DNA of 64,000 nucleotides, from positions 2,400,001-2,464,000 of the forward strand of contig NZ_CP064689.1 in NCBI RefSeq assembly GCF_023100945.1. The letters run 5' to 3'. The stretch is from Bradyrhizobium sp. 200. Its GTDB lineage: Bacteria; Pseudomonadota; Alphaproteobacteria; Rhizobiales; Xanthobacteraceae. Below the pieces are notes generated by a model. The model made no database searches. It was not told the DNA's origin and saw only the letters and a program-made list of their open reading frames with translations. The translations under genes were made by a program, and so were the position numbers. Positions 1 to 64,000 of the stretch are shown here, in pieces (the stretch's first letter is position 1; each line of letters begins with the position of its first letter).

Positions 1-130
1 CGATTATCCGCGCCGTTTTAGCCGGCGTCAGCCCTCATTGAGGCGAGTTTAGGCAAGCTTTGACGGCGCGTCTATACGCGCGGGCCTAGAGGGAGAGGGC
101 AAGCGGCCTAATACCGCGTCTTGGCGACGT

Positions 131-817
131 TCACATGTCAAATACGGCGACCGCGCGGATCGGCGAAGCTGTCCCGCCGCGCCACTTCATCGGCAGGCCG
201 ATGAAGGTGAACTGGCCACGGCCAAGCAGCGCCTCGAGATTGCACAGGCTCTCGATATGGGTGATGTCGAGGTCGAGGCAGGCCTTGTGGACGAGCGCAT
301 TCACCTTGCCCTCGGGTCCCGGCCGCATCGAATCGATGCCGAAATGCACGACGCCTTGCTGCGCCAGCCATTCGGTAGCGGCGACGTTCACGCCGGAATT
401 GCCGCTCGAATATTCCTTGTGGGGGAATGTTCGCGCGTGGTGGCCGGTGCAGAGCAGCACGGTGCCGCCCTTCGGCACCGGCACGCCGGCTTTCGCCACC
501 GCCGCCTCGAGGTAGGCAGGGGTAATCTCGGCGCGCGGCGCAATGTGGCGCAGGTCGATGCAGATGCCCGGCACGATGCATTTTTCCAGCGGATACTGAT
601 CGATGGATATGCCGCTCTTGCCGAAATGCCTGGGCGCGTCGATATGGGTGCCGGCGTGGTCCACCATGGAGATGAACATCGACGCCAGCCCGTGCACATT
701 GCCGGACTCGGCAAAGGATTCTTCGTGGGTCTTCCAGACGCCGTGCATGACGGGCGGGTGGCCGGGATAGCTTGGCGTGCGATGATAGAGCTCTCGGCTG
801 AGGTCGACGATCTTCAC
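131..817 (-). CDS. Cyclase family protein (kynurenine formamidase-like metal hydrolase)
   Basis: Cytoplasmic metal-dependent hydrolase or cyclase of 228 residues, a usual length for the family. The signature HAGTHIDAPRH lies at residues 54-64, giving candidate metal ligands H54, H58, D60 and H64. The start is GTG at 817, preceded by GGGGAG at about 7 nt. It is the last gene of a leftward set after DctM, 35 nt downstream, so the TRAP transporter probably imports its substrate or product. Family membership is clear. The substrate is not: kynurenine formamidase, isatin hydrolase and other cyclic amide or ester hydrolases share this fold, and no other tryptophan-pathway gene is nearby. Confidence 0.88.
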   Translation of the reverse strand: MKIVDLSRELYHRTPSYPGHPPVMHGVWKTHEESFAESGNVHGLASMFISMVDHAGTHIDAPRHFGKSGISIDQYPLEKCIVPGICIDLRHIAPRAEITPAYLEAAVAKAGVPVPKGGTVLLCTGHHARTFPHKEYSSGNSGVNVAATEWLAQQGVVHFGIDSMRPGPEGKVNALVHKACLDLDITHIESLCNLEALLGRGQFTFIGLPMKWRGGTASPIRAVAVFDM

Positions 818-852
818 GCAAAGTCTCCCCGACGCGAACTGCGGCGCCTGCT

Positions 853-2142
853 TTAGAACCCGAAGGCCCTCGGCAGCGCCAGCGACAGCCAGGGCACGTA
901 GGTCACGATCATCAGCACCGTAAACATCACGTAATAGAATGGCCAGATGCCGCGCATCACTTCATCGACCGAAACCTTGCCGATGGCGCAGCCGACAAAC
1001 AGCGTCGTCCCCACCGGCGGCGTCAGCAGGCCGATGCCGAGATTGAGCAGCATGACGATGCCGAAATGCACGGGATCGATGCCGAAGCTCTTCACCACCG
1101 GCAGCAGGATCGGCGTGCAGATCAGCAACAGGGGGGCGAGGTCGAGCGCCGTTCCCAGAACCAGCAGCATGATGTTCAGCCACATCAGCAGCACGTATTT
1201 GTTGCTGGAGATAGCAACAAAGAACTCCGTCATCTTTGCCGGCATTTGCATCAGGGCGGCGACATAGCCGAAGCACGATGCGGTGGCCACCAGCGTTAGC
1301 ACCATCGCTACGGTCTGCAACGTCTTGTAGACCAGGAGCGGCAGTTCGGACCATTTGTAGTCGCGATAGATGAACATCGTGACGAAGAACGCCCAGACGC
1401 AGGCGACCGCACCCGCCTCGATCGGCGTGAAGACGCCGGTGAGGATGCCGCCGAGAACGATAACCAGCGTCACGATTCCCCATACGGCGTCGCCGAGCAT
1501 CCTGACGGCCTGCCGGATCGGTACAGGCTCCCCCTTGGGATGCTTGTCGCGATAGGCGTAGAACAGGCAAAGCACCATCAGCGAAAAGCCGAGCAACAGC
1601 CCAGGGAGCACGCCGGCCAGGAACAGGCTGGTAATCGAGACCACGCCGCCGGTCGCCAGCGAATAGATTACCGAATTGTGGCTCGGCGGAATGATGATGG
1701 CCTGCAGCGAGGCGCTGATGGTCACATTGGTTGCGAACACCCGCGGATAGCCCTTGGCGGCCATCTGGGGGATCATCACCGAACCGATCGCGGATGTATC
1801 GGCAACCGACGATCCGGAGATGCCGCTCATGATCGTGGTCGCGAGAATATTGACCTGCGAGAGGCCGCCCCGCATGCGCGTGAACCCGACGACGACGGCT
1901 GCGAAGTCGACCAGCCGCCGGGCCATGCCGCCCTCGGCCATGATGGCGCCCGCCAGCACGAAGAACGGGATGGTCAGCATCGAGACCTTGCCGACGCCGC
2001 TGGCGAATTGCTGCATGACGGCGCCGACCGGCAGGTCGATCCAGAGCGCGCCGACCAGCGAGGACAGCGCCAGCGCATAGGCGATCGGCATGCCGATCGC
2101 GAAGAAGAAGCACATGCTGAGAAGAAGAACCGCAATATCCAT
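853..2142 (-). CDS. dctM: TRAP transporter large permease (DctM-type)
   Basis: Membrane permease of a tripartite ATP-independent periplasmic (TRAP) transporter, 429 residues, normal for DctM. The protein is almost wholly hydrophobic with 11-13 likely membrane spans and typical DctM stretches such as PFFVLAGAIMAEGG near residue 58 and a Gly/Pro-rich LGIGLLTPPVGTTLFVG near 370. It starts with ATG at 2142, 5 nt after the DctQ stop, so the two are translationally close. With the DctQ and DctP genes just upstream it makes a complete importer for a carboxylate-like substrate. The substrate cannot be read from the sequence. Confidence 0.95.
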   Translation of the reverse strand: MDIAVLLLSMCFFFAIGMPIAYALALSSLVGALWIDLPVGAVMQQFASGVGKVSMLTIPFFVLAGAIMAEGGMARRLVDFAAVVVGFTRMRGGLSQVNILATTIMSGISGSSVADTSAIGSVMIPQMAAKGYPRVFATNVTISASLQAIIIPPSHNSVIYSLATGGVVSITSLFLAGVLPGLLLGFSLMVLCLFYAYRDKHPKGEPVPIRQAVRMLGDAVWGIVTLVIVLGGILTGVFTPIEAGAVACVWAFFVTMFIYRDYKWSELPLLVYKTLQTVAMVLTLVATASCFGYVAALMQMPAKMTEFFVAISSNKYVLLMWLNIMLLVLGTALDLAPLLLICTPILLPVVKSFGIDPVHFGIVMLLNLGIGLLTPPVGTTLFVGCAIGKVSVDEVMRGIWPFYYVMFTVLMIVTYVPWLSLALPRAFGF

Positions 2143-2147
2143 GGAAA

Positions 2148-2669
2148 TTACTCGACCGGTATGTGGGCGTCGCTGCCGTCACGCGGCGGCGGGCCGATGG
2201 TCAGGCGTTCGACGACGAACAGGAGCATCATGGCACCGCTGACCACGATCGGAAGATAGGTGATACCGACCGACAGCCACGGAAATTCGTCGACCGAATT
2301 GTCCCAGGTGGTGTGAACGAGCCGCAGGCCCCACACCACCATGAAGATCGCAATCACGCCCATCAGGACTTCGCTGAGGAACAGCGAGGCACGTCGCAAC
2401 GGCGGCGGCAGCAGATCGGTGCCAACCGTCATGTTCATGTGGATGCGCTGGCGATAGCAGTTGGCCGAGCCGATAAAGGTGATGCCGACGGTCAGCAGCA
2501 CGGCCATCGGTTCGGGCCATGATGAAGCGCTGTTGAGGATATAGCGGGTGTAGACGGCCCACGGAATGACCGCCGAGACCAGCACGAGCGCCACGCACGC
2601 GATAACGGCGCCGCTCCAGTAAACCGTATCGTTCACACGCCGGAAAATACCGGCCGCAGAATTGGACAT
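2148..2669 (-). CDS. dctQ: TRAP transporter small permease (DctQ-type)
   Basis: Four-helix small membrane subunit of the TRAP transporter. The open frame reaches 2744, but I place the start at ATG 2669 (MSNSAAGIF), because GAGG sits 5 nt upstream and the extra 25 residues are unlike a DctQ N-terminus. That gives 173 residues, normal for the family. Hydrophobic segments lie near residues 20-45, 55-75, 95-115 and 135-155. It is followed 5 nt later by DctM and preceded by DctP. Confidence 0.92.
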   Translation of the reverse strand: MSNSAAGIFRRVNDTVYWSGAVIACVALVLVSAVIPWAVYTRYILNSASSWPEPMAVLLTVGITFIGSANCYRQRIHMNMTVGTDLLPPPLRRASLFLSEVLMGVIAIFMVVWGLRLVHTTWDNSVDEFPWLSVGITYLPIVVSGAMMLLFVVERLTIGPPPRDGSDAHIPVE

Positions 2670-2764
2670 CTTAACCTCGGAGAATGACGGCGTCCCTAAT
2701 CTCGCCAGAGGTTGAGCGTGACCGGAGGGGAAAAATCCGGCCACTCCTCTGTGGCAAGCCGTGC

Positions 2765-3766
2765 CTACTGGACCGCTTCGATACGCTTGACCATGGCCGC
2801 ATACTTCGCGCCATACTTGTCCCAGACCGGTTTGACAGCTTCCTGGAACGGCTTCTTGTCGATGTCGGTGATGATTTCGGTTCCGGACGCCTTCATTTTT
2901 TCGATGGCCGTGTTCTCGGCTTCATACCAGAGCACGCGCTGCTCGGCCTGCGCTTCCTTCGAAAGTTTCTTGATCAGCGCCTGATCTTCCGGCGACAGCT
3001 TTTGCCAGGAGATGCGCGAGAAGACCAAGAGCTCCGGAATGATCAGGTGCTCGGTCATCGTGAAATACTTGGCCACCTGATAATGGTTCTGCGCGATGAA
3101 CGATGGCGGATTGTTCTCCGCGCCGTCGACCACGCCGGTCTGCATCGAGCTGAAGACCTGGTCGAAGCCGAGGGCTACGCCATTGCCGCCCAGTGCGTTC
3201 ATGGTGTCGACGAAGAGCGGATTGCCCATCATGCGGACCTTGAGGCCCTTGAGATCGGCAATGGTCCGGATCGGCCGCTTGTTATTGTAGACGTTGCGCG
3301 AGCCGGCGTTCATCCAGCACAGCGCGATCAGGCCGGTCTTTTCGTTCGCGGAAATCTTCGCCAGCAATTCGTCGCCGATCTCGCCGTCGATCACCTTCTC
3401 CATGTGCTTGGAGTTGCGGAAGACGAACGGCATGTTGAAGACGTTGACGTCGTCCACGACGGGGCCGACGGCGCCGACCGAAATACGGGCGATCTGGAGC
3501 GCACCGAGCTGGGCCTGCTCGATCATTTCCTTTTCGCCGCCGAGCTGCATCGACGGGAACATCTGGATCGTCAGCCGGCCGTTGGTGGCCGCTTCCAGCT
3601 TCTTGCCCATTCTGACGACGGCTTCGACCGTCGGATAGCCCAGCGGATGAACGTCGGAAGCCTTCAGCACCATTTTCGTTTGCGCAAATGCTGACGATAG
3701 CGGCGTCGTGGCCGCCATCGTGGCCCCGAGCCCTGCACTCAGCTTGATGAAGTCGCGGCGTTTCAT
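2765..3766 (-). CDS. dctP: TRAP transporter substrate-binding protein (DctP-type)
   Basis: Periplasmic solute-binding protein of the TRAP system, 333 residues. The N-terminus MKRRDFIKLSAGLG has a twin-arginine pattern followed by a hydrophobic stretch ending near SSAFA, so Tat export is likely. The family's central arginine region is visible as GLKVRMMGNPLFVDTMNALGG near residues 160-180, where the arginine normally binds a substrate carboxylate. The start is well supported by AGGAGGAACACC before ATG. It is first in the DctP-DctQ-DctM-cyclase order, 46 nt after the GntR regulator gene. Confidence 0.95.
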   Translation of the reverse strand: MKRRDFIKLSAGLGATMAATTPLSSAFAQTKMVLKASDVHPLGYPTVEAVVRMGKKLEAATNGRLTIQMFPSMQLGGEKEMIEQAQLGALQIARISVGAVGPVVDDVNVFNMPFVFRNSKHMEKVIDGEIGDELLAKISANEKTGLIALCWMNAGSRNVYNNKRPIRTIADLKGLKVRMMGNPLFVDTMNALGGNGVALGFDQVFSSMQTGVVDGAENNPPSFIAQNHYQVAKYFTMTEHLIIPELLVFSRISWQKLSPEDQALIKKLSKEAQAEQRVLWYEAENTAIEKMKASGTEIITDIDKKPFQEAVKPVWDKYGAKYAAMVKRIEAVQ

Positions 3767-3812
3767 GGTGTTCCTCCTGATGTTGTTTTATCGTTTTATG
3801 GACGTCTGAACT

Positions 3813-4556
3813 CTAAGGTCGCTCGTCGAAGTACTCCGGATTGATGTGTTGAGTAGCCGAGATGTTCTCGAGGAGGCTTTCGAGGTGGGTCTCCATCGCC
3901 CGCCTTGCGCCCTCAGCGTCATGCGCCTCGATTGCGATCAGGACAGCCTCGTGTTCGACGATCACCTTTGCGATCCGCCCGCGCTGGGGCAGGGTTAGCC
4001 GGCGGTAGCGATCGACGTGAACCTTCACCTGCTGGATATATTTCCAGATTCCAGGATAGCCGGCGACATCGGCGACTGTAGCATGAAACATTTCGTCGGC
4101 CTGATGGAACGTGTCGCTGTCTCCGGCGGCGCTGGCCTCGCGCTGCCGTTCCAGGATCGACTGCAGCGCCAAGATCTGGCTCGATGTCGCGCGCTCTGCG
4201 GCGAGCCGCGCGGTGGTTTCCTCCAGCGCCTTGCGGATGATGATGGCTTCTGGCAGCGCCGCCACCGGAATGCGCGAGACGAAGATGCCGGACTGGGGAT
4301 AGATCTCCAGCAGGCCCTCATCCGATAATTTGAGAATGGCTTCGCGAACGGGGGTGCGGCTCACCCCGTAGGAGTGCGCGATTTGCGCTTCCGAGATGGC
4401 TTCGCCGGGTCGGCGCTGCAGCGACACCAGTTCGACCCGAAGGTCGGAGTAGATCCTGGACGCTGCGGTCGCCGCGCGCGGTCTGCCGCTGCGGCGCGTG
4501 CCGGCGGCCGTTCGGCGAACCGTAGGATCCGTCTTTTTCGATGCGCGAGCGGGCAT
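3813..4556 (-). CDS. GntR family transcriptional regulator (FCD/FadR subfamily)
   Basis: DNA-binding repressor or activator with an N-terminal winged helix and a C-terminal helical FCD ligand domain. The recognition-helix region reads GVSRTPVREAILKLSDEGLLE. The acidic and His residues of the FCD metal/ligand site appear in FHQADEMFHATV and VEHEAVL. The frame opens at 4652, but the start is set at ATG 4556 (MPARASKK) behind a GAGAAAG sequence. The longer version would also run through the near-palindrome at 4574-4587. It precedes the TRAP and cyclase genes on the same strand with only 46 nt before DctP, so it probably controls them and itself. Confidence 0.88.
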   Translation of the reverse strand: MPARASKKTDPTVRRTAAGTRRSGRPRAATAASRIYSDLRVELVSLQRRPGEAISEAQIAHSYGVSRTPVREAILKLSDEGLLEIYPQSGIFVSRIPVAALPEAIIIRKALEETTARLAAERATSSQILALQSILERQREASAAGDSDTFHQADEMFHATVADVAGYPGIWKYIQQVKVHVDRYRRLTLPQRGRIAKVIVEHEAVLIAIEAHDAEGARRAMETHLESLLENISATQHINPEYFDERP

Positions 4557-4573
4557 GGCTGCTTTCTCGATTG

Positions 4574-4587
4574 ATATATTAGTATAT
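4574..4587. promoter_or_regulatory. Near-palindrome upstream of the GntR gene (candidate operator)
   Basis: ATATATTAGTATAT is palindromic at 12 of 14 positions and sits 18 nt before the chosen GntR start. On the minus strand a TTGTCA hexamer lies 16 nt upstream of a TAATAT hexamer that falls inside the palindrome, so it could be an operator over a promoter. FCD-type GntR proteins commonly bind short AT-rich palindromes and autoregulate. That this is their site is inference. Confidence 0.4.
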
Positions 4588-4679
4588 GAATTGACTTTGA
4601 CAATCGGAAATTGAGCCGTGCTGCGGTTTTGCCGCGCGCTCGAGAGGCTCATCCAACAATTGGAGCTCTGCGTCGGCGC

Positions 4680-5387
4680 CTAGTCCCGGCCGCTGATGAA
4701 GCCGGCGCGTCTGCGCTGTTCCTGTTGTCCGGCGCCGGTCAGCAAATCGATCAGGTCATGGGCTTGTTGCGGGTGGGCAGCGGCAATGGTGATGCCTGCC
4801 GTGTACATCGTTGCGAGTTCGCAGCCCGGCGGCAGCGCACCGGACAGGGTTACGCCTCTGGTGCTGATGATCTCCGTCGATTGCGTGCACCCGATCGGAC
4901 GCCGCGCCTTGGACGTCGCCAGTTCGCGCATCGCCGTCGCGCCGTTGGGGAAAATCCTGAGGCGGGCGACAACCTGATCGGCGATGCCGAGCTGCTGAAG
5001 GACATTTGCAACGTGAATGCCGGCCGTCGAGGCTTGGGTATCCGGCACGTAGATCGCGTCGGAGGCCAATAGCGCATCGCGCAAGCCGGTGGCATCGTTT
5101 GCCGATACTTGGGGATCGCCGGTGCGAACGGCGAGGGCGGTCTCGACCAGGCCGATATCGGTCATTGACGCGGCAACCACCAGCTTCTCCTCCGCCAGTT
5201 TGGCGACGAGGGCCGCGGTCAGGATGACGATGTCTGGCGGCGTGGCCTTGCGCAATTTGTCGGCCATGGCGCCGACCGCGCCAAACTCGCCTGCGATATC
5301 GAAGCCGGTCAGGGCCTTGAAGGCCGGCGCCATGCTTGCGACCAGGCCCTGAGCCGCACCGCCGCTCAGGATGTTCAGGGTGCTCAT
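4680..5387 (-). CDS. ModA-like substrate-binding domain protein without signal peptide
   Basis: 235 residues resembling molybdate/tungstate-type periplasmic binding proteins: LNILSGGAAQGL at the start, PDIVILTAA near residue 52, and late IGCTQSTEII and AGITIAAAHP segments typical of the ModA fold. The ATG overlaps the upstream molybdopterin subunit stop by 4 nt (5384-5387), so the two are co-translated. It has no signal peptide or lipobox, which is odd for a binding protein. It might act in the cytoplasm, perhaps in ligand or cofactor handling for the hydroxylase, but that is inference. No ModB or ModC gene is nearby. Confidence 0.8.
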   Translation of the reverse strand: MSTLNILSGGAAQGLVASMAPAFKALTGFDIAGEFGAVGAMADKLRKATPPDIVILTAALVAKLAEEKLVVAASMTDIGLVETALAVRTGDPQVSANDATGLRDALLASDAIYVPDTQASTAGIHVANVLQQLGIADQVVARLRIFPNGATAMRELATSKARRPIGCTQSTEIISTRGVTLSGALPPGCELATMYTAGITIAAAHPQQAHDLIDLLTGAGQQEQRRRAGFISGRD

Positions 5388-7525
5388 GAGGTCAATTCCA
5401 TCGCGGCAATGATTCGCTCGCGCGTGATCGGCAGATCGCGCACCCGAACGCCGAGTGCGTCAAAAATCGCGTTCGCGATGGCGGCTGTAACAGGGCCGTG
5501 GGCAGCCTCGCCGGCGCCGACCGGGTCGATATGAGCCCGCTGGATGACCTCAACCTCGACATCGGGCACTTCGCTAAAGCGCAGGATCGGATATTCCGTC
5601 CAGCTCGTGCTGATGATGCGTTGCCGGTCGAAGCGGACGCGTTCCTTCAGCACCCAACTCGTGGCCTGGATGGCGCCGCCCTCGATCTGGTTGATGACGC
5701 CGTCCGGATTGATCGCTTCGCCGACATCGACCGCCAGCGTCAATTTCCTGACGCTGATATCCTCGGCGCTCTCGATCTCGGCGATGGCGGCGCAATAGGC
5801 ACCGGTGTTCTTGTAGCGCGCAAAGCCGACGCCGTGACCGATGCCGGGCTGTTTCTCGGGCTTCCATGTGGCGCGCGTGGCTGCGGCGCGGATGACGTCT
5901 CTGGCTCGCTCATCCCGCAAGTGACGCAGCCGGAACGCGACCGGATCTTCGCCGCGCTCGGCGGCAAGTTCATCGAGAAAGGACTCGATGGCAAACACAT
6001 TGCCCTGCGCGCCGAGCGTCCGCAGCGCGGAAGTGCGGATCGGCATGGTCGTCAGGCGATGGCTTTCGATGTGCCACGATGGAAAATCATAGAGCGGGAC
6101 CGAGTTGCGGTCGCCGCCGCCGCCGTTTGCCTGAGGCGGATTGGTCGAGACCATGCGCGGAAACGGTTCTGCCAACTCGAAGCCTGCCAGCAGGGCAGGC
6201 AGTGCTGCGCGCCCCGGCCGCGCCACGTGGCCGTTGCCCCAAATATCGTGCCGCCAGTCTACGATTTCACCCTGCGCATCCAGATCGGCCTCGATCTCGA
6301 TCGCCATCGCCGCCCCAAACGGCGCATCCGACATTTCGTCCTGGCGCGACCACTGTACGCGCACCGGCCGGCCGTCGGCGGCTTTGGCGAGCAGCACGGC
6401 ATCGAGCGCGACATCGTCGGCGGCGTTATGGCCGTAGCAGCCAGCGCCCTCCAAATGCTCGACGGTGATGTTCTCGACCGGCAGCTTGAGAACCAGCGCC
6501 AGATCGGCGCGCAGGAGATAGACCCCTTGGCTGTGGGTCCAGACATGAACGCGGTCGCCATCCCACTGCGCCATCGCACAGGACGGTGCGATCGACGCGT
6601 GGGCAATATAGGGGCGGGTATATTGCCGCCGGACGGTGCGCTTGCTGACGCCGGGCGATACCGCCGTCCTCTTGTCGATCGTCGTCGATTCCGATGGCTG
6701 AGCCTTCAGGAACGAAGCCAGATCGTTTTCGTCGGGCAGGGGCTCGCCGTCAGACCAGGATGCGCCTTTGCGCAAGGCGTTGAGCGCCGCCTCCGCGCCA
6801 TGCTCGGTCTCGCTGACGACACCGGCAAAACTGCCGTCGCGCACGATGGCGACGAGACCGGCCACCGCGCGAGCGCCATCCTCCTTCAACTCGTTAAGTT
6901 TCGCGCGCGCGTTCTCCGGCCGCAGCACGCGGCCATGCAACATTCCCGCCAGTGCCTGATCGTGGATGAAGCGCGGCCGGCCCAAAACCTTGTCCGGAAT
7001 GTCGAGCCGCTGAATTGAGGTCCCGGCCAACGCCCGGCGCGATGCGATCTTTGGCGTTACGCCGGGCGCGGCGTCGCGATCGAGCGAGACTTCCTGAGCA
7101 AGCTCCCAGTAGCTGGTCCTGACATTGCCTGGTCCCGAAATGGTGCCGTCCTCGATGTCGAGCGCATCGATATCGACCCCCAGCCGCTCCGACGCCTGCT
7201 GAAGAAAGATCCTGCGAACTTCCGCACAGGCGTGGCGCAGAGCGCGGCCCGACTGCTGGATGGAAAGGCTGCCCGAGGTGACCCCTTCGTTGGGGCTACT
7301 CGCTGTCGACGCTCGGATCATCTGCACGCGCGACAGATCAATATCGAGTTCGTCCGCGGCGATCTGTGCCAGCGCCGTCACGATGCCTTGCCCGATCTCC
7401 ACCTTGCCGGGCGAGATCGTCACCTGTCCGGTGCTTGAGAATTTCAGCCACGCCGACAATTTCGGGTTCGCTGCAAGGCTCACCGGCAATTGGGGAGGAG
7501 ACGGAGAGGGCGCGTGTGGATTCAT
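5384..7525 (-). CDS. Molybdopterin-binding subunit, xanthine dehydrogenase / isoquinoline oxidoreductase type
   Basis: Large Mo-cofactor subunit (713 residues) of a molybdenum hydroxylase, similar in length and order to isoquinoline 1-oxidoreductase beta subunits. Visible features are KVEIGQGIVTALAQIAADEL near residues 40-60, GSLSIQQSGRALRHA near 85-100, AGCYGHNAADDVALDA in the middle, and VGAGEAAHGPVTAAIANAI near 670-690, whose Glu matches the catalytic glutamate of the family. Such enzymes insert water-derived oxygen into heteroaromatic rings or aldehydes. It overlaps the [2Fe-2S] subunit gene by 4 nt and the ModA-like gene by 4 nt. The substrate is unknown. Confidence 0.92.
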   Translation of the reverse strand: MNPHAPSPSPPQLPVSLAANPKLSAWLKFSSTGQVTISPGKVEIGQGIVTALAQIAADELDIDLSRVQMIRASTASSPNEGVTSGSLSIQQSGRALRHACAEVRRIFLQQASERLGVDIDALDIEDGTISGPGNVRTSYWELAQEVSLDRDAAPGVTPKIASRRALAGTSIQRLDIPDKVLGRPRFIHDQALAGMLHGRVLRPENARAKLNELKEDGARAVAGLVAIVRDGSFAGVVSETEHGAEAALNALRKGASWSDGEPLPDENDLASFLKAQPSESTTIDKRTAVSPGVSKRTVRRQYTRPYIAHASIAPSCAMAQWDGDRVHVWTHSQGVYLLRADLALVLKLPVENITVEHLEGAGCYGHNAADDVALDAVLLAKAADGRPVRVQWSRQDEMSDAPFGAAMAIEIEADLDAQGEIVDWRHDIWGNGHVARPGRAALPALLAGFELAEPFPRMVSTNPPQANGGGGDRNSVPLYDFPSWHIESHRLTTMPIRTSALRTLGAQGNVFAIESFLDELAAERGEDPVAFRLRHLRDERARDVIRAAATRATWKPEKQPGIGHGVGFARYKNTGAYCAAIAEIESAEDISVRKLTLAVDVGEAINPDGVINQIEGGAIQATSWVLKERVRFDRQRIISTSWTEYPILRFSEVPDVEVEVIQRAHIDPVGAGEAAHGPVTAAIANAIFDALGVRVRDLPITRERIIAAMELTS

Positions 7526-7992
7526 CCCGCCGCCATTTCTTCCGCCGCGCGCAGCACGGCCCGCACCATGCGATTATGCGAACCGCAGCGGCAGAGGTTG
7601 CGGTCGAGCGCTTCCTTCACCTCACGGCTGGTCGGCGCCGGATTTCGCTTTAACAGCGCCGCTGCACTCATCAGGATGCCGGAGACGCAATAGCCGCATT
7701 GCAGCGCCTGCTCGGCGATGAAAGCGCGCTGCAACGGGTGCGGGTGCTCGCTTGTTCCCAATCCTTCGATCGTCGTGACATCCTTGTTCGCCACCGACCA
7801 GAGCGGCGTGTCGCAGGCGGACACTGCACGGTCGCCGACAATCACGTTGCAGGCGCCACACTCGCCGGCGCCGCAGCCAAAATGCGGTCCGGTCATGCCG
7901 ACCTGCCCGCGCAGAATATCCAGCAATGACCGGTCGGGATCAGCGTCAATCTCGGTCTCGGCGCCGTTGAGGCGAAATCGAACGCTCGGCAT
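7522..7992 (-). CDS. [2Fe-2S]-binding small subunit of molybdenum hydroxylase
   Basis: Electron-transfer subunit of 156 residues. The N-terminal plant-type [2Fe-2S] cluster has C40, C45, C48 and C60, and the C-terminal helical domain has the second cluster at C99, C102, C134 and C136. Both sets are complete. Electrons would pass from the Mo centre of the adjacent subunit through these clusters to an external acceptor. No FAD subunit is encoded here, as expected for the isoquinoline oxidoreductase type rather than classical xanthine dehydrogenase. It starts with ATG at 7992, 27 nt downstream of the Bug-type binding protein. Confidence 0.95.
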   Translation of the reverse strand: MPSVRFRLNGAETEIDADPDRSLLDILRGQVGMTGPHFGCGAGECGACNVIVGDRAVSACDTPLWSVANKDVTTIEGLGTSEHPHPLQRAFIAEQALQCGYCVSGILMSAAALLKRNPAPTSREVKEALDRNLCRCGSHNRMVRAVLRAAEEMAAG

Positions 7993-8019
7993 CGAGGGCG
8001 AACCTTCTCTCGTGGCTTC

Positions 8020-8991
8020 TTATTGCGGCGGCCTGTCGAATTTCTTGACGACTTCGCCCCACTTCACAATATCGCCGCGCAGGAATTTGTCGAATTCCAC
8101 TGGGGTCATCGACATAGGAACCGCGCCCTGCTGGGTCCAGAGCTTGACGATATCGGGTCGTTTCACGATCGCGTTCACGGCCGCATTGAGCTTGTCGATG
8201 ATCGGCTTTGGCGTGCCCGCGGGTGCCATCAGGCCGAGCCAGATGGTGGCCTCATAGCCGGGAACGCCGGCCTCGATCACCGTCGGCGCATTGGGCAGCA
8301 CGGTCGAGCGCGCCTTGCCTGTCGTAGCTAGCGCGCGCGCCTGATTTTCGGCGACGTTGGGGGCCATCGCCGGAACCGCGTCGATCATCATCTGCACCTG
8401 GCCGCCGATCACGCCGCTGCGCGCCTCGCCGCTGTTGCGGTAGGGCACGTGCAAGACGTCGATGCCGGCCATGGCTTTGAACAGCTCGCCCGCCATGTGA
8501 TACGGCGTACCCTGACCTGACGAGGCGTAGTTCAGTTTCCCGGGCTGCGATTTGGCGAGCGCGATGAATTCCTGCAGCGTCTTGGCCTGCACCGAGGGAT
8601 GGACCACGATGACGAGGTCCGAATAGTTGACCGGCGCGATCGGGGCGAGATCGCGCATCAGTTCGTATTTGCGCTGCGGAACCAGCGATTCATTCGCAGT
8701 CTGCGTATTGGACATCATCAGCAGCGTGTAACCGTCGGGCGGCGACTTGACGACCTCCTGCGTGCCGATGACACCGCCGGCCCCCGTGCGGTTTTCGATC
8801 ACGAAGGGCTGGCCGAAACCTTCCTGCAGGATGCTGCCGATCTGGCGAGCGGTGACGTCGGCTGGCCCCCCGGCACCAAATGGAACAATCACCTTCACCG
8901 GGCGCGACGGATAGTCCTGTGCCTGCGCGGCAGGCAGCGATGTTGCGAACAGAGTTGCAACCAGAGCCAGTGCAGTCCTTGGGCCCGTCAT
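8020..8991 (-). CDS. Bug-type tripartite tricarboxylate transporter substrate-binding protein
   Basis: Periplasmic binding protein of the Bug/TctC family, 323 residues with the start at ATG 8991. The open frame extends to 9234, but only the internal start has GGAGAA just upstream and a proper signal peptide (hydrophobic residues 5-20, cleavage near PAAQA). Family hallmarks are YPSRPVKVIVPFGAGGPADVTAR just after cleavage and NYASSGQGTPYHMAGELF in the middle. No TctA or TctB gene lies next to it, which is common for this expanded family. As first gene of the leftward operon it probably delivers, or senses, the substrate of the downstream molybdenum hydroxylase. Confidence 0.92.
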   Translation of the reverse strand: MTGPRTALALVATLFATSLPAAQAQDYPSRPVKVIVPFGAGGPADVTARQIGSILQEGFGQPFVIENRTGAGGVIGTQEVVKSPPDGYTLLMMSNTQTANESLVPQRKYELMRDLAPIAPVNYSDLVIVVHPSVQAKTLQEFIALAKSQPGKLNYASSGQGTPYHMAGELFKAMAGIDVLHVPYRNSGEARSGVIGGQVQMMIDAVPAMAPNVAENQARALATTGKARSTVLPNAPTVIEAGVPGYEATIWLGLMAPAGTPKPIIDKLNAAVNAIVKRPDIVKLWTQQGAVPMSMTPVEFDKFLRGDIVKWGEVVKKFDRPPQ

Positions 8992-9167
8992 TTCTCCATC
9001 CCCTGACTCTTGTTTTATTCGTTGCCGCAAGTTTAGCTGCAATGGGAACAGGCTGTCGACGAAAGACTGGCTGCGCGCCCTCGGAATAAAAGATAACTTC
9101 AGGTGTATCGGACCGAGCAGGAGCGAGCCCGTAGAGAAGGCTCGATAAACGGTAATAGGGAGCGCCA

Positions 9168-10232
9168 ATGAACACCTCGATTTCGCGACGCAATGTGCTG
9201 GCCGGCGCCGGCGCCGCTCTCGCAGGCGCAGCATTCTCTACGCGCGTCATGGCGGCTGCGCCGCCACCGGAGGCCGTGACTCCGGCATTGATCGAGGCGG
9301 CGAAGAAGGAAGGCAAGGTCATCTATTACACCTCGACCGATCTGCCGGTCGCGGAGAAACTGGCCAAGGCGTTCGAGGCGAAGTATCCGGGTATCGCGGT
9401 GCGCGTCGAGCGCACCGGCGCCGAGCGCGTGTTCCAGCGCATCGGCCAGGAATATGCCAGCAACATCCATGCCGTGGATATCGTGAACTCGTCCGATGCC
9501 GCGCATTTCATCGTCTGGAAGCGCGACGGCATTCTGGCGCCGTACGTGCCGGAAGACGTGGCAAAATTCTATCCGGCCGAGCACAAGGATCCGGACGGCG
9601 AGTTTGCGAGTTTTCGCGTTTGGCTCAGCATCATCGCCTACAACACCAATCTGGTGAAGGCGGAGGACGCGCCGAAGAGCTTTGCCGATCTGCTCGATCC
9701 GAAATGGAAGGGCAAGATCGTCAAGGCCCATCCGGGCTACAGCGGCACCATCATGACCGCGACCTACCAGATGCAGCGCGATCTCGGCTGGAGCTTCTTC
9801 GAGCAGCTTGCCAAGCAGAATATCATGCAGGTGCAGTCCTCGGCCGATCCGCCGAAGAAGCTCGATCTCGGCGAGCGCGCGGTGATGGCCGACGGCAACG
9901 AATACAACATCTTCCAGATGAGGGAGGCGGGCCGTCCGGTCGAGCCGGTTTACGCCACGGAAGGGTCGCCGCTGATCATCGGGCCGAACGGCGTCTTCAA
10001 GGATGCGCCGAATCCGAACGCGGCAAGGCTGTTCCAGTCGTTCAGTCTCAGCCGCGAGGCCCAGCAGCTCATCATCGATGTCGGCGGCCTCCGCTCGGTG
10101 CACTCTCAAACCGTTGAGAAGGCGGGGCGCAAGTCGCTCAAGGACATCAAGACCATGAAGGACGACGCCGCGGCGGTGGAGAAAGAGAGCGAGTCGATCA
10201 AGGCGCGCTATACAAAAATCTTCCGCATTTGA
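9168..10232 (+). CDS. Extracellular solute-binding protein (ABC type, iron(III)/small-molecule family) with Tat signal
   Basis: 354-residue periplasmic binding protein. The N-terminus ISRRNVLAGAGAALAG is a twin-arginine signal with likely cleavage after RVMAAA. The mature part begins with KEGKVIYYTSTDLPVAEKLA, typical of the AfuA/FbpA-like group, and has FADLLDPKWKGKIVKAHP in the middle, a very common motif in this family. No ABC permease or ATPase gene follows. Instead the next gene starts inside its stop codon region. It is divergent from the Bug/molybdenum hydroxylase operon, with a 176-nt shared upstream region. Confidence 0.9.
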   Translation: MNTSISRRNVLAGAGAALAGAAFSTRVMAAAPPPEAVTPALIEAAKKEGKVIYYTSTDLPVAEKLAKAFEAKYPGIAVRVERTGAERVFQRIGQEYASNIHAVDIVNSSDAAHFIVWKRDGILAPYVPEDVAKFYPAEHKDPDGEFASFRVWLSIIAYNTNLVKAEDAPKSFADLLDPKWKGKIVKAHPGYSGTIMTATYQMQRDLGWSFFEQLAKQNIMQVQSSADPPKKLDLGERAVMADGNEYNIFQMREAGRPVEPVYATEGSPLIIGPNGVFKDAPNPNAARLFQSFSLSREAQQLIIDVGGLRSVHSQTVEKAGRKSLKDIKTMKDDAAAVEKESESIKARYTKIFRI

Positions 10233-11609
10233 CCGATATGGCTTCTGGACTGCCCAGGATTTCGGTCGCCGAAACGCTTGTCGAAAAGATCGTCGCACTG
10301 CAAGGCGACGTATTGCCGGCTGCAACCGCGCGCAAATGCGAGGATCTGCTGATCGACGTGGTCGGGCTGTGCATCACCGCGCGCAACGAGGACTACGTCA
10401 GAAGCGCGCTGGCGGGCTGCGACGATGACGGCCCCTGCACTGCGATCGGACACAGGCGCACGCTGAATGCGGCGGGCGCCGCCTTCGTCAACGGCACGGC
10501 CGCGCATGGCGAGGATTTCGACGACACTTTTGAGGGCGGACCGGTGCATGCAGGCGCCGTGATCGTGCCGGCCGTGCTCGCCGCCTGCGAGCGGCACAAC
10601 CCTGACGGACGAATGGCGTTGACCGGGATCGCCGTCGGCACCGAGGTGCTGTGCCGGCTGAGCCTCGTGGTGCCGAAGGCCGTCCACAAGGCCGGTTTCC
10701 ACCCCACGGCGGTCTTCGGCGCGATGGGCGCGGCCGCCGGTGTCGGTACAGCGCTTGGTCTCAATACCAGGCAGATCGTCGATGCGCTCGGCATCGCCGG
10801 CAGCATGGCCGGCGGCATCATCGAATATCTCGCAGAGGGCGCCTGGACCAAACGGCTGCATGCCGGATGGGCGGCGCAATCGGGTCTCCGCGCGGCACTG
10901 CTGGCGCGGGCAGGGTTCGTCGGTCCACGCACGGTGTTCGAGGGCGTGCACGGGCTATTCCACGGTTTCGCGCGCCACGGAGGGCGATTACGACGCGTTG
11001 ACCGGCGATTTCGGCACGCGCTGGGTGACGAACACGCTGGCGTTCAAGCCTTATCCATGCGGGACCATGGCGCAGCCCTATATCGATTGCGCGCGCCGAC
11101 TGGCTGCGCGCGGTATCAAGCCCGAGGACGTCGTCGAGATCGTCTGCGAGGTGGCGGAGGGGACCGTGCACCGGCTGTGGGAGCCGCTCGCCGACAAGCA
11201 ACGTCCGCGCAACGGCTACGCCGCCAAGTTCGCCGTACCTTATCTATTGGCCGCGGGATTCGTGCATGGCAGCGTTGGGCTCGGCGCGTTCACGGAAAGC
11301 GCGATCCGCGATCCGCGCGTGCTGGCGCTCGCCGCCAGGGTGAAATTCGCGATCGATCCAGACAACCCCTATCCGAATAACTATACCGGCCATATCCGCG
11401 CCGTGCTCGGAGACGGCAGCGTGGTCGAGGAGCGGCAGCCATTTTTGCGAGGCGGGGCGCAGGAGCCGCTGACGCAGCAGGATGTGATCGACAAATTCAG
11501 GCTCAACGCCGAGCATGGCGGTTGGAGCACTGAGCAAAGCGATGCAGCGTTGAAGCTGATGGCGGGGCTGTATGATGGCCGTATCGATCCTTCCTCATTG
11601 CGCAGGTAG
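10229..11609 (+). pseudogene. MmgE/PrpD family protein, interrupted by a frameshift near 10970-10976
   Basis: The N-terminal half (TTG at 10229, overlapping the previous stop by 4 nt) reads as MmgE/PrpD, a 2-methylcitrate dehydratase-like fold, through GAAFVNGTAAHGEDFDDTFEGG and VFEGVHGLFHGFA. From about 10974 the homologous reading continues in the next frame: ATEGDYDALTGDFGTRWVTN, FKPYPCGT, then to a stop at 11609. Together the pieces make about 460 residues, the usual family length. The break lies in a GCGCGC run and equals a 2-nt loss or a 1-nt gain. It may be a true pseudogene, a programmed slip or a base-calling error. Without correction, translation from 10229 runs in a meaningless frame to 11380. 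Confidence 0.8.
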
Positions 11610-11615
11610 CGGCTC

Positions 11616-12368
11616 ATGACCCAGGAACTCGCAGGCAAAGTCGCTGTTGTCACCGGCGCGGGCCGCAATATCGGCCGCGCGATTGCGCTGACGCTGGCGG
11701 AGGGCGGCGCCTCCGTGGTGGTCAATGCGCGCAGCAATCTCGCCGAGGCGGACGCCGTTGCGCGCGAGATCGAAGCCGCGGGCGGCAAGGCGCTGGTTCA
11801 TACCGGTGACGTCGCCGACGCCATAGCGGTGCAGGCCATGGCGGATGCCGCCGTGACGCAGTTCGGCCGCATCGATATCCTCGTCAACAACGCTGCGCTG
11901 CGGCGCGAAAAACCATTCGCCGAGATGGACTATGCGGAATGGCGCGAAATCCTCGATGTGACCCTCGATGGAACATTTCACTGCGTGAAGGCCTGCCTGG
12001 CGACGCTACGGAAGTCCGGGGCAGGGACCATCGTCAATATCGGCGGTCTCAGCGCGCACACAGGCGCGAAGAATCGCGCGCATGTGGTGACGGCGAAGGC
12101 GGGCATCGTCGGTCTGACGCGGGCGCTGGCTCACGATCTTGCCGATGACGGCATCACCGTGAACTGCGTGGTTCCCGGGCTGATCGGCACGCCGCGGCCC
12201 AAGGACAAGCCGGAGCCGGCGCATCATCTGACCCACCGGACCATCACCGGCAACCGCGGCCTGCCGGAAGACGTTGCCGCAACCGTCCGATTCCTGTGCG
12301 GGACGGGCGCGCGTTACATCAACGGGCAGACGATTCACACCAATGGCGGCGCCTATTTAGACGCGTAA
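11616..12368 (+). CDS. SDR-family protein with degenerate catalytic residues
   Basis: 250-residue Rossmann-fold protein of the short-chain dehydrogenase/reductase family. The cofactor motif TGAGRNIG (13-20) and NNAAL (91-95) are intact. The catalytic positions are not: where FabG has NISS the sequence reads NIGG (G144 for Ser), and thirteen residues later the expected Tyr is V157, preceded by H156. Lys161 remains. The Ser-to-Tyr spacing is conserved, so alignment error is unlikely. It may use a different mechanism or be non-catalytic. It follows the PrpD-like gene by 6 nt in the same direction, suggesting one operon for degradation of an unknown acid. Confidence 0.88.
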   Translation: MTQELAGKVAVVTGAGRNIGRAIALTLAEGGASVVVNARSNLAEADAVAREIEAAGGKALVHTGDVADAIAVQAMADAAVTQFGRIDILVNNAALRREKPFAEMDYAEWREILDVTLDGTFHCVKACLATLRKSGAGTIVNIGGLSAHTGAKNRAHVVTAKAGIVGLTRALAHDLADDGITVNCVVPGLIGTPRPKDKPEPAHHLTHRTITGNRGLPEDVAATVRFLCGTGARYINGQTIHTNGGAYLDA

Positions 12369-12446
12369 TGCATGGCTTTCGTGCCATTTTCGCTGGGGTA
12401 TTTGGAGACAAGGCCCCTCGGCGAGCGGACAATTTAATGCTACCTA

Positions 12447-12547
12447 GAGCATGATCCGGAAAAGTGGGTACCGGTTTTCCGAAAAGATCATGCTCAAATC
12501 AAAGAGATAGAGCGTGATGACGATTCGAAGAAGCGTCATCACGCTCT
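12447..12547. repeat. Two adjacent intergenic inverted repeats (palindromic element)
   Basis: First hairpin: GAGCATGATC at 12447-12456 pairs with GATCATGCTC at 12486-12495, enclosing a GTGGGTACCGG segment. Second hairpin: a 14-nt arm at 12509-12522 pairs perfectly with 12534-12547 around an 11-nt loop. The ACCGGTACCCAC segment (here on the minus strand) recurs at 41486-41495 and, with one difference, near 61340. It ends 8 nt before the molybdopterin oxidoreductase start, so it may shape that gene's leader or terminate upstream transcription. Confidence 0.75.
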
Positions 12548-12555
12548 AGGAACAC

Positions 12556-14652
12556 ATGAACCAGCACGCCAAGGTCGATATCCGTCACTCCACCTGTCCG
12601 CACGACTGCCCGTCGGCCTGCGCGCTCGATATCGAGGTGATCGAAGGCCGTTCGATCGGCCGGGTTCGTGGCTCCAAGGTACAGACCTACACGGCTGGCG
12701 TGGTCTGCGCGAAGGTCGCGCGTTACGCCGAGCGTATCCATCATCCCGACCGGCTACTCTACCCGATGCGCCGCACCGGCCCCAAGGGCTCCGGTCAGTT
12801 CGCCCGGATTTCCTGGGATGAAGCCCTCGACGAAATTGCCGCACGCTTCGATCAGGCCGAACGCGAATTCGGCGCTGAATCGGTCTGGCCGTATTACTAT
12901 GCCGGCACGATGGGGCTCGTCATGCGCGACGGCATCAACCGCCTTTCGCATGTGAAGAAATATTCGCGCTTCTACTCGACCATCTGTGCCAACATTGCGC
13001 GTGTCGGCTTCTCCATCGGCACCGGCAAGATCGCCGGCGTCGATCCGCGCGAGATGGGCGTTTCAGATCTCGTCGTTATCTGGGGCACCAATCCGGTGAA
13101 CACCCAGGTCAACGTGATGACGCATGCCTCGCGCGCCCGCAAGGAGCGCGGCGCCAAAATCGCGGCGATCGACATCTACAACAACGACACCATGAAGCAG
13201 GCGGATATCAAGATCCTGCTCCGCCCCGGTACCGACGGCGCCTTCGCCTGCGGCGTGATGCATGTGCTGTTTCGCGAGGGTTACGCGGACCGCGCCTATA
13301 TGGATCGCTACACCGATTGTCCTGACGAACTGGAATCGCATCTGGCGACGCGTACGCCGGAATGGGCCTCGAAAATCTCGGGCGTGCCGGTCGAGGAGAT
13401 CGAGGCGTTTGCGCGCCTTGTCGGCCAGACCAAACGGTCGTTCTTCCGCCTCGGCTACGGCTTTACCCGCAGCCGCAACGGTGCGGCGCAGATGCATGCG
13501 GCGCTTTGCATTCCGGCGGTGACAGGTGCCTGGCAATACGAAGGCGGCGGCGCGTTCTTCAATAACGCCGGGATCTGGAAGTTCAACGAATCCATCATCG
13601 AGGGCCATGACGCCATCGACCGCACCACACGCTGGCTCGACCAGTCCAAGATTGGCCGCATCCTGACCGGCGATGCCGAGGCCCTGAAGGGCGGCGGCCC
13701 CGTGAAGGCGATGCTGATCCAGAACACCAACCCCGTGACGGTGGCGCCGGAACAGGCGCTGGTGCGTCAGGGCTTTGCGCGCGAGGATCTGTTCGTTGCG
13801 GTGCATGAGCAGTTCATGACGGAGACGGCCGCCATGGCCGACATCGTGCTTCCGGCCACCATGTTCATGGAGCACGACGATCTCTATTACGGCGGCGGTC
13901 ACCAGCATATCTCGGTGGGCGCGAAGCTGATCGATCCGCCCGGCGAGTGCCGTTCCAATCACGAGGTGATGCAAGGTCTCGGCCGCCGCCTCAATGCCGT
14001 GCATCCGGGATTTGAAATGACGCCGCGCGAACTGATCGACGCGACGCTGAAGCAGAGCGGCCACGGCGATATCGAGACGCTGGAGGCGGATCTGTGGCGC
14101 GACATCCAGCCGGATTTCCGCACCTCGCATTATCTCGACGGCTTCGCGCACGCCGACAAGAAGTTCCACTTCAAGGCCGATTGGGCGAATCCGCCGTTCG
14201 GGAATCCGGGCCTGGGTCCCTGGAGCGAGATGCCCTCGCTGCCCGATCACTGGACGATCATCGAAGAGGCGGACGAGAAACATCCGTTCCGCCTCGCCAC
14301 GTCGCCGTCGCGCAGCTATCTCAACACCAGTTTCAATGAGACGCCGGGATCGCAGGCCCGCGAGGGCGCGCCGACGGTGATGATGCACCCGGAGGACGCC
14401 TCAAGCCTTTCCATCGCCGACGGCGATGCGGTGACGCTCGGCAACATGCGGGGTGAAACCACACTGACCGTGAAGGTGTTTGATGGTGTACGCCGCGGGG
14501 TTCTGATCGCCGAATCCATCCATCCGAACAAGGCTCATATCGGCGGCCGCGGCATCAACATGCTCACCGGGGCCGAAGCGGTTGCGCCCGTCGGCGGCGC
14601 AGCATTCCATGACAACAAGGTCTGGGTGAAGAAGGCCGCGCCCGCGGCCTGA
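12556..14652 (+). CDS. Molybdopterin oxidoreductase (DMSO reductase/formate dehydrogenase superfamily)
   Basis: 698-residue catalytic subunit using a bis-molybdopterin guanine dinucleotide cofactor. Near the N-terminus C14, C18, C22 and C51 form the expected [4Fe-4S] set in CPHDCPSAC and VVCAKVARY. Middle motifs include IWGTNPVNTQ and FRLGYGFTRSRNG. The C-terminal dinucleotide-binding domain starts near ATSPSRSYLNTSF, with VMMHPEDASSLSIADGDAV following. No Tat signal, Fe-S partner or membrane anchor is nearby, so it is probably a soluble single-subunit enzyme. The ATG at 12556 follows AGGA by 6 nt. The substrate is not identifiable. Confidence 0.92.
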   Translation: MNQHAKVDIRHSTCPHDCPSACALDIEVIEGRSIGRVRGSKVQTYTAGVVCAKVARYAERIHHPDRLLYPMRRTGPKGSGQFARISWDEALDEIAARFDQAEREFGAESVWPYYYAGTMGLVMRDGINRLSHVKKYSRFYSTICANIARVGFSIGTGKIAGVDPREMGVSDLVVIWGTNPVNTQVNVMTHASRARKERGAKIAAIDIYNNDTMKQADIKILLRPGTDGAFACGVMHVLFREGYADRAYMDRYTDCPDELESHLATRTPEWASKISGVPVEEIEAFARLVGQTKRSFFRLGYGFTRSRNGAAQMHAALCIPAVTGAWQYEGGGAFFNNAGIWKFNESIIEGHDAIDRTTRWLDQSKIGRILTGDAEALKGGGPVKAMLIQNTNPVTVAPEQALVRQGFAREDLFVAVHEQFMTETAAMADIVLPATMFMEHDDLYYGGGHQHISVGAKLIDPPGECRSNHEVMQGLGRRLNAVHPGFEMTPRELIDATLKQSGHGDIETLEADLWRDIQPDFRTSHYLDGFAHADKKFHFKADWANPPFGNPGLGPWSEMPSLPDHWTIIEEADEKHPFRLATSPSRSYLNTSFNETPGSQAREGAPTVMMHPEDASSLSIADGDAVTLGNMRGETTLTVKVFDGVRRGVLIAESIHPNKAHIGGRGINMLTGAEAVAPVGGAAFHDNKVWVKKAAPAA

Positions 14653-14723
14653 TTCCCGCTTGCAGTTCACCGCCATCCTGCCGCAAATGCTTGCCAATTC
14701 ACGGCAAACAGGCGGGCGGAACA

Positions 14724-15506
14724 ATGACTGACACGAGCAGCGTGATACGCGAAAGGCGCGGACAGGCGTTCTGGATTACCATCAACCGGCCGGACAAGCG
14801 CAACGCCATCAATGCCGACGTGGTCGCCGGCATCGCCCGCGGCTATCGCGAGGCGCATGACGACAAGGACGTCCGCGTCATCGTGCTGACGGGAGCGGGC
14901 GACAAGGCGTTTTGCGCCGGCGCCGACCTGCAGAACAGCGGTGCTGCCTTCGCGATGGATTTTTCCAGACCCAATGTCGACTATGCCGATCTGCTGCGGC
15001 TGTCGCAGAACGCCACCAAGCCTGCGATCGCGCGGGTGGGGGGCGTCTGCATGGCCGGCGGCATGGGATTGTTGTGCATGACCGACATGGCGGTTGCTGC
15101 CGATCATGTGATCTTCGGGTTGCCCGAGGTGAAGGTCGGCGTGTTCCCGATGCAGGTGCTGAGCCTGCTGCAGTCGATTGCGCCACGACGGCTGGTCAGT
15201 GAATGGTCGCTGACCGGCGAACCGTTCGACGCGCACACGGCGCAGGCTGCCGGGCTTCTGAACTATGTGGTGCCTTCGGCCGAGCTCGACGCCAAGGTCG
15301 ACTGGCTGGTCAGCCGCATCGTCGACAAGTCGCCGACCGCGATCCGGCGCGGCAAATACGCGATGCGAGCGATCGCCTCGATGTCGTTCGACGAAAGCAT
15401 CGCCTACACCGAAAGCCAGATCGCGTTGCTGGCGATGACGGAAGACGCCAAGGAAGGCCTCAAGGCCTTCGGCGAGAAACGCAAGCCGTCATGGCCGGGG
15501 AAATAG
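14724..15506 (+). CDS. Enoyl-CoA hydratase/isomerase family protein
   Basis: 260-residue crotonase-fold protein. The oxyanion-hole segments are GAGDKAFCAGADLQ near residue 57 and CMAGGMGLLCMTD near 110. LPEVKVGVFPM near residue 133 keeps the glutamate equivalent to E164 of rat hydratase, but the other catalytic Glu (in GGCEL) appears as Gly, so hydration is uncertain and isomerase or hydrolase activity is possible. The start is set at ATG 14724, behind GGCGGGCGGA, rather than the upstream ATG at 14691. It lies 71 nt after the molybdopterin enzyme. Confidence 0.88.
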   Translation: MTDTSSVIRERRGQAFWITINRPDKRNAINADVVAGIARGYREAHDDKDVRVIVLTGAGDKAFCAGADLQNSGAAFAMDFSRPNVDYADLLRLSQNATKPAIARVGGVCMAGGMGLLCMTDMAVAADHVIFGLPEVKVGVFPMQVLSLLQSIAPRRLVSEWSLTGEPFDAHTAQAAGLLNYVVPSAELDAKVDWLVSRIVDKSPTAIRRGKYAMRAIASMSFDESIAYTESQIALLAMTEDAKEGLKAFGEKRKPSWPGK

Positions 15507-15601
15507 ATCGACTGCAGCTCCGTGACAAAGCGAGCCCACGCCTTCGACGACGCAAAGGAAAGAAGAGGCTGAAACCGGCAGGGATCTGGAAAGAGGCGGC
15601 C

Positions 15602-15805
15602 TTACCGGTCCGTTATCAGCATTAGGCCCCAAGCAATGGTCGCCAACACCGGTATGGCCATCAGAGAGGGACGGTGGCAAAGGCTCTCAGCCATCGAGCA
15701 GGCGGCGCCGGACCATCCATTGTCGTAAGCCAGTCCGATGAAAATGATAGAAACTGTGGCAAGGGCCACAGCCATGACGATCGCGGAAATACCGAGGGTA
15801 CGCAT
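15602..15805 (-). CDS. Small hydrophobic membrane protein, unrecognised
   Basis: 67 residues with two likely membrane helices (about 5-27 and 47-65) separated by a short loop carrying Cys and His. ATG start. The upstream GAGTACC is only a weak ribosome-binding site. I recognise no family. The hydrophobic layout and TM-like residue choice favour a real gene over chance, but support is limited. Confidence 0.45.
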   Translation of the reverse strand: MRTLGISAIVMAVALATVSIIFIGLAYDNGWSGAACSMAESLCHRPSLMAIPVLATIAWGLMLITDR

Positions 15806-15915
15806 GGTCGGTACTCAAAATGATTTGCGAAGGCATACTGGAATGGAACCGGAGCCGAATTCTGTCGGGAATCGGACGGTTCCATAGCCACTCACGGACA
15901 ACACCGCGGCAGCCC

Positions 15916-16026
15916 TTACGCGCGGTTATTCCGGGATTTCGTGCGTTCGGCGGCCTCCCGCCACCGTCGAACAATTTCGGCAACGATTATATATGCTCCG
16001 ACAATCAACAGAATGGCTTCGATCAT
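15916..16026 (-). CDS. Candidate 36-residue single-span membrane protein
   Basis: Minus-strand reading from ATG 16026 to TAA at 15916 gives 36 residues starting MIEAILLIVGAYIIVAEIV and continuing with a strongly basic tail (RRWREAAERTKSRNNR). One hydrophobic helix followed by a positive cytoplasmic tail is the classic layout of a bitopic small membrane protein. A GGGAC sequence lies about 7 nt upstream of the start. Together with the 67-residue protein just downstream on the same strand it may form a pair of small membrane genes. No homologue is recalled. Confidence 0.4.
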   Translation of the reverse strand: MIEAILLIVGAYIIVAEIVRRWREAAERTKSRNNRA

Positions 16027-16160
16027 GACTTGTCCCGCCGAACCAGTGCTGCTGGCAAACTACAATTTCTATGTGAAGTTGCCAAGATAGCCGTCTACAT
16101 CCAAAACGAGTTCCATTGGCGGAAACTCCTAAGGAGTTCGTGATCCGTTCCTAGAGGGTC

Positions 16161-16652
16161 CTAATTTGCCGATCGCACAGCAAGGGCCGCTACGGCGACT
16201 GCGGACGCAAAGGCAATTTGTGAACTAACGCCAATCTGCCAACCGAGTCGACGCTTGGTATGAATCCATCGGTGAAAGCGCTGGAGAGAGGCCAAGGGCT
16301 CATGAGGGTAGTGTGCGTGAACGAACTGGAGCGGGTCAGGAAGCATCGCCCCCACCGCTCCGGCAAGTATCGCCACTAACGTCGCCGGCGTTGCAAAAAT
16401 TGCGATTGCAAGCGCCAATCCTGCAAGTGCATCGAACCCGATCACAGTCAGGTCTCTCAGCAATGCGGGGGTAAGCCGTTTGTCATTTTGTGCCCCAGGT
16501 GCGACCGATATTGACCCCAGGGGGTAGTCCCAGTGCGGGATTGCATCAATGACGAAATGGCTGGCAAAGCCTGCCGCGAACGCGGCGATTGGCTGGGACG
16601 GCATTAGACTGGCGAGAGCTGCCCCAACGATTGCATGTGTGCTCAGGATCAT
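16161..16652 (-). CDS. Membrane protein resembling YdjM/DUF457-type metal-dependent hydrolases
   Basis: 163 residues with about four hydrophobic segments. The start MILSTHAIVGAAL and conserved His/Asp clusters (ASHFVIDAIPHWDYP near residues 30-43, LPDPLQFVHAHYPHEPL near 103-120, RFHRWIH near 125) resemble membrane-bound predicted hydrolases of the YdjM/DUF457 kind, where His and Asp residues would bind a metal. The assignment rests on this pattern only. It stands alone, reading leftward, between small genes. Confidence 0.65.
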   Translation of the reverse strand: MILSTHAIVGAALASLMPSQPIAAFAAGFASHFVIDAIPHWDYPLGSISVAPGAQNDKRLTPALLRDLTVIGFDALAGLALAIAIFATPATLVAILAGAVGAMLPDPLQFVHAHYPHEPLASLQRFHRWIHTKRRLGWQIGVSSQIAFASAVAVAALAVRSAN

Positions 16653-16956
16653 TGCATGCCTTGTAAGGCGTCTCTATCGATCTCATCAAACAATCCGGCT
16701 CATCGGTCGGCCGCGGCCCACGCTTAATGTTCGTGCCAAACAGTTACATAAACGTGCTCCAATCCGGCATGGTGCGGCCCGGGCTGACGGACTTGTACGG
16801 TTAGTTGGATCGAGGAAACCGTCACTTGGGGACAGGTCGCCGCGACCGAGATCCGACACGGTCCCGAAGTGGAGATATCCCTCGATCACGATAATCTGGT
16901 CTTGCCATCAACGCACGAGGCTGTCAGCCAAAGTCAATCGGCGATGTAAATGACCA
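16653..16956. other. Intergenic stretch without a supported gene
   Basis: About 300 nt between the YdjM-like gene and the GlcG-like gene. Open frames exist on both strands (for example 16686-16889 minus) but show no family features, signal sequence or ribosome-binding site that I can support. It probably includes the promoter of the YdjM-like gene. Confidence 0.5.
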
Positions 16957-17385
16957 TTATCCTGCATTCGCCTTCAGTCCGGCGGCTTCGATGCCGGCCA
17001 CCGCGCAAGTCTCGTCGTTATCGGACGTGTCGCCGCTGACACCGACTGCCCCAAGCAGCGTCGGGCCGTTCATGATCAGCACGCCGCCGGGCACCGGAAC
17101 GAGGCGGCCTTGCGCAAGCGTATTCACCGCGTCGACGAAATACACCTGCTCCTGGGCGCGCTGGAACAGCGCCCGCGATCCCATGCCCATGGCGAGCGCG
17201 CCATAGGCCTTGCCGTGTGCGATTTCGGCCCGCATCAGGCTGGTGCCGTCCTGTGCTGCTGTGACCTTCACGCAGCCGCGGGCATCCAGAACGGTGATGA
17301 CAAGTGGCTTCAGTTTCATCGCGACGCCTTTCGCCAAAGCGGCATCAAGAATTTTGCGGGCGACGTCGAGAGTGAGTTCAGCCAT
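16957..17385 (-). CDS. GlcG/HbpS family heme-binding-like protein (DUF336)
   Basis: 142-residue protein of the GlcG/HbpS fold. Typical segments are LTLDVARKILDAALAKG at the start, MRAEIAHGKAYGALAMGMGS near residues 50-70, and VPVPGGVLIMNGPTLLGAVGVSG near 95-115, followed by DNDETCAVAGIEAAG. Family members bind heme or cobalamin, or are encoded in glycolate and diol utilisation loci. No partner gene is adjacent here, so the role is open. It is monocistronic and reads leftward. Confidence 0.9.
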   Translation of the reverse strand: MAELTLDVARKILDAALAKGVAMKLKPLVITVLDARGCVKVTAAQDGTSLMRAEIAHGKAYGALAMGMGSRALFQRAQEQVYFVDAVNTLAQGRLVPVPGGVLIMNGPTLLGAVGVSGDTSDNDETCAVAGIEAAGLKANAG

Positions 17386-17954
17386 GGGTCGGTTCCTTTG
17401 TGTCCGGCGAACTGCTTGCTGTCGTCGTTCATCACCGTTCGCCGAAGATTGATATACCTCAGTGTTTTATAGGTGTTTCTTTCACTGCCGTCTTCCATCA
17501 TTGGCCCGTTGTCGCCCAAAGCCCCGGATAAATTTGGGAACTGACTTGAAGGCCGGAAATGGGAAGGCCGCCACAGCCTGCCGACCCGTCCCAGGCCTGA
17601 ATCCCACCGATGAGCAGAGGCGCGAGATGTCCCCACGGTCGACGGAATGGCCGATCAGGTGCGGGAGGCTTTGTCAGCGGTTTTCCGGAAATGAGGAACA
17701 CAAGACCCGGTGGAAATCGACGCTAGCCACCTGCAGCGTGGCAGCGCAACCCGGTGGACACGGTCATTGTCGATGACGTGCTGCGATCCTCAAGCCAATC
17801 TGGATCACAAAGCCGGAGACCGCCTTGCGAGCACGGGATACGCATTCTTTTTAGATATCAACGACTTGAGTGAACTTCCTCGCACGGGAAATTTTGTGCT
17901 GGATTGATTTGGCTGGGTCTTTAAAAGGGCGAACCATAATCTTGGACACAAAAT
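17386..17954. other. Long intergenic region before the glycan island
   Basis: About 570 nt with no supported gene. Several short frames on both strands lack recognisable features. It is noticeably less GC-rich toward 17800-17950 and marks the left edge of the glycan cluster, so it may hold its promoter. No clear -35/-10 pair, attachment site or tRNA was seen. Confidence 0.5.
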
Positions 17955-19184
17955 ATGCCCCGCCCGATCTCTCGATGCCGCGTCTGCGGGAATGCCCACC
18001 TTGTTCAAATTCTGGATCTTGGCGATCAAGCCTTGACGGGAATATTTCCAAGCCGTCGCGATGAGCCCATTGAGCGCGGACCATTACAGCTCCTCAAATG
18101 CGAGGGTGCCGAAAGCTGCGGCCTGGTTCAGCTCGGTTGCTCCTTTGACCCAAACGCGATGTATGGCGAGAATTACGGTTATCGCTCGAGCCTGAACGCG
18201 AGCATGGCGCAGCACTTGCACCGGAAGGTCGAACGGGTCCGCAGCATCGCACCGCTTCGAAGCGGAGATCTGGTTGTCGATATCGGCAGCAATGACGGCA
18301 CTACGCTCGCTGCCTATCCCACCGCTACCTATGATCTTGTTGGCATCGATCCGGCCGGCGACAAGTTTCGCAAGTATTATGTCCCACAAGTTGAATTGAT
18401 CGCCGACTTTTTTTCGCGCGACATCCTGCGTAAGAAGCTCGGGCCGCGCCGAGCGCGCGTGGTCACATCGTTCGCGATGTTCTACGATCTGGAAGAGCCG
18501 CTCTCCTTTATGTCGGAGGTTCTCGACCTCCTCGAGCACGACGGAATCTGGGTCTTCGAGCAGAGCTATCTTCCAGCGATGATCCAGACGAACGGCTTTG
18601 ACACGGTATGTCACGAGCACACCGAGTACTATTCGCTCTCAACCATAAAATGGATGGCCGACAAGGCAGGCGGCAAGATCATCGACGTCGAGTTCAATGA
18701 TGTTAACGGCGGCAGCTTCTCGGTGACCATGACTCGCAGCGAAGCCCCCCAGCCTGAAATGCAGGGTCTCACGGAGCTTCTCGCTTCGGAGCACCGTGCC
18801 GGTTACGAAGGTTTGGAGCCTTTCAAAGCCTTCGCGGATCGCATTGCAACGAGTCGCGACGAGATCTTGAAGTTTTTCCATCGCGCTCAGACCGACGGCG
18901 CACTGGTATGTGGTCTCGGCGCTTCCACCAAAGGCAACGTGTTGCTGCAGTATTGCGGCTTAACGGAGAAGAACATCGGCTTCATTGGCGAGGTTAATGC
19001 GGATAAGTTTGGCTGCTTCACTCCGGGAAGTCTCATTCCTATCCTGCCCGAGACCGAGCTGTTCGCGCGCAAGCCGGACTATACATTCGTATTGCCTTGG
19101 CACTTTCGGCCTTTTTTCGAGAGGAACGCCAAGTTCAACGAATTGAAGCTCGTATTCCCCTTGCCGAAACTTTCGGTCGGGTAG
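17955..19184 (+). CDS. Sugar C-methyltransferase (zinc-binding, TylCIII/NovU/TcaB9-like)
   Basis: 409 residues in the three-part order of nucleotide-sugar C-methyltransferases. An N-terminal zinc domain has C8, C11, C49 and C55. The SAM domain has VVDIGSNDGTT at 107-117, and CHEHTEYYSL at 219-228 carries the His-Glu-His group that includes the catalytic residues of TcaB9-type enzymes. The C-terminal domain has CGLGASTKGNVLLQYCG and a PDYTFVLPWHF ending typical of the family. It should make a branched-chain deoxysugar from a keto-sugar nucleotide. It is the first gene of a rightward cluster running to 25227. Confidence 0.9.
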   Translation: MPRPISRCRVCGNAHLVQILDLGDQALTGIFPSRRDEPIERGPLQLLKCEGAESCGLVQLGCSFDPNAMYGENYGYRSSLNASMAQHLHRKVERVRSIAPLRSGDLVVDIGSNDGTTLAAYPTATYDLVGIDPAGDKFRKYYVPQVELIADFFSRDILRKKLGPRRARVVTSFAMFYDLEEPLSFMSEVLDLLEHDGIWVFEQSYLPAMIQTNGFDTVCHEHTEYYSLSTIKWMADKAGGKIIDVEFNDVNGGSFSVTMTRSEAPQPEMQGLTELLASEHRAGYEGLEPFKAFADRIATSRDEILKFFHRAQTDGALVCGLGASTKGNVLLQYCGLTEKNIGFIGEVNADKFGCFTPGSLIPILPETELFARKPDYTFVLPWHFRPFFERNAKFNELKLVFPLPKLSVG

Positions 19185-19204
19185 TGTCTTCGAAGGCTGG
19201 ATTG

Positions 19205-19858
19205 ATGAGCGAGAGGCGAGGGCGACATCTGCTCGACGGGCTGGAACTGCTTCCGATGCGGAGCGAGCATGCGTCCGATGTCGCCCGTCTCCATTACAAG
19301 GAGCTTTCCTGGTCGTTCAATGGGCAGTTAGGTCCGGAACACGTCCAAGGGCTCTACGAAGCGCTGGTTTGCAGCAAGTTTTTCTTCGGCTACGTCATTT
19401 ACAGGAACGGTGAGCTTCTTGGGTTCGTCACCGCGACGACCGATTCGGGTCAGATGCGCAGCAGCATCCGTCGGGCTTACCGGGGCAAGCTTCTCCGGGT
19501 CGCGGCGCTCATGTTGCGCCATCCGAGCTTTCTGATGGGGGTTTTGGAGTCGCTGTTCGTTGTTCCGATCGCGTTCAAGCGATACGCGACGAAGGCGGAA
19601 TGGCTCACCTTCGTGACAAATACCGAGGTCAGTTATCTGACGCCGCTGGTGGCCATCAAACTGATTGACGCGGTGCGCGACCACTTCCATGCTTGCGGAA
19701 CATCGATTTACCTGGCCCAGGGGGTTAAGCAAAATCCCAAGGCGATGCGTCTCTACGAGAAGCTGGGTTGGGAAGTCGCGGCACGGCTGGTGATTCATAA
19801 CATATATGTCTATCGCTCGAGCGCACATGATGCAGCGATGGTTCTGGACAAGAGATGA
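19205..19858 (+). CDS. GNAT family N-acetyltransferase-like protein
   Basis: 217 residues from ATG 19205, which lies 20 nt after the C-methyltransferase stop; the open frame extends back to 19097 inside that gene. The GNAT pattern is visible as RLHYKELSWSF near the start, the beta hairpin FFFGYVIYRNGELLGFV, and a C-terminal QNPKAMRLYEKLGWEVAAR that is a typical acetyl-CoA motif end. It could acylate an amino group on the sugar made by the cluster's aminotransferase, or an acyl carrier protein substrate. Specificity is inferred from neighbours only. Confidence 0.8.
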   Translation: MSERRGRHLLDGLELLPMRSEHASDVARLHYKELSWSFNGQLGPEHVQGLYEALVCSKFFFGYVIYRNGELLGFVTATTDSGQMRSSIRRAYRGKLLRVAALMLRHPSFLMGVLESLFVVPIAFKRYATKAEWLTFVTNTEVSYLTPLVAIKLIDAVRDHFHACGTSIYLAQGVKQNPKAMRLYEKLGWEVAARLVIHNIYVYRSSAHDAAMVLDKR

Positions 19859-19865
19859 GCTTGGC

Positions 19866-20273
19866 ATGGGCGAGGGATTCAAACTCTTCAAGATCGACGA
19901 GGCTATCGAGACAAGCCTGTTGATGTCCGAGGAAGTCATCAAGAAATTCTGCGACATTTCTTCCGACACCAATGCCGTTCATGTCGATGCAGCGTACGCC
20001 AGAAAGCATGGTTTCCGCGAACCGATCGTCTATGGCAACCTTCTCGGTGCACTCATTTCCAACCTGGTCGGCATGCATCTGCCGAGCAGTGAGGTCATCA
20101 TCCTGCGGGAGAGCATCGACTTCAGAAATCCGGTCTATCGCGGAGACGTGGTCAGGCTGCGTGCGACAGTCGCGAGCGTTCATGAAGCGGTATCCTCCGT
20201 GCAGATGAAACTGGAATTCACAACAGAAACCGGCCAAGTGGCCACTGGCACGTGTGTCATTAAATGCCTGTAG
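19866..20273 (+). CDS. MaoC-like (R)-hydratase domain protein
   Basis: 135-residue hotdog-fold protein from ATG 19866, 7 nt after the GNAT stop. The hydratase motif is SDTNAVHVDAAYARKHGF with the Asp and His spaced as in (R)-specific enoyl-CoA hydratases, followed by EPIVYGNLLGALIS. It would hydrate or dehydrate a thioester-bound acyl chain, probably on the acyl carrier protein of this cluster rather than on CoA. Its last 10 nt overlap the FkbH-like gene. Confidence 0.88.
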   Translation: MGEGFKLFKIDEAIETSLLMSEEVIKKFCDISSDTNAVHVDAAYARKHGFREPIVYGNLLGALISNLVGMHLPSSEVIILRESIDFRNPVYRGDVVRLRATVASVHEAVSSVQMKLEFTTETGQVATGTCVIKCL

Positions 20274-22198
20274 CACCGGCACAAGCCGATCGAATCGCGA
20301 CTTTCCAGCAGTCGCTCCGGATTTCGAAGCTGCGGGAGATGAATTCCCGGGAGTTGCTGACGCTTGCCTCCCGTTTCGAACGGATTGAACCCGAATTCGT
20401 CAGGGCGTTCGGCGATCGTCGCAAGTCTCTGAAGCTGTCGATTCTGGCGTCCCTGTCGGCCCAGCACCTGTGCTCAAGCCTGAAGCTGTTCCTCTATGCC
20501 GAGGGGCTCGCGCCGGTCATTCACCTCGGCGGATATGACGCCGTTACGTCGGGGACGATGCAGCCGAACGCCGATATCTGGAAATTCGCGCCCGACGTGA
20601 CTTTGCTGGTGCCTTCGACCGAGGATATCAAGACCTGGCCGCGCATGTTCGCCCCTGCCGCAGAGGTCGAGGAATGGGCCAGGCGACAATCGGAAATCTA
20701 TCTTGCGATCTGGGATGTCATTGCGGAGAAGTTGCCGGGATGCCGCGTGTATCATGCGCTGTTTGTCCAGCCACTGGAGCGGCCTCTGGGCAATCTGGAG
20801 CGGCGATATCCCTTCTCGCGCAGCAATTGTCTGCGGGCGCTCAACGATCGCCTCGTTGCGCAGCGGCCGAAGCACGTCCATCTCGTCGATCTGGACGCGC
20901 TTGCCGATCTCGTTGGGCGCCAGCACTGGTTCGACGAAACCGGCTACTTCCTGACCAAGCAGCCGATCTCATTGCGTGAGCTGCCGCTTGTCGGTGCCTA
21001 TCTGGCGCGTCTTATCGCCAGCGGACGCGGCGATGTGAAAAAGTGCCTTGTTCTCGATCTGGATAATACCCTCTGGGGCGGCGTCGTCGGCGATGATGGT
21101 GTCGATGGCATCAGGATCGATCCTTCCGATCCCGTCGGTGAAGCGTATGTGCACTTCCAGAAATATCTGCTGGCCCTGAAAGAACGCGGCGTCTTGCTGG
21201 CCGTCTGCAGCAAGAACGATGATGCGATCGCGCGCAGCGCCTTCGTGGCGAAGCCGGAAATGCCGCTGAAACTATCGGATTTTTCCGCGTTCCAGGCCAA
21301 CTGGGATGACAAGGTCACCAATATCCGACGAATTGCCGATGGATTGAATATCGGCGTGGATTCCCTGGTTTTCTTCGACGACAATCCGGCCGAACGTGAG
21401 ATCGTCAATGAATACGAGCCGTTGGTGCTCACGATCAACGTACCACCCGATCCAGCCCACTACATTCGTGCACTAGATCTGTCGTTTGCGTTCGAGTGGG
21501 AGCAATTGACCGAAGAAGACATCGGCAGATCCGAAACCTACGCGAGGGATCGCGAACGGCAGCAACTGGAATCGCAGTTTACTGACTACGATGACTATCT
21601 ACGCTCACTGCAGATGAAGGCGTGGATCGAACCCGTCAGCAACGAAGGTTCGGTGAGAATCGTACAGTTGTTCGGCAAGACAAATCAGTTCAACACCCGC
21701 ACCCGGCGTTACTCCGAAAGCGCTATCGCCAGGCTCGGGGATGCACCGGACTCCTGCGTCATTCAGGTCAAGTTCGCCGATCGCTTTTCAAACTACGGGA
21801 TCGTTGCAAGCGCGGTGCTCAACCTGCGTGGGAATGCAGTGTTTATCGACAACTGGGTTATGAGCTGTCGGGTTTTTGAGCGCGGGCTGGAAAACGCAAT
21901 GTTCGAGGCGATGATCTGCTACGCCAGGGAGAATAGCGCGGAAAGGATCGTCGGCGAATTCATCCCAACTGCCAAGAACGTTTATGTCAAAGAGCTCTTT
22001 GAGCGTCTGGGGTTTGATCCGCTGGTCGCCGACGGTGATTTTCGTCCGGAGCCCGATGGGACGCTTTACAGCCTGCCGTTGTCCAGGCCCCCTGCGACCA
22101 GGCATTACATCGACACAATCATGACGCTCGACGGCGCTGAGCAGGCAATAAAGCTGGATTTATCCCAGCATTCAGAAAAGAAGGTGCGGTTATCATGA
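20264..22198 (+). CDS. FkbH-like HAD-IIIC family protein
   Basis: 644 residues. A central HAD domain starts with LVLDLDNTLWGGVVGDDG, with nucleophile D265 and general acid D267, and continues to VFFDDNPAERE near 370. An N-terminal region of about 250 residues and a C-terminal GNAT-like region (RTRRYSESAIARL, then IDNWVMSCRVFERGLE) complete the layout of FkbH-type proteins. Known FkbH proteins load a glyceryl unit from 1,3-bisphosphoglycerate onto an acyl carrier protein. An acyl carrier protein is encoded two genes downstream. ATG at 20264 overlaps the MaoC stop, and its own end overlaps the next gene by 4 nt. Confidence 0.9.
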   Translation: MPVAPAQADRIATFQQSLRISKLREMNSRELLTLASRFERIEPEFVRAFGDRRKSLKLSILASLSAQHLCSSLKLFLYAEGLAPVIHLGGYDAVTSGTMQPNADIWKFAPDVTLLVPSTEDIKTWPRMFAPAAEVEEWARRQSEIYLAIWDVIAEKLPGCRVYHALFVQPLERPLGNLERRYPFSRSNCLRALNDRLVAQRPKHVHLVDLDALADLVGRQHWFDETGYFLTKQPISLRELPLVGAYLARLIASGRGDVKKCLVLDLDNTLWGGVVGDDGVDGIRIDPSDPVGEAYVHFQKYLLALKERGVLLAVCSKNDDAIARSAFVAKPEMPLKLSDFSAFQANWDDKVTNIRRIADGLNIGVDSLVFFDDNPAEREIVNEYEPLVLTINVPPDPAHYIRALDLSFAFEWEQLTEEDIGRSETYARDRERQQLESQFTDYDDYLRSLQMKAWIEPVSNEGSVRIVQLFGKTNQFNTRTRRYSESAIARLGDAPDSCVIQVKFADRFSNYGIVASAVLNLRGNAVFIDNWVMSCRVFERGLENAMFEAMICYARENSAERIVGEFIPTAKNVYVKELFERLGFDPLVADGDFRPEPDGTLYSLPLSRPPATRHYIDTIMTLDGAEQAIKLDLSQHSEKKVRLS

Positions 22199-23127
22199 CC
22201 GTTACAGATGACCGAAAAGACGCGCCCTTTGTCGGAATTATCGGCGAGGTTCTTACAAACGAAGCGCCGTACCTGGCCAGCGTTATTTCGAAGCAGATCG
22301 ATCGCTTTGGGCTTTCTTGGCTTCAGGCCTTCGAAAAGGATCTGGCGACTTTTTTTGCCAACGACATCGAGGGTCTGCGAACCGCGACGCGCGGCTATAT
22401 CCGGTTCGCCCTTGACGGCATGTTGCTGCAAAAGCGATTCGACAAGACGAAGGAGTACGAGGCGAAAACCTACGAGCAGGCGTCGCTGGAGGTCTACCAG
22501 AATGAAAAGTACATGCATTCTCTCTACCTGCCAGGGATTTACCTATCGCATTTTCTCTGGCGTCATCACTATCTCCAGCAGATATTCTTTGCGGAGCGCT
22601 TCGTTCCGCTCGTCAAGAAGCATGGCGGCACCAGGTTCTACGACGTCGGCGTCGGCACCGGCTTCTATTCGCGCGAATGCCTGCGCCAGCTACCCGAACT
22701 TACCGGCCATGGCTTCGACTTGAGCGCTCACTCGCTGTCCTATACGCGACGGATGGTCGATGCATTCGGCCTGTCGGGCCGCTATCAAGCGTCGCTGCAG
22801 GATATCCTTGCAAATCCACCGAAAGAGCAGGCGCCCTTCCTGATCAATGTCGAGGTTCTGGAGCACCTCGAGGATCCCTTGAGCTTCCTCAAGGGATTGT
22901 ATCGAATGTTGGCACCGGGCGGCCTCGGTCTCATAGCCGCCGCAGTAACCGCGCCGAATGCCGATCACATCTATCTTTACCGCTCGGCACAGGAAGTTGT
23001 CGACCAGGTGCAGCAGGCCGGATTTGACGTTATCGAGTTTCGCGACGACGCGGCGTATGATCCGCGAACGCCGCAAGAGAGCGTTCCGCGCAACGCACTG
23101 CTCCTCGTTTCAAAAGGGAATGACTGA
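22195..23127 (+). CDS. Class I SAM-dependent methyltransferase
   Basis: 310 residues. A helical N-terminal region of about 140 residues precedes the Rossmann domain, whose motif I is FYDVGVGTGFYSREC. LINVEVLEHLEDPLSFLKGLYRMLAPGGLGLI is the usual post-motif region of these enzymes. It overlaps the FkbH-like stop by 4 nt and its stop overlaps the acyl carrier protein start by 1 nt, so it is tightly coupled to both. It may O-methylate the carrier-bound glyceryl unit, as in methoxymalonyl-ACP pathways, or a sugar. That role is inference. Confidence 0.88.
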   Translation: MTVTDDRKDAPFVGIIGEVLTNEAPYLASVISKQIDRFGLSWLQAFEKDLATFFANDIEGLRTATRGYIRFALDGMLLQKRFDKTKEYEAKTYEQASLEVYQNEKYMHSLYLPGIYLSHFLWRHHYLQQIFFAERFVPLVKKHGGTRFYDVGVGTGFYSRECLRQLPELTGHGFDLSAHSLSYTRRMVDAFGLSGRYQASLQDILANPPKEQAPFLINVEVLEHLEDPLSFLKGLYRMLAPGGLGLIAAAVTAPNADHIYLYRSAQEVVDQVQQAGFDVIEFRDDAAYDPRTPQESVPRNALLLVSKGND

Positions 23128-23366
23128 TGGACGTTCGAGGAAAACTAACAAACTCTTTCCGTCGGGTGTTCGAGATCGATGGCCTGGTCCTTGCCGATGA
23201 AATGACTGCAAAAGACGTGCCCGGTTGGGACTCCCTCGCGCACATCAATCTCATCATGGATGTGGAGGAGGAATTTGGCCTCCGTTTCACCGTCGACGAC
23301 ATTGCCGATCTCAAGAATGTCGGCGAAATGATCCAGATGCTGGAGAGGAAGCTTTCACTTGCCTAG
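23127..23366 (+). CDS. Acyl carrier protein
   Basis: 79 residues with the phosphopantetheine attachment site GWDSLAHINLI, where Ser36 is the modified serine. Negative helices (MDVEEEFGL) follow, as in acyl carrier proteins. It is embedded between a methyltransferase and an aminotransferase, with 1-nt and 8-nt overlaps, so it serves this cluster rather than fatty-acid synthesis. It probably carries the unit loaded by the FkbH-like protein and modified by MaoC before transfer to an amino sugar. Confidence 0.93.
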   Translation: MDVRGKLTNSFRRVFEIDGLVLADEMTAKDVPGWDSLAHINLIMDVEEEFGLRFTVDDIADLKNVGEMIQMLERKLSLA

Positions 23367-24474
23367 CAGCGGCCAGAGCCATGATATTCCGTGGGCCAAG
23401 CCGACCTTCTGGGACAAGGAGGAGCAGTATGTGCTTGAGGCTTTGCGCTCGAGCTGGATCTCAGGCGGTCCGTTCGTCGAGCGTTTCGAGCGCGGTCTTG
23501 CCGATTATCTGGCCTGCAAACATGTCATGGCGGTTTCCAATGGAACGGCAGCGCTGCATCTCGCTTATATCGCCCTGGGCCTGAAGGCAGGCGATGAAGT
23601 CGTGACGCCGGCCTTCGGCTTTATGGCCGCAGCGAACATTGCCCTGCAACTCGGTATGCGGCCGGTGTTTTGCGACGTTGACCCGGATACCTGGTGCATG
23701 CGCGCAGATGACATCAAGGCGGTGCTTTCGCCAAAGACACGGGCCATCGTTGCCGTGCATAGTTACGGCAACGTTTGCGAGATGGAATCAATCATTGCCC
23801 TTGGACGCGAGCGTGGCATTCCGGTGATCGAGGATGCGGCCGAGGCGCTGGGATCGCTTATTTCGGGTGTGCCGGCGGGAACGCTCGGTACGATCAATAC
23901 CTTTAGCTTCCACGCCACGAAGACGATCACAACGGGCGAGGGCGGACTCGTTGCAACGAATGACGACGCACTCGCTGCAACCGCGCGGCTCTATCGCAGC
24001 CACGGACTGCGCCGCGAACGCCACTACTGGCACGAAGTACCCGGCCACAACTTCCGCATGACGAACCTGCAGGCTGCTCTCGGATGCGCGCAGTTTGAGC
24101 ATGTCGCGGCGATCACGCGGGAGCGCCGACGCGTGTTCTCGGAGTATGAGCGTCGTCTCAACGGCATGCCCGGCGTCGTGATGCAACGGAAAACGCCGGA
24201 GTCCGATCCGCTTATCTGGGCCGTGGGCGTACTTTTGAATCCGGATGTCTTCCCGCAGGGCCGGGACCGCGTGTCGCTGGCGCTCGCAGAAAAAGGAATA
24301 GAGACGCGCCCCGGCTTTCAGGCGCCGTCGGAAATGACCTATTTCAACGAAAAGCCCTACCCGGTGGCCGACAATCTCGGCCGGTGGGTTCTCAGCCTGC
24401 CGACCTTCGCCACTTTGCAAAACAGCGAGATCGAATACATCTGCCGGCAACTGTCCACTCTAGCGCGCGCATAA
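23359..24474 (+). CDS. DegT/DnrJ/EryC1/StrS family sugar aminotransferase
   Basis: 371-residue PLP enzyme. The PLP lysine is K188 in SFHATKTITTGEGG, and D159 (IEDAAEALGS) would hold the pyridine nitrogen. VSNGTAALHLAYIALGLKAGDEV near residues 59-82 is the phosphate-binding region. The start is TTG at 23359, overlapping the acyl carrier protein gene by 8 nt. It resembles perosamine-type 4-aminotransferases and would transfer an amino group to a keto-sugar nucleotide. With the C-methyltransferase it implies a branched amino-deoxysugar. Confidence 0.92.
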   Translation: MPSSGQSHDIPWAKPTFWDKEEQYVLEALRSSWISGGPFVERFERGLADYLACKHVMAVSNGTAALHLAYIALGLKAGDEVVTPAFGFMAAANIALQLGMRPVFCDVDPDTWCMRADDIKAVLSPKTRAIVAVHSYGNVCEMESIIALGRERGIPVIEDAAEALGSLISGVPAGTLGTINTFSFHATKTITTGEGGLVATNDDALAATARLYRSHGLRRERHYWHEVPGHNFRMTNLQAALGCAQFEHVAAITRERRRVFSEYERRLNGMPGVVMQRKTPESDPLIWAVGVLLNPDVFPQGRDRVSLALAEKGIETRPGFQAPSEMTYFNEKPYPVADNLGRWVLSLPTFATLQNSEIEYICRQLSTLARA

Positions 24475-24477
24475 CGT

Positions 24478-25227
24478 ATGAATCAGAATAATCCATCGAG
24501 CGCTGCGGCGGAAAAGGATGTCTCGATCATTCTGCCTACCTACAACGAAGCTGGGAACATATTGACGCTTGTCGATCGGATCGAGGCGGCGGTTCCGGAA
24601 GGATGGCGCTATCGAATTGTCGTGGTCGACGATAGCAGTCCGGACGGGACCTACGATATCGTGCGCAAGCGCGCCGAGCGCGACCCGAATGTGAGAGCGA
24701 TCCTGAGAACGGAAGATCGTGGATTTGCCAAATCGATTCGCCACGGTATCGAGCAAGCCGATTCACCTCGCATCATAGTGATGGACAGCGATCTCACGCA
24801 CGATCCGCTCGAGATCCCGCGCCTGCTGCACGTTGGAGAGGTTTACGACATCGTCAGCGGATCGCGTTTCTGTGCCGGCGGACGAATGGTGGATTTGTAC
24901 CACTATTTCGCCAGTATGCTGTTCAACTGGAGCCTGCGATTGCTGATTGGCACGCAGGTGCAGGACAATCTTGGCGGCTATTTCACCGCGCGCCGAGACG
25001 TCATACTAAAGCTGCCGGTTGATGACATATTCTATGGCTACGGCGAATATTACTTCCGACTGCTGCATTTCGCCCAGCATGCGGGCCATTCCATAGTCGA
25101 GATACCGAGCTCGTATTTGCTGCGCGGCACCGGCAAGAGCAAGTCGAACTGGTTCAGGATGATCCGAACCTATAGTGTGGCGGCAATCAAGCTGCGCATT
25201 TTGATCTGGCGATTGAACAGAACGTAG
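24478..25227 (+). CDS. Glycosyltransferase family 2 (dolichol-phosphate mannosyltransferase-like)
   Basis: 249 residues. The GT2 features are SIILPTYNEAGNILTLVDRI near residue 16, VVVDDSSPDGTYDIV near 43 and the metal-binding VMDSDLTHDP near 99. It ends with a basic, weakly hydrophobic tail but has no clear membrane domain. Such enzymes load a sugar onto a polyprenyl phosphate or elongate a lipid-linked glycan. It starts 3 nt after the aminotransferase stop and is the last gene of the rightward cluster. Confidence 0.9.
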   Translation: MNQNNPSSAAAEKDVSIILPTYNEAGNILTLVDRIEAAVPEGWRYRIVVVDDSSPDGTYDIVRKRAERDPNVRAILRTEDRGFAKSIRHGIEQADSPRIIVMDSDLTHDPLEIPRLLHVGEVYDIVSGSRFCAGGRMVDLYHYFASMLFNWSLRLLIGTQVQDNLGGYFTARRDVILKLPVDDIFYGYGEYYFRLLHFAQHAGHSIVEIPSSYLLRGTGKSKSNWFRMIRTYSVAAIKLRILIWRLNRT

Positions 25228-25251
25228 TGCGTCATTCCTCGCGGCCTGCCG

Positions 25252-26052
25252 TTATGGTATCCGCTTTTTCAGCGAATAGAAGAACAGGCTGCCTTCGCCG
25301 CGGTTCAGGTGCGACATCAGCCTGCGGATAGTCCATGTGATCAGCCCGGAATAAAGCCGCCGCCCCGCAGGCCACGCGACCCAGCGGTTGAGAAGCTTCT
25401 TCGACACGAAAGAAGGCAGCGCGATTACCGTCAGAAGATCATAAAACGTCGAGAGATCCCGCGGAACATACGCGTGATGCGAAGCAACATCGAAACCGGC
25501 TTCCGCGAACATGGCTCGCCATGTCTTGTCGTCATAGGCGTGATAATGGTTCCAGAAGCGGTTGTAGAAGCGGCCGTAGTGCCTCGCGAGCGAGGGCATG
25601 CCAAGCGCAGAAAGCATCCGTGCGGGCGCTGTGGCTAGCTCGAGCCGGTCAGACGGAATCGTTATGTGGAAATGTCCATCGTCCGCGAGCAGCCGGTGGG
25701 CCTCCTTGAGAACAGGAATGAGATCCGGGATGTGCTCCAGCACGCTGTTGGAGATAATTGTTGCAAAACTCTTGTCTGGCTTCGGAATGTCGTTGCCGAA
25801 GCATGCGATCAGCTCCCTGTAGGCGTTGGTCTCGTGCGCAGCACCCAGCTCAGCCTTATCGGGGTCGATGCCGGTGTCGATCTGTTCCGTGCAAAGAATT
25901 GAAGCGAAAATGCCGTCGCCGCACCCGATGTCGAGGATCGGCCCCGGCCACTCATTGCGAACGTGCATCTCACACTCAATCGCGCGCTCGAGCGCCAGCG
26001 CGGCTGGAGCAATCTGAAGGTAACGGGGAAGAAAATTGTCAGCAAACTTCAA
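25252..26052 (-). CDS. Class I SAM-dependent methyltransferase
   Basis: 266 residues. SAM motif I is ILDIGCGDGIFASIL near residues 40-54, and IISNSVLEHIPDLIPVLKEAHRLLADDGHFHITIPSD near 105-142 is the standard core of ubiE-type methyltransferases. The C-terminal third (SHHAYVPRDLSTFYDLL) has some hydrophobic content. It converges on the GT2 gene with a 24-nt gap and follows the large membrane protein gene by 40 nt on the same strand, so it probably modifies the same glycan. Confidence 0.88.
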   Translation of the reverse strand: MKFADNFLPRYLQIAPAALALERAIECEMHVRNEWPGPILDIGCGDGIFASILCTEQIDTGIDPDKAELGAAHETNAYRELIACFGNDIPKPDKSFATIISNSVLEHIPDLIPVLKEAHRLLADDGHFHITIPSDRLELATAPARMLSALGMPSLARHYGRFYNRFWNHYHAYDDKTWRAMFAEAGFDVASHHAYVPRDLSTFYDLLTVIALPSFVSKKLLNRWVAWPAGRRLYSGLITWTIRRLMSHLNRGEGSLFFYSLKKRIP

Positions 26053-26092
26053 GATAGCCTCTGATTTTCATTGACGTTGTCGCCGCCGATCG

Positions 26093-27922
26093 TCACCCGG
26101 TTCGATGACGAGAACGCACGATGACATAACTAGCATTCCGAAATACCACCTCAAAGGGATCCATCTGCTTCAGGTGCTCGTCGGCGCGCAGGATCAAGTA
26201 GTCAAATGCTGTAGCTTGTGACCGGGAAGCGGCTTTTACTTCCTCGAGCCATTTGAGGAAATTGGGAACGACCTTGTCTGCCTCGAATATCCCCGAGATA
26301 TCCCGGCTGAAGGGGTAATAGAGGAGCATGTGATAAAAGGCTAGCGATTCGTAAGTGGCGTGATCTGGCGGTGTGGCCAAGCCAAGTTTGAGCTTTTGAT
26401 TGTACTCATCAAGTGCGCTTTTCCGGACTGCGCTGAGTCTTTCAACGACCTCGTCTCCCTCTCGAATAAGGTCGAGTACGTAGAAATAGCGACCAAGTTG
26501 CATCTCGCGCGGTAGAACCGTCAGCCCGTAGAGTGGCACGAATGGCGCGCCATTTGTGTAGAATTCAATCAGAAAGCTGTCTTCGATACTGGTTGATGCG
26601 ACCAGCGTGTCATGCCTGGTGTTCCCGGCGAGCCAGGTCAGAACGTCGAGCTTGTCGCGATCGATGAACCCGCGTGCCTTGTCCAGTTGCGGCGGCCGGG
26701 CAGTTGCCGCCATGACAGACAAAAAAACCAATACGAGAGACGAAGTCAGTATTCTGGTCCGGGGCCGTTTCCGGAAAATTTGCGAGACGACTTCGGCGAC
26801 ATTCGGGATTCTCCGGACGAGCATCTCTCCTCTGCTCCAGAGCCATGCCACACAGGCAATAAACGCAATCGCCGCAGACCCGCGTAGCCACAGCCGGCTT
26901 CCCAGCTCGAATGAATCGCTGACCAGGCCGATGATCGCAGCAGCGGCCAGCAGGCACTTGATCAGGAGATTACGTGCAGGATCGTCGGGAACGATTTTTC
27001 CGAACGCGATCGGGACGGCCAGCCACAACATCGCCCAATTGAGGCGAAGATCGAGAACCTGACCGTGCAGCAGAGCCTTGCCCAGATCGGTGGCACGGAA
27101 CTGATGGAGCTGCCAGTACGAGAACGACAGCCCGATCACGAGTCCGATCGACGATCCGAATACCGGCCAGTTGATGCGCCGTGCCAGCAGCAGATCGGCT
27201 GCAACGAACAAGCAGCAGCCAAAGAGGATACACGCGCTGACGGCGAGTCCCGCCGCTCCGCAGGCAACGGCGATGACGAAAAGAACTGCAAATCCGATTG
27301 CGGTTGTCCGTTGCATCTGATGGAGGAGCAACGCGATAGTCGCAAATCCCAGCGCCCAAAAAAGACTTGGATTGACCAGCCGGGCGAACCCCGGCTCAAG
27401 CGAAAGGACTGAATAAAAATCCAAATAGAATGTTTGCGCATAAAAGCTCAGTGCAAAGTTGTCGAGCGTAAAAAGTATTGTACCGGCGAGTATCGTTGCG
27501 GTGATGAAAGAGAATGTCCGTCGAAGCACTGCGTCGAGAGCCCACAGGAAGGTAAACGGGATCGCCGCAGCGTTTAGAATGAGCAGAATTGAAACCGCGA
27601 TGCGTTTCGACGGGCTCAACCATTGCGAAATTGTCCAGAAGACATTTCCAAGGGCGAGGCCGCCGATATATGTGCAGGCGAGCGGGTTGCCCTGCAGGGG
27701 TTCGGTCAATGCTTCAACCTGGTGACGGCAAGAGCTGATTCCTCTCTTTAGCAGCGAGAAGTAGGCGTAGTTGTCGCTCGCATCGGTTCTGGAACTGGCC
27801 AGCGGGACGCCGGCCCTGTAGCCGTCGTCGATGGACAAACGTACGATTAGCCCCGAGTACATCATAAGCGCGGCAAGCAGGGCTGCGATTGAGTAGTTTA
27901 CGAGCCGGCGTCGATACGTCAC
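26093..27922 (-). CDS. Large multi-span membrane protein, possible GT-C-type glycosyltransferase
   Basis: 609 residues with about ten predicted membrane helices over residues 10-400, then a soluble C-terminal domain of about 200 residues. An early periplasmic loop carries Asp-rich ASSRTDASDNYAYF near residue 45, the place where GT-C enzymes put catalytic acids. I recognise no exact family. The start is GTG at 27922 and the nearest SD-like AAGG is 11 nt away. The gene is visibly less GC-rich than the metabolic genes on either side, in keeping with a variable surface-glycan locus. Function is inferred from topology and position. Confidence 0.6.
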   Translation of the reverse strand: MTYRRRLVNYSIAALLAALMMYSGLIVRLSIDDGYRAGVPLASSRTDASDNYAYFSLLKRGISSCRHQVEALTEPLQGNPLACTYIGGLALGNVFWTISQWLSPSKRIAVSILLILNAAAIPFTFLWALDAVLRRTFSFITATILAGTILFTLDNFALSFYAQTFYLDFYSVLSLEPGFARLVNPSLFWALGFATIALLLHQMQRTTAIGFAVLFVIAVACGAAGLAVSACILFGCCLFVAADLLLARRINWPVFGSSIGLVIGLSFSYWQLHQFRATDLGKALLHGQVLDLRLNWAMLWLAVPIAFGKIVPDDPARNLLIKCLLAAAAIIGLVSDSFELGSRLWLRGSAAIAFIACVAWLWSRGEMLVRRIPNVAEVVSQIFRKRPRTRILTSSLVLVFLSVMAATARPPQLDKARGFIDRDKLDVLTWLAGNTRHDTLVASTSIEDSFLIEFYTNGAPFVPLYGLTVLPREMQLGRYFYVLDLIREGDEVVERLSAVRKSALDEYNQKLKLGLATPPDHATYESLAFYHMLLYYPFSRDISGIFEADKVVPNFLKWLEEVKAASRSQATAFDYLILRADEHLKQMDPFEVVFRNASYVIVRSRHRTG

Positions 27923-28123
27923 GTGTGGTGAGCCTTATGCGAGTTCGATTGCGATATAAGGTGTACGGAATATTGGGCGCGTCGTCATCCTCAAGCGACG
28001 ACATTGCCGCAGTTCTTCGATCCGTACCGCCTCTCGCTTCGAAGCGCCTTCATTCCAAGGGCAATCGCGCGGTCAAGGTTCGGCAGCGCAGCCATGGAGA
28101 TCCCGATCGCGCTCGAACATGAG

Positions 28124-31117
28124 TTAGATGGATGATATCGCCAGCGGAGGGGTGGAGGGGGTGCCCGGAGACGGGTGTGAGTTGCCTTTTGCGCTGTCGA
28201 GGCTCATCGCGAGCACCCGGGCGACGTGCAGTGCTGCACGGTTCGTGCCATCCTTGATCTGGTGCCGGCAGGAGGTGCCGTCGGCAACGATCAGCGTGGC
28301 TGCGTCGGCCTGGCGTACCGTCGGCAGCAGCGACAGCTCGGCCATTTCCATCGAGGCCTGGTAGGTGTCGGCGCCGTAGCCGAACGCGCCGGCCATGCCG
28401 CAGCAACTGGATTCGACGGTTTCGACAGTCAGATCGGGAACGAGGCGAAGTACCTTCTCGACCGGCTTGAACGCGCCGAAGGATTTTTGATGGCAGTGGC
28501 CGTGAACCAGCGCTTTGGCCTGGATAGCGCCGAGCGGCAGCTTGAGGCGGCCGGCCTCCGCCTCGCGAACCAGAAATTCCTCGAACAGCAATGCATGCGC
28601 GCTGACGCTCCTGGCCTCATTGTCGGAGCGGAGCGAGAGCAGTTCGTCGCGAAGCGTCAGTAGACAGCTCGGCTCCAGTCCCACGATCGGTACGCCGCGC
28701 GCGGCGAACGGCGCGTAGGTCGTGACAAGCCTCTCCAGTTCGCCGCGCGCCTGTTCGACCAGACCGGCTGAGAGGAAGGTCCGTCCGCAACACAGCGGAC
28801 GGGCGCGGTCGACGGGGCGCGGAACGTGAACGCGATACCCACCCTCGACCAGCACCCGCAAGGCGGCGTCGAGATTCTCGCGCTCATAGGCGCGGTTGAA
28901 GGTGTCAGCGAACAGCACGACCTCATGGCCACCGGCGGCGCCGAAGACCTCAGCATCGGCCTTGAACACGTCGCGGCGAAACGCGGGCAGGGCGCGCTTC
29001 GCACTGATGCCGGCAAATTTCTCGAACAGGTTGCGCAGCAACGGACTGTGATTGCGCCAGTTGGCGAGCGGAGCGACATGAGAGGCCAGGTCTGCATAGC
29101 GCGGCAAATAGCCGACCAGCCGGTCGCGCAGCGAAAGCCCGTGTTTCTCCGCGCGGGCGGCGAGCACCTCGATCTTCATCTTGGCCATGTCGACGCCGGT
29201 CGGGCATTCATGACGGCACGCCTTGCAGGAGACGCAGAGCTTGAGCGTGTCCATCATCTCGTCGGAAGAGAGCGCATCGGGGCCGAGCTGCCCCGAGATC
29301 GCAAGCCGCAGCGTATTGGCGCGGCCTCGCGTAACGTCCTTCTCGTTGCGGGTTGCGCGGTAGGACGGACACATCACGCCGCCCTCGAGTTTTCGGCAGG
29401 CGCCGTTGTTGTTGCACATCTCAACCGCGCCCTGAAAGCCGCCGCCCGCGCCGGGATAGGCTGACCAGTCCAGCACGGTCTTGAACTCGGCGACGCGATA
29501 GTCCGGCCGATAGCGAAACAGCGAACGGTCGTCCATTTTTGGCGGATCGACGATCTTGCCGGGATTGAGCAAATTCTCCGGATCGAAACGCTGCTTGATC
29601 TCCCTGAAATCGGCGACGAGGCGGGTGCCGAACATAGCTTCATGGAATTCGGAACGAACCAGGCCGTCGCCATGCTCGCCGGAGTGCGAGCCCTTGTATT
29701 CTCGCACCAGCTCGAACGTTTCTTCGGCGATGGCGCGCATCGCGTAGACGTCCTTTTCGAGCTTCAAATTGAGGACAGGGCGCACATGCAGGCAGCCTTC
29801 GGAGGCGTGCGCATACATGGTGCCGCGGGTGCCGTGCCTGGCGAAGATGGCGTTGAGCCGTTCGGTGTAGTCCGCAAGGTGCGGCAGCGGCACTGCGCAA
29901 TCCTCGACGAAGGAGACCGGCTTTCCTTCCTGCTTCATCGACATCATCACGTTGAGGCCGGCGGCGCGGAAGTCGGCGATCCCGGTCTGGAGTGCGGGCT
30001 CGGTGATCTCGACCACGCCACCCCATTTGCGTTGCGGTCTGTCCCAGCCAAAGCCGAGATCGGCCATCAGTTCGCCGAGCTGTTTTAGGCGATGCAGATT
30101 TTCGGCCTGATCTTCCTCGGCGAATTCTACGACCAGCACTGCGTCGGGATCGCCGCGCACGGCGGTGCCGATGATCGGTTTGAACATCGCGATATCGCGC
30201 CCGAGCGCGATCATCGTGCGATCGACCAACTCAACGGCGATCGGACGCAGCTTCACCAGATGCTGCGCCGCATCCATCGCCTCGTAAAAACTGCCGAAAT
30301 GGCAGACGCCGAGCACCTTGTTGCGGATGATGGGCCACAGTTTGAGTTCGACCTGCGTGGTGAAGGCCAGCGTGCCTTCGGAGCCGACCAGAAGATGCGC
30401 CAGGTTGTTCGGCGCATTGCGCGGCACCAGCGCATCGAGATTGTAGCCGCCGACGCGGCGCTGCACCTTTGGAAATCGCTCGGATATCTCCGCGGCCTCG
30501 CGCTCGCCGAGATCGAGCATGTCGCGGAACAATTCGAGCCCGCTCTGGGACGAGTCCACCCGCGCCAGATCCCGCGCCACCTCGCCGAAATGCAAGCGCG
30601 TGCCGTCGGCCAGCGCCGCATCCATCGACAGCGTGTTGTCGCGCATGGTGCCGTAGCGGAGCGAACGGCCGCCGCAGGAATTGTTGCCGGCCATGCCGCC
30701 GATGGTGGCGCGCGAGGCGGTGGAGACGTCGACCGGAAACCAGAGCCCGTGCTTCTTGAACTGGCGGTTGAGATCGTCGAGCACGATGCCGGGCTCGACC
30801 ACGCAGGTCCGGCTTTCGACGTCGAGGGAAAGGATCCGGTTCAGGTGTTTGGAGAAATCGACGACGATCCCGTCGTTGACCGTCTGGCCGCATTGCGAGG
30901 TGCCGCCGCCGCGCGGGGTGACGATCAGGCCCTCGTCCCGGCAGATGGCGAGCGCCGCAAGCGCCTCATCCATGCTACGGGGCACCACGACGCCCGCCGG
31001 CATGATCTGGTAGAACGAGGCATCGGTGGCATAGCGGCCGCGGCTGAAGGCATCGAAGAACACATCGCCGGTCAGGTTGGACCGCAGGCGTCGCTGGAGC
31101 GTCGAGGCGTTTTTCAT
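28124..31117 (-). CDS. FAD-linked and Fe-S 2-hydroxyacid dehydrogenase (YdiJ/D-2-hydroxyglutarate dehydrogenase-like)
   Basis: About 997 residues combining an N-terminal FAD (PCMH) domain with VTPRGGGTSQCGQTV near residue 85, a C-terminal FAD-oxidase cap, an Fe-S segment LCVSCKACRHECPTGVDMAK and two CCG motifs (CCGRTFLSAGL, SCCGMAGAFGY). This order and length match E. coli YdiJ. It should oxidise a D-2-hydroxyacid and pass electrons through the clusters to the respiratory chain. The frame opens with TTG at 31138, but ATG 31117 (MKNASTLQRR) is the more ordinary start. A GntR gene lies upstream, and the neighbouring aminotransferases suggest glycolate, D-lactate or a similar substrate. Confidence 0.88.
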   Translation of the reverse strand: MKNASTLQRRLRSNLTGDVFFDAFSRGRYATDASFYQIMPAGVVVPRSMDEALAALAICRDEGLIVTPRGGGTSQCGQTVNDGIVVDFSKHLNRILSLDVESRTCVVEPGIVLDDLNRQFKKHGLWFPVDVSTASRATIGGMAGNNSCGGRSLRYGTMRDNTLSMDAALADGTRLHFGEVARDLARVDSSQSGLELFRDMLDLGEREAAEISERFPKVQRRVGGYNLDALVPRNAPNNLAHLLVGSEGTLAFTTQVELKLWPIIRNKVLGVCHFGSFYEAMDAAQHLVKLRPIAVELVDRTMIALGRDIAMFKPIIGTAVRGDPDAVLVVEFAEEDQAENLHRLKQLGELMADLGFGWDRPQRKWGGVVEITEPALQTGIADFRAAGLNVMMSMKQEGKPVSFVEDCAVPLPHLADYTERLNAIFARHGTRGTMYAHASEGCLHVRPVLNLKLEKDVYAMRAIAEETFELVREYKGSHSGEHGDGLVRSEFHEAMFGTRLVADFREIKQRFDPENLLNPGKIVDPPKMDDRSLFRYRPDYRVAEFKTVLDWSAYPGAGGGFQGAVEMCNNNGACRKLEGGVMCPSYRATRNEKDVTRGRANTLRLAISGQLGPDALSSDEMMDTLKLCVSCKACRHECPTGVDMAKMKIEVLAARAEKHGLSLRDRLVGYLPRYADLASHVAPLANWRNHSPLLRNLFEKFAGISAKRALPAFRRDVFKADAEVFGAAGGHEVVLFADTFNRAYERENLDAALRVLVEGGYRVHVPRPVDRARPLCCGRTFLSAGLVEQARGELERLVTTYAPFAARGVPIVGLEPSCLLTLRDELLSLRSDNEARSVSAHALLFEEFLVREAEAGRLKLPLGAIQAKALVHGHCHQKSFGAFKPVEKVLRLVPDLTVETVESSCCGMAGAFGYGADTYQASMEMAELSLLPTVRQADAATLIVADGTSCRHQIKDGTNRAALHVARVLAMSLDSAKGNSHPSPGTPSTPPLAISSI

Positions 31118-31192
31118 CCCATGTCCAAAGTGATCCAAGAGGGTTGTTGTAACCCCTCAACGGGATTATGCACTTTTTCTAGAGTGAGTTAC

Positions 31193-31208
31193 ATTATGAA
31201 TTCATAAT
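31193..31208. promoter_or_regulatory. Perfect 16-bp palindrome between GntR and dehydrogenase genes
   Basis: ATTATGAATTCATAAT reads the same on both strands. It lies 76-91 nt upstream of the dehydrogenase start and 8 nt past the end of the GntR gene. A CATAAT hexamer about 40 nt downstream on the minus strand could be a -10 element. A regulator site for the adjacent FCD-type GntR protein is the simplest reading. Confidence 0.5.
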
Positions 31209-31215
31209 CGGCAAA

Positions 31216-31986
31216 CTAGCCGCCTGCGGCTGTCGCTGCGGTGGCATCCCGTGCCGCGGCCAGATGTTCAATGGCTGCGGTTCGCTTGTTGCGCAAGTGC
31301 TGGAACAGGATGTCGCTCAGCTCGCTTCCGGCGCGGCGGCGCAGCGCATCCAGGATCGCCTCGTGCTCGCGCATGGCCTCGCCCCAGCGCTGCCGCTTGC
31401 GCGCGAAATTGGCGGAATAGCGGATCCGGCGGATCCGGCCGGCAAAGCTGGCGTAGGCCGCGTGAAGGGTCTCGTTGCGCGCGGCGGCGACAATGCTCTC
31501 GTGGATGCGCTGGTTGACCTGAAAATAGCCGTGCATGTCGCTGTTGAGGTAATGGCCGTACATCTCATAGTGCAGCCGCTCGATCGCGGCGATTTCCTCG
31601 TCCGTGATGGCCTCGCAGGCAAGGCGTCCGGCGAGGCTTTCCAGGCCGGCCATGACGTCGAAAAGCTCCTCCAGATCCCGCTCGCCAAGCTGGCGCACGC
31701 GTGCGCCGCGGTTGGGCAGGAGCTCGATCAAGCCCTCCGCCGCCAGGACCTTGAGCGCCTCGCGCAGCGGCGTCCTGGAAATACCAAGCATCTCGCAGAG
31801 TTGCCGTTCGGGAACGCGTGCGCCCTCTGGAATGTTGCCTTCGACCACGTAATCGCGAAGCCGCAGCAGGATTTCGCCGTGCAGCGAGGCCTCTTGGCGG
31901 TCGGGCTGGGCGATCGGCACCCCGGTTTCGGGAATCGTGGATTTCATTTGCATAACAGTAGTTTGCGGAATCTGCGGCGTCGACAT
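31216..31986 (-). CDS. GntR family transcriptional regulator (FCD subfamily)
   Basis: 256 residues with a wHTH (ERQLCEMLGISRTPLREALKVLAAEGLIE, about residues 60-90) and an FCD ligand domain with HYEMYGHY and MREHEAIL as candidate metal-site segments. It is divergent from the aminotransferase genes, with 80 nt between, and precedes the dehydrogenase gene on its own strand, so it is well placed to control both directions in response to a carboxylic acid. Confidence 0.9.
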   Translation of the reverse strand: MSTPQIPQTTVMQMKSTIPETGVPIAQPDRQEASLHGEILLRLRDYVVEGNIPEGARVPERQLCEMLGISRTPLREALKVLAAEGLIELLPNRGARVRQLGERDLEELFDVMAGLESLAGRLACEAITDEEIAAIERLHYEMYGHYLNSDMHGYFQVNQRIHESIVAAARNETLHAAYASFAGRIRRIRYSANFARKRQRWGEAMREHEAILDALRRRAGSELSDILFQHLRNKRTAAIEHLAAARDATAATAAGG

Positions 31987-32066
31987 CTAAATCGAATACC
32001 AAAACTAGGTTGAAAAGACAAAAAATGAATGCAAAATGAGTCTCGTCGCGCTTTTAGGAGGTTGTC

Positions 32067-33269
32067 ATGCGGCAAGGACGGCATTTTCTGCAAATTCCAG
32101 GGCCGAGCCCGGTCCCCGACCGGGTTCTTCGCGCCATGGACATGCCGGTGATCGATCACCGCAGCGCCCAGTTCGCCGAACTCGGGCGGGCGGTGCTGGA
32201 GGGCAGCCAGAGGATTTTCCAGACAGTTGGACCGGTGGTCATCTTCCCCTCGTCCGGGACAGGCGCCTGGGAGGCCGCGATCGTCAATACGCTTTCGCCG
32301 GGCGACAAGGTTCTGATGGTGGAAACCGGCCACTTTGCGACCCTGTGGCGCCAGATGGCTGGCCGCTTCGGGATCGAGGTCGATTTCATCGCCGGCGATT
32401 GGCGTCGGGGCGCCGATCCTGCCCAGATCGAGGCCAGGCTCGCAGAGGATGTCGCACACGCGATCAAGGCGGTGATGGTCGTCCATAACGAGACGTCGAC
32501 CGGCGCCACAAGTCGTATCGCCGACATTCGCGCCGCGATCGACCGGACCGGACATCCCGCTTTGTTGATGGTTGACACCATCTCCTCACTCGGGTCGGTG
32601 GATTACCGGCATGACGAATGGAAGGTCGATGTCAGCGTCAGTTGTTCGCAAAAGGGTTTCATGCTGCCGCCCGGCCTCGGCTTCAACGCGATCTCGGAGA
32701 AGGCCCGCGCCGCTGCCAGAACCAACCGGATGCCGCGCTCCTATTTCGATTGGGAAGAAATGCTGAAGCCGAACGCGAAGGGCTTCTTTCCATATACGCC
32801 GGCGACAAACCTGCTCTACGGGCTGCGCGAGGCGATCGCGATGCTGCTGGAAGAGGGGCTCGACAATGTGTTCACGCGTCACCAGCGGCTCGCCGCAGCG
32901 ACGCGTGCCGCGGTCAATCATTGGGGGCTGGAGGTGCTGTGCCAGGAACCCCAGGAGCATTCGCCCGTGCTGACCGCCGTGCTGATGCCGCCGGGGCACG
33001 ACGCCGATCAATTCCGTCAGGTCGTGCTCGACAACTACAACATGTCGCTCGGCGCAGGCCTGTCGAAAGTCGCGGGCAAGGTGTTTCGCATCGGCCATCT
33101 CGGTGAATGCAACGAACTCACGCTGCTCGGTGCGTTGACCGGCGTGGAGATGGGGCTGTCGGTCGCCGGGGTTCCGCACCGCTCCGGAGGCGTCGATGCC
33201 GCGATGAAATATCTGGAGCAGCGTCCGCAAGGCAATTCCCCGGCGCATCTCAAGGTCGTCGGCAGCTAG
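32067..33269 (+). CDS. Class V aminotransferase, serine-glyoxylate/alanine-glyoxylate type (first copy)
   Basis: 400-residue PLP enzyme. K196 in SCSQKGFMLPPGLGF is the PLP lysine and D170 (LLMVDTISS) contacts the ring. PSSGTGAWEAAIVNTL at 61-76 is the phosphate region. The early GPSPVPDRVLRAMDMP segment is typical of serine-glyoxylate aminotransferases, which make glycine and hydroxypyruvate from glyoxylate and serine. AGGAGG lies 8 nt before the ATG. A clear paralogue follows directly, and both probably take glyoxylate formed by the neighbouring 2-hydroxyacid dehydrogenase. Confidence 0.92.
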   Translation: MRQGRHFLQIPGPSPVPDRVLRAMDMPVIDHRSAQFAELGRAVLEGSQRIFQTVGPVVIFPSSGTGAWEAAIVNTLSPGDKVLMVETGHFATLWRQMAGRFGIEVDFIAGDWRRGADPAQIEARLAEDVAHAIKAVMVVHNETSTGATSRIADIRAAIDRTGHPALLMVDTISSLGSVDYRHDEWKVDVSVSCSQKGFMLPPGLGFNAISEKARAAARTNRMPRSYFDWEEMLKPNAKGFFPYTPATNLLYGLREAIAMLLEEGLDNVFTRHQRLAAATRAAVNHWGLEVLCQEPQEHSPVLTAVLMPPGHDADQFRQVVLDNYNMSLGAGLSKVAGKVFRIGHLGECNELTLLGALTGVEMGLSVAGVPHRSGGVDAAMKYLEQRPQGNSPAHLKVVGS

Positions 33270-33411
33270 CCGGCAGTTCGCGCCTGCCCGGCGGGCGCCG
33301 TTCCAGCCCTGCTCCTTATGCATTGACGTGCTGCGTCCGGCGGGCGACAAGCCCGCCAAATGGTGATATTCGAGCGGCTCGAAACGCCAAGGCAATACCG
33401 GGAAGGACGCC

Positions 33412-34611
33412 ATGACCGTGCATACTGGAAGGCATTTTCTGCAGATTCCGGGACCGACCAACGTGCCGGACCGGGTGCTGCGCGCGATGGACATGCCGAC
33501 CATGGACCACCGGGGTCCCGAGTTTGCCGAAATCGGTCACGCCGTTCTGGCCGCCATGCAGCGGGTGTTTCGCACCAGGCAGCCGGTGATCATCTATCCG
33601 TCGTCCGGCACCGGCGCCTGGGAGGCGGCCCTCGTCAACACGCTGCAGCCCGGCGACAAGGTTCTGATGGCGGAAACCGGGCAGTTCGCCGTGCTGTGGC
33701 ACGGCATCGCTGACAAGTTCAAGGTTGAGGTGGATTTCATTCCCGGCGACTGGCGTCACGGCGCCGACCTCGAGCAGATCGAGGCGCGGCTGTCGGCCGA
33801 CAAGGCGCACAAGATCAAGGCCGTGTGCGTGGTTCACAACGAGACCTCGACCGGCTGCGTTACTCATCCGCAGGACGTCCGCAAGATTCTCGACCGCGTC
33901 AACCATCCCGCGCTGTTGATGGTCGACACCATCTCCGGTCTGGGATCGCTGGAATATGAGCACGATGCCTGGGGCATCGACGTGTCGGTCGCAGGTTCCC
34001 AGAAGGGCCTGATGCTGCCGCCGGGCCTTGGCTTCAACGCCATCTCGGAAAAGGCGCTTGCCGTAGCGAAGGCTAACCCCGCGATGCGCTCCTATTGGGA
34101 CTGGCAGGAAGTCATCGCCATCAACAAGGCCGGCACCTGGCCCTACACGCCGGCCACGAACCTGCTGTTCGGGCTGCGCGAGGCGGTCAAGATGCTCGAG
34201 GAGGAGGGGCTGGAGAACGTCTTCGCCCGCCACAAGCGCCACAGCGCCGCGACGCGCGCAGCGATCAAGGTGTGGGGCCTGGAAACACAATGCCAGGAGC
34301 AGGGCGCACACTCGCCCGCGCTGACCGGCGTGGTGATGCCGGACGGCCATGACGCCGACAATTTCCGCAAGGTCGTACTGGAAAATTTCGACATGTCGCT
34401 CGGCACCGGCCTGAACAAGATCAAGGGCAAGGTGTTCCGGATCGGTCACATCGGACACTTCAACGATCTGATGCTGATGGGCACGCTGTCGGGCGTCGAG
34501 ATGGGTCTCGATCTCGCCAAGGTGCCGCATCGCGGCGGCGGCGTGCTGGCGGCCATGGAAGTGCTCAAGGGACGCGATATCGTATCGATGCCGAAGGCCG
34601 CCGTTGCCTGA
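33412..34611 (+). CDS. Serine-glyoxylate aminotransferase (second, tandem copy)
   Basis: 399 residues, aligning almost without gaps to the preceding enzyme, with GRHFLQIPGP, SSGTGAWEA, GDWR.GAD, VVHNETSTG and NAISEKA all shared. PLP lysine is K198 in GSQKGLMLPPGLGF, and D172 is the ring aspartate. It differs mostly on the surface and at the C-terminus. A 142-nt spacer with its own GGAAGG ribosome-binding site separates the copies. This copy is the closer match to the methylotroph serine cycle enzyme by general impression. Substrate preference cannot be decided here. Confidence 0.92.
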   Translation: MTVHTGRHFLQIPGPTNVPDRVLRAMDMPTMDHRGPEFAEIGHAVLAAMQRVFRTRQPVIIYPSSGTGAWEAALVNTLQPGDKVLMAETGQFAVLWHGIADKFKVEVDFIPGDWRHGADLEQIEARLSADKAHKIKAVCVVHNETSTGCVTHPQDVRKILDRVNHPALLMVDTISGLGSLEYEHDAWGIDVSVAGSQKGLMLPPGLGFNAISEKALAVAKANPAMRSYWDWQEVIAINKAGTWPYTPATNLLFGLREAVKMLEEEGLENVFARHKRHSAATRAAIKVWGLETQCQEQGAHSPALTGVVMPDGHDADNFRKVVLENFDMSLGTGLNKIKGKVFRIGHIGHFNDLMLMGTLSGVEMGLDLAKVPHRGGGVLAAMEVLKGRDIVSMPKAAVA

Positions 34612-34647
34612 GATCGTTTGACCGAAACAAGAACAGAGAGAGCCGCG

Positions 34648-35445
34648 ATGAACGCTCCGGTAGCTGCGACCGAAGACCTGATCTATTCCGTCGAGGACGG
34701 TATTGCCCGGCTGACGTTCAACCGTCCGCAGGCGCGCAATGCGCTGACCTTTGCCATGTACGAGCAGATGGCGGCGATCTGTGAGACCGTCAACAATGAT
34801 CGCTCGATCAAGGCGATGATCCTGACCGGCGCCGGCGACAAGGCCTTCGCATCGGGTACCGACATCTCGCAGTTCCGGGCCTTCAAGACCGCACAGGATG
34901 CGCTCGACTACGAAGCGCGGATCGATCGCGTGCTCGGTGCGCTGGAAGCGTGCCGGGTGCCTGTCATCGCCGCGATCGCCGGTGCCTGCACCGGCGGCGG
35001 CGCGGGGATCGCAGCGTGCTGCGACATCCGTATCGGCACCGAGGCGACGCGGATCGGCTTTCCGATCGCGCGCACGCTCGGCAATTGCCTGTCGATGTCG
35101 AATATTTCGAGGCTGGTTTCGCTAATCGGCCCTGCACGGACCAAGGACCTGATCTTCAAGGCGCGGCTGGTCGAGGCGCCGGAAGCGCTGGCGCTCGGGC
35201 TACTGAACGAGGTGGTGCCTGATGTCGCGACATTGCAACGCCGCGCCGACGAGACTGCGAAGCTCGTTGCCAGCCATGCCCCGATCACGCTCGAGGTCAC
35301 CAAGGAAGCGGTGCGCCGCATCCGGCGGACGCTGACGCGCGACGAAGGCGAAGACCTGATCCTGCGCGCCTATATGAGCGAGGATTTCCGCGAGGGAATG
35401 GACGCGTTCCTCAACAAGCGGACGCCGAATTGGAAGGGCAAGTAG
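34648..35445 (+). CDS. Enoyl-CoA hydratase/isomerase family protein lacking hydratase glutamates
   Basis: 265 residues from ATG 34648, behind GAGAGAG; the frame opens at TTG 34618. The crotonase fold is clear from FNRPQARNALTFAMYEQM and GAGDKAFASGTDISQF. Both hydratase glutamates are missing: GGGAGIA replaces GGGCELA and FPIARTLGN replaces FPEIKLG. It is therefore unlikely to be a true hydratase and may be an isomerase, hydrolase, lyase or decarboxylase of the superfamily. It follows the second aminotransferase by 36 nt and may belong to the same transcript. Confidence 0.86.
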   Translation: MNAPVAATEDLIYSVEDGIARLTFNRPQARNALTFAMYEQMAAICETVNNDRSIKAMILTGAGDKAFASGTDISQFRAFKTAQDALDYEARIDRVLGALEACRVPVIAAIAGACTGGGAGIAACCDIRIGTEATRIGFPIARTLGNCLSMSNISRLVSLIGPARTKDLIFKARLVEAPEALALGLLNEVVPDVATLQRRADETAKLVASHAPITLEVTKEAVRRIRRTLTRDEGEDLILRAYMSEDFREGMDAFLNKRTPNWKGK

Positions 35446-35573
35446 TCTGCGAAAGCACTGATTGGCATTGCCATGCCGTAGACATGCCGTAGAGCAGGGT
35501 GACAAGCTCGCCGCGACATTCGGTCGGACTGCTCTGCAACCGGAAAGGGCATGCCGCGCGAAGTCGTCTCGGC

Positions 35574-36482
35574 CTAGCGCACGCACAGCGCTTTGGCGTA
35601 CCGGCGGCAACCTTCCTCAAATCGGGTGTGGGGCGTCCAACCGAGCTCGCGATGTGCTTTTTCCGTACTCATGATAATGTGGCGGGCGCGATCCGCATTT
35701 TGCGGCTTCCATTCAATTTCAAGTTTTCGGCCGAGAACCTTCGCCATGGTCTCAGCCATTCCAATAATCGTTACGACCTCCGGTCCACTGATACAGTAGG
35801 CGTGCGCTCCCTGGGTGCCGACGGACGATCGCTTGATGACATCGACGACGTCGGAGACGTGGAGCGGTTCACGCATCTGCAGCCCATCTCCCTCGATTTG
35901 GACCGGCAACCCATCAAGAAGCCGCCGCATGAAGGTGGCTACGGCGCCCTGAAAACCACCGGGGCCGTAAGTATTGTTACAGCGCAAGATCACGGCGGAT
36001 GCGATTTTGTCTCGGCCGATCGAATCTGCAATCAGCCGTTCGGCAGACAACTTTGCGTAGCCGTAGAGCGTTTGCGGATTCGTCGTCATCGATTCCGACA
36101 ACCTGTTGCCCGAAGTATCCGACCACACCGCCGCGGTAGACATGAAGACGAGATTCGCAATCTTCCGGCGCTCCATGATCTGCAGGACGTTCCTCGTCGT
36201 CGTGATGTTGCTGTCCAGCATGTCCTCGGTGCTTGAAGCGTGAGCTGCGCCTGCCAGATGGATGACGGTGTCGCAGTCGTCGGGAATCTTGCCTGCGATT
36301 TCCTCTTCGTTGAGCGGGCCCGTGATAATACGGATTCCGGGGTGTGCAGCCTCTGAGGCCACCGCCGATGCATATTTGGCTGCGTCCCTGATATGCATCG
36401 TCACGACGAGCGACGGGTCTAGTGCGCGAAGCAGATGAGGCGCGATAAATCCCCCACCGCCTGTAATGAAGACACCCTTAAT
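35574..36482 (-). CDS. NAD-dependent epimerase/dehydratase with apparent ATT start
   Basis: Nucleotide-sugar epimerase or reductase of the extended SDR type, 302 residues if initiation is at ATT 36480-36482. Read from there the protein begins with (M)KGVFITGGGGFIAPHLLRA, the expected NAD-binding Rossmann start. The first conventional start in frame, GTG 36404, would remove that motif entirely, and a TGA lies 18 nt upstream of the ATT. FMSTAAVW and TLYGYAKLSAE supply the catalytic Ser/Thr, Tyr and Lys. The ATT overlaps the stop of a 38-codon ORF (ATTAA), so reinitiation by coupling is plausible. Otherwise a mutated ATG must be assumed. Confidence 0.82.
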   Translation of the reverse strand: MKGVFITGGGGFIAPHLLRALDPSLVVTMHIRDAAKYASAVASEAAHPGIRIITGPLNEEEIAGKIPDDCDTVIHLAGAAHASSTEDMLDSNITTTRNVLQIMERRKIANLVFMSTAAVWSDTSGNRLSESMTTNPQTLYGYAKLSAERLIADSIGRDKIASAVILRCNNTYGPGGFQGAVATFMRRLLDGLPVQIEGDGLQMREPLHVSDVVDVIKRSSVGTQGAHAYCISGPEVVTIIGMAETMAKVLGRKLEIEWKPQNADRARHIIMSTEKAHRELGWTPHTRFEEGCRRYAKALCVR

Positions 36483-36594
36483 GACGGCCCCCGCGCGCGG
36501 TCAGCTTCGGCTGCAGGTCGAGTTCACCAAATCCAGCTTTCAAAAAAAGCCCCTGGGTTTCAAGCGAGCGATATTCACGGCACAGCTCTCGCAT
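36478..36594 (-). CDS. Candidate 38-residue ORF coupled between GT2 and epimerase
   Basis: ATG 36594 lies 4 nt after the GT2 stop with AAGG about 8 nt upstream, and the frame ends at TAA 36478, overlapping the epimerase's ATT codon by 3 nt. The peptide starts MRELCREYRSLETQG and ends with a basic LTARGGRH. It contains a run of seven T residues (36542-36548), a possible slip site. It may be a leader that couples translation, a small protein, or the remnant of a larger gene. No family was recognised. Confidence 0.4.
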   Translation of the reverse strand: MRELCREYRSLETQGLFLKAGFGELDLQPKLTARGGRH

Positions 36595-36598
36595 CGAC

Positions 36599-37303
36599 CT
36601 ATACCTTACGTAGCCTAAATTTCATCAATTTTCCGATGGACCTGGTCCCCTGTCGCCAATCGGTCTTCTTGCCATCCTTATACCATCGCGGAACGTAGGA
36701 AATCGGCACATCGACGACCCGCATGCCGAATTTGCCGAGCAGAACGGCCACTTCCAATTCAAACTCGATGCCGTTGGACTTCAGATGGGGGAGCAGCGCG
36801 TTGAGCGCTTTGCGGGAATACATCTTGTAACCAGTCCAGACGTCGGTCGTCTGGTAGCCGGTGATGAGATTCGTCGCGAAGGTAAACAGGCGATTGATCC
36901 CGTAGTGGATAACCATTGTCGGGGACGACGCCTTGTATGGTCCCAAGAATCGCGAGCCGAAAACGACGTCGGCGGTGTTGGCCATAACGGGCCTGAGAAG
37001 TTCCGAAAAATCATTCGGGTTCTGTTCCAGGTCCGCGTCTTGAACGATGATGAAGTCTCCCTGGCATATCGAAAATCCCCGGCGGCACGCACCACCTTTT
37101 CCGGAATTCTCGGTGTGAAGAACCTTGTGACGGCCTTCAAACGGTCTCAACGCTTCCGCGGTCAGGTCGGTTGAGCCATCATTGATGATGATGATTTCCC
37201 GGCTGAACCCGTCCGGCAGATTGCATGACTCCACCCTGCCAATCACCTGGGCAACGGTTGCGGCCTCGTTGTAGGCGGGGATAATTACGGACAGGAGTGG
37301 CAT
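36599..37303 (-). CDS. Glycosyltransferase family 2
   Basis: 234 residues. SVIIPAYNEAATVAQVIGRVE opens the GT-A fold, IIIINDGSTDLTAEAL carries the nucleotide-binding Asp, and VQDADLEQNP is the metal-binding DxD region. NSGKGGACRRGF and DVWTGYKMYSRKALN are typical of polyprenyl-phosphate glucosyl/mannosyl transferases. It has no C-terminal membrane domain. It is the first gene of a leftward unit with the short ORF and the epimerase, and is divergent from a large membrane protein at 37602, which may use the lipid-linked sugar it makes. Confidence 0.9.
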   Translation of the reverse strand: MPLLSVIIPAYNEAATVAQVIGRVESCNLPDGFSREIIIINDGSTDLTAEALRPFEGRHKVLHTENSGKGGACRRGFSICQGDFIIVQDADLEQNPNDFSELLRPVMANTADVVFGSRFLGPYKASSPTMVIHYGINRLFTFATNLITGYQTTDVWTGYKMYSRKALNALLPHLKSNGIEFELEVAVLLGKFGMRVVDVPISYVPRWYKDGKKTDWRQGTRSIGKLMKFRLRKV

Positions 37304-37601
37304 GATGTGATTATCGTAGCTTTCAAAAAGCGCTTACCGGGACTTTTAGCCTAAAACGGAATTAGTGGATAGTTTGTTCGGCCGGCTCAGGCAACCCGTT
37401 TCGATGTCCCAAACGTCAGGTGCCCCCTGGAAAGGCGGCAGATATCGTTCTCACCGCGCTAAGTTTCAGAGACCCAAACGGATCGTGGAAACCAGTTCTA
37501 ATTGCGTGAAGACTCGTACCCACTGTGGCAGGGTATCGGCTGACTGTTGGGCAATAAGAGCCTGAGTTGAATCATCAAGAAGCGCACGGGCAAGATTCTC
37601 T
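37304..37601. other. Intergenic region between divergent glycan genes
   Basis: 298 nt separating the leftward GT2 from the rightward membrane protein. No supported gene. It should contain both promoters, but I see no convincing consensus pair or operator. Confidence 0.5.
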
Positions 37602-39371
37602 ATGGCCGGTCTCATTGGGTTTGCACCCATCTATCTCAACGGGGTGCTCGCGGTGCTCTTCGTTTTGGTGTTGCCGGGTATTGTATTCGTCCGCGCTCTC
37701 GATATTCCGAGTTTCCCGCAAAAATGGTTTGTCGTCCTTTTGAGCAGTCTCACTGCGAATCATTTTTTGGTTACTCTGATCGCCGCGCTCCATCTCCAGC
37801 CTGTGCAAACCTATCGTGTGGTAGCCCTCGCATTGATCGCGGCCTTAATCCTGTTGACGGTGAAGGAAAGAGCCGCGCCGCCGGCGTACCGGAGTGGTTC
37901 CACCATCTTCCTGTCGGATATTTTTTGGCTCGTCCTGGCCCTCGTCTTCCTTGGTTTCACCTACATCAACGTCTGGAAGCACGGAGTTCCAAACATATTC
38001 GAGGCCGGCGATGTCTCGGTTAGCTGGAATACCTGGGCTCTGATCTGGTCCCAGGCGCAGTTTCCGGTCTACGCTCTGGGATATCAACAGTTTGTTCCGA
38101 CGATTTGGGCGGTTACTTACATTTTCACCGGATCGACCGAGCAATATTTTGCTTTCTACATATACCTCGCTTGGATAGTCGTGCCGGTTGTCCTGACCGC
38201 GATGAGCCTGGGGCGTCTGGGGTGGTGGCAACCACTGGTTCCTTGTATCGCGCTTGGTTGGCTGGTGGCAGAAATACGCGATCCGTGGCTGAGGTCTTGT
38301 CTGGAGCAAGGGTTTCCGGATTGGGTAGCCACGATCTTTGCGTTTTGCGGCGTCGTGTTGTTTGTCTCAGATGCTCCTGAAGGCCGGTACGACAGAGAGA
38401 AGATTACCACGGCTCTGATATCGCTCTGTTTGGTCTCGATCGCTGCGGCTACGAAGCCCCAGTACGCGGTATTCACCGCCGCGGTCTTGATCGCTATGTG
38501 CGCCGACGCCCTGAAATATCTCCAACCCCGCGAGCAGACGAAATTGATTGCCGTTGCAATCGGGCTCGTCTCGGCCTTTGCCGCTGCCTACGCAATTTAC
38601 TACCTGCAGATTGCGTTCCGCCGGATTCCCGATCAATCGCTCCCGATATTGGAGAGACTCTCCAGCGCTTTCGCGCTCTTTAATTCGAACTTCTCGCTGC
38701 CATTTCGGATTGTGCTGTACGCAGGCGTCGCGATCAGTCCATTTGTACCCCGCGTTCGATGGTTTTCCCTGCCCTTGATCATCGGGATTTCGGCTTGGGC
38801 GGTTGCGTTGAGCTATGACTTGCGCAATCTCATCGGCTTCCTGCCGATAAGCGCTTTCATTCCGTTTTTTGCACTGGCTCGGGCTTTCGCGCCAACAAGA
38901 GTATTTCCGATTGAGCGGCGATGGCGCGTACCGGACGGTGCTGTCGCCTGTGGCCTGGCCTTGCTTTATATCGGTCTGAGCTTCAGTCTGGCGAAGGGTG
39001 ACGAGGAACTGAAGCGTAGGTTCGCAGCCGAGCAACTCGTGAAAGGAGCGGGACCTCAGGTCAACCAGAGGATAGAACACCTCCTTCTCAACGGCTGCAC
39101 CATCATCAATGCCGATAGCTATCTCTATACGATTTCGGCTTTTGGGCGGTTTGAGAGCCGGATGCCCTATTTCCATTTCGAGGCTCCAATTACGGACGGG
39201 TTGAAGCGCATGCTTGACGACGCCTCAGGATGTACGGGAATAATTTATCCATTCAACATCACCCATCCTTCGATACTGAGCTACGTGTCTGCCAAGCCTG
39301 ACTTCGCCAAGGTGGTCGAGGACAGAGGCTGGACGTTGCGGGTATCGAACCCTGCCGGCGGAGGAAACTAA
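37602..39371 (+). CDS. Multi-span membrane protein, possible lipid-linked sugar glycosyltransferase
   Basis: 589 residues with 11-13 likely helices up to about residue 460, then a soluble tail of about 120 residues with two cysteines. A loop after the fourth helix has FEAGDVSVSWNTWALIWSQ, an acidic position comparable to GT-C enzymes. It resembles the 26093-27922 protein in size and layout but I do not see direct sequence identity. I recognise no named family. Its divergent GT2 partner would supply a polyprenyl-phosphate sugar as donor, which is inference. Confidence 0.6.
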   Translation: MAGLIGFAPIYLNGVLAVLFVLVLPGIVFVRALDIPSFPQKWFVVLLSSLTANHFLVTLIAALHLQPVQTYRVVALALIAALILLTVKERAAPPAYRSGSTIFLSDIFWLVLALVFLGFTYINVWKHGVPNIFEAGDVSVSWNTWALIWSQAQFPVYALGYQQFVPTIWAVTYIFTGSTEQYFAFYIYLAWIVVPVVLTAMSLGRLGWWQPLVPCIALGWLVAEIRDPWLRSCLEQGFPDWVATIFAFCGVVLFVSDAPEGRYDREKITTALISLCLVSIAAATKPQYAVFTAAVLIAMCADALKYLQPREQTKLIAVAIGLVSAFAAAYAIYYLQIAFRRIPDQSLPILERLSSAFALFNSNFSLPFRIVLYAGVAISPFVPRVRWFSLPLIIGISAWAVALSYDLRNLIGFLPISAFIPFFALARAFAPTRVFPIERRWRVPDGAVACGLALLYIGLSFSLAKGDEELKRRFAAEQLVKGAGPQVNQRIEHLLLNGCTIINADSYLYTISAFGRFESRMPYFHFEAPITDGLKRMLDDASGCTGIIYPFNITHPSILSYVSAKPDFAKVVEDRGWTLRVSNPAGGGN

Positions 39372-39403
39372 AAGCGTTCATCCGCCCGGGGCTTTACCGT
39401 CCA

Positions 39404-39733
39404 CTATGGCCTGGCAGCCCTTTTTGCCAGCTCCATGCCCAGATCGAGCGCCGCGATACCTATTCTGTCCGACGGGGTGGTGAGGCAACGGCGATCCATC
39501 CACGCGATGATCGCGTCGAAGTCGCCGCCGCCAACCATGTCCCGTTCGCCGCTGATGTTCAGGCCGCTGATAAATCCAACCAGCCAGGATTCGAAGCTTC
39601 CTTTGACGACCGCATTCTTCTTGCGGTTGGTCCAGGCCGTGCAAGTTTGAGAGCCCGCGCCGATGATTGAGGAACCGGCGTCCGCGGCGGTGGCAAGGCA
39701 AGCCAGGAGCAAACCAATCGCGAACGCTTTCAT
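39404..39733 (-). CDS. Small exported protein of unknown function
   Basis: 109 residues from ATG 39733, the start that gives a clean signal peptide (MKAFAIGLLLACLATAADAG). The mature part has a Cys early (QTCTAW) and another in WMDRRCLTTPSDR, which could form a disulfide in the periplasm. The pattern C..W...WLVGFISGLN...AWMDRRC...P resembles small secreted proteins common in Rhizobiales, but I cannot name the family. The next gene upstream on the same strand is the collagen-like lipoprotein, whose stop is 47 nt from this start. Confidence 0.7.
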   Translation of the reverse strand: MKAFAIGLLLACLATAADAGSSIIGAGSQTCTAWTNRKKNAVVKGSFESWLVGFISGLNISGERDMVGGGDFDAIIAWMDRRCLTTPSDRIGIAALDLGMELAKRAARP

Positions 39734-39780
39734 GTTTTTTCGCCGACCGTCATTTGTCGGATCGTAGCGCGGTAGGACGG

Positions 39781-40152
39781 CTACTTCTTGAGACAGAGGC
39801 CAATGGCCGGACCGCTGCCGCACTTGGCGCCATCGGATGCACCGCCGGACGGACAGAACACCGACACCAGGTTTTCATTTGCATCGCAACTGACCTCGCC
39901 GCTGGCCTGAACCGACCTGATGGAAGCGCCGGCCGGTCCGGGATCGCCCTTTGCGCCGGGCGCACCCTGCGGCCCTTGGGGACCCTGTGGCCCTTGAGCG
40001 CCCTGTTGCCCTTGAGGGCCGGCCACGCCTTGCACGCCCTGCGGCCCGGCTGGTCCTTGCGGGCCGGTATCCCCTTTCGGTCCTGGATCCCGTCCGCACC
40101 CCGCGAGGGCCAGCGTCGCGCCCATCAGGACCGCCACCAAAATCCTTCTCAT
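39781..40152 (-). CDS. Collagen-like lipoprotein
   Basis: 123 residues. A lipoprotein signal peptide ends in LALAGC, with lipidated C19. Residues 24-75 form an uninterrupted series of 17 Gly-X-Y triplets, rich in GPQ, closing with a final glycine, as needed for a collagen-type triple helix. The C-terminal 45 residues hold four cysteines and may act as a trimerising or disulfide-bonded head. GGAGGAG lies about 7 nt upstream of the ATG. It is expected to be an envelope-anchored trimer. Gly-X-Y repeats can expand or contract by slippage. Confidence 0.85.
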
Positions 40153-40395
40153 TCAGCTTCTCCTCCGGATTTTCCTTGTAGCGTGCATTAAATGGGCCCA
40201 CTCACAGCCATGCAACGGAAAAGCGGCGAGATTGAACCGGCTCTACGTAGCTGCGGGCCTCCTGCCGGAAGAATTGCGCCTCATGCGAAAGTCATAGGCG
40301 GCACATTGCGGTGCAGCTTGAACTCTCGTCGGTTCGCTCGCAAGATGCGGCAACCCGCCAAGTCTGATTTTACAAAGTCTTGCAAATACATAGGG

Positions 40396-41391
40396 ATGAC
40401 ACTCGTGGGACAGATGTTGAAAGCCGCGGCCGCCTTGACGGCCATGATCGCAAGCACCCCGGCGCTCGCCGCCTGGGAGCCGACCAAACCGGTTGAAATC
40501 GTGGTGGCGGCGGGCGCGGGCGGTGCGTCCGACCAGATGGCGCGGATGATGCAGGCTGCCATTCAGAAGAACAATCTGATGAAGCAGCCGATGGTGGTGT
40601 CGCTCAAGGGCGGGGCCTCTGGCGCCGAGGCGCTGATGTACATGAAGTCCAGTGACGGTGACGCCAACAAGGTGCTGATCGCCTATTCGCTGATCTACAT
40701 GCTGCCGCTGTCGGCCAAGATCCCCTTCAACTGGCGCGACCTGACGCCGGTGTCGGTGGTCGCGATGGATCAGTTCGTGCTGTGGGACAACGCCGAGGGC
40801 CCCAAGACGGTGAAGGACTTCATCGCCGCCGCCAAGGCGGCAGGCTCGCCGTTCAAGATGGGCGGCACCGGCTCCAAGCGCGAGGATCACGTGCTCACGG
40901 TATTCATGGAGCAGAAGACCGGAGCGAAATTCTCCTATCTGCCCTACAAGTCCGGCGGCGAGGCGGCGACCCAGCTTGTCGGCAAGCACACCGAAGCCAA
41001 CGTCAACAACCCTTCCGAGAATCTGGAAGTCTGGCGCGCCGGCCAGGTCCGTGCGCTGTGCGTGTTCGACAAGGAGCGCATCTCCTACAAGACCAAAGTC
41101 ACCGAAACGCAATCGTGGAACGACATCCCGACCTGCAAGGAGGAGGGGCTCGACGTGCAGTATCTGATGCTGCGCGCGATGTTCCTGCCCGGCAAGGTCA
41201 CGCCTGAACAGCAGGCCTTCTATGTCGACCTGTTCCAGAAGGTGACGCAGACGGCGGAGTACAAGGACTATATGGAGAAGCAGGCGCTCAAGCCGATCTT
41301 CCTCACCGGCAAGGACATGCTGAAGTTCCTCGAGGAGGACGACAAGATCAACGCCTTGCTGATGAACGAAGCGGGCTTCGTCGCGAAGTAA
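40396..41391 (+). CDS. Tripartite tricarboxylate transporter substrate-binding protein (TctC/Bug family)
   Basis: 331 residues with the start at ATG 40396, although ATG 40414 with GGGA upstream is an equally possible start; the open frame from 40192 is too long. The signal peptide runs MLKAAAALTAMIASTPALA. The mature part starts WEPTKPVEIVVAAGAGGASDQMARMM, the Bug-family ligand-phosphate/carboxylate loop, with FKMGGTGSKREDH and YLPYKSGGEAA in the middle. TctB and TctA genes follow at 44305 and 45007, separated by three methylthioadenosine-route genes, so the three transporter parts probably work together. Confidence 0.9.
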   Translation: MTLVGQMLKAAAALTAMIASTPALAAWEPTKPVEIVVAAGAGGASDQMARMMQAAIQKNNLMKQPMVVSLKGGASGAEALMYMKSSDGDANKVLIAYSLIYMLPLSAKIPFNWRDLTPVSVVAMDQFVLWDNAEGPKTVKDFIAAAKAAGSPFKMGGTGSKREDHVLTVFMEQKTGAKFSYLPYKSGGEAATQLVGKHTEANVNNPSENLEVWRAGQVRALCVFDKERISYKTKVTETQSWNDIPTCKEEGLDVQYLMLRAMFLPGKVTPEQQAFYVDLFQKVTQTAEYKDYMEKQALKPIFLTGKDMLKFLEEDDKINALLMNEAGFVAK

Positions 41392-41418
41392 CGCGTTGGA
41401 GTCGCGAAGTAGCACGTT

Positions 41419-41516
41419 AGAGCTTCGGTTCAAGACCGAAGCTCTACGTTCTTGTTTTGACGCGTTTTCTTGACGCTGACGCGAACCGGTACCCACCCTC
41501 GGATCTAGTCCGAGGG
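41419..41516. repeat. Palindromic intergenic element with two hairpins
   Basis: AGAGCTTCGGT at 41419-41429 pairs with ACCGAAGCTCT at 41435-41445, and CCCTCGGA at 41496-41503 pairs with TCCGAGGG at 41509-41516. Between them lies TTGACGCGTTTTCTTGACGC followed by GCGAACCGGTACCCAC, a block shared almost exactly with 61317-61350 and in part with 12461-12474. It sits between the convergent TctC and aldolase genes and could serve as a two-way terminator. Confidence 0.78.
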
Positions 41517-41547
41517 CATGCTTCGCTCGAAAACGTTATGGCAACCG

Positions 41548-42198
41548 TCACTCGTCCGCGTGGCCGTATCCGGCCATGCGGAAGCGAACCTTCTCGATCT
41601 CCTCCTTTGGCAGCAATGGCGGCGTGCCGATTTGCAGGCAGCCGTGATATTGCCGCGCCAGCGTCTCGACCTCGACTGCCAGCCACATCGCCTTCGGCAG
41701 CGACGGCCCGACCGCGATCATGCCGTGATGCGCCAGCAGGCAGGCCATCCGTCCCTCCAGCGCGCGTACGGCGTGTTCGGAAAGCTCCTGGGTGCCGAAG
41801 GTCGCATAGGGTGCGCAGCGGATGGTGTCGCCGCCGGCGACGGCGACCATGTAATGAACCGGCGGGATCTCCATGCCCATGATCGCCAGCATGGTCGAGT
41901 AGGGCGGATGGGCGTGGACGATTGCCTGCACCTCCGGCCGCGCCTTGAGGATGTCGCGGTGAAATCTCCACTCGCTCGATGGGCGCTGGGCGGGATCGTG
42001 GTTGCCGTCGAGATGCATATAGACGATCTGCTCGGGCTTCATCGCCTCGTAGGGTGTGCTGGTCGGCGTGATCAGCATGCCGTCGCCGTGGCGCAGGCTG
42101 ATATTTCCCGATGTGCCCTGGTTGATGCCGAGCCCATTCATGCGCAGGCACGCGTCGATGATCGACTGGCGCTTTTCCCGGTCCTTCGTGCTCGGCAT
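41548..42198 (-). CDS. Class II aldolase (L-fuculose-phosphate aldolase-like; candidate methylthioribulose-phosphate aldolase)
   Basis: 216 residues. Zinc-site residues match FucA: E76 in PSSEW, H95 and H97 in VHAHPPYS, and H157 in LLAHHGMI. NQGTSGNISLR near residue 26 binds the substrate phosphate. It is divergent from mtnP and mtnA, 91 nt apart. In Rhodospirillum rubrum and some E. coli, an aldolase of this type cleaves 5-methylthioribulose-1-phosphate into dihydroxyacetone phosphate and methylthioacetaldehyde (the DHAP shunt). Context makes that the leading role here, and no classical MtnB, MtnC or MtnD genes are in the window. Confidence 0.88.
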   Translation of the reverse strand: MPSTKDREKRQSIIDACLRMNGLGINQGTSGNISLRHGDGMLITPTSTPYEAMKPEQIVYMHLDGNHDPAQRPSSEWRFHRDILKARPEVQAIVHAHPPYSTMLAIMGMEIPPVHYMVAVAGGDTIRCAPYATFGTQELSEHAVRALEGRMACLLAHHGMIAVGPSLPKAMWLAVEVETLARQYHGCLQIGTPPLLPKEEIEKVRFRMAGYGHADE

Positions 42199-42289
42199 TC
42201 CTGGCCCTCGTGCAGCTCATGGACAATGCTTGATTATTGCGCCGCAGTATAGTCGAACATATCCGTGAATAGCTGACCTGGGAGAAGTC

Positions 42290-43165
42290 ATGACGCGCGC
42301 GGTGCTTGGCATCATCGGCGGATCCGGCATTTACGACCTGTCGGGCCTGGAGGACGTCCGCGAGGAGGCCATCAAGAGCCCGTGGGGCGAGCCGTCCGCG
42401 GCCCTGACGCGCGGTGTCATCGCCGGGCTGCCGGTCGTGTTCCTGCCGCGGCACGGCAAGGGGCACGTGCTGTCGCCCTCCGACATCAACTACCGCGCCA
42501 ATATCGACGTGCTGAAGCGGGCGGGGGTTACCGACCTGGTTTCGCTCTCGGCCTGCGGTTCGTTCAGGGAGGAACTGCCGCCGGGCACGTTCGTGCTGGT
42601 CGATCAGTTTGTCGACCGCACCTACAAGCGCGAGAGCTCGTTTTTCGGCAAGGGCTGCGTGGCCCATGTCTCGATGGCGCATCCGGTGTCGCCGCGGCTG
42701 CATGTGCATCTGGCGGCCGCCGCCAAGGCCGAAGACATCGCGTCGGTGCAGGGCGGCACGTATGTGTGCATGGAAGGTCCGCAGTTCTCCAGCCTGGCCG
42801 AGAGCCTGACCTACAAGGCGCAGGGCTATTCGGTGATCGGCATGACCAACATGCCGGAGGCCAAACTCGCCCGTGAGGCCGAGATCTGCTACGCCAGCGT
42901 GGCCATGGTCACCGATTTCGATTGCTGGCATCCCGATCACGACGCTGTCACCGTGCAGGACATCATTCGCGTGCTCAACTCGAATGCCGGCAGGGCTAAG
43001 GCGCTCGTTGCACGCCTTGCCAGGGATTTCCCGCGCGAGCATGAGCCTTGCCCCGTTGGATCGGACAAAGCGCTCGATACCGCCTTGATCACAGCGCCGG
43101 AAGCGCGCGATCCGCAACTACTTGCCAGGCTCGATGCGGTGGCGGGCAGGGTGTTGAACGCATGA
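42290..43165 (+). CDS. mtnP: S-methyl-5'-thioadenosine phosphorylase
   Basis: 291 residues. [11 protein letters not shown] at the N-terminus and [12 protein letters not shown] at 52-63 bind phosphate, [13 protein letters not shown] at 160-172 and [15 protein letters not shown] at 185-199 form the nucleoside site, and TDFDCW near 208 matches the Asp residues of adenine-specific members. It converts methylthioadenosine to adenine and methylthioribose-1-phosphate in the cytoplasm. GGGAGAAG precedes the ATG. Its stop overlaps the mtnA start by 4 nt. Confidence 0.95.
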
Positions 43166-44265
43166 AGGTCGATGGCCGACATTTTCGCAGCATCTGGCTC
43201 GAGGCCGATGGCCGGACGGTGGGTGCGATCGACCAGCGCCGGCTGCCGCATGAATTCGTGATGGTGCGCATCGCGAGCGCCGAGGATGCGACGGAAGCCA
43301 TCCGTTCCATGCTGGTGCGCGGCGCGCCGCTGATCGGCGCCACCGCTGCTTACGGCATGGCGCTCGCCATGCGCACCGAGGCTTCCGATGCAGCGCTGGA
43401 CCGCGCGTACGCCATGCTGCTGGCGGCGCGGCCGACCGCGATCAACCTGAAATGGGCGCTCGATGAGATGGCGCGCATGCTCCGGCCGTTGCCTGCAATG
43501 GAGCGGGTCGCAGCGGCTTACAGGCGCGCGGCCGAAATCGCCGAGGAGGATGTTGCGATCAACCAGGGGATCGGCCGGCATGGCCTGGCGTTGATCGAGC
43601 AGATCGCGGCGGGGAAGCGGCCCGGGGAGCCGGTCAACGTCCTGACCCATTGCAACGCCGGCTGGCTTGCGACGGTGGACTGGGGCACGGCGACGGCGCC
43701 GATCTATCTGGCGCATGATCGCGGCCTGAAGGTCCATGTCTGGGTCGACGAGACCCGGCCGCGCAACCAGGGCGCTTCGCTGACCGCATGGGAACTCGGC
43801 CATCACGGCGTGCCGCATACGGTGATCCCTGATAACACCGGCGGCCATCTGATGCAGCACCGCATGGTCGATCTCGCCATCGTCGGCACCGACCGGGTGG
43901 CCGCCAACGGCGATGTCTGCAACAAGATCGGCACCTACCTGAAGGCGCTCGCCGCCTACGACAATGGCGTGCCGTTCTATGTTGCACTGCCGTCGCCCAC
44001 CATCGACTTTAGTATCAATGACGGCATCAAGCAGATTCCGATCGAGCAGCGCAGCGCCGACGAAGTGGCAAACATGACCGGCCGCACTGCCGACGGGCGC
44101 GTCGAAACCGTGCGGGTGGTCCCCGAGGGCTCGCCTGTGGCCAATTACGCGTTCGACGTCACGCCGGCGCGACTGGTCACGGGCTTGATCACCGAACGTG
44201 GCCTGCTTCGTCCCGAGCGTGCTGCACTTGCGAGCGCATTCCCGGAGCGCAGCGCGGGACATTGA
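43162..44265 (+). CDS. mtnA: S-methyl-5-thioribose-1-phosphate isomerase
   Basis: 367 residues from ATG 43162, inside the mtnP stop (ATGA). [16 protein letters not shown] at 53-68 binds the sugar phosphate, and the catalytic pair is C164 ([11 protein letters not shown]) and D244 ([11 protein letters not shown]). DNTGGHLM and NKIGTYLKA are also typical. It isomerises methylthioribose-1-phosphate to methylthioribulose-1-phosphate, the substrate of the divergent aldolase. The next gene, TctB, starts 39 nt later on the same strand. Confidence 0.95.
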
Positions 44266-44304
44266 CGCCAGCGACGTCGGCACGTATCCCCGTTCAGGTC
44301 TGCC

Positions 44305-44868
44305 GTGTCGGGGTTCACCGTCTCCATGTCCGATACCGATATCGAAATCGTCGTCGAGGATCCGACCGCGCCCGAGGCCAACTCGCCCGCGGTGACGAGC
44401 GTTCGCGCAGTCGATGCCGTCGTCTGCCTCCTGCTGCTCGCACTTGCGCTGACGCTTGGGTACGACAACTGGCGTACGGGGGCAGGCTGGGAATCGACCG
44501 GCCCGCAGTCCGGGTATTTTCCGTTTTATCTCTCGGTGATCCTCGCGGGCGCCAGCCTTTATGGCCTGGTCGCCGCGTTCCTGTCGCGGAAGGAGGCTAC
44601 CGAGGTCTTCGTGACGCGGGCGCAGCTTCGCCGCGTAATGGCGGTGTTCGTGCCTACGCTGCTGTTCTGCCTTGCCATGCAGTTCCTCGGGCTCTATGTC
44701 GCGAGCTTCCTCCTGATCTCCGGCTTCATGCGCCTGGTCGGCAAGATCGCGTGGTGGAAGTCGTTGCTGACAGCCTTCGTGTTCACCGCCGCGATGTTCG
44801 TGACCTTCGACATCGCCTTCGACGTCATCATGCCAAAGGGCCCGCTCGAAGCGGCGCTCGGCCGCTAA
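44305..44868 (+). CDS. tctB: Tripartite tricarboxylate transporter small permease (TctB family)
   Basis: 187-residue membrane protein with four likely helices (near 38-55, 72-92, 108-130 and 145-170), the usual TctB pattern, including GPQSGYFPFYLSVIL near residue 65. The GTG at 44305 has AGG about 7 nt upstream; ATG 44326 (MSDTDIEIV) is the alternative start. A REP-like palindrome lies between this gene and TctA. Confidence 0.9.
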   Translation: MSGFTVSMSDTDIEIVVEDPTAPEANSPAVTSVRAVDAVVCLLLLALALTLGYDNWRTGAGWESTGPQSGYFPFYLSVILAGASLYGLVAAFLSRKEATEVFVTRAQLRRVMAVFVPTLLFCLAMQFLGLYVASFLLISGFMRLVGKIAWWKSLLTAFVFTAAMFVTFDIAFDVIMPKGPLEAALGR

Positions 44869-44889
44869 CGGAACTGGCATGGCTTCTTC

Positions 44890-44972
44890 CGTCATTGCGA
44901 GGAGCGAAGCGACGAAGCAATCCATTCTTGCTTTGCTGCACCATGGATTGCTTCGCTTCGCTCGCAATGACG
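44890..44972. repeat. REP-like long palindrome between TctB and TctA
   Basis: The arm at 44890-44924 (starting CGTCATTGCGAGGAGCGAAG) pairs with 44944-44972 (TGGATTGCTTCGCTTCGCTC and on). From memory this is a common dispersed palindrome in Bradyrhizobium genomes. It sits inside a two-gene transport unit, where a strong stem could lower TctA relative to TctB expression or stabilise the upstream message. Confidence 0.85.
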
Positions 44973-45006
44973 AACTGCTTGGGATTACCTGATGGAAGTC
45001 TTGTAA

Positions 45007-46518
45007 ATGGAAGCTTTGGGCCTCTTGATGCATGGCTTCGCCGTGCTGCTGACCTGGAAGACGCTTTTGCTGATGATGCTCGGGCTGGTGCTCGGGATTT
45101 TCGTCGGCGTGCTGCCGGGCCTCGGCGGCCCCAACGGCGTGGCGATCCTGCTGCCGCTGACCTTCACGATGGATCCGACCTCGGCGATCGTGATGCTGTC
45201 CTGCATCTATTGGGGCGCGCTGTTCGGCGGCGCCATCACCTCGATCCTGTTCAACATCCCCGGCGAGGCCTGGTCTGTCGCGACCACCTTCGACGGTTAT
45301 CCGATGGCGCAGCAGGGCAGGGCGGCCGAAGCGCTGACCGCAGCTTTCACCTCGTCGTTCATCGGCTCGCTGGTCGCGGTGATGCTGATCACCTTCCTGG
45401 CGCCGATGATTTCTTCGTTCGCACTGAAGTTCGGGCCGCCGGAATTCTTCGCGGTGTATCTGCTCACCTTCTGCTCCTTCGTCGGGCTCGGCCGCGAGGC
45501 CAAGCACAAGACGGTCATTTCGATGTCGCTCGGCCTGCTGCTCGCCGGCATCGGCATGGACACCGTGTCCGGCCAGTTGCGCATGACCTTCGGCTCCGCG
45601 GAACTGCTGCGCGGCGTCAACTTCCTGGTCGCTGTGATCGGCCTGTTCGGCATCAGCGAGATCCTGCTCACCATGGAAGAACGTCTGGCGCTGCGGGGCC
45701 ACGCCGCCGGCATCTCGCTCCGCGTGGTGCTGTCGGTCTGGAAGGATTTGCCGAAATACTGGGTGACGCTGTTTCGTTCTTCGTTCATCGGCTGCTGGCT
45801 CGGCATCACGCCGGGTGGCGCGATCGCGGCATCCTTCATGGGTTACAACCTCGCCAAGCGCTTCTCCAAGGACCAGGACAGTTTTGGCAAGGGCCGCATC
45901 GAGGGCGTGTTCGCGCCTGAGACTGCAGCGCACGCTTCCGGCACCGCAGCGCTGCTGCCGATGCTGGCGCTTGGCATTCCCGGCTCCGGCACTGCCGCGA
46001 TCCTGCTCGGCGGGTTGATGGTGTGGGGCCTCAACCCCGGGCCGCTGCTGTTCGTCGAGCACAAGGATTTCGTCTGGGGCCTGATCGCGTCGATGTATCT
46101 CGGCAATGTCGTCGGTCTCGTGCTGGTGTTGACCACGGTGCCGATCTTTGCCTCGATCCTGCGGGTGCCGTTCGCGGCGGTGGCGCCGATGATCGTGGTA
46201 TCCTGCGCGATCGGCGCCTACTCGATCCAGAACGCGATGTTCGATATCTGGCTGATGCTGGGGTTCGGCGTGGTCGGTTACGTCTTCAAGAAGATCGGCA
46301 TTCCGCTGGCGCCGTTCACGCTGGCGCTGGTGCTCGGCAACCGCGCCGAGGATGCCTTCCGCCTGTCGATGATCGGCGCTGGCGGCGACCTGAAAGTGTT
46401 CTGGTCGAACGGCCTGGTCGGCTCGATCACGACACTCGCGATCGTGCTGCTGTTCTGGCCTGTCATCGACAGGGCTTTCGGCGGCGTCACGCGCATGCTG
46501 CGGCCGGCGAAGGCGTAA
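45007..46518 (+). CDS. tctA: Tripartite tricarboxylate transporter large permease (TctA family)
   Basis: 503-residue permease with about 11-12 helices. The hallmark GVLPGLGGPNGVAILLPLTF near residues 34-53 and the second inverted-repeat copy LALGIPGSGTAAILLGGLMVWGLNPGP near 321-347 are the paired ligand loops of TctA. GGAAG lies about 7 nt before the ATG. With TctC (40396) and TctB (44305) it forms a full secondary importer driven by a cation gradient. The placement around the methylthioadenosine genes hints at a related or organosulfur substrate, but that is inference. Confidence 0.95.
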   Translation: MEALGLLMHGFAVLLTWKTLLLMMLGLVLGIFVGVLPGLGGPNGVAILLPLTFTMDPTSAIVMLSCIYWGALFGGAITSILFNIPGEAWSVATTFDGYPMAQQGRAAEALTAAFTSSFIGSLVAVMLITFLAPMISSFALKFGPPEFFAVYLLTFCSFVGLGREAKHKTVISMSLGLLLAGIGMDTVSGQLRMTFGSAELLRGVNFLVAVIGLFGISEILLTMEERLALRGHAAGISLRVVLSVWKDLPKYWVTLFRSSFIGCWLGITPGGAIAASFMGYNLAKRFSKDQDSFGKGRIEGVFAPETAAHASGTAALLPMLALGIPGSGTAAILLGGLMVWGLNPGPLLFVEHKDFVWGLIASMYLGNVVGLVLVLTTVPIFASILRVPFAAVAPMIVVSCAIGAYSIQNAMFDIWLMLGFGVVGYVFKKIGIPLAPFTLALVLGNRAEDAFRLSMIGAGGDLKVFWSNGLVGSITTLAIVLLFWPVIDRAFGGVTRMLRPAKA

Positions 46519-46542
46519 GAACACGTTCGGACTAAGACAGCT

Positions 46543-46641
46543 TGTCGTCCCCCGCGAAGGCGGGGGATCCAGTACGCCGAGGCTTCTCGATTCAATCACT
46601 AGCGTCTCTGGAATACTGGATCGCCTTCGCGGGCGATGACA
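46543..46641. repeat. Long inverted repeat after TctA
   Basis: The arm 46543-46574 (TGTCGTCCCCCGCGAAGGCG and on) pairs with 46614-46641 (ending GCGGGCGATGACA); the first arm also contains a smaller CCCCCGCGAAGGCGGGGG hairpin. It lies between convergent TctA and the radical SAM gene. From memory it belongs to a dispersed Bradyrhizobium repeat family. Confidence 0.8.
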
Positions 46642-47194
46642 GTTGAATATGACGCGGCATTCTCGCGGCGCTGATCGCCCGAGGCTTGCATCTCGTTTGC
46701 CCTCTTCGAATCAGAGGGCGCAGGGAAGACCGGGTGCTTGCTGCACCCGCGGTCCCGCGTGCGATTTGCGCAAACAAAAATGCACACGAGCATACAGGGC
46801 AGCGGGAGCATTCCGGCCTTCCCTGCGCAATGGCTTTACGACTTATAGCGTGCTCTTCCCGGAGAACGGCTCTTTTGCCTCCGTCGCCCCCGAGAAGCTT
46901 CGCTTCTCCAGGACTTAGCGCCAGCACCGCGGCGCCCGAACCACACGCCTTCGCCGTACGCATCCGGCGCGTACGTCTAGCGCGCCCTCAGCGTCCACCG
47001 CATCTCACCGCGCGTTCGTGACGATGGCCAACGCCCCTCATCTGCCGTGAGACGGGCGGAGTTATGCCGGTGATTTGGGTGAGAACGAAAGCAGAATATT
47101 TTTGCGCGAGGGACTGGACAGGTTTTTGCTGATTTGCCCGTCGGGTTGATTTGTCGCAGCCGTCCATCGAGATTGTGCTTGCCGGCAAGGCAAA
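46642..47194. other. Non-coding stretch, probably part of a dispersed repeat block
   Basis: About 550 nt without a supported gene. The segment from about 46705 to 47060 (starting near AGGGCGCAGGGAAGACCGGG) resembles, from memory, a large non-coding block found in many places in Bradyrhizobium genomes. Short frames within it lack family features. It separates the RiPP candidate from the TTT genes. Confidence 0.4.
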
Positions 47195-48430
47195 TCAGTC
47201 CGCGGGCCGTGGGGTGGGAAAAGCGACAGCGTGCCCACCATCGTGCGTGCAGGTGCCTGGCAACGTCTCTCGCACGTTGATGCGTCCCCCGCCTGGCTTG
47301 CTGACGTATAGATGGTTTTCCAATACGGATTGCATATTCTCAAACATCGAATAGAGATCGTCGCAATAGACCGACGGATTGTCGTAACCATTTTCCCTTG
47401 AAAAACGATGCGGAAGATATCCGCCGCCGCAGGCGTTCATGAACTTGCACTGTCGGCACTTCTCGCAAAGATGAATTGAAGCATCGCGCGCGGCTTTCCA
47501 GCGACGCTCGTTCCTGACGTCGTCGATGGCATGATCGAAGATGTTGAACCTGGTCTGTGTGAATCCGTCACCTGCGATCCGCAACACATCGTGAGCCTCC
47601 ACGGTGCCGTCGGTCATGATGGTGCAAAGTTCGACGGGCTTATGGCCTACGCCTTCGGTAGGCGAATTGTTGCCGAGCAGGGCAGTGATCATGTCGGAAA
47701 CGATCCGGATACTGGTTGTCGGAGCGCTGCGATTGGCCGCCAGCCACAAGTCGAACAGACCATTGTAGAACGACGCAATGGATGCCGGCTTCTCATCTGC
47801 CGTCGCATCGGGGATCATGATGTCATAGTTTGAAATCCCGCACGCAGCGAAAAACTCGACATAGTCCGCCGGCGCGTGGGCGGGATTGCAAACGGCCAAG
47901 GCAATTACGCCAATGTCGCGTGACATCAGCATGCGGGCGGCGCGTTCCACTGCAGCATGAGTACCCGTATCCTGAAACGTGCGGCGGTGAATGTCGTGAA
48001 TATGTGCCGGTCCATCAAGACTGATCGCAACTGAGATGTTGCGCGTCTCGAAGCAGTCCAGCCATTCACCATCGATCAGCACGCCGTTGGTTGTGACTGC
48101 GATGGGTATTTCGCAGCCTGTTCGCGATGAAATGTCCTCACAGGCCTCGGCAAAACGATGGAAATTCTCAACGCCCCACAGCAAGGGCTCGCCGCCGTGC
48201 AGAATAATGGGAAAATCGACAAGGGAGTATCTTGCGACATGCTGTTCGATGCGCCGCAGCAATTGCTGCAGCACGTCGGCGCTCATTAGCTTCGGCTTGT
48301 TGTAGACGGCCGCGTCGCGGAACCAATAGCAATAGGAGCAATCAATGTTGCATCTCGTGGCCACCTTCACCAGCAACTGCGCGATCGGCTGATCTTGAAA
48401 GGTGCCAGAATCTGAATCGTCAGCCGACAT
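47195..48430 (-). CDS. Radical SAM/SPASM RiPP maturase (GrrM/OscB/FxsB-like cyclophane-forming type)
   Basis: 411 residues from ATG 48430; the frame opens with TTG 48460, only 8 nt after the precursor stop. In the ATG numbering the radical SAM cluster is C27, C31 and C34 in CNIDCSYCYWF. FPIILHGGEPLLWG is the SAM-binding GGEP region. A C-terminal SPASM-like region carries VELCTIMTDGTVEAHDVL and the Cys-rich CEKCRQCKFMNACGGGY with a further SVYCDDL, for auxiliary clusters. This layout matches maturases that cross-link an aromatic ring to the residue two positions on. The gene just upstream encodes a peptide full of such Phe/Tyr-X-X units. No RRE domain, protease or exporter is evident nearby. 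Confidence 0.88.
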   Translation of the reverse strand: MSADDSDSGTFQDQPIAQLLVKVATRCNIDCSYCYWFRDAAVYNKPKLMSADVLQQLLRRIEQHVARYSLVDFPIILHGGEPLLWGVENFHRFAEACEDISSRTGCEIPIAVTTNGVLIDGEWLDCFETRNISVAISLDGPAHIHDIHRRTFQDTGTHAAVERAARMLMSRDIGVIALAVCNPAHAPADYVEFFAACGISNYDIMIPDATADEKPASIASFYNGLFDLWLAANRSAPTTSIRIVSDMITALLGNNSPTEGVGHKPVELCTIMTDGTVEAHDVLRIAGDGFTQTRFNIFDHAIDDVRNERRWKAARDASIHLCEKCRQCKFMNACGGGYLPHRFSRENGYDNPSVYCDDLYSMFENMQSVLENHLYVSKPGGGRINVRETLPGTCTHDGGHAVAFPTPRPAD

Positions 48431-48468
48431 GCCGGCACCGCGATCAACTTGATGAAGCAACGATCAGT

Positions 48469-48726
48469 CTAGTATCCCCGAATAAATCCCCCTCTGCGGA
48501 ACGCGCCCGCACCCGGAGCATATCCAGCTCTGCGAAAGGCGCCTGCACGCGCCCCTTTGGCAAATGCCCCTCGTCTGAAGGCAACCTCGGTTGCCACAGG
48601 ATCGGTACCTTGGCCGCGCAGGTCACTCAGCAGCGCGTCGATGCCTTGATGATCGCTCTGTATTGTCGCGCCCGGACCGTGCAGTTGCAGGAGGCTTGCC
48701 AATACCTTCAGCGTCGTTATCGCCAT
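48469..48726 (-). CDS. Candidate RiPP precursor with repeated Phe/Tyr-X-X units
   Basis: 85 residues. The first half (MAITTLKVLASLLQLHGPGA, then an Asp/Glu-containing stretch to about residue 45) would be the leader. The second half is Gly/Ala/Arg-rich with aromatics at F50, F55, F64, Y69, F76, F81 and Y85, giving FRR three times plus FAK, YAP and FIR, mostly spaced by Gly and Ala. GAGGAG is 7 nt before the ATG. Three-residue aromatic-X-X units are the known targets of cyclophane-forming radical SAM enzymes, one of which is the next gene. The product would be strongly basic. The core boundaries and cross-links are inference. Confidence 0.82.
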   Translation of the reverse strand: MAITTLKVLASLLQLHGPGATIQSDHQGIDALLSDLRGQGTDPVATEVAFRRGAFAKGARAGAFRRAGYAPGAGAFRRGGFIRGY

Positions 48727-48921
48727 GGTCGTGCTCCTCTTTTCGCGACGCAGCCAAGGGATCGAACGAAAGGCCGGTGTTCAACCGGTTGAGCAGAGCA
48801 GCCAGCATACCTCCTGCATTGTAGCGGAAATGTGGTGGGGTCGAGGATACGGCAAAGTGAGCTGTCGTCGTCTCCACTTCAACGACCACGTGCCTTTGCT
48901 CTCACGATCCCGCAGGTGTCG

Positions 48922-49581
48922 TCAGCCCGGCAGGAGTCGTTTCGGCAGGCTGAATGCCAGCCGGTACAGCGGCAGATCGTCGATCGCGCCGTGATCCTCG
49001 GCAGGCAGCGTCTTGCGCAGATGATGGAGGGCGTCGCGGACGGCGGCTTCGTCCAGTCCTTCGATCAGCAACAACGCGGCGAAGGAGCCGTCGTTGCTTC
49101 GCATGCCCTTTTCGCGGGTCTTGATCGAGGTCTGCGCGATGTCGGTGAGCAGGACGCGCGCGGCGATGATCCTGTCGAGCCGCGCCAGTTCGGCAACAAC
49201 CGTGGCGGCGTCCCAGGCCGGCGCGGCGTCGAGGCGCAGGGGCGCGACGATGCCGCCCTGTCCGATGCCGGCCGAGGCTGCTATGCGGCCGCCGCCGCGC
49301 GCGAAATTGCCGAGCCGGGGCATGATGCGCTGCGACCATGGCGTGGGCGCGTTCAGCCGTGCCAGATAATCCGGTCCGCCGACGACGCGCTCGTCCTCGA
49401 GTTCATAGAGGATGAAGTAGCGGTTCACCGAGACGCCCAGCGCCCGGAAGATGCGGCACGCCAGGAATCCGTTGACGCCGACGCGCTCGGCGGCATGTTC
49501 GCGCGTGATCCAGTGCGCCCAGTCGGTTTCGTCCTGCGGCGTCAGATCGCTCCAGATGGCGAGATAGCCAGCTCCCTGCAT
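48922..49581 (-). CDS. Conserved protein of unknown function in the TRAP-dehydroquinase unit
   Basis: 219 residues with no signal peptide or membrane span. The N-terminal half (YLAIWSDLTPQDETDWAHWI, then FILYELEDERVVGGPDYLARL) has the look of a ferredoxin-like dimeric alpha/beta-barrel (EthD/ABM-like) domain, and the C-terminal half could be a second copy. It starts 15 nt after the dehydroquinase stop on the same strand, so it probably acts on the same compound. I cannot name a reaction. Confidence 0.7.
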   Translation of the reverse strand: MQGAGYLAIWSDLTPQDETDWAHWITREHAAERVGVNGFLACRIFRALGVSVNRYFILYELEDERVVGGPDYLARLNAPTPWSQRIMPRLGNFARGGGRIAASAGIGQGGIVAPLRLDAAPAWDAATVVAELARLDRIIAARVLLTDIAQTSIKTREKGMRSNDGSFAALLLIEGLDEAAVRDALHHLRKTLPAEDHGAIDDLPLYRLAFSLPKRLLPG

Positions 49582-49596
49582 GTCAGGCTCCGTCCG

Positions 49597-50073
49597 TTAT
49601 TTGGGACCGACGCGAACGGCAGCGGGCAACGACGCCGGCAACTGGCCGGCGCCTTGCAGTGCGGCCTGCATGGCGACGATATAGCCATAGGGGCCGAGGC
49701 CCGCGATCACGCCTTTCACCGCGGCCGAGAGTTTTGAGTGTCGGTGCAGCTCGTCGCGGGCGTGGATGTTGGAGATGTGCACCTCATAGATCGGGCCGTC
49801 AAAGATCTTCATGGCGTCGAACATCGCAATCGAAGTGAAGGAGTAGGCGGCGGGGTTGATGATGAGAGCGTCCGCCGCGGTGCGGGCGGACTGGATCAGG
49901 TCGACCAGTTCACCCTCGTGGTTCGACTGGTGAAACGCAAGCTGCGTGCCGGTGAAGGCGGCAAACTCCTCGCAGGAGGCCTTGATGGCGTTGAGCGTGG
50001 TCGAGCCGTAGATGTGCGGCTCGCGGATGCCGAGCATGTTCAAATTCGGACCATTGAGGATCATGATGCGCAT
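49597..50073 (-). CDS. aroQ: Type II 3-dehydroquinate dehydratase
   Basis: 158 residues from ATG 50073 with AAGG about 8 nt upstream; the longer open frame on this strand runs into DctM in a wrong frame. ILNGPNLNMLG, active-site Y22 (HIYGSTTL), HQSNHEGELVDLI, INPAAYSFTS with N73, and EVHISNIHARDELHRHS with H99 are the standard type II motifs. It interconverts 3-dehydroquinate and 3-dehydroshikimate. INPAAY instead of INPGAY and a less usual C-terminus set it apart from typical biosynthetic copies. Its place in a TRAP operon suggests quinate or shikimate catabolism. Confidence 0.93.
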   Translation of the reverse strand: MRIMILNGPNLNMLGIREPHIYGSTTLNAIKASCEEFAAFTGTQLAFHQSNHEGELVDLIQSARTAADALIINPAAYSFTSIAMFDAMKIFDGPIYEVHISNIHARDELHRHSKLSAAVKGVIAGLGPYGYIVAMQAALQGAGQLPASLPAAVRVGPK

Positions 50074-50126
50074 GGCGTGCCTTTCATGGGGTGATAACGG
50101 GCAGTGTAGCCGATCGCGGCAACATG

Positions 50127-51407
50127 TCAGCCGGCGAACCATTTCGCCGGCACGGTGACGAGCGCTGGAAACAGGATCATCAGGAACAGCACGATCAATT
50201 GGGCGATCATGAAGGGCCAGACGCCCTTGATGATATCCTCCATGCTGATGCGCGACACGCCGCAGACGACATTGAGGACGACGCCGACCGGTGGGGTGAT
50301 CAGGCCGATCGCATTGTTGATGATGAAGAGCACGCCGAAATAGACCGGGTCGATGCCGGCCTGCTTGACGATCGGCATCAGGATCGGGGTGAGGATCAGG
50401 ATGGTCGGCGCCATGTCGAGAGCCGTGCCGACGATGACGACCAGCAGCATGATCGCCAGCATCAGCAGCGTCTGGTTGCCCATGAACGGGCGGACGAGGT
50501 CGACGATCTGGGTAGCGATCTCGGACACCGTGATCAGCCAGGACGACACCAGCGCTGCCGCCACCAGGAACATGACGACGCTGGTGCTGAGCGCGGCCGA
50601 GACAAAGACTTCGTAGAGCTCGCCGATCTTGAGTTCGCGGTAGATGCAGGTCGCGACAAACAGCGCGTAGACGGCGACGACGACGGCGGCTTCGGTCGGC
50701 GTGAACACGCCGAATCGGAGACCCACAATGATGATTGCGGGCAGCATCAAGGCCCAGAAGCCGTCGACAAAGGCCCACACGATCTCGCGAAGCGATTGGC
50801 GCGGCGGGCTTTCGACATTCTCCTGCCGCGCGACCCACCACCAGGCGAGACACAGCCCGGCGCCGAGCATCAGGCCGGGGAAGATGCCGGCGAGGAACAG
50901 TTTTGAGATCGAGACGCCGCCGGCCACGCCGAACAGCACGAAGCCGATGCTCGGCGGAATCACGGGCGCGATGATGCCGCCGGCGGCGACGAGGCCCGCC
51001 GCATGTTTCCTGCTGTGGCCGGCCGCGACCATCATCGGGACCAGCAGTGCGGCCAGCGCCGCGGCATCGGCGGCAGCAGAGCCCGACAGGGAGGCGAGCA
51101 CGCAGGAGGCGAGGATGGTGACGTAGCCGAGGCCGCCCTTGACGTGGCCGACCAGCGCCAGCGCGACGTTGACGATCCGCCTGGCCAGCCCGCCGCGGTT
51201 CATGACCTCGCCCGCCAGCATGAAGAACGGGACGGCCATCAGCGGAAAGCTGTCGGCGCCGTTGATGATGTTCTGGGCGACGATCTGGGAGTCGAAAATA
51301 TCGAGCGAATGCATCAGCGCGACGCCACAGACGATCAGCGCGAACGCAATCGGCATGCCCAGCGCCATCGCGCCGAGTAGCGAGAAGGTGAAGACCGCAA
51401 GCGTCAC
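50127..51407 (-). CDS. dctM: TRAP transporter large permease (DctM-type)
   Basis: 426 residues, 11-13 likely membrane helices. Typical segments are FPLMAVPFFMLAGEVMNRGGLA near 55-75 and NAIGLITPPVGVVLNVVCGV near 365-385. It follows DctQ by 27 nt and precedes aroQ by 53 nt, all leftward. With DctP and DctQ it makes the second complete TRAP importer of this window. Confidence 0.95.
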   Translation of the reverse strand: MTLAVFTFSLLGAMALGMPIAFALIVCGVALMHSLDIFDSQIVAQNIINGADSFPLMAVPFFMLAGEVMNRGGLARRIVNVALALVGHVKGGLGYVTILASCVLASLSGSAAADAAALAALLVPMMVAAGHSRKHAAGLVAAGGIIAPVIPPSIGFVLFGVAGGVSISKLFLAGIFPGLMLGAGLCLAWWWVARQENVESPPRQSLREIVWAFVDGFWALMLPAIIIVGLRFGVFTPTEAAVVVAVYALFVATCIYRELKIGELYEVFVSAALSTSVVMFLVAAALVSSWLITVSEIATQIVDLVRPFMGNQTLLMLAIMLLVVIVGTALDMAPTILILTPILMPIVKQAGIDPVYFGVLFIINNAIGLITPPVGVVLNVVCGVSRISMEDIIKGVWPFMIAQLIVLFLMILFPALVTVPAKWFAG

Positions 51408-51434
51408 GCCCGGCTCCGCGCCATCAAGAGATGA

Positions 51435-51959
51435 TCAGGTGTGCTCATCGCTTTCCTTCACCAGGATCAGGTCCTCCTCAGAGCCCGATCCGCTCAATAC
51501 CCGCACGAGATCGACGAGCAGGATCACCGCCGCCGAAACGCCGAACACGAGCCCGGAAGAATAGAAGAACAGCCCGACGGAAATACCGGACGCGGGTGCG
51601 GTGTCGCCAAAGGTCAGCACCGCCTGTTTCCAGCTTCCTAGCGTCAGCAGCGCATCGACGTAGAGCATCAGGACATAGCTCAGCGCGAAGCAGGCCAGCT
51701 TACCGCGTGGCGGCAGCGCGCGAACCAGCGTGTCGACGCCGAGATGAGCGTGCTGGCGCAGCGCCACGATGGCGCCGAGGAACGTCAGCCAGACCAATAG
51801 CCAGCGCGACAGTTCCTCTGACGTCGCTATCCCTGAATTGAAGAGATATCGCAGCACGACGTTGGTAAAGACCAGCACGACCATCGCGGCGAGGCAGATC
51901 GCGATCGTGACCTTGAGCAGCCGGCAGTAGAGGTCGATCAGCCGTTCGACAGCGGCCAT
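51435..51959 (-). CDS. dctQ: TRAP transporter small permease (DctQ-type)
   Basis: 174 residues with four likely helices (about 15-38, 52-70, 88-110 and 128-152) and the LSRWLLVWLTFLGAIVALRQHAHLGVD signature of DctQ after the first pair. It starts 5 nt after the DctP stop. Confidence 0.93.
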   Translation of the reverse strand: MAAVERLIDLYCRLLKVTIAICLAAMVVLVFTNVVLRYLFNSGIATSEELSRWLLVWLTFLGAIVALRQHAHLGVDTLVRALPPRGKLACFALSYVLMLYVDALLTLGSWKQAVLTFGDTAPASGISVGLFFYSSGLVFGVSAAVILLVDLVRVLSGSGSEEDLILVKESDEHT

Positions 51960-51964
51960 GACGG

Positions 51965-52972
51965 CTACTTGGCGCCGCGGATGCGTGCCAGCTCGCCGGT
52001 GAACAGTTTTACCCGCGCCGGGTCATATTCGGCCGAGAATTTTTCGACGACCGGCTTGGTGGCGTCCTGCATGCGGGCGTATTCGGTCGGCGCGATCTCG
52101 TTGAATTGCATGCCCTTGGCTTTCAGTTCACCCAGCGCCTTGTCAGCGGCGAGCTTGGTCTGGTCGCGCTGGTACTCGCGCGTTTCGGCAAATGAGTCGC
52201 GCAGCATCTTCTGCTCTTCCGCCGACAGGCCGTCCCAGAACTTCTTGCTGACGATGATGACGTTCTGCGTGAAAGTGTGGTTGGTGGCCGAGACGTATTT
52301 CTGCACCTCGTAGAACTTGTTGGACAGGATGACGCTGTAGGGATTCTCCTGGCCGTCGACGGTCTTGTTTTCCAGCGCGGTGTACAATTCGCCGAACGCC
52401 ATCGGCACCGGGTTCGCCTTCAGCGCCTTGAAGGTCTCGAGATAGACCGGGTTCGGGATCACGCGCAGCTTCAGCCCGGAGAAATCCTCGACCTTCGCGA
52501 TCGGGCGGCTGCTGTTGGTGGCGTTGCGGAAGCCGAGCCCCCAATAACCGAGACCGATCAGCTCCTTCTCGGGCAGCGTGTCGAGCATCGCCTTTCCGAA
52601 CGGGCCCTGGGCCAACGCCTCCGCCTGCTCGAACGTGCTGACGGTGAAGGGGAAATCAAACAGGCCGAGATCCTTGACCACGCTGGCGAGCGAGGTGGTC
52701 GACGCCGAGAGGATTTCCTGCGTGCCGCCGCGCACCGCCGACTGCTGCTGCATCTCGTTGCCGAGCTGGGACGCTGGAAACTCGCGGATCTTCAGCTTGC
52801 CGCCGCTCTTGGCCGCCAGCACCTCAGCGAACTTTTTCACGCCAAAGCTGACCGGGTGGTCGGTGTTGTTGAGATGGCCCCAGCGGATGGTGCGTTCCTG
52901 CACCTGGGCGGCAGCCGGTGTCCCCAAAAGCGCACAAACGCTGACAGCAGCGCACAGCAATCCGATCCGCAT
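51965..52972 (-). CDS. dctP: TRAP transporter substrate-binding protein (DctP-type)
   Basis: 335 residues from ATG 52972, preceded by GGGGAG about 8 nt away, which gives a clean Sec signal peptide (MRIGLLCAAVSVCALLGTPAAAQ). The frame extends to 53050 but that addition is not plausible. GLKLRVIPNPVYLETFKALKANP near residues 150-172 contains the substrate-carboxylate arginine. It is divergent from a GntR gene with two TCATATGA sites between. The linked aroQ points to quinate, shikimate or a related ring carboxylate as ligand. Confidence 0.94.
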   Translation of the reverse strand: MRIGLLCAAVSVCALLGTPAAAQVQERTIRWGHLNNTDHPVSFGVKKFAEVLAAKSGGKLKIREFPASQLGNEMQQQSAVRGGTQEILSASTTSLASVVKDLGLFDFPFTVSTFEQAEALAQGPFGKAMLDTLPEKELIGLGYWGLGFRNATNSSRPIAKVEDFSGLKLRVIPNPVYLETFKALKANPVPMAFGELYTALENKTVDGQENPYSVILSNKFYEVQKYVSATNHTFTQNVIIVSKKFWDGLSAEEQKMLRDSFAETREYQRDQTKLAADKALGELKAKGMQFNEIAPTEYARMQDATKPVVEKFSAEYDPARVKLFTGELARIRGAK

Positions 52973-53027
52973 GGCGGTTTCTCCCCGTTGGTTCGCGATC
53001 TTCTTGGCGTCGCGGTAAGGGGAGTAT

Positions 53028-53035
53028 TCATATGA
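53028..53035. promoter_or_regulatory. TCATATGA palindrome, copy 1
   Basis: 8-bp perfect palindrome in the divergent DctP/GntR promoter region, 41 bp from an identical copy (about four helical turns). Candidate GntR operator half of a pair. Confidence 0.4.
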
Positions 53036-53068
53036 GAAAAGCAAAGTCAAAATATAATTTAGGAACTA

Positions 53069-53076
53069 TCATATGA
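53069..53076. promoter_or_regulatory. TCATATGA palindrome, copy 2
   Basis: Second copy of the same 8-bp palindrome, in a locally AT-rich stretch (53049-53090), at the point where divergent promoters would be expected. Pairing of sites on the same helical face is consistent with a dimeric regulator or looping. Confidence 0.4.
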
Positions 53077-53165
53077 AGCATGTTATCTAGGATGAGTAGT
53101 GGCGCTTGAGCGGAATCGGCTGACATGGCACTTGCCGGTTGGGCTGCCTGGCGCATGGATTGGCG

Positions 53166-53840
53166 ATGACACTGGTCGAGCGAACGGAAGAACAGGAAGC
53201 GGTCGGCGATGACGGCTATCGACGTATCCGCACCGACATCGTGTTCGGCCGGCTCCGGCCTGGGCAAAAGCTCCGGCTGGACGGCCTCAAGGAGGACTAC
53301 GGCGTCAGCGTCTCGACGCTGCGCGAGATCCTCAACCGCCTGGCGGCGGATGGATTTGTGCTGGCCGAGGGCAGGCGGGGTTTTGAGGTAGCGCCGATCT
53401 CGGCCGGGAACTTGCGGGAGCTTGCGGAGCTTCGGCTGCTGCTGGAGCAGCATGCGATGGGCGTGTCGTTCGCCAATGCCGATGTCGAGTGGGAAGGGCG
53501 CGTGGTCTCCGCCCATCACAAGCTGGCGTCAACCGAGCGGCTGATGGAAACCGGCCTTGGCGAGCTCGAGCAGTGGAAGCGCTATGACGGCGAATTCCAT
53601 CAGGCGCTGATCTCCAATTGCGGTTCGCGCATGCTGATGGAGACGCATGCCTTGGTGTTCGACAAATATTTCCGCTACCAGATGGTGGCCTTCAGCTACC
53701 GCGGCAGCGAGCCTGCCGCCCAGCACAGGGCGCTGCTCGAAGCTGCGCTGAAGCGCGATGCCGCGACCGCGGCTGAAACGCTGCGCGCGCATGTGAGCAA
53801 TTGCGTCGAGCACGCGCTGGCGACGGCGGCGCTGAAGTAG
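53166..53840 (+). CDS. GntR family transcriptional regulator (FCD subfamily)
   Basis: 224 residues from ATG 53166; a TTG start at 53139 would add nine residues. The wHTH contains LKEDYGVSVSTLREILNRLAADGFV, and the FCD domain has FHQALISNCGSRML and AQHRALLEA as likely metal-site segments. It is divergent from the TRAP-aroQ unit and is the natural regulator of it. Its stop lies 5 nt from the end of the convergent CoA-transferase gene. Confidence 0.9.
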   Translation: MTLVERTEEQEAVGDDGYRRIRTDIVFGRLRPGQKLRLDGLKEDYGVSVSTLREILNRLAADGFVLAEGRRGFEVAPISAGNLRELAELRLLLEQHAMGVSFANADVEWEGRVVSAHHKLASTERLMETGLGELEQWKRYDGEFHQALISNCGSRMLMETHALVFDKYFRYQMVAFSYRGSEPAAQHRALLEAALKRDAATAAETLRAHVSNCVEHALATAALK

Positions 53841-53845
53841 GGCGT

Positions 53846-55039
53846 CTACACCACCTTGCGCTGGCGCAGCTCGGCGATCTCGTCTTTTGCAAATCCGAAC
53901 TCGGCCAGCACTTCTTCGGTCTGCTCGCCGAACTCCGGCGGGCGCGCCGCCATGCTGCTCGGCGTGCGCGACAGCGTTACCGGCTGACCGACGAGCTGGA
54001 TGTGGCGGTTCTCGTCGTTCGGCACGTGCTGGGCGATGCCGAGGTGCTTGACCTGGGCGTCGTCGAACATCTGGTCGATCGAATAGATCGGGCCGCAGGG
54101 CACGCCGGCCTCGTTCAATTCCCTGACCCAGGTTTCGGTCGACTTCTTCTCGGTGAGCTTGCCGATCGCTTCGTTCAGCGCGTCGCGGTTCTTCGAGCGC
54201 GCCGGCGCGGTGGCGTAATCGGGGTTGGTGACGAGTTCGGGCGCGCCGATCGCCTGCGCGCAGCGTTCCCAGATCCTCCCGCCCGTGGTGGCGATGTTGA
54301 TGTAGCCGTCGGAGGTCTTGAACACGCCGGTCGGGATCGAGGTCGGATGATTGTTGCCGGCCTGCCGGGCGACGTCCTTTTCCATCAGCCAGCGCGAGGC
54401 CTGGAAATCCAGCATGAAAATCTGCGCCTGCAGCAGCGAGGTCTGCACCCACTGGCCTTCGCCGGAGACGTCGCGCTCCAGCAGCGCGGTGAGGATGCCC
54501 ATGGCGCAGAACAGCCCGGCGGTGAGGTCGGCGACGGGGATGCCGACCCGCATCGGGCCCTGGCCCGGCGCACCGGTGATCGACATCAGTCCGCCCATGC
54601 CTTGCGCGATCTGATCGAAGCCCGGCCGCTTGTGGTAGGGGCCGTCCTGGCCGAAGCCGGAAATGCTGCCATAGACGATGCGGGGGTTGATCTTGCGCAG
54701 GCTTTCATAGTCGATGCCGAGCTTTGCCTTCACGTCGGGACGAAAATTCTCGACCACGACGTCGGCCTGCTCGGCGAGCCGCTTGAATACGTCGAGGCCC
54801 TTCGGGTCCTTCAGATTCAGCGTCATGGCCCGCTTGTTGCGGTGCAAATTCTGGAAGTCCGAGCCCTGGCGCGGGCCGCCCGGCTGCTCGCCGCCGCCGT
54901 CTTCCAGCAGCGCGTCGATCTTGATGACGTTGGCACCCCAGTCCGCCAGTTGCCGCACACAGGTAGGCCCGGAGCGAACGCGGGTGAGATCGAGCACGGT
55001 GAAGCGGGAAAGAGCCTGCGAGGCGCGTGGGAAGGGCAT
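53846..55039 (-). CDS. CaiB/BaiF family CoA-transferase (class III)
   Basis: 397 residues from ATG 55039, with AAGG about 8 nt upstream; the open frame to 55309 is not used. VLDLTRVRSGPTCVRQLADWGANVIKID at 15-42, LNLKDPKG, and VENFRPDVKAKLGID at 96-110 are class III features. D171 in IPVADLTAGLFCAMG matches the catalytic aspartate that forms the acyl anhydride. It moves CoA between carboxylic acids. It stands alone between a GntR gene and the divergent protease, so the acids involved are unknown. Confidence 0.92.
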   Translation of the reverse strand: MPFPRASQALSRFTVLDLTRVRSGPTCVRQLADWGANVIKIDALLEDGGGEQPGGPRQGSDFQNLHRNKRAMTLNLKDPKGLDVFKRLAEQADVVVENFRPDVKAKLGIDYESLRKINPRIVYGSISGFGQDGPYHKRPGFDQIAQGMGGLMSITGAPGQGPMRVGIPVADLTAGLFCAMGILTALLERDVSGEGQWVQTSLLQAQIFMLDFQASRWLMEKDVARQAGNNHPTSIPTGVFKTSDGYINIATTGGRIWERCAQAIGAPELVTNPDYATAPARSKNRDALNEAIGKLTEKKSTETWVRELNEAGVPCGPIYSIDQMFDDAQVKHLGIAQHVPNDENRHIQLVGQPVTLSRTPSSMAARPPEFGEQTEEVLAEFGFAKDEIAELRQRKVV

Positions 55040-55387
55040 TGAGAAACCTTGTTTTTTTGGATTTCCGCGTGGGAGGGCAGACCGGTTTGACAATAGCGAT
55101 CTGGCGCCGATTTCCAACTCCTTGTTCGACGCCCGGCGGGCGGCGCAGTCATGCGAGGATGGCGAGCTGCCATTCTCGGATCGGAACGCCGGCTGCGCGG
55201 GATGGCCGAAATCCGGCCCCGCAAAACTACGGACTGGTACCCGGGGATTTCCGCTTTTCGCCGTTATGCGACGTAAAGCAGGCGCGTGACACACTAGACT
55301 GGTAAACAAGCGTTAATGAGACGAATTTAGCCTCCCGGGTGCCTTACGATTCTCCACAACCGAACGACCTGATGGCGGGCCTGATCG
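55040..55387. other. Intergenic region between divergent CoA-transferase and protease
   Basis: About 350 nt with no supported gene. It should carry the protease promoter near 55290-55350, where the sequence is AT-richer, but no definite elements were identified. Confidence 0.5.
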
Positions 55388-58300
55388 ATGAAGAAGAAAC
55401 ATTCACCGTTCGATGACGCCTGGACCTTTGCAGCGCCCGGCGGCGGCCGCGCGCCTGTTGCGGGGTACGGGGCGACGGATGATGCGCGGTTCAGGGACGA
55501 CGGCGATCCGTATCAACTGGCGAATGATGCCGCTGTCGTGGATACCCTCGACACATATGCAGCAAAGCCGGTCGCGTCGATCGCGACGCTTGCCAGCTAC
55601 CTCGTCACCGGCTTTTGGCAATACAACAACACCGTTGCCCATCAATGGGCTTCCAACACCATCACCTACAACATCAATGGGCTCAATTCGGCGGAGCAGT
55701 TCCTGGCGCAGTCGGCGCTGCAGGCATGGTCCGAGGTCGCCAACATCACCTTCGTCCAGACCACTGGCTCCGCGAACATCACCTTCACCCATAATGGCAC
55801 GATGCAGGCCGTTACCAGTGGCTATTGGCCCGGGGGCTCCTTCGCCTATGCGACCATCAACATCAGCACCGACTGGGTCACCACTGATGGCGGCGCGAAC
55901 GACGGGAAGACCGGCATCGATAGTTACGCCTACCAGACCTACATCCACGAGATCGGACATGCGCTCGGGCTCGGCCATCAGGGGCCGTACAATGGCAGCG
56001 CGTCGTATTCGACCAACGCGCTCTATGCCAACGACACCTGGCAATATTCGATCATGTCGTATTTCGGCGAGCACAATTATTCCGGCAGCTCGTATCGGTA
56101 CGTCGTCACGCCGCAGATGGCTGACATCTATGCGGTGGCTGCGATCTACGGCGCGGCGACCTCGACCAGGACCGGCGATACCGTCTATGGCTTCAATAGC
56201 AATGCCGGCGCGGTTTTCAATTTCGCCGCCTACACCTCGGCGCCGGCGCTGACGATCTATGACAGCGGCGGCACCGACACGCTCGATTGCTCCGGCTATT
56301 CGGCGGCGCAGACCATCGACCTGCGCTCGGGCGCGTTTTCCTCGGTCGGCGGCCTCGTCAATAATATCGGGATCGCGCTCAACGCGGTCATCGAGAAAGC
56401 CATTGGCGGCAGCGGCAATGACACGCTGATCGCGAACGACCCGGGCTGTACGCTGTCGGGCGGCAGCGGCAACGATACGCTGGATGGGGCGGCGGGCGTC
56501 GACCGGCTGATCGGCGGTACCGGCCGCGATACGATGACCGGCAATGGCGGCGCCGATACTTTCGTATTCGCCTCCGGAGAAAGCTCGGCCGCAAGCGGCC
56601 AGCACGACCTCATCACAGACTTCACGTCCGCAGACCGCATCGATATCGCTGCGCTCGGTGCGTTCCGTTTCCTCAGCACCGCCGCCTTCGACGGCGGCAC
56701 CTATGCGCTCAACTTTTTCTACAACAGCTCGACCGGCCTCACGACGCTGCAGGGCGACATCAACGGCGACACGATTGCCGATTTCGCAATCGATCTCACG
56801 GGCAATGTCGCGCTCACGGCCAGTTACATTATCTGGGCCGCGCCCCCGGTGGTGATTGAGTCCGCCGGCGCGACAAGCCTGGTTCGGTCGGTCGGCAACT
56901 ATTACCTCAATCCGGTTGGGGGTGGCACGGGGCCCGTGCTGCAGTTTCAAGGCGCTGTGGTGTCGGCGGGTCAGTTCGGCGACTGGACGGCGATCGGAGC
57001 CGAAGCGACCGCGAGCGGCTACGAGGTGGCGTGGTACAACGCGGCAACCAATCAGTACACCTTCTGGTACACCGACAGCAGCGGCAAATTCGTTACCAAC
57101 CCCACTGGGCCCGTCGCGGCAAACAGCTCCACGGTGCAGTCATTCGAGAGCAGCTTTCATCAGGATCTGAACGGTGACGGTGTGATCGGGACTCCGGTCG
57201 TGCCACCGACAGTCGTCGAAGCATTGGGGGCGACAAGCCTGGTTCAGTCGGGCGGCAACTATTACCTCAATCCGGTTGGGGGTGGCACGGGGCCCGTGCT
57301 GCAGTTTCAAGGCGCTGTGGTGTCGGTAGGGCAGTTCGCTGGCTGGACGACGATCGGCGCCGAAGCGACCGCGAGCGGCTACGAGGTGGCGTGGTACAGC
57401 GCGGCAACCAATCAATACACTTTCTGGTACACCGACAGCAGCGGCAAATTCGTTACCAACCCCACGGGGCCCGTCGCGGCAAACAGCTCTACGGTGCAGT
57501 CATTCGAGAGCAGCTTTCAGCAGGATCTGAATGGTGACGGCGTGATCGGGGCTGCGGTCGTGCCGTCGACAGTCGTCGAAGCATTGGGGGTGACAAGCCT
57601 GGTTCAGTCGGGCGGCAACTATTACCTCAATCCGGTTGGGGGTGGCACGGGGCCCGTGCTGCAGTTTCAAGGCGCTGTGGTGTCGGTGGGTCAGTTCGCC
57701 GGCTGGACGACGATCGGCGCCGAAGCGACCGCGAGCGGCTACGAGGTGGCGTGGTACAGCGCGGCAACCAATCAGTACACTTTCTGGTACACCGACGGCA
57801 GCGGCAAATTCGTTACCAATCCCACTGGGCCCGTCGCGGCAAACAGCTCTACGGTGCAGTCATTCGAGAGCAGCTTTCATCAGGATCTGAACGGTGACGG
57901 TGTGATCGGGACTCCGGTCGTGCCACCGACAGTCGTCGAAGCACTGGGGGTGACAAGCCTGGTTCAGTCGGGCGGCAACTATTATCTCAATCCGGTTGGG
58001 GGTGGCACGGGGCCCGTGCTGCAGTTTCAAGGCTCTGTGGTGTCGGTGGGTCAGTTCGCCGGCTGGACAGCGATCGGGACCGAAGCGACCGCGAGCGGCT
58101 ACGAGGTGGCGTGGTACAACGCGGGAACCAATCAATACACTTTCTGGTACACCGACAGCAGCGGCAAATTCGTTACCAACCCGACTGGGCCCGTCGCGGC
58201 AAACAGCTCTACAGTCCAGTCATTCGAGAGCAGCTTTCAGCAGGACCTGAACGGTGACGGCGTCATCAGCCAGCAGCCAATCAGTACGGCGTCTCTCTTG

Positions 58301-58528
58301 ATGGGCTCCGAACAATCGGCCTTGGTGTTCGATTTCCGCTCGGACCTCGGGCAGCAGGCGCCGAATTTGCATGTGCTGGACGACAGAATGGCAGGCCATC
58401 CGCTTGCGAACGAACTCCGATCAGTGATCGATGCCGCGTCTGAATATCTGCCAGCGGCTGCTCCTGAAGCCGACCATAATATGTCAAAGATACTTGCCGC
58501 TCATTTCGACCAGTTTCTTTTTCACTGA
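55388..58528 (+). CDS. Serralysin-like RTX metalloprotease with four 120-residue repeats
   Basis: 1046 residues. The matrixin/serralysin catalytic domain has H187-E188-x-x-H191-x5-H197 and the Met-turn SIMSYF (M223). Ca-binding RTX nonapeptides follow (GGSGNDTL, GGTGRDTM, GNGGADTFVF, about 340-395). No Sec signal is present, which suits type I secretion. From about residue 488 four near-identical units of exactly 120 residues carry TSLV.S.GNYYLNPVGGG, FWYTDSSGKF and QDLNGDGVI (EF-hand/dockerin-like Asp loop). The last 80 residues differ and end HFDQFLFH, a possible secretion tail. No type I secretion genes are adjacent. Repeats of this kind are familiar from Bradyrhizobium RTX proteins. Confidence 0.9.
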   Translation: MKKKHSPFDDAWTFAAPGGGRAPVAGYGATDDARFRDDGDPYQLANDAAVVDTLDTYAAKPVASIATLASYLVTGFWQYNNTVAHQWASNTITYNINGLNSAEQFLAQSALQAWSEVANITFVQTTGSANITFTHNGTMQAVTSGYWPGGSFAYATINISTDWVTTDGGANDGKTGIDSYAYQTYIHEIGHALGLGHQGPYNGSASYSTNALYANDTWQYSIMSYFGEHNYSGSSYRYVVTPQMADIYAVAAIYGAATSTRTGDTVYGFNSNAGAVFNFAAYTSAPALTIYDSGGTDTLDCSGYSAAQTIDLRSGAFSSVGGLVNNIGIALNAVIEKAIGGSGNDTLIANDPGCTLSGGSGNDTLDGAAGVDRLIGGTGRDTMTGNGGADTFVFASGESSAASGQHDLITDFTSADRIDIAALGAFRFLSTAAFDGGTYALNFFYNSSTGLTTLQGDINGDTIADFAIDLTGNVALTASYIIWAAPPVVIESAGATSLVRSVGNYYLNPVGGGTGPVLQFQGAVVSAGQFGDWTAIGAEATASGYEVAWYNAATNQYTFWYTDSSGKFVTNPTGPVAANSSTVQSFESSFHQDLNGDGVIGTPVVPPTVVEALGATSLVQSGGNYYLNPVGGGTGPVLQFQGAVVSVGQFAGWTTIGAEATASGYEVAWYSAATNQYTFWYTDSSGKFVTNPTGPVAANSSTVQSFESSFQQDLNGDGVIGAAVVPSTVVEALGVTSLVQSGGNYYLNPVGGGTGPVLQFQGAVVSVGQFAGWTTIGAEATASGYEVAWYSAATNQYTFWYTDGSGKFVTNPTGPVAANSSTVQSFESSFHQDLNGDGVIGTPVVPPTVVEALGVTSLVQSGGNYYLNPVGGGTGPVLQFQGSVVSVGQFAGWTAIGTEATASGYEVAWYNAGTNQYTFWYTDSSGKFVTNPTGPVAANSSTVQSFESSFQQDLNGDGVISQQPISTASLLMGSEQSALVFDFRSDLGQQAPNLHVLDDRMAGHPLANELRSVIDAASEYLPAAAPEADHNMSKILAAHFDQFLFH
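56851..58266 (+). repeat. Four tandem 360-bp coding repeats
   Basis: The block CGACAAGCCT (TGACAAGCCT in units 3 and 4) recurs at 56871, 57231, 57591 and 57951, exactly 360 nt apart. Units differ by scattered substitutions only, many synonymous, so they are recent or kept alike by gene conversion. The fourth unit ends at about 58266. All units stay in frame. Confidence 0.95.
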
Positions 58529-59000
58529 TTTTCGACCAGTCGCTTGAGATTAGCCGGCATTCAATCCGCTTGACCCAGCGCGGCGCGGTTTGCGCGCGTT
58601 GCAGCTCAATTTCCATCGTGCCTAGGTCAAGTGTCGCAACGGCTATCAGGACCAGCTCGGTTCAAGCGGTGTTTCTGCATCCGCCGCAATCACGTATTTC
58701 GGATCGTTCTCCGACCCCTCGCCCGATTGATTGCAAACGTAGTCCGGCGACCGACTGCATGACAGCTGGAAGCCAGCCCTCACGAGGGGGCAAATCGACG
58801 GACCGATGCCGCCTGACTGTAACGGCGCGGAGGTTTTGGCAGGGAGCGGAGGCTGGCGTGCATGGTGACGTTGAACGCCGCCCGCTGCCGGCAGGCTTGC
58901 TGATTTCGGTCACATAAGTTAGTGACGGCCGGAAAGCGCTTCGTTGTGTCTGGCGGCCCCGGTATCCTGGACTTATCGATCAAGGATTGGGAGGCGTTCG
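58529..59000. other. Intergenic region after the protease
   Basis: About 470 nt without a supported gene. Short frames on both strands show no recognisable features. It is likely to hold the protease terminator and the promoter of the glycan genes that follow. Confidence 0.5.
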
Positions 59001-59708
59001 TTGAAACGGGCTCTGGTATCCGTCCTGAAGGCTATCAATTGGTTCATGCGTCTGTTGGTCGGTTGGACCCACTTTGCGCAATTTGCTCTGCAATGGGGCA
59101 TCAAGCCGAGGCCGGAATGGTTCGATCATTTTCTCGATCAGTACTGGCAGTGGGGTGCAACGAACAACAGCCTGTGGGTAGAGCGCGGCGTCTTTTCACG
59201 GCTCGTTCTCAAGGAGAATTCGAGAATGCTTGAGATCTGCTGCGGTGACGGCTTCAATGCCCGCCACTTCTACTCGACCAGGGCGAAGTCGATCATTGCT
59301 CTCGACTTCGACGAGGACGCGATCCCCCACGCCAGGCGATACAATTCCGCGCCGAACATCACCTTCGTCAAGCAGGACATTCGCGCGGGATTGCCGGAAG
59401 GGCCGTTCGACAACATCGTGTGGGATGCGGCGATCGAGCATTTTACCGAGAAAGAGATCGATACCATCATGGGCGCGATTGTTGAGCGCCTTGGCGCCGG
59501 CGGTATCCTCAGCGGCTATACGCTGACCGAAGACAAGACGGGTAAGAAGAGTAACGCTCTTCACGAGTACGAATTCAAGGACAAGGAAGATCTGCGGCGC
59601 TTCTTCACGCCTCACTTCAAGTTCGTGCGCGTTTGGGACACGATCTATCCGACGCGGCATAATCTATATTTTGTCGCATCCCAGACTCCGGTCGAAATGT
59701 ATGGCTAG
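59001..59708 (+). CDS. Class I SAM-dependent methyltransferase
   Basis: 235 residues if read from TTG 59001, which has GGGAGG 6 nt upstream; the GTG at 58944 would add 19 unlikely residues. A hydrophobic/basic N-terminus (KRALVSVLKAINWFMRLLVG) may touch the membrane. SAM motif I is MLEICCGDGFNARHF, followed by IIALDFDEDAI and VWDAAIEHFTEKEID. It lies 44 nt before the flippase gene and probably modifies a glycan or lipid-linked sugar. Confidence 0.85.
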   Translation: MKRALVSVLKAINWFMRLLVGWTHFAQFALQWGIKPRPEWFDHFLDQYWQWGATNNSLWVERGVFSRLVLKENSRMLEICCGDGFNARHFYSTRAKSIIALDFDEDAIPHARRYNSAPNITFVKQDIRAGLPEGPFDNIVWDAAIEHFTEKEIDTIMGAIVERLGAGGILSGYTLTEDKTGKKSNALHEYEFKDKEDLRRFFTPHFKFVRVWDTIYPTRHNLYFVASQTPVEMYG

Positions 59709-59752
59709 GGCCGCCCTGTCTTGACCGAGGTTCGTTCGATGGATGAGTCTTG

Positions 59753-61273
59753 ATGACCGGCTCCCCAAGCCGCGCGCGCAGACTATCGGAAGGATGGTCG
59801 GCAAATCTCCTGCAGATGGCGCTGGGAATCGTGCAGCAGGTCGCGCTGGTTCCCATTTTCCTGCACTACTGGTCCAACGATACTCTTGCCGCATGGCTGG
59901 CGATCTACGCCGCCGGAAATCTCGCTTTCATCGCGGATGCAGGCCTGCAATTCCGCGCGATCAACCGGTTTCTTCAGTTCAAATCGGGCGTCGATTGCGA
60001 TGGCCGCACCGCCCGGTTCTACGCCGCGATGCTGCGGATCTATCTCGGGCTCGTTGCGGCGCTGACATTGCCGCTGCTCGTGGGGGCAGCATGGTGGGCG
60101 CCGTCTGCGGTGTTCGGATTTGTCACGGTTTGGGATTTTGACGCGGCTTTCGTCGTCATGGTCGCCGGAATGCTGTGGACGGTACCGTCCAATCTCGTTG
60201 CCGCGCTCTACCGTGCGCGAGGGCTCTATGGACGCCCGGTGAAGGTGCAGAATGCCGCCGTTCTCGTTGGACAGTTCGGTCAGCTCATCGCCATTGTCGC
60301 GACCGGAAGCCTTTTGGCCGTTGCCCTTGCTTACGTAGCCGCGCAGGTGGTTGCCACGATCTGGCTTTTGACGATCGATGCCCCGCGGCTATTTCCTTAT
60401 CTGCGCACGGCGCGTGAGACACCTTCGTGGCGTTGGGTCCTCGGCCAGTTTCGCAAGGCCGTTCCGTTTGCGGTGGCGGGCGCCACCGACCTCGCGTTGC
60501 TCAATCTGCCGGTTCTGCTGGTCAGCGTGTTCGTGTCCGATCGCGTGGCCGTCGCGCAGTGGGGGCTTACCCGCGTAGTCGCGGGATTACTTCGTGTCCT
60601 CTGCGTCCAGACGAGCCATCCTCTGGCCGCGGAGCTTGGCCACGATAATGCCGTTGGCGACGTGCAACGGCTGCAAAGCCTGTATGCCCGCGGCTCGGTA
60701 TTGGTGACGTTGCTGGCGAGCGTCGTGGTTTCAGGCCTGTTGCCGTTCTGGCCGGATTTTTTCGCGCTCTGGACCCATGGTGCCGTTCCCTACGACCCGG
60801 TGCTCACGGTGACGTTGCTGATCGGCACCGCCGCCGCCGCTCCCTCGATCCTGGCGCTGGGTTATGCCAATTACAGCAATCGCGGAGATCTTCTGGTGCG
60901 GACCAAAGGGCTGCAGCTTGTCGTTTTTCTGGTCCTGTCGGCAGTCCTGATCCCGTCCACCGGACTGATTGGCGCGGCGGTTGCCGTGATCGCCAGCGAA
61001 CTCCTGATCCAGTTCGGCGTTTTGGGATGGATCATCTTGCAGAAGACATTGCAGCACCCGCTGCGGCATGTGGGTTTTCTGGCCGCGGTGATGATCGCGG
61101 TGACGCTCGCGGGCTGGGCGCTGGGAACGGCGATCCGGCTGGCGGTCCCGCTGGCAGAACCGCTCGGGTTCTTCGTCGAATGCGGGCTATGGCTGGCCGT
61201 TGTTGCGGTGGCGGCCAGTCCGCTCGCGATCGAAAGCGTGCGCACGAGGCTGACCGCGGTCATCCCGCATTAG
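59753..61273 (+). CDS. Polysaccharide flippase (Wzx/MATE-like membrane protein)
   Basis: 506 residues from ATG 59753, with 12-14 likely helices across the whole length, as in lipid-linked oligosaccharide flippases. Early QMALGIVQQVALVPIFLHYW and a repeated Gly/Ala-rich helix pattern fit the family. It would move an undecaprenyl-linked glycan across the inner membrane. Its TAG stop lies in the base of a hairpin at 61272-61306. Neighbours (methyltransferase, RmlA, glycosyltransferase, oxidoreductase) support an O-antigen or exopolysaccharide role. Confidence 0.85.
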   Translation: MTGSPSRARRLSEGWSANLLQMALGIVQQVALVPIFLHYWSNDTLAAWLAIYAAGNLAFIADAGLQFRAINRFLQFKSGVDCDGRTARFYAAMLRIYLGLVAALTLPLLVGAAWWAPSAVFGFVTVWDFDAAFVVMVAGMLWTVPSNLVAALYRARGLYGRPVKVQNAAVLVGQFGQLIAIVATGSLLAVALAYVAAQVVATIWLLTIDAPRLFPYLRTARETPSWRWVLGQFRKAVPFAVAGATDLALLNLPVLLVSVFVSDRVAVAQWGLTRVVAGLLRVLCVQTSHPLAAELGHDNAVGDVQRLQSLYARGSVLVTLLASVVVSGLLPFWPDFFALWTHGAVPYDPVLTVTLLIGTAAAAPSILALGYANYSNRGDLLVRTKGLQLVVFLVLSAVLIPSTGLIGAAVAVIASELLIQFGVLGWIILQKTLQHPLRHVGFLAAVMIAVTLAGWALGTAIRLAVPLAEPLGFFVECGLWLAVVAVAASPLAIESVRTRLTAVIPH

Positions 61274-61306
61274 AGTCCCCTTCCGATGGAATCGGAACGG
61301 GACTCT
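61272..61306. terminator. Hairpin between convergent flippase and RmlA genes
   Basis: A 16-nt arm at 61272-61287 pairs with 61291-61306, with one mismatch, around a 3-nt loop. It overlaps the flippase stop codon. No U-tract follows, so a two-way or Rho-assisted terminator is more likely than a classical one. The downstream 61317-61350 block (TTGACGCGTTTTCTTGACGC, then GCGAACCGGTCCCCAC) is shared with the 41419-41516 element. Confidence 0.7.
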
Positions 61307-61366
61307 AGATTTGGATTTGACGCGTTTTCTTGACGCGAACCGGTCCCCACTTCGCTGAAAAACGCT

Positions 61367-62245
61367 CTACCGCGCTATCGTCGCCTGCCGGATGAGATAT
61401 TGTCCGTAGCCGGTGTTCTTCATCGGCTCGGCAAGGCGCAGCAATTGTTCGGCGTCGATAAAACCCTGGCTGAACGCGACTTCCTCGGGGCAGGCGATTT
61501 TCAGGCCCTGACGCTTCTCCACGATGTGGATGAACTGCGACGCCTCGAGCAGCGATTCATGCGTGCCGGCGTCGAGCCAGGCGTAGCCGCGGCCGAAGCG
61601 CTCGGCGTGAAGCTCGCCGTGTTCCAGGTACCACTGGTTGACATCGGTGATCTCGAGCTCCCCGCGCGGCGAGGGCTTCATCTCGCGAACGATATCGACG
61701 ACGCGTTCATCGTAGAAATAGAGACCCGTCACGGCGTAGTTGGAGTTCGGCGCTTTCGGTTTTTCCAGGATCCGCAGCGGGCGATGCGAGGGATCGAACT
61801 CGATGACGCCGTAGCGCTCGGGATCGTCGACCCAGCACGCGAACACCGTCGCGCCGCGGCTCTGCTGCGCCGAGGTCCGCAATAGCGCCCGCAGATTGTC
61901 GCCATAGAAGATGTTGTCGCCGAGGATCAGCGCGGAGGATCCGCCGGCCAGAAAATCCCGCCCGATCAGGAAAGCTTCCGCGATGCCGCCGGGATGATCC
62001 TGGACGGCAAACGAAAGCTCGATGCCCCACTGCCGCCCGTCGCCGAGCAGGCGCCTGAACTGGTCGATCTCTTCCGGCGTGGTGATGATCAGGAACTCGC
62101 GCAGGCCAGCCATCATCAGCGTGGTGAGCGAATAATAGATCAGCGGCTTGTCATAGATCGGCAATAGCTGCTTCGAGGTCGCGAGCGTCAGCGGATAGAG
62201 CCGCGTGCCGCGGCCGCCTGCCAGAATGATTCCCTTGCGGTTCAT
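61367..62245 (-). CDS. rfbA: Glucose-1-phosphate thymidylyltransferase
   Basis: 292 residues from ATG 62245 (MNRKGIILAGGRGTRLYP), the standard RmlA length; the frame to 62332 is a false extension. GGRGTRLYPLT is the nucleotide-binding loop, LILGDNIFYGDNL holds the metal Asp, and DAGTHESLLEAS closes the active site. It makes dTDP-glucose, the first step to dTDP-rhamnose and other deoxysugars. RmlB, C and D genes are not in this window. It converges on the flippase and is divergent from a glycosyltransferase. Confidence 0.93.
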   Translation of the reverse strand: MNRKGIILAGGRGTRLYPLTLATSKQLLPIYDKPLIYYSLTTLMMAGLREFLIITTPEEIDQFRRLLGDGRQWGIELSFAVQDHPGGIAEAFLIGRDFLAGGSSALILGDNIFYGDNLRALLRTSAQQSRGATVFACWVDDPERYGVIEFDPSHRPLRILEKPKAPNSNYAVTGLYFYDERVVDIVREMKPSPRGELEITDVNQWYLEHGELHAERFGRGYAWLDAGTHESLLEASQFIHIVEKRQGLKIACPEEVAFSQGFIDAEQLLRLAEPMKNTGYGQYLIRQATIAR

Positions 62246-62479
62246 GCGCCGAGCTCTTCGCGGTTGGCGGGGATTTGCCAGCCTCGTTAGCATGCGCCAA
62301 CCGGCCCACAAAGGGCCTTCCTTGCCTTCCATAGCGGAAATATTTCAATGGTTTACACCCCGGCACGAGCGCGTTGCGCCGTCTATGCGGGTGGGATAGG
62401 AATGGCGCCATCGCGGCGGTTGGCAACGCAATGTCGGTGACATCAAGCACAATTCGCGACCTGGACGACGACGGGGATC

Positions 62480-63490
62480 ATGGCCAATCGCGTTTACTGC
62501 ACCTACTTCGATCACAACTACCTGCCGCGTGGGCTGGCGCTCTATCATTCGTTGCAGCGGCACGCGCCGGGCGCTAGGCTTTGGGTGCTTTGTCTGAGCG
62601 AGGCCTGCCATCGGGCCCTGCTGGCGCTCGATCTTCCAAACCTGGTGGCGGTGCGCATGGCGGATTTCGAAGCCGCCAATGTCGACGTCGCCGAGACCCG
62701 GCCATCCCGCAGCCAGATCGAATATTACTTCACCTGTTCGCCGGCCTGGATTCTGTTCGTCCTCGAAAGCGAGGCGGATGCGGAGTGGGTCACCTATCTC
62801 GACAGCGACCTGTTCTTCTTTGCGTCGCCCGATCCGATCTATGAGGAAATGAAGGATGCCGCATTCGGCATCATTCCGCATCGTTTCTCCCGCGGGCTGG
62901 AAGACTATCGCAGGTTCGGGCTTTACAATGTCGGCTGGGTCAGTGCGCGCAGGCGTGACGATGGCATCGCTGTGCTGCGCTGGTGGCGCGAGCGCTGCAT
63001 CGAATGGTGCTACGACCGGGTCGAGGGAGACCGTTTCGCCGACCAGCGCTACCTCGACCGGATGCCCGAGCTGTTCAGCGGCGTTCATGTGATATCGCAT
63101 CTCGGCGCCAATCTCGCGCCCTGGAATCTGGCCGATTGCCGCCTGGAGTGGAACAAGGGGAGAGTCGAGATCGAGCAACGATTTCCGCTGCTGTTCTTTC
63201 ATTTTTACGGGATCAAACGCAGTGGCGGCTATTATTTCAATGGCCACCGGCTGTATCACGCGCCATTTTCCAACCTGATGAAGGATAGACTGTACAAGCC
63301 CTACGTGACGGCGCTCGCCGAGGCCGAGCGGTCATCGGCGCCGCACCTGCAGGGGCAGCAGACCGAGACGATTCGAATGCCGGTTGAGGCCAATCTCGGC
63401 GAGCGCCTGTCCAATATGTTGCGCAAGATGCGAACGATCGCCTACCGCGGCCTCGATATCGTCACCGGCCGGGCCATTGCCGTTCGGTAG
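62480..63490 (+). CDS. Glycosyltransferase, GT-A fold (GT8-like), unclassified
   Basis: 336 residues. VYCTYFDHNYLPRGLALYHSL at the start and WVTYLDSDLFFFASPDPIY near residues 107-125 give the metal-binding DSD and are typical of GT8-like retaining enzymes. RFADQRYLDRMPELF near 190 and VISHLGANLAPWNL near 205 follow the same pattern. The C-terminus is basic without a membrane span. It lies 30 nt before the oxidoreductase on the same strand. Confidence 0.8.
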   Translation: MANRVYCTYFDHNYLPRGLALYHSLQRHAPGARLWVLCLSEACHRALLALDLPNLVAVRMADFEAANVDVAETRPSRSQIEYYFTCSPAWILFVLESEADAEWVTYLDSDLFFFASPDPIYEEMKDAAFGIIPHRFSRGLEDYRRFGLYNVGWVSARRRDDGIAVLRWWRERCIEWCYDRVEGDRFADQRYLDRMPELFSGVHVISHLGANLAPWNLADCRLEWNKGRVEIEQRFPLLFFHFYGIKRSGGYYFNGHRLYHAPFSNLMKDRLYKPYVTALAEAERSSAPHLQGQQTETIRMPVEANLGERLSNMLRKMRTIAYRGLDIVTGRAIAVR

Positions 63491-63519
63491 CCCGATCCAC
63501 CACTTCGAGAGATTTGCGA

Positions 63520-64000
63520 ATGCGACTGCTGATCCTTGGCTACTCCTCGATTGTCGAACGACGGGTGATGCCAGCCGCGGCGAAAGTCGGGGCCATCGAA
63601 GAGATTTCGATCGCAAGCAAGAGCCGCCCGAGGCCCGAGCGCTGGCCGAAGCAGGGGCTCTTTTTCGACGACTATGAGACTGCCTTGCGTGGCAGCAATT
63701 GCGATCTCGTTTATCTCTCGCTGCCCAATGCGCTGCATGAGCACTGGGTCATGGTGGCGCTGGCCGCGGGCAAGCATGTCGTGGTCGACAAGCCGGCCAT
63801 GATGACACTGGCTGGCAGCGAGCGCGTCGTGGCTGAGGCAAGGCGCGTCAATCGCCTCGTCGCGGAGGCGACGGTGTTCGGCTATCATCCGCAATTCGAG
63901 ACGCTGGCGGCCTTCCTCGCCGAGACCGGTCCGCTGACGCAGGCCGCCGCGCAATTCATCATTCCGCCGTTGCCGATCGGCAATTTCCGCAACCATGCCG
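63520..64000 (+). CDS. Gfo/Idh/MocA-type sugar oxidoreductase, cut by the window edge
   Basis: The reading from ATG 63520 stays open to base 64000 (160 codons) with no stop. MRLLILGYSSIVERRVMPA is a Rossmann start (GYSSI replacing GxGxxG), and CDLVYLSLPNALHEHWVMVAL with GKHVVVDKPAMM is the diagnostic Gfo/Idh/MocA segment with the EKP-type lysine written DKP. Such NAD(P) enzymes make keto- or amino-sugar precursors, fitting this glycan locus. Confidence 0.88.
   Translation, partial: MRLLILGYSSIVERRVMPAAAKVGAIEEISIASKSRPRPERWPKQGLFFDDYETALRGSNCDLVYLSLPNALHEHWVMVALAAGKHVVVDKPAMMTLAGSERVVAEARRVNRLVAEATVFGYHPQFETLAAFLAETGPLTQAAAQFIIPPLPIGNFRNHA

Follow-up and report, generated by a model that had tools for sequence, protein, structure and literature searches.

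A two-gene radical SAM cassette of Bradyrhizobium with a strict F-x-[R/K] precursor, probably a minimal triceptide system

The presence in a Bradyrhizobium genome of a gene for a short, repetitive and arginine-rich peptide next to that for a radical SAM/SPASM enzyme raises the question of what this enzyme makes of the peptide, and to which of the known groups of peptide-modifying systems the pair belongs. Both genes lie on the minus strand of the window, a stretch of 64,000 nucleotides of Bradyrhizobium sp. 200 DNA. The precursor peptide gene, which consists of a leader and an F-x-[R/K] core (48469..48726, minus strand), starts with ATG and encodes 85 amino acids; a ribosome-binding site, AGGAG (48734..48738, minus strand), lies 7 nt before this ATG and is also seen in the aligned upstream regions of related loci. 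The radical SAM/SPASM maturase gene (47195..48460, minus strand) includes a possible TTG start 8 nt past the precursor stop; the conserved part begins close to the ATG at 48430, which is the probable start and yields a protein of 411 aa, and the last ~18 codons are outside the part that is conserved between genomic contexts. This arrangement of an 85-residue open reading frame with a ribosome-binding site followed by a radical SAM/SPASM gene had been described in a first-pass annotation, and it was borne out here. In all probability, the pair makes up a minimal system for a triceptide, a three-residue cyclophane RiPP, with Phe to Arg/Lys rings.

The class of the enzyme is apparent from profiles, cysteines and the nearest structures. 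The window maturase scores 301.7 bits on the YhhB profile NF041707 (cut-off 445) and 271.3 bits on the FxsB profile TIGR04269 (cut-off 370); the scores on XyeB (175 bits) and on GrrM/OscB TIGR04261 (125.7 bits, cut-off 310) are far below the cut-offs, and among the best 25 of 76 matches the maturase exceeds no curated cut-off of the cyclophane families listed. In this profile search, which the first-pass annotation had proposed, the maturase does not fall in a non-peptide SPASM clade, with YhhB and FxsB being nearest. The CxxxCxxC motif and four C-terminal cysteines make up seven cysteines that are invariant in seven aligned maturases, namely, YhhB from R. etli, Novosphingobium and Vibrio, Streptomyces FxsB/HaaB, Xenorhabdus XyeB, the maturase of locus L058 and that of the window (a separate alignment, A1, comprises 10 Bradyrhizobium maturases together with those of L058 and L059). 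The nearest solved structure, both by sequence (E 1.1e-51) and by fold (Foldseek E 3.5e-21, from an AlphaFold model of only moderate quality, pLDDT 67.5), is that of ChlB bound to the leader of its precursor; ChlB is a multiple cyclophane synthase according to the title of a work cited in PMC12636437. By these profile matches, the similarity to ChlB and the cysteines, the maturase belongs to the Xye/Grr/Fxs/Yhh supergroup, which together with an adjacent precursor carrying conserved aromatic-x-x units marks a triceptide (3-CyFE) system and supports the original reading of the locus as a RiPP system of two genes whose maturase belongs to the three-residue-cyclophane supergroup.

The leader of the window precursor begins MAITTLKVLASLLQLHGPGATIQSDHQGIDALLSDLRGQ and its core is FRRGAFAKGARAGAFRRAGYAPGAGAFRRGGFIRGY, the second half of the peptide reading FRR GA FAK GARAGA FRR AG YAP GAGA FRR GG FIR GY. 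Five units in it are conserved in the precursors of relatives: FRR (48571..48579), FAK (48556..48564), FRR (48529..48537), FRR (48493..48501) and FIR (48478..48486), all on the minus strand. The core contains 9 Arg/Lys and 0 Asp/Glu in 36 residues, and only 1 in 20,000 shuffles of it brings all Phe into F-x-[RK]. Neither NCBIfam nor Pfam gave a match to the window precursor at E<=1.

The same rule holds across the relatives. Among 40 distinct precursors taken from 58 loci (the precursor at L010 is present and lies outside this set; L025, a fragment, lacks upstream DNA), each of the 206 Phe residues from the first unit onward is in F-x-[RK], the residue at i+2 being Arg in 182 units and Lys in 24. 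Under a looser definition of the core, 206 of 211 Phe fit the rule, and the 5 exceptions lie in a variable spacer. The number of units per precursor is 5 in 34 cases and 6 in the other 6 (n=40); the acceptor of unit 2 alternates between Arg and Lys, and the middle x varies across precursors. No such rule applies to Tyr, which is followed at i+2 by Gly (43), the end of the peptide (40), Pro (33) or Arg (19, where Y precedes FR). The basic precursor of aromatic-x-x units that had been proposed is thereby supported by 206 of 206 units, in contrast to the up to six or seven rings, including one on YAP, that had been expected: YAP is not conserved in the precursors of the relatives and, therefore, five rings are predicted for the window peptide (on FRR three times, FAK and FIR).

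The codons show at which level the rule is maintained. In the units of the 40 distinct precursors, Phe is encoded by TTC 106 times and by TTT 100 times, and all six Arg and both Lys codons occur at the acceptor position; therefore, the F-x-[R/K] rule is held at the protein level. In 13 precursors of 92 aa (78 pairs), mean dN is 0.039 and mean dS is 0.433, a ratio of roughly one to ten. When the window precursor is compared singly with five others, four comparisons resemble the 92-aa group, and that with L024 gives higher dN/dS values, 0.379/1.106, in a pair whose equal length conceals indels. As a separate observation, the acceptor Arg is encoded by CGA, AGA or AGG in 136 of 182 cases, compared with 5 of 53 for the other Arg of the precursors and with a share of 13-19% at comparable Arg positions of neighbouring genes (360 crudely called genes). 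The branch L021-L023 is mostly free of this bias, which, therefore, may be a matter of inheritance, and the bias was kept out of the argument given that the precursor sequences are related.

The pair is spread through Bradyrhizobium in a patchy manner. A maturase scan of contigs from one genome per species yielded 25 loci, all from Bradyrhizobium and 74-91% identical, and a homologous precursor is encoded at all 24 loci with upstream sequence, the 25th (L025) being a fragment; the neighbouring loci that the first-pass annotation had suggested collecting do keep a precursor with aligned aromatic units. A maturase match at E<=1e-30 was found in 39 of 195 Bradyrhizobium genomes, in 34 of them at an identity of at least 76% and in five at 30-43%. 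A search with the precursor alone recovered 34 of 190 Bradyrhizobium species genomes, the same 34 that encode a close maturase, and the two genes are adjacent at the loci read. The precursor and the maturase are a real, selected pair. The window genome carries one copy, its sole other match being marginal (E 9.8e-4, 24% identity). Outside Bradyrhizobium, the samples gave distant relatives only: 6 of 397 genomes of the order at E<=1e-60 (five Bradyrhizobium and one at 41%), 6 of 149 genomes of the family (three from other genera at 40-44%) and 4 of 385 genomes of the class (three besides the window genome, at 27-32%). With the YhhB model, 5 of 398 genomes in a phylum sample gave a match at E<=1e-70, none of them above the cut-off; among 14 control genomes there was no match.

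The genomic surroundings show how small the unit is. Gene clustering around 28 loci (L064-L066 are repeats, and the gene calls are crude) revealed no exporter, protease or other conserved neighbour, the next most widespread clusters being present at 11 and 10 of the 28 loci at scattered distances and on both sides; flanking DNA sorts 42 loci (left after 17 duplicates were dropped; some flanks are shorter than 1.1 kb, and the downstream one is missing for L024) into 18 groups. The lack of a local protease or exporter noted at first is supported in that none is conserved beside the pair across the clustered loci and flank groups. In an alignment of the window DNA with 22 loci, flanks were found to be common to the window, L001 and L002, and at 11 of the 20 loci in other contexts the match starts at -108/-120 relative to the precursor ATG and extends to about +1475, close to where the maturase gene ends. 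At the other 9 it starts closer to the gene (-68 to +11) and, therefore, conservation of the upstream block is not universal; L023 additionally shows two short flank matches. The gene upstream of the cassette in the window is present in 23 of 190 Bradyrhizobium genomes. Within the stretches retrieved, the cassette is at the site in six of these (the window genome among them); it is ~6 kb away in G125. In four cassette-free relatives the window flanks meet directly, with 23-63 bp between: 48919 joins 47203 in L110 and L116 (26 bp), 48919 joins 47205 in L111 (23 bp) and 48917 joins 47242 in L118 (63 bp), so that the stretch missing at these empty sites is 47204..48918. The remaining twelve genomes have no cassette there and are more divergent. 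From the flank groups and the empty sites it follows that the unit consists of promoter, precursor and maturase and is patchy and freestanding. A transposon was considered and rejected: no terminal inverted repeats were recognised, and no target duplication was seen by eye at the boundaries of the empty sites. At the DNA level, the cassette is without a match in plasmids, where 20 records encode distant relatives of the maturase (26-34% identical), and in viral contigs no copy of the cassette was found and no relative was confirmed.

Upstream of the precursor gene lies a block conserved in most loci (48727..48846, minus strand), probably a promoter with a TATA-like box followed by the 5' UTR; it consists of ATTKCCGCTRCAAT and then GGTATA, with CCTTTCGTTCGATC in the 5' UTR. 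Among the matches listed, most of 30 loci that differ in context retain the block, which is not kept as a whole in L018-L023; homology to the window begins within it in 11 of the 20 loci of other contexts. No sigma-70 consensus was found in the block, and Rfam gave nothing at the window cassette and nothing at gathering thresholds at the cassettes of nine loci. A structured 5' UTR or thermosensor, with TGCTC/GAGCA anti-Shine-Dalgarno pairing, was also tried and dropped, as no consensus structure emerged when 28 UTRs were folded together by RNAalifold (-0.10); hairpin z-scores of 28 segments range from -2.2 to +1.0, four being at or below -1.8. Of 5 terminator-like hairpins detected, with 1.9 +/- 1.5 in shuffles, one lies in the UTR (48774-48788).

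In a tree of 36 maturases, with 14 Bradyrhizobium F-x-R rows chosen from many fetched, these 14 form one clade (support 100/99), from which L062 and L070, both distant enzymes, are excluded. Five maturases that we denote Tat-like (L058, L059, L074, L075 and L076) form a second clade (100/100) that joins the F-x-R clade at 100/99 to the exclusion of the YhhB and FxsB rows. The F-x-R clade is separate from both sets of rows with annotated YhhB; several of the outer rows are long-branched or of unusual composition, and the tree leaves the order of the deeper forks unsettled. Judged by sequence, the window maturase clade is a new group near YhhB that is neither YhhB itself nor GrrM. The maturases of the sister clade, 38-44% identical to those of the window clade, are paired with repeated aromatic-x-Arg, as in the window, in 5 of 5 precursors (by eye), but their precursors differ in an SRRx[FL]L leader motif with a hydrophobic stretch and in denser cores rich in Tyr and also Phe and Trp. 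Such leaders suggest that a cross-linked RiPP of the sister clade may be exported via the Tat pathway.

The leaders might be related across these groups. Comparison by hhalign of profiles from 14 window-type precursors, three of the five Tat-like precursors and seven YhhA-type precursors (A2, A3 and A4, respectively) places in the same register, in all three comparisons, SDHQGIDALLSDLRG of the window type, STNxALxxII of the Tat-like type and NPAIQRLRSRV of YhhA, so that SDHQGIDALLSDLRG (48613..48657, minus strand) is the proposed recognition helix. Because each comparison is weak (A2-A3, E=0.001, prob 21; A2-A4, E=0.33; A3-A4, E=0.039), this register is a lead rather than a proof. ChlA (R3A mutant chain), the substrate of ChlB, matches the profile of the seven YhhA-type precursors at E 2.9e-8, and the profile of window-type precursors gives no match to ChlA.

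Could the pair then be a plain member of the YhhA/YhhB family? YhhB is the best NCBIfam match and, like the window maturase, is a radical SAM/SPASM enzyme that has the seven invariant cysteines; the YhhA units are aromatic (Tyr, His)-x-Arg, the beta-carbon of Arg being the acceptor in YhhB, as predicted for the window; at the three annotated YhhB records a short precursor gene is located just upstream; and the leader helix is possibly shared. Nevertheless, we consider such membership very unlikely: the window maturase is 30-34% identical to the three YhhB, scores 302 against the required 445 bits and is grouped by the tree with the Tat-like clade, outside both YhhB row sets, and the window precursor has no match at E<=1 to NF041705 (cut-off 36), whereas the R. 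etli control passes both (its radical SAM part, 376 aa, scores 478.7 on NF041707 and also 480.2 on TIGR04269; its precursor scores 59.9 bits, against 57.9 for L069 and 32.4, below the cut-off, for L071). The window type also has a Phe donor, an Arg/Lys acceptor and 5 or 6 spaced units in place of the compact YDRMHHRHNRS core of YhhA, and a single-domain maturase as opposed to the ~710 aa of the R. etli and Novosphingobium YhhB and the additional yhhC of the Vibrio locus. FxsB/HaaB (TIGR04269) is the second-best profile, and the FxsB-like MscB offers an example of a Phe donor, but the TIGR04269 cut-off is not reached and the Streptomyces haa locus differs in its genes for a TPR protein and an N-acetyltransferase. 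XyeA/XyeB and GrrA/GrrM-OscB are likewise three-residue cyclophane formers, and XncB can take Arg as acceptor; the Xenorhabdus xye locus adds genes for HlyD and a peptidase-ABC exporter, none of which is conserved at window-type loci. The affiliation with GrrM/OscB that was initially proposed is barely credible and appears largely refuted by the profile scores, 126 against 310 bits for the maturase, with YhhB and FxsB nearer; the window precursor does not match GrrA/OscA1 TIGR04260 (cut-off 31), nor does that of L022, and the acceptors named for OscB, Asn and Asp (PMC11002830), are not those at i+2 here. What speaks for it are the Gly-rich repeats and the 19.1 bits (E 0.0015), under the cut-off, of the L006 precursor on TIGR04260.

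A different outcome of the reaction, with only some units modified or another bond formed (at another carbon, or by hydroxylation or desaturation), is unlikely as well. The clade stands apart from the named YhhB, FxsB/HaaB and XyeB rows, unit 2 varies between Arg and Lys and the x position varies too, and the ring chemistry is argued by analogy; against this, F and R/K are equally strict in all units, and YhhB, XncB, OscB and MscB, as described in PMC11002830, all make i to i+2 aryl-beta-carbon bonds. Finally, the core could be an unmodified RG-rich tail that binds nucleic acids, the adjacent enzyme acting on another substrate. The RG-rich composition would fit, and the precursor profile aligns, non-significantly (E 8.1), with the Gly/Arg-rich tail of the PDB chain mS86; the joint presence of the two genes in the same 34 genomes, the fixed spacing and the analogous enzyme-precursor pairs of the sister clade make this explanation highly improbable.

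Under the preferred reading, a triceptide system, the leader would dock the precursor on the maturase, probably via SDHQGIDALLSDLRG, the radical SAM centre would abstract a beta-hydrogen of the Arg or Lys at i+2, and the beta-carbon would then be joined to the aromatic ring of Phe at i. Repeated over the five units, FRR, FAK, FRR, FRR and FIR, and costing 2 H (2.016 Da) per ring, the reaction would lower the mass by up to ~10 Da and produce rings spaced by Gly/Ala. Leader removal and product release would fall to general cell enzymes because none are encoded nearby. Among the links of PMC11002830 considered here, Phe as donor has only Asn or Ser as partner (the MscB example is a Phe-Ser link). 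Measured against that list, which is possibly incomplete for the field, rings joining Phe to Arg or Lys would be new. An Arg acceptor as such, which had been thought unusual, is not surprising, because YhhB is reported to link Tyr-Arg and His-Arg, and XncB Trp-Arg (PMC11002830). The system is ordinary in kind and new in detail, that is, in the F-x-[Arg/Lys] rule, the five or six units and the minimal cassette. In the open literature, we found no report of a Bradyrhizobium radical SAM cyclophane, an earlier mention in the 2022 triceptide landscape paper being possible; the literature found on radical SAM RiPPs of Bradyrhizobium, as far as its content was accessible, concerns thioamidated RiPPs.

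The product would be a rigid polycation, which suggests an antimicrobial or envelope-active peptide and would most likely act on anionic surfaces or nucleic acids, perhaps those of competitors. With no exporter and no immunity genes, an intracellular role is possible. In a bolder and rather doubtful version, a 1.7-kb unit that lacks genes for a transporter, a protease or immunity and moves from one Bradyrhizobium locus to another would make an RG-rich five-ring product working inside the cell as a nucleic-acid- or ribosome-binding peptide, not an exported antibiotic; if true, such a cross-linked RG-type peptide would be a new role for triceptides, whose bioactivities were stated to be not yet elucidated in a 2025 paper (PMC12257519). 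The pair provides a compact two-gene triceptide example that occurs in 34 of the 190 species sampled from a cultivable genus, and the clean empty sites allow a simple comparison of strains with and without the cassette. Phe-to-Arg/Lys rings would extend the reactions listed in PMC11002830 and offer a strongly basic multi-ring scaffold.

Several further observations concern related or nearby loci. The Tat-like precursors are located at L058 2805-3191(-), L059 6284-6847(+), L074 516-1352(+), L075 2685-3134(-) and L076 105-530(+); on TIGR01409 (cut-off 16.7), L076 scores 16.1 and L059 14.6, both slightly under, and the other three have no match. At L007, a fluoride riboswitch (RF01734, 53.9 bits) occupies 14147-14224(-), ~3 kb from the cassette. 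The YhhA-type loci L071 and L068 (G899:C28:14805-19338), L063 and L069 have the cores YNRTYNRHNR, YNRTYHRHNR or FDRTHHRHNR and adjoin open reading frames that, by eye, resemble 2OG oxygenases or HExxH proteins; G899 encodes two maturases ~2.3 kb apart.
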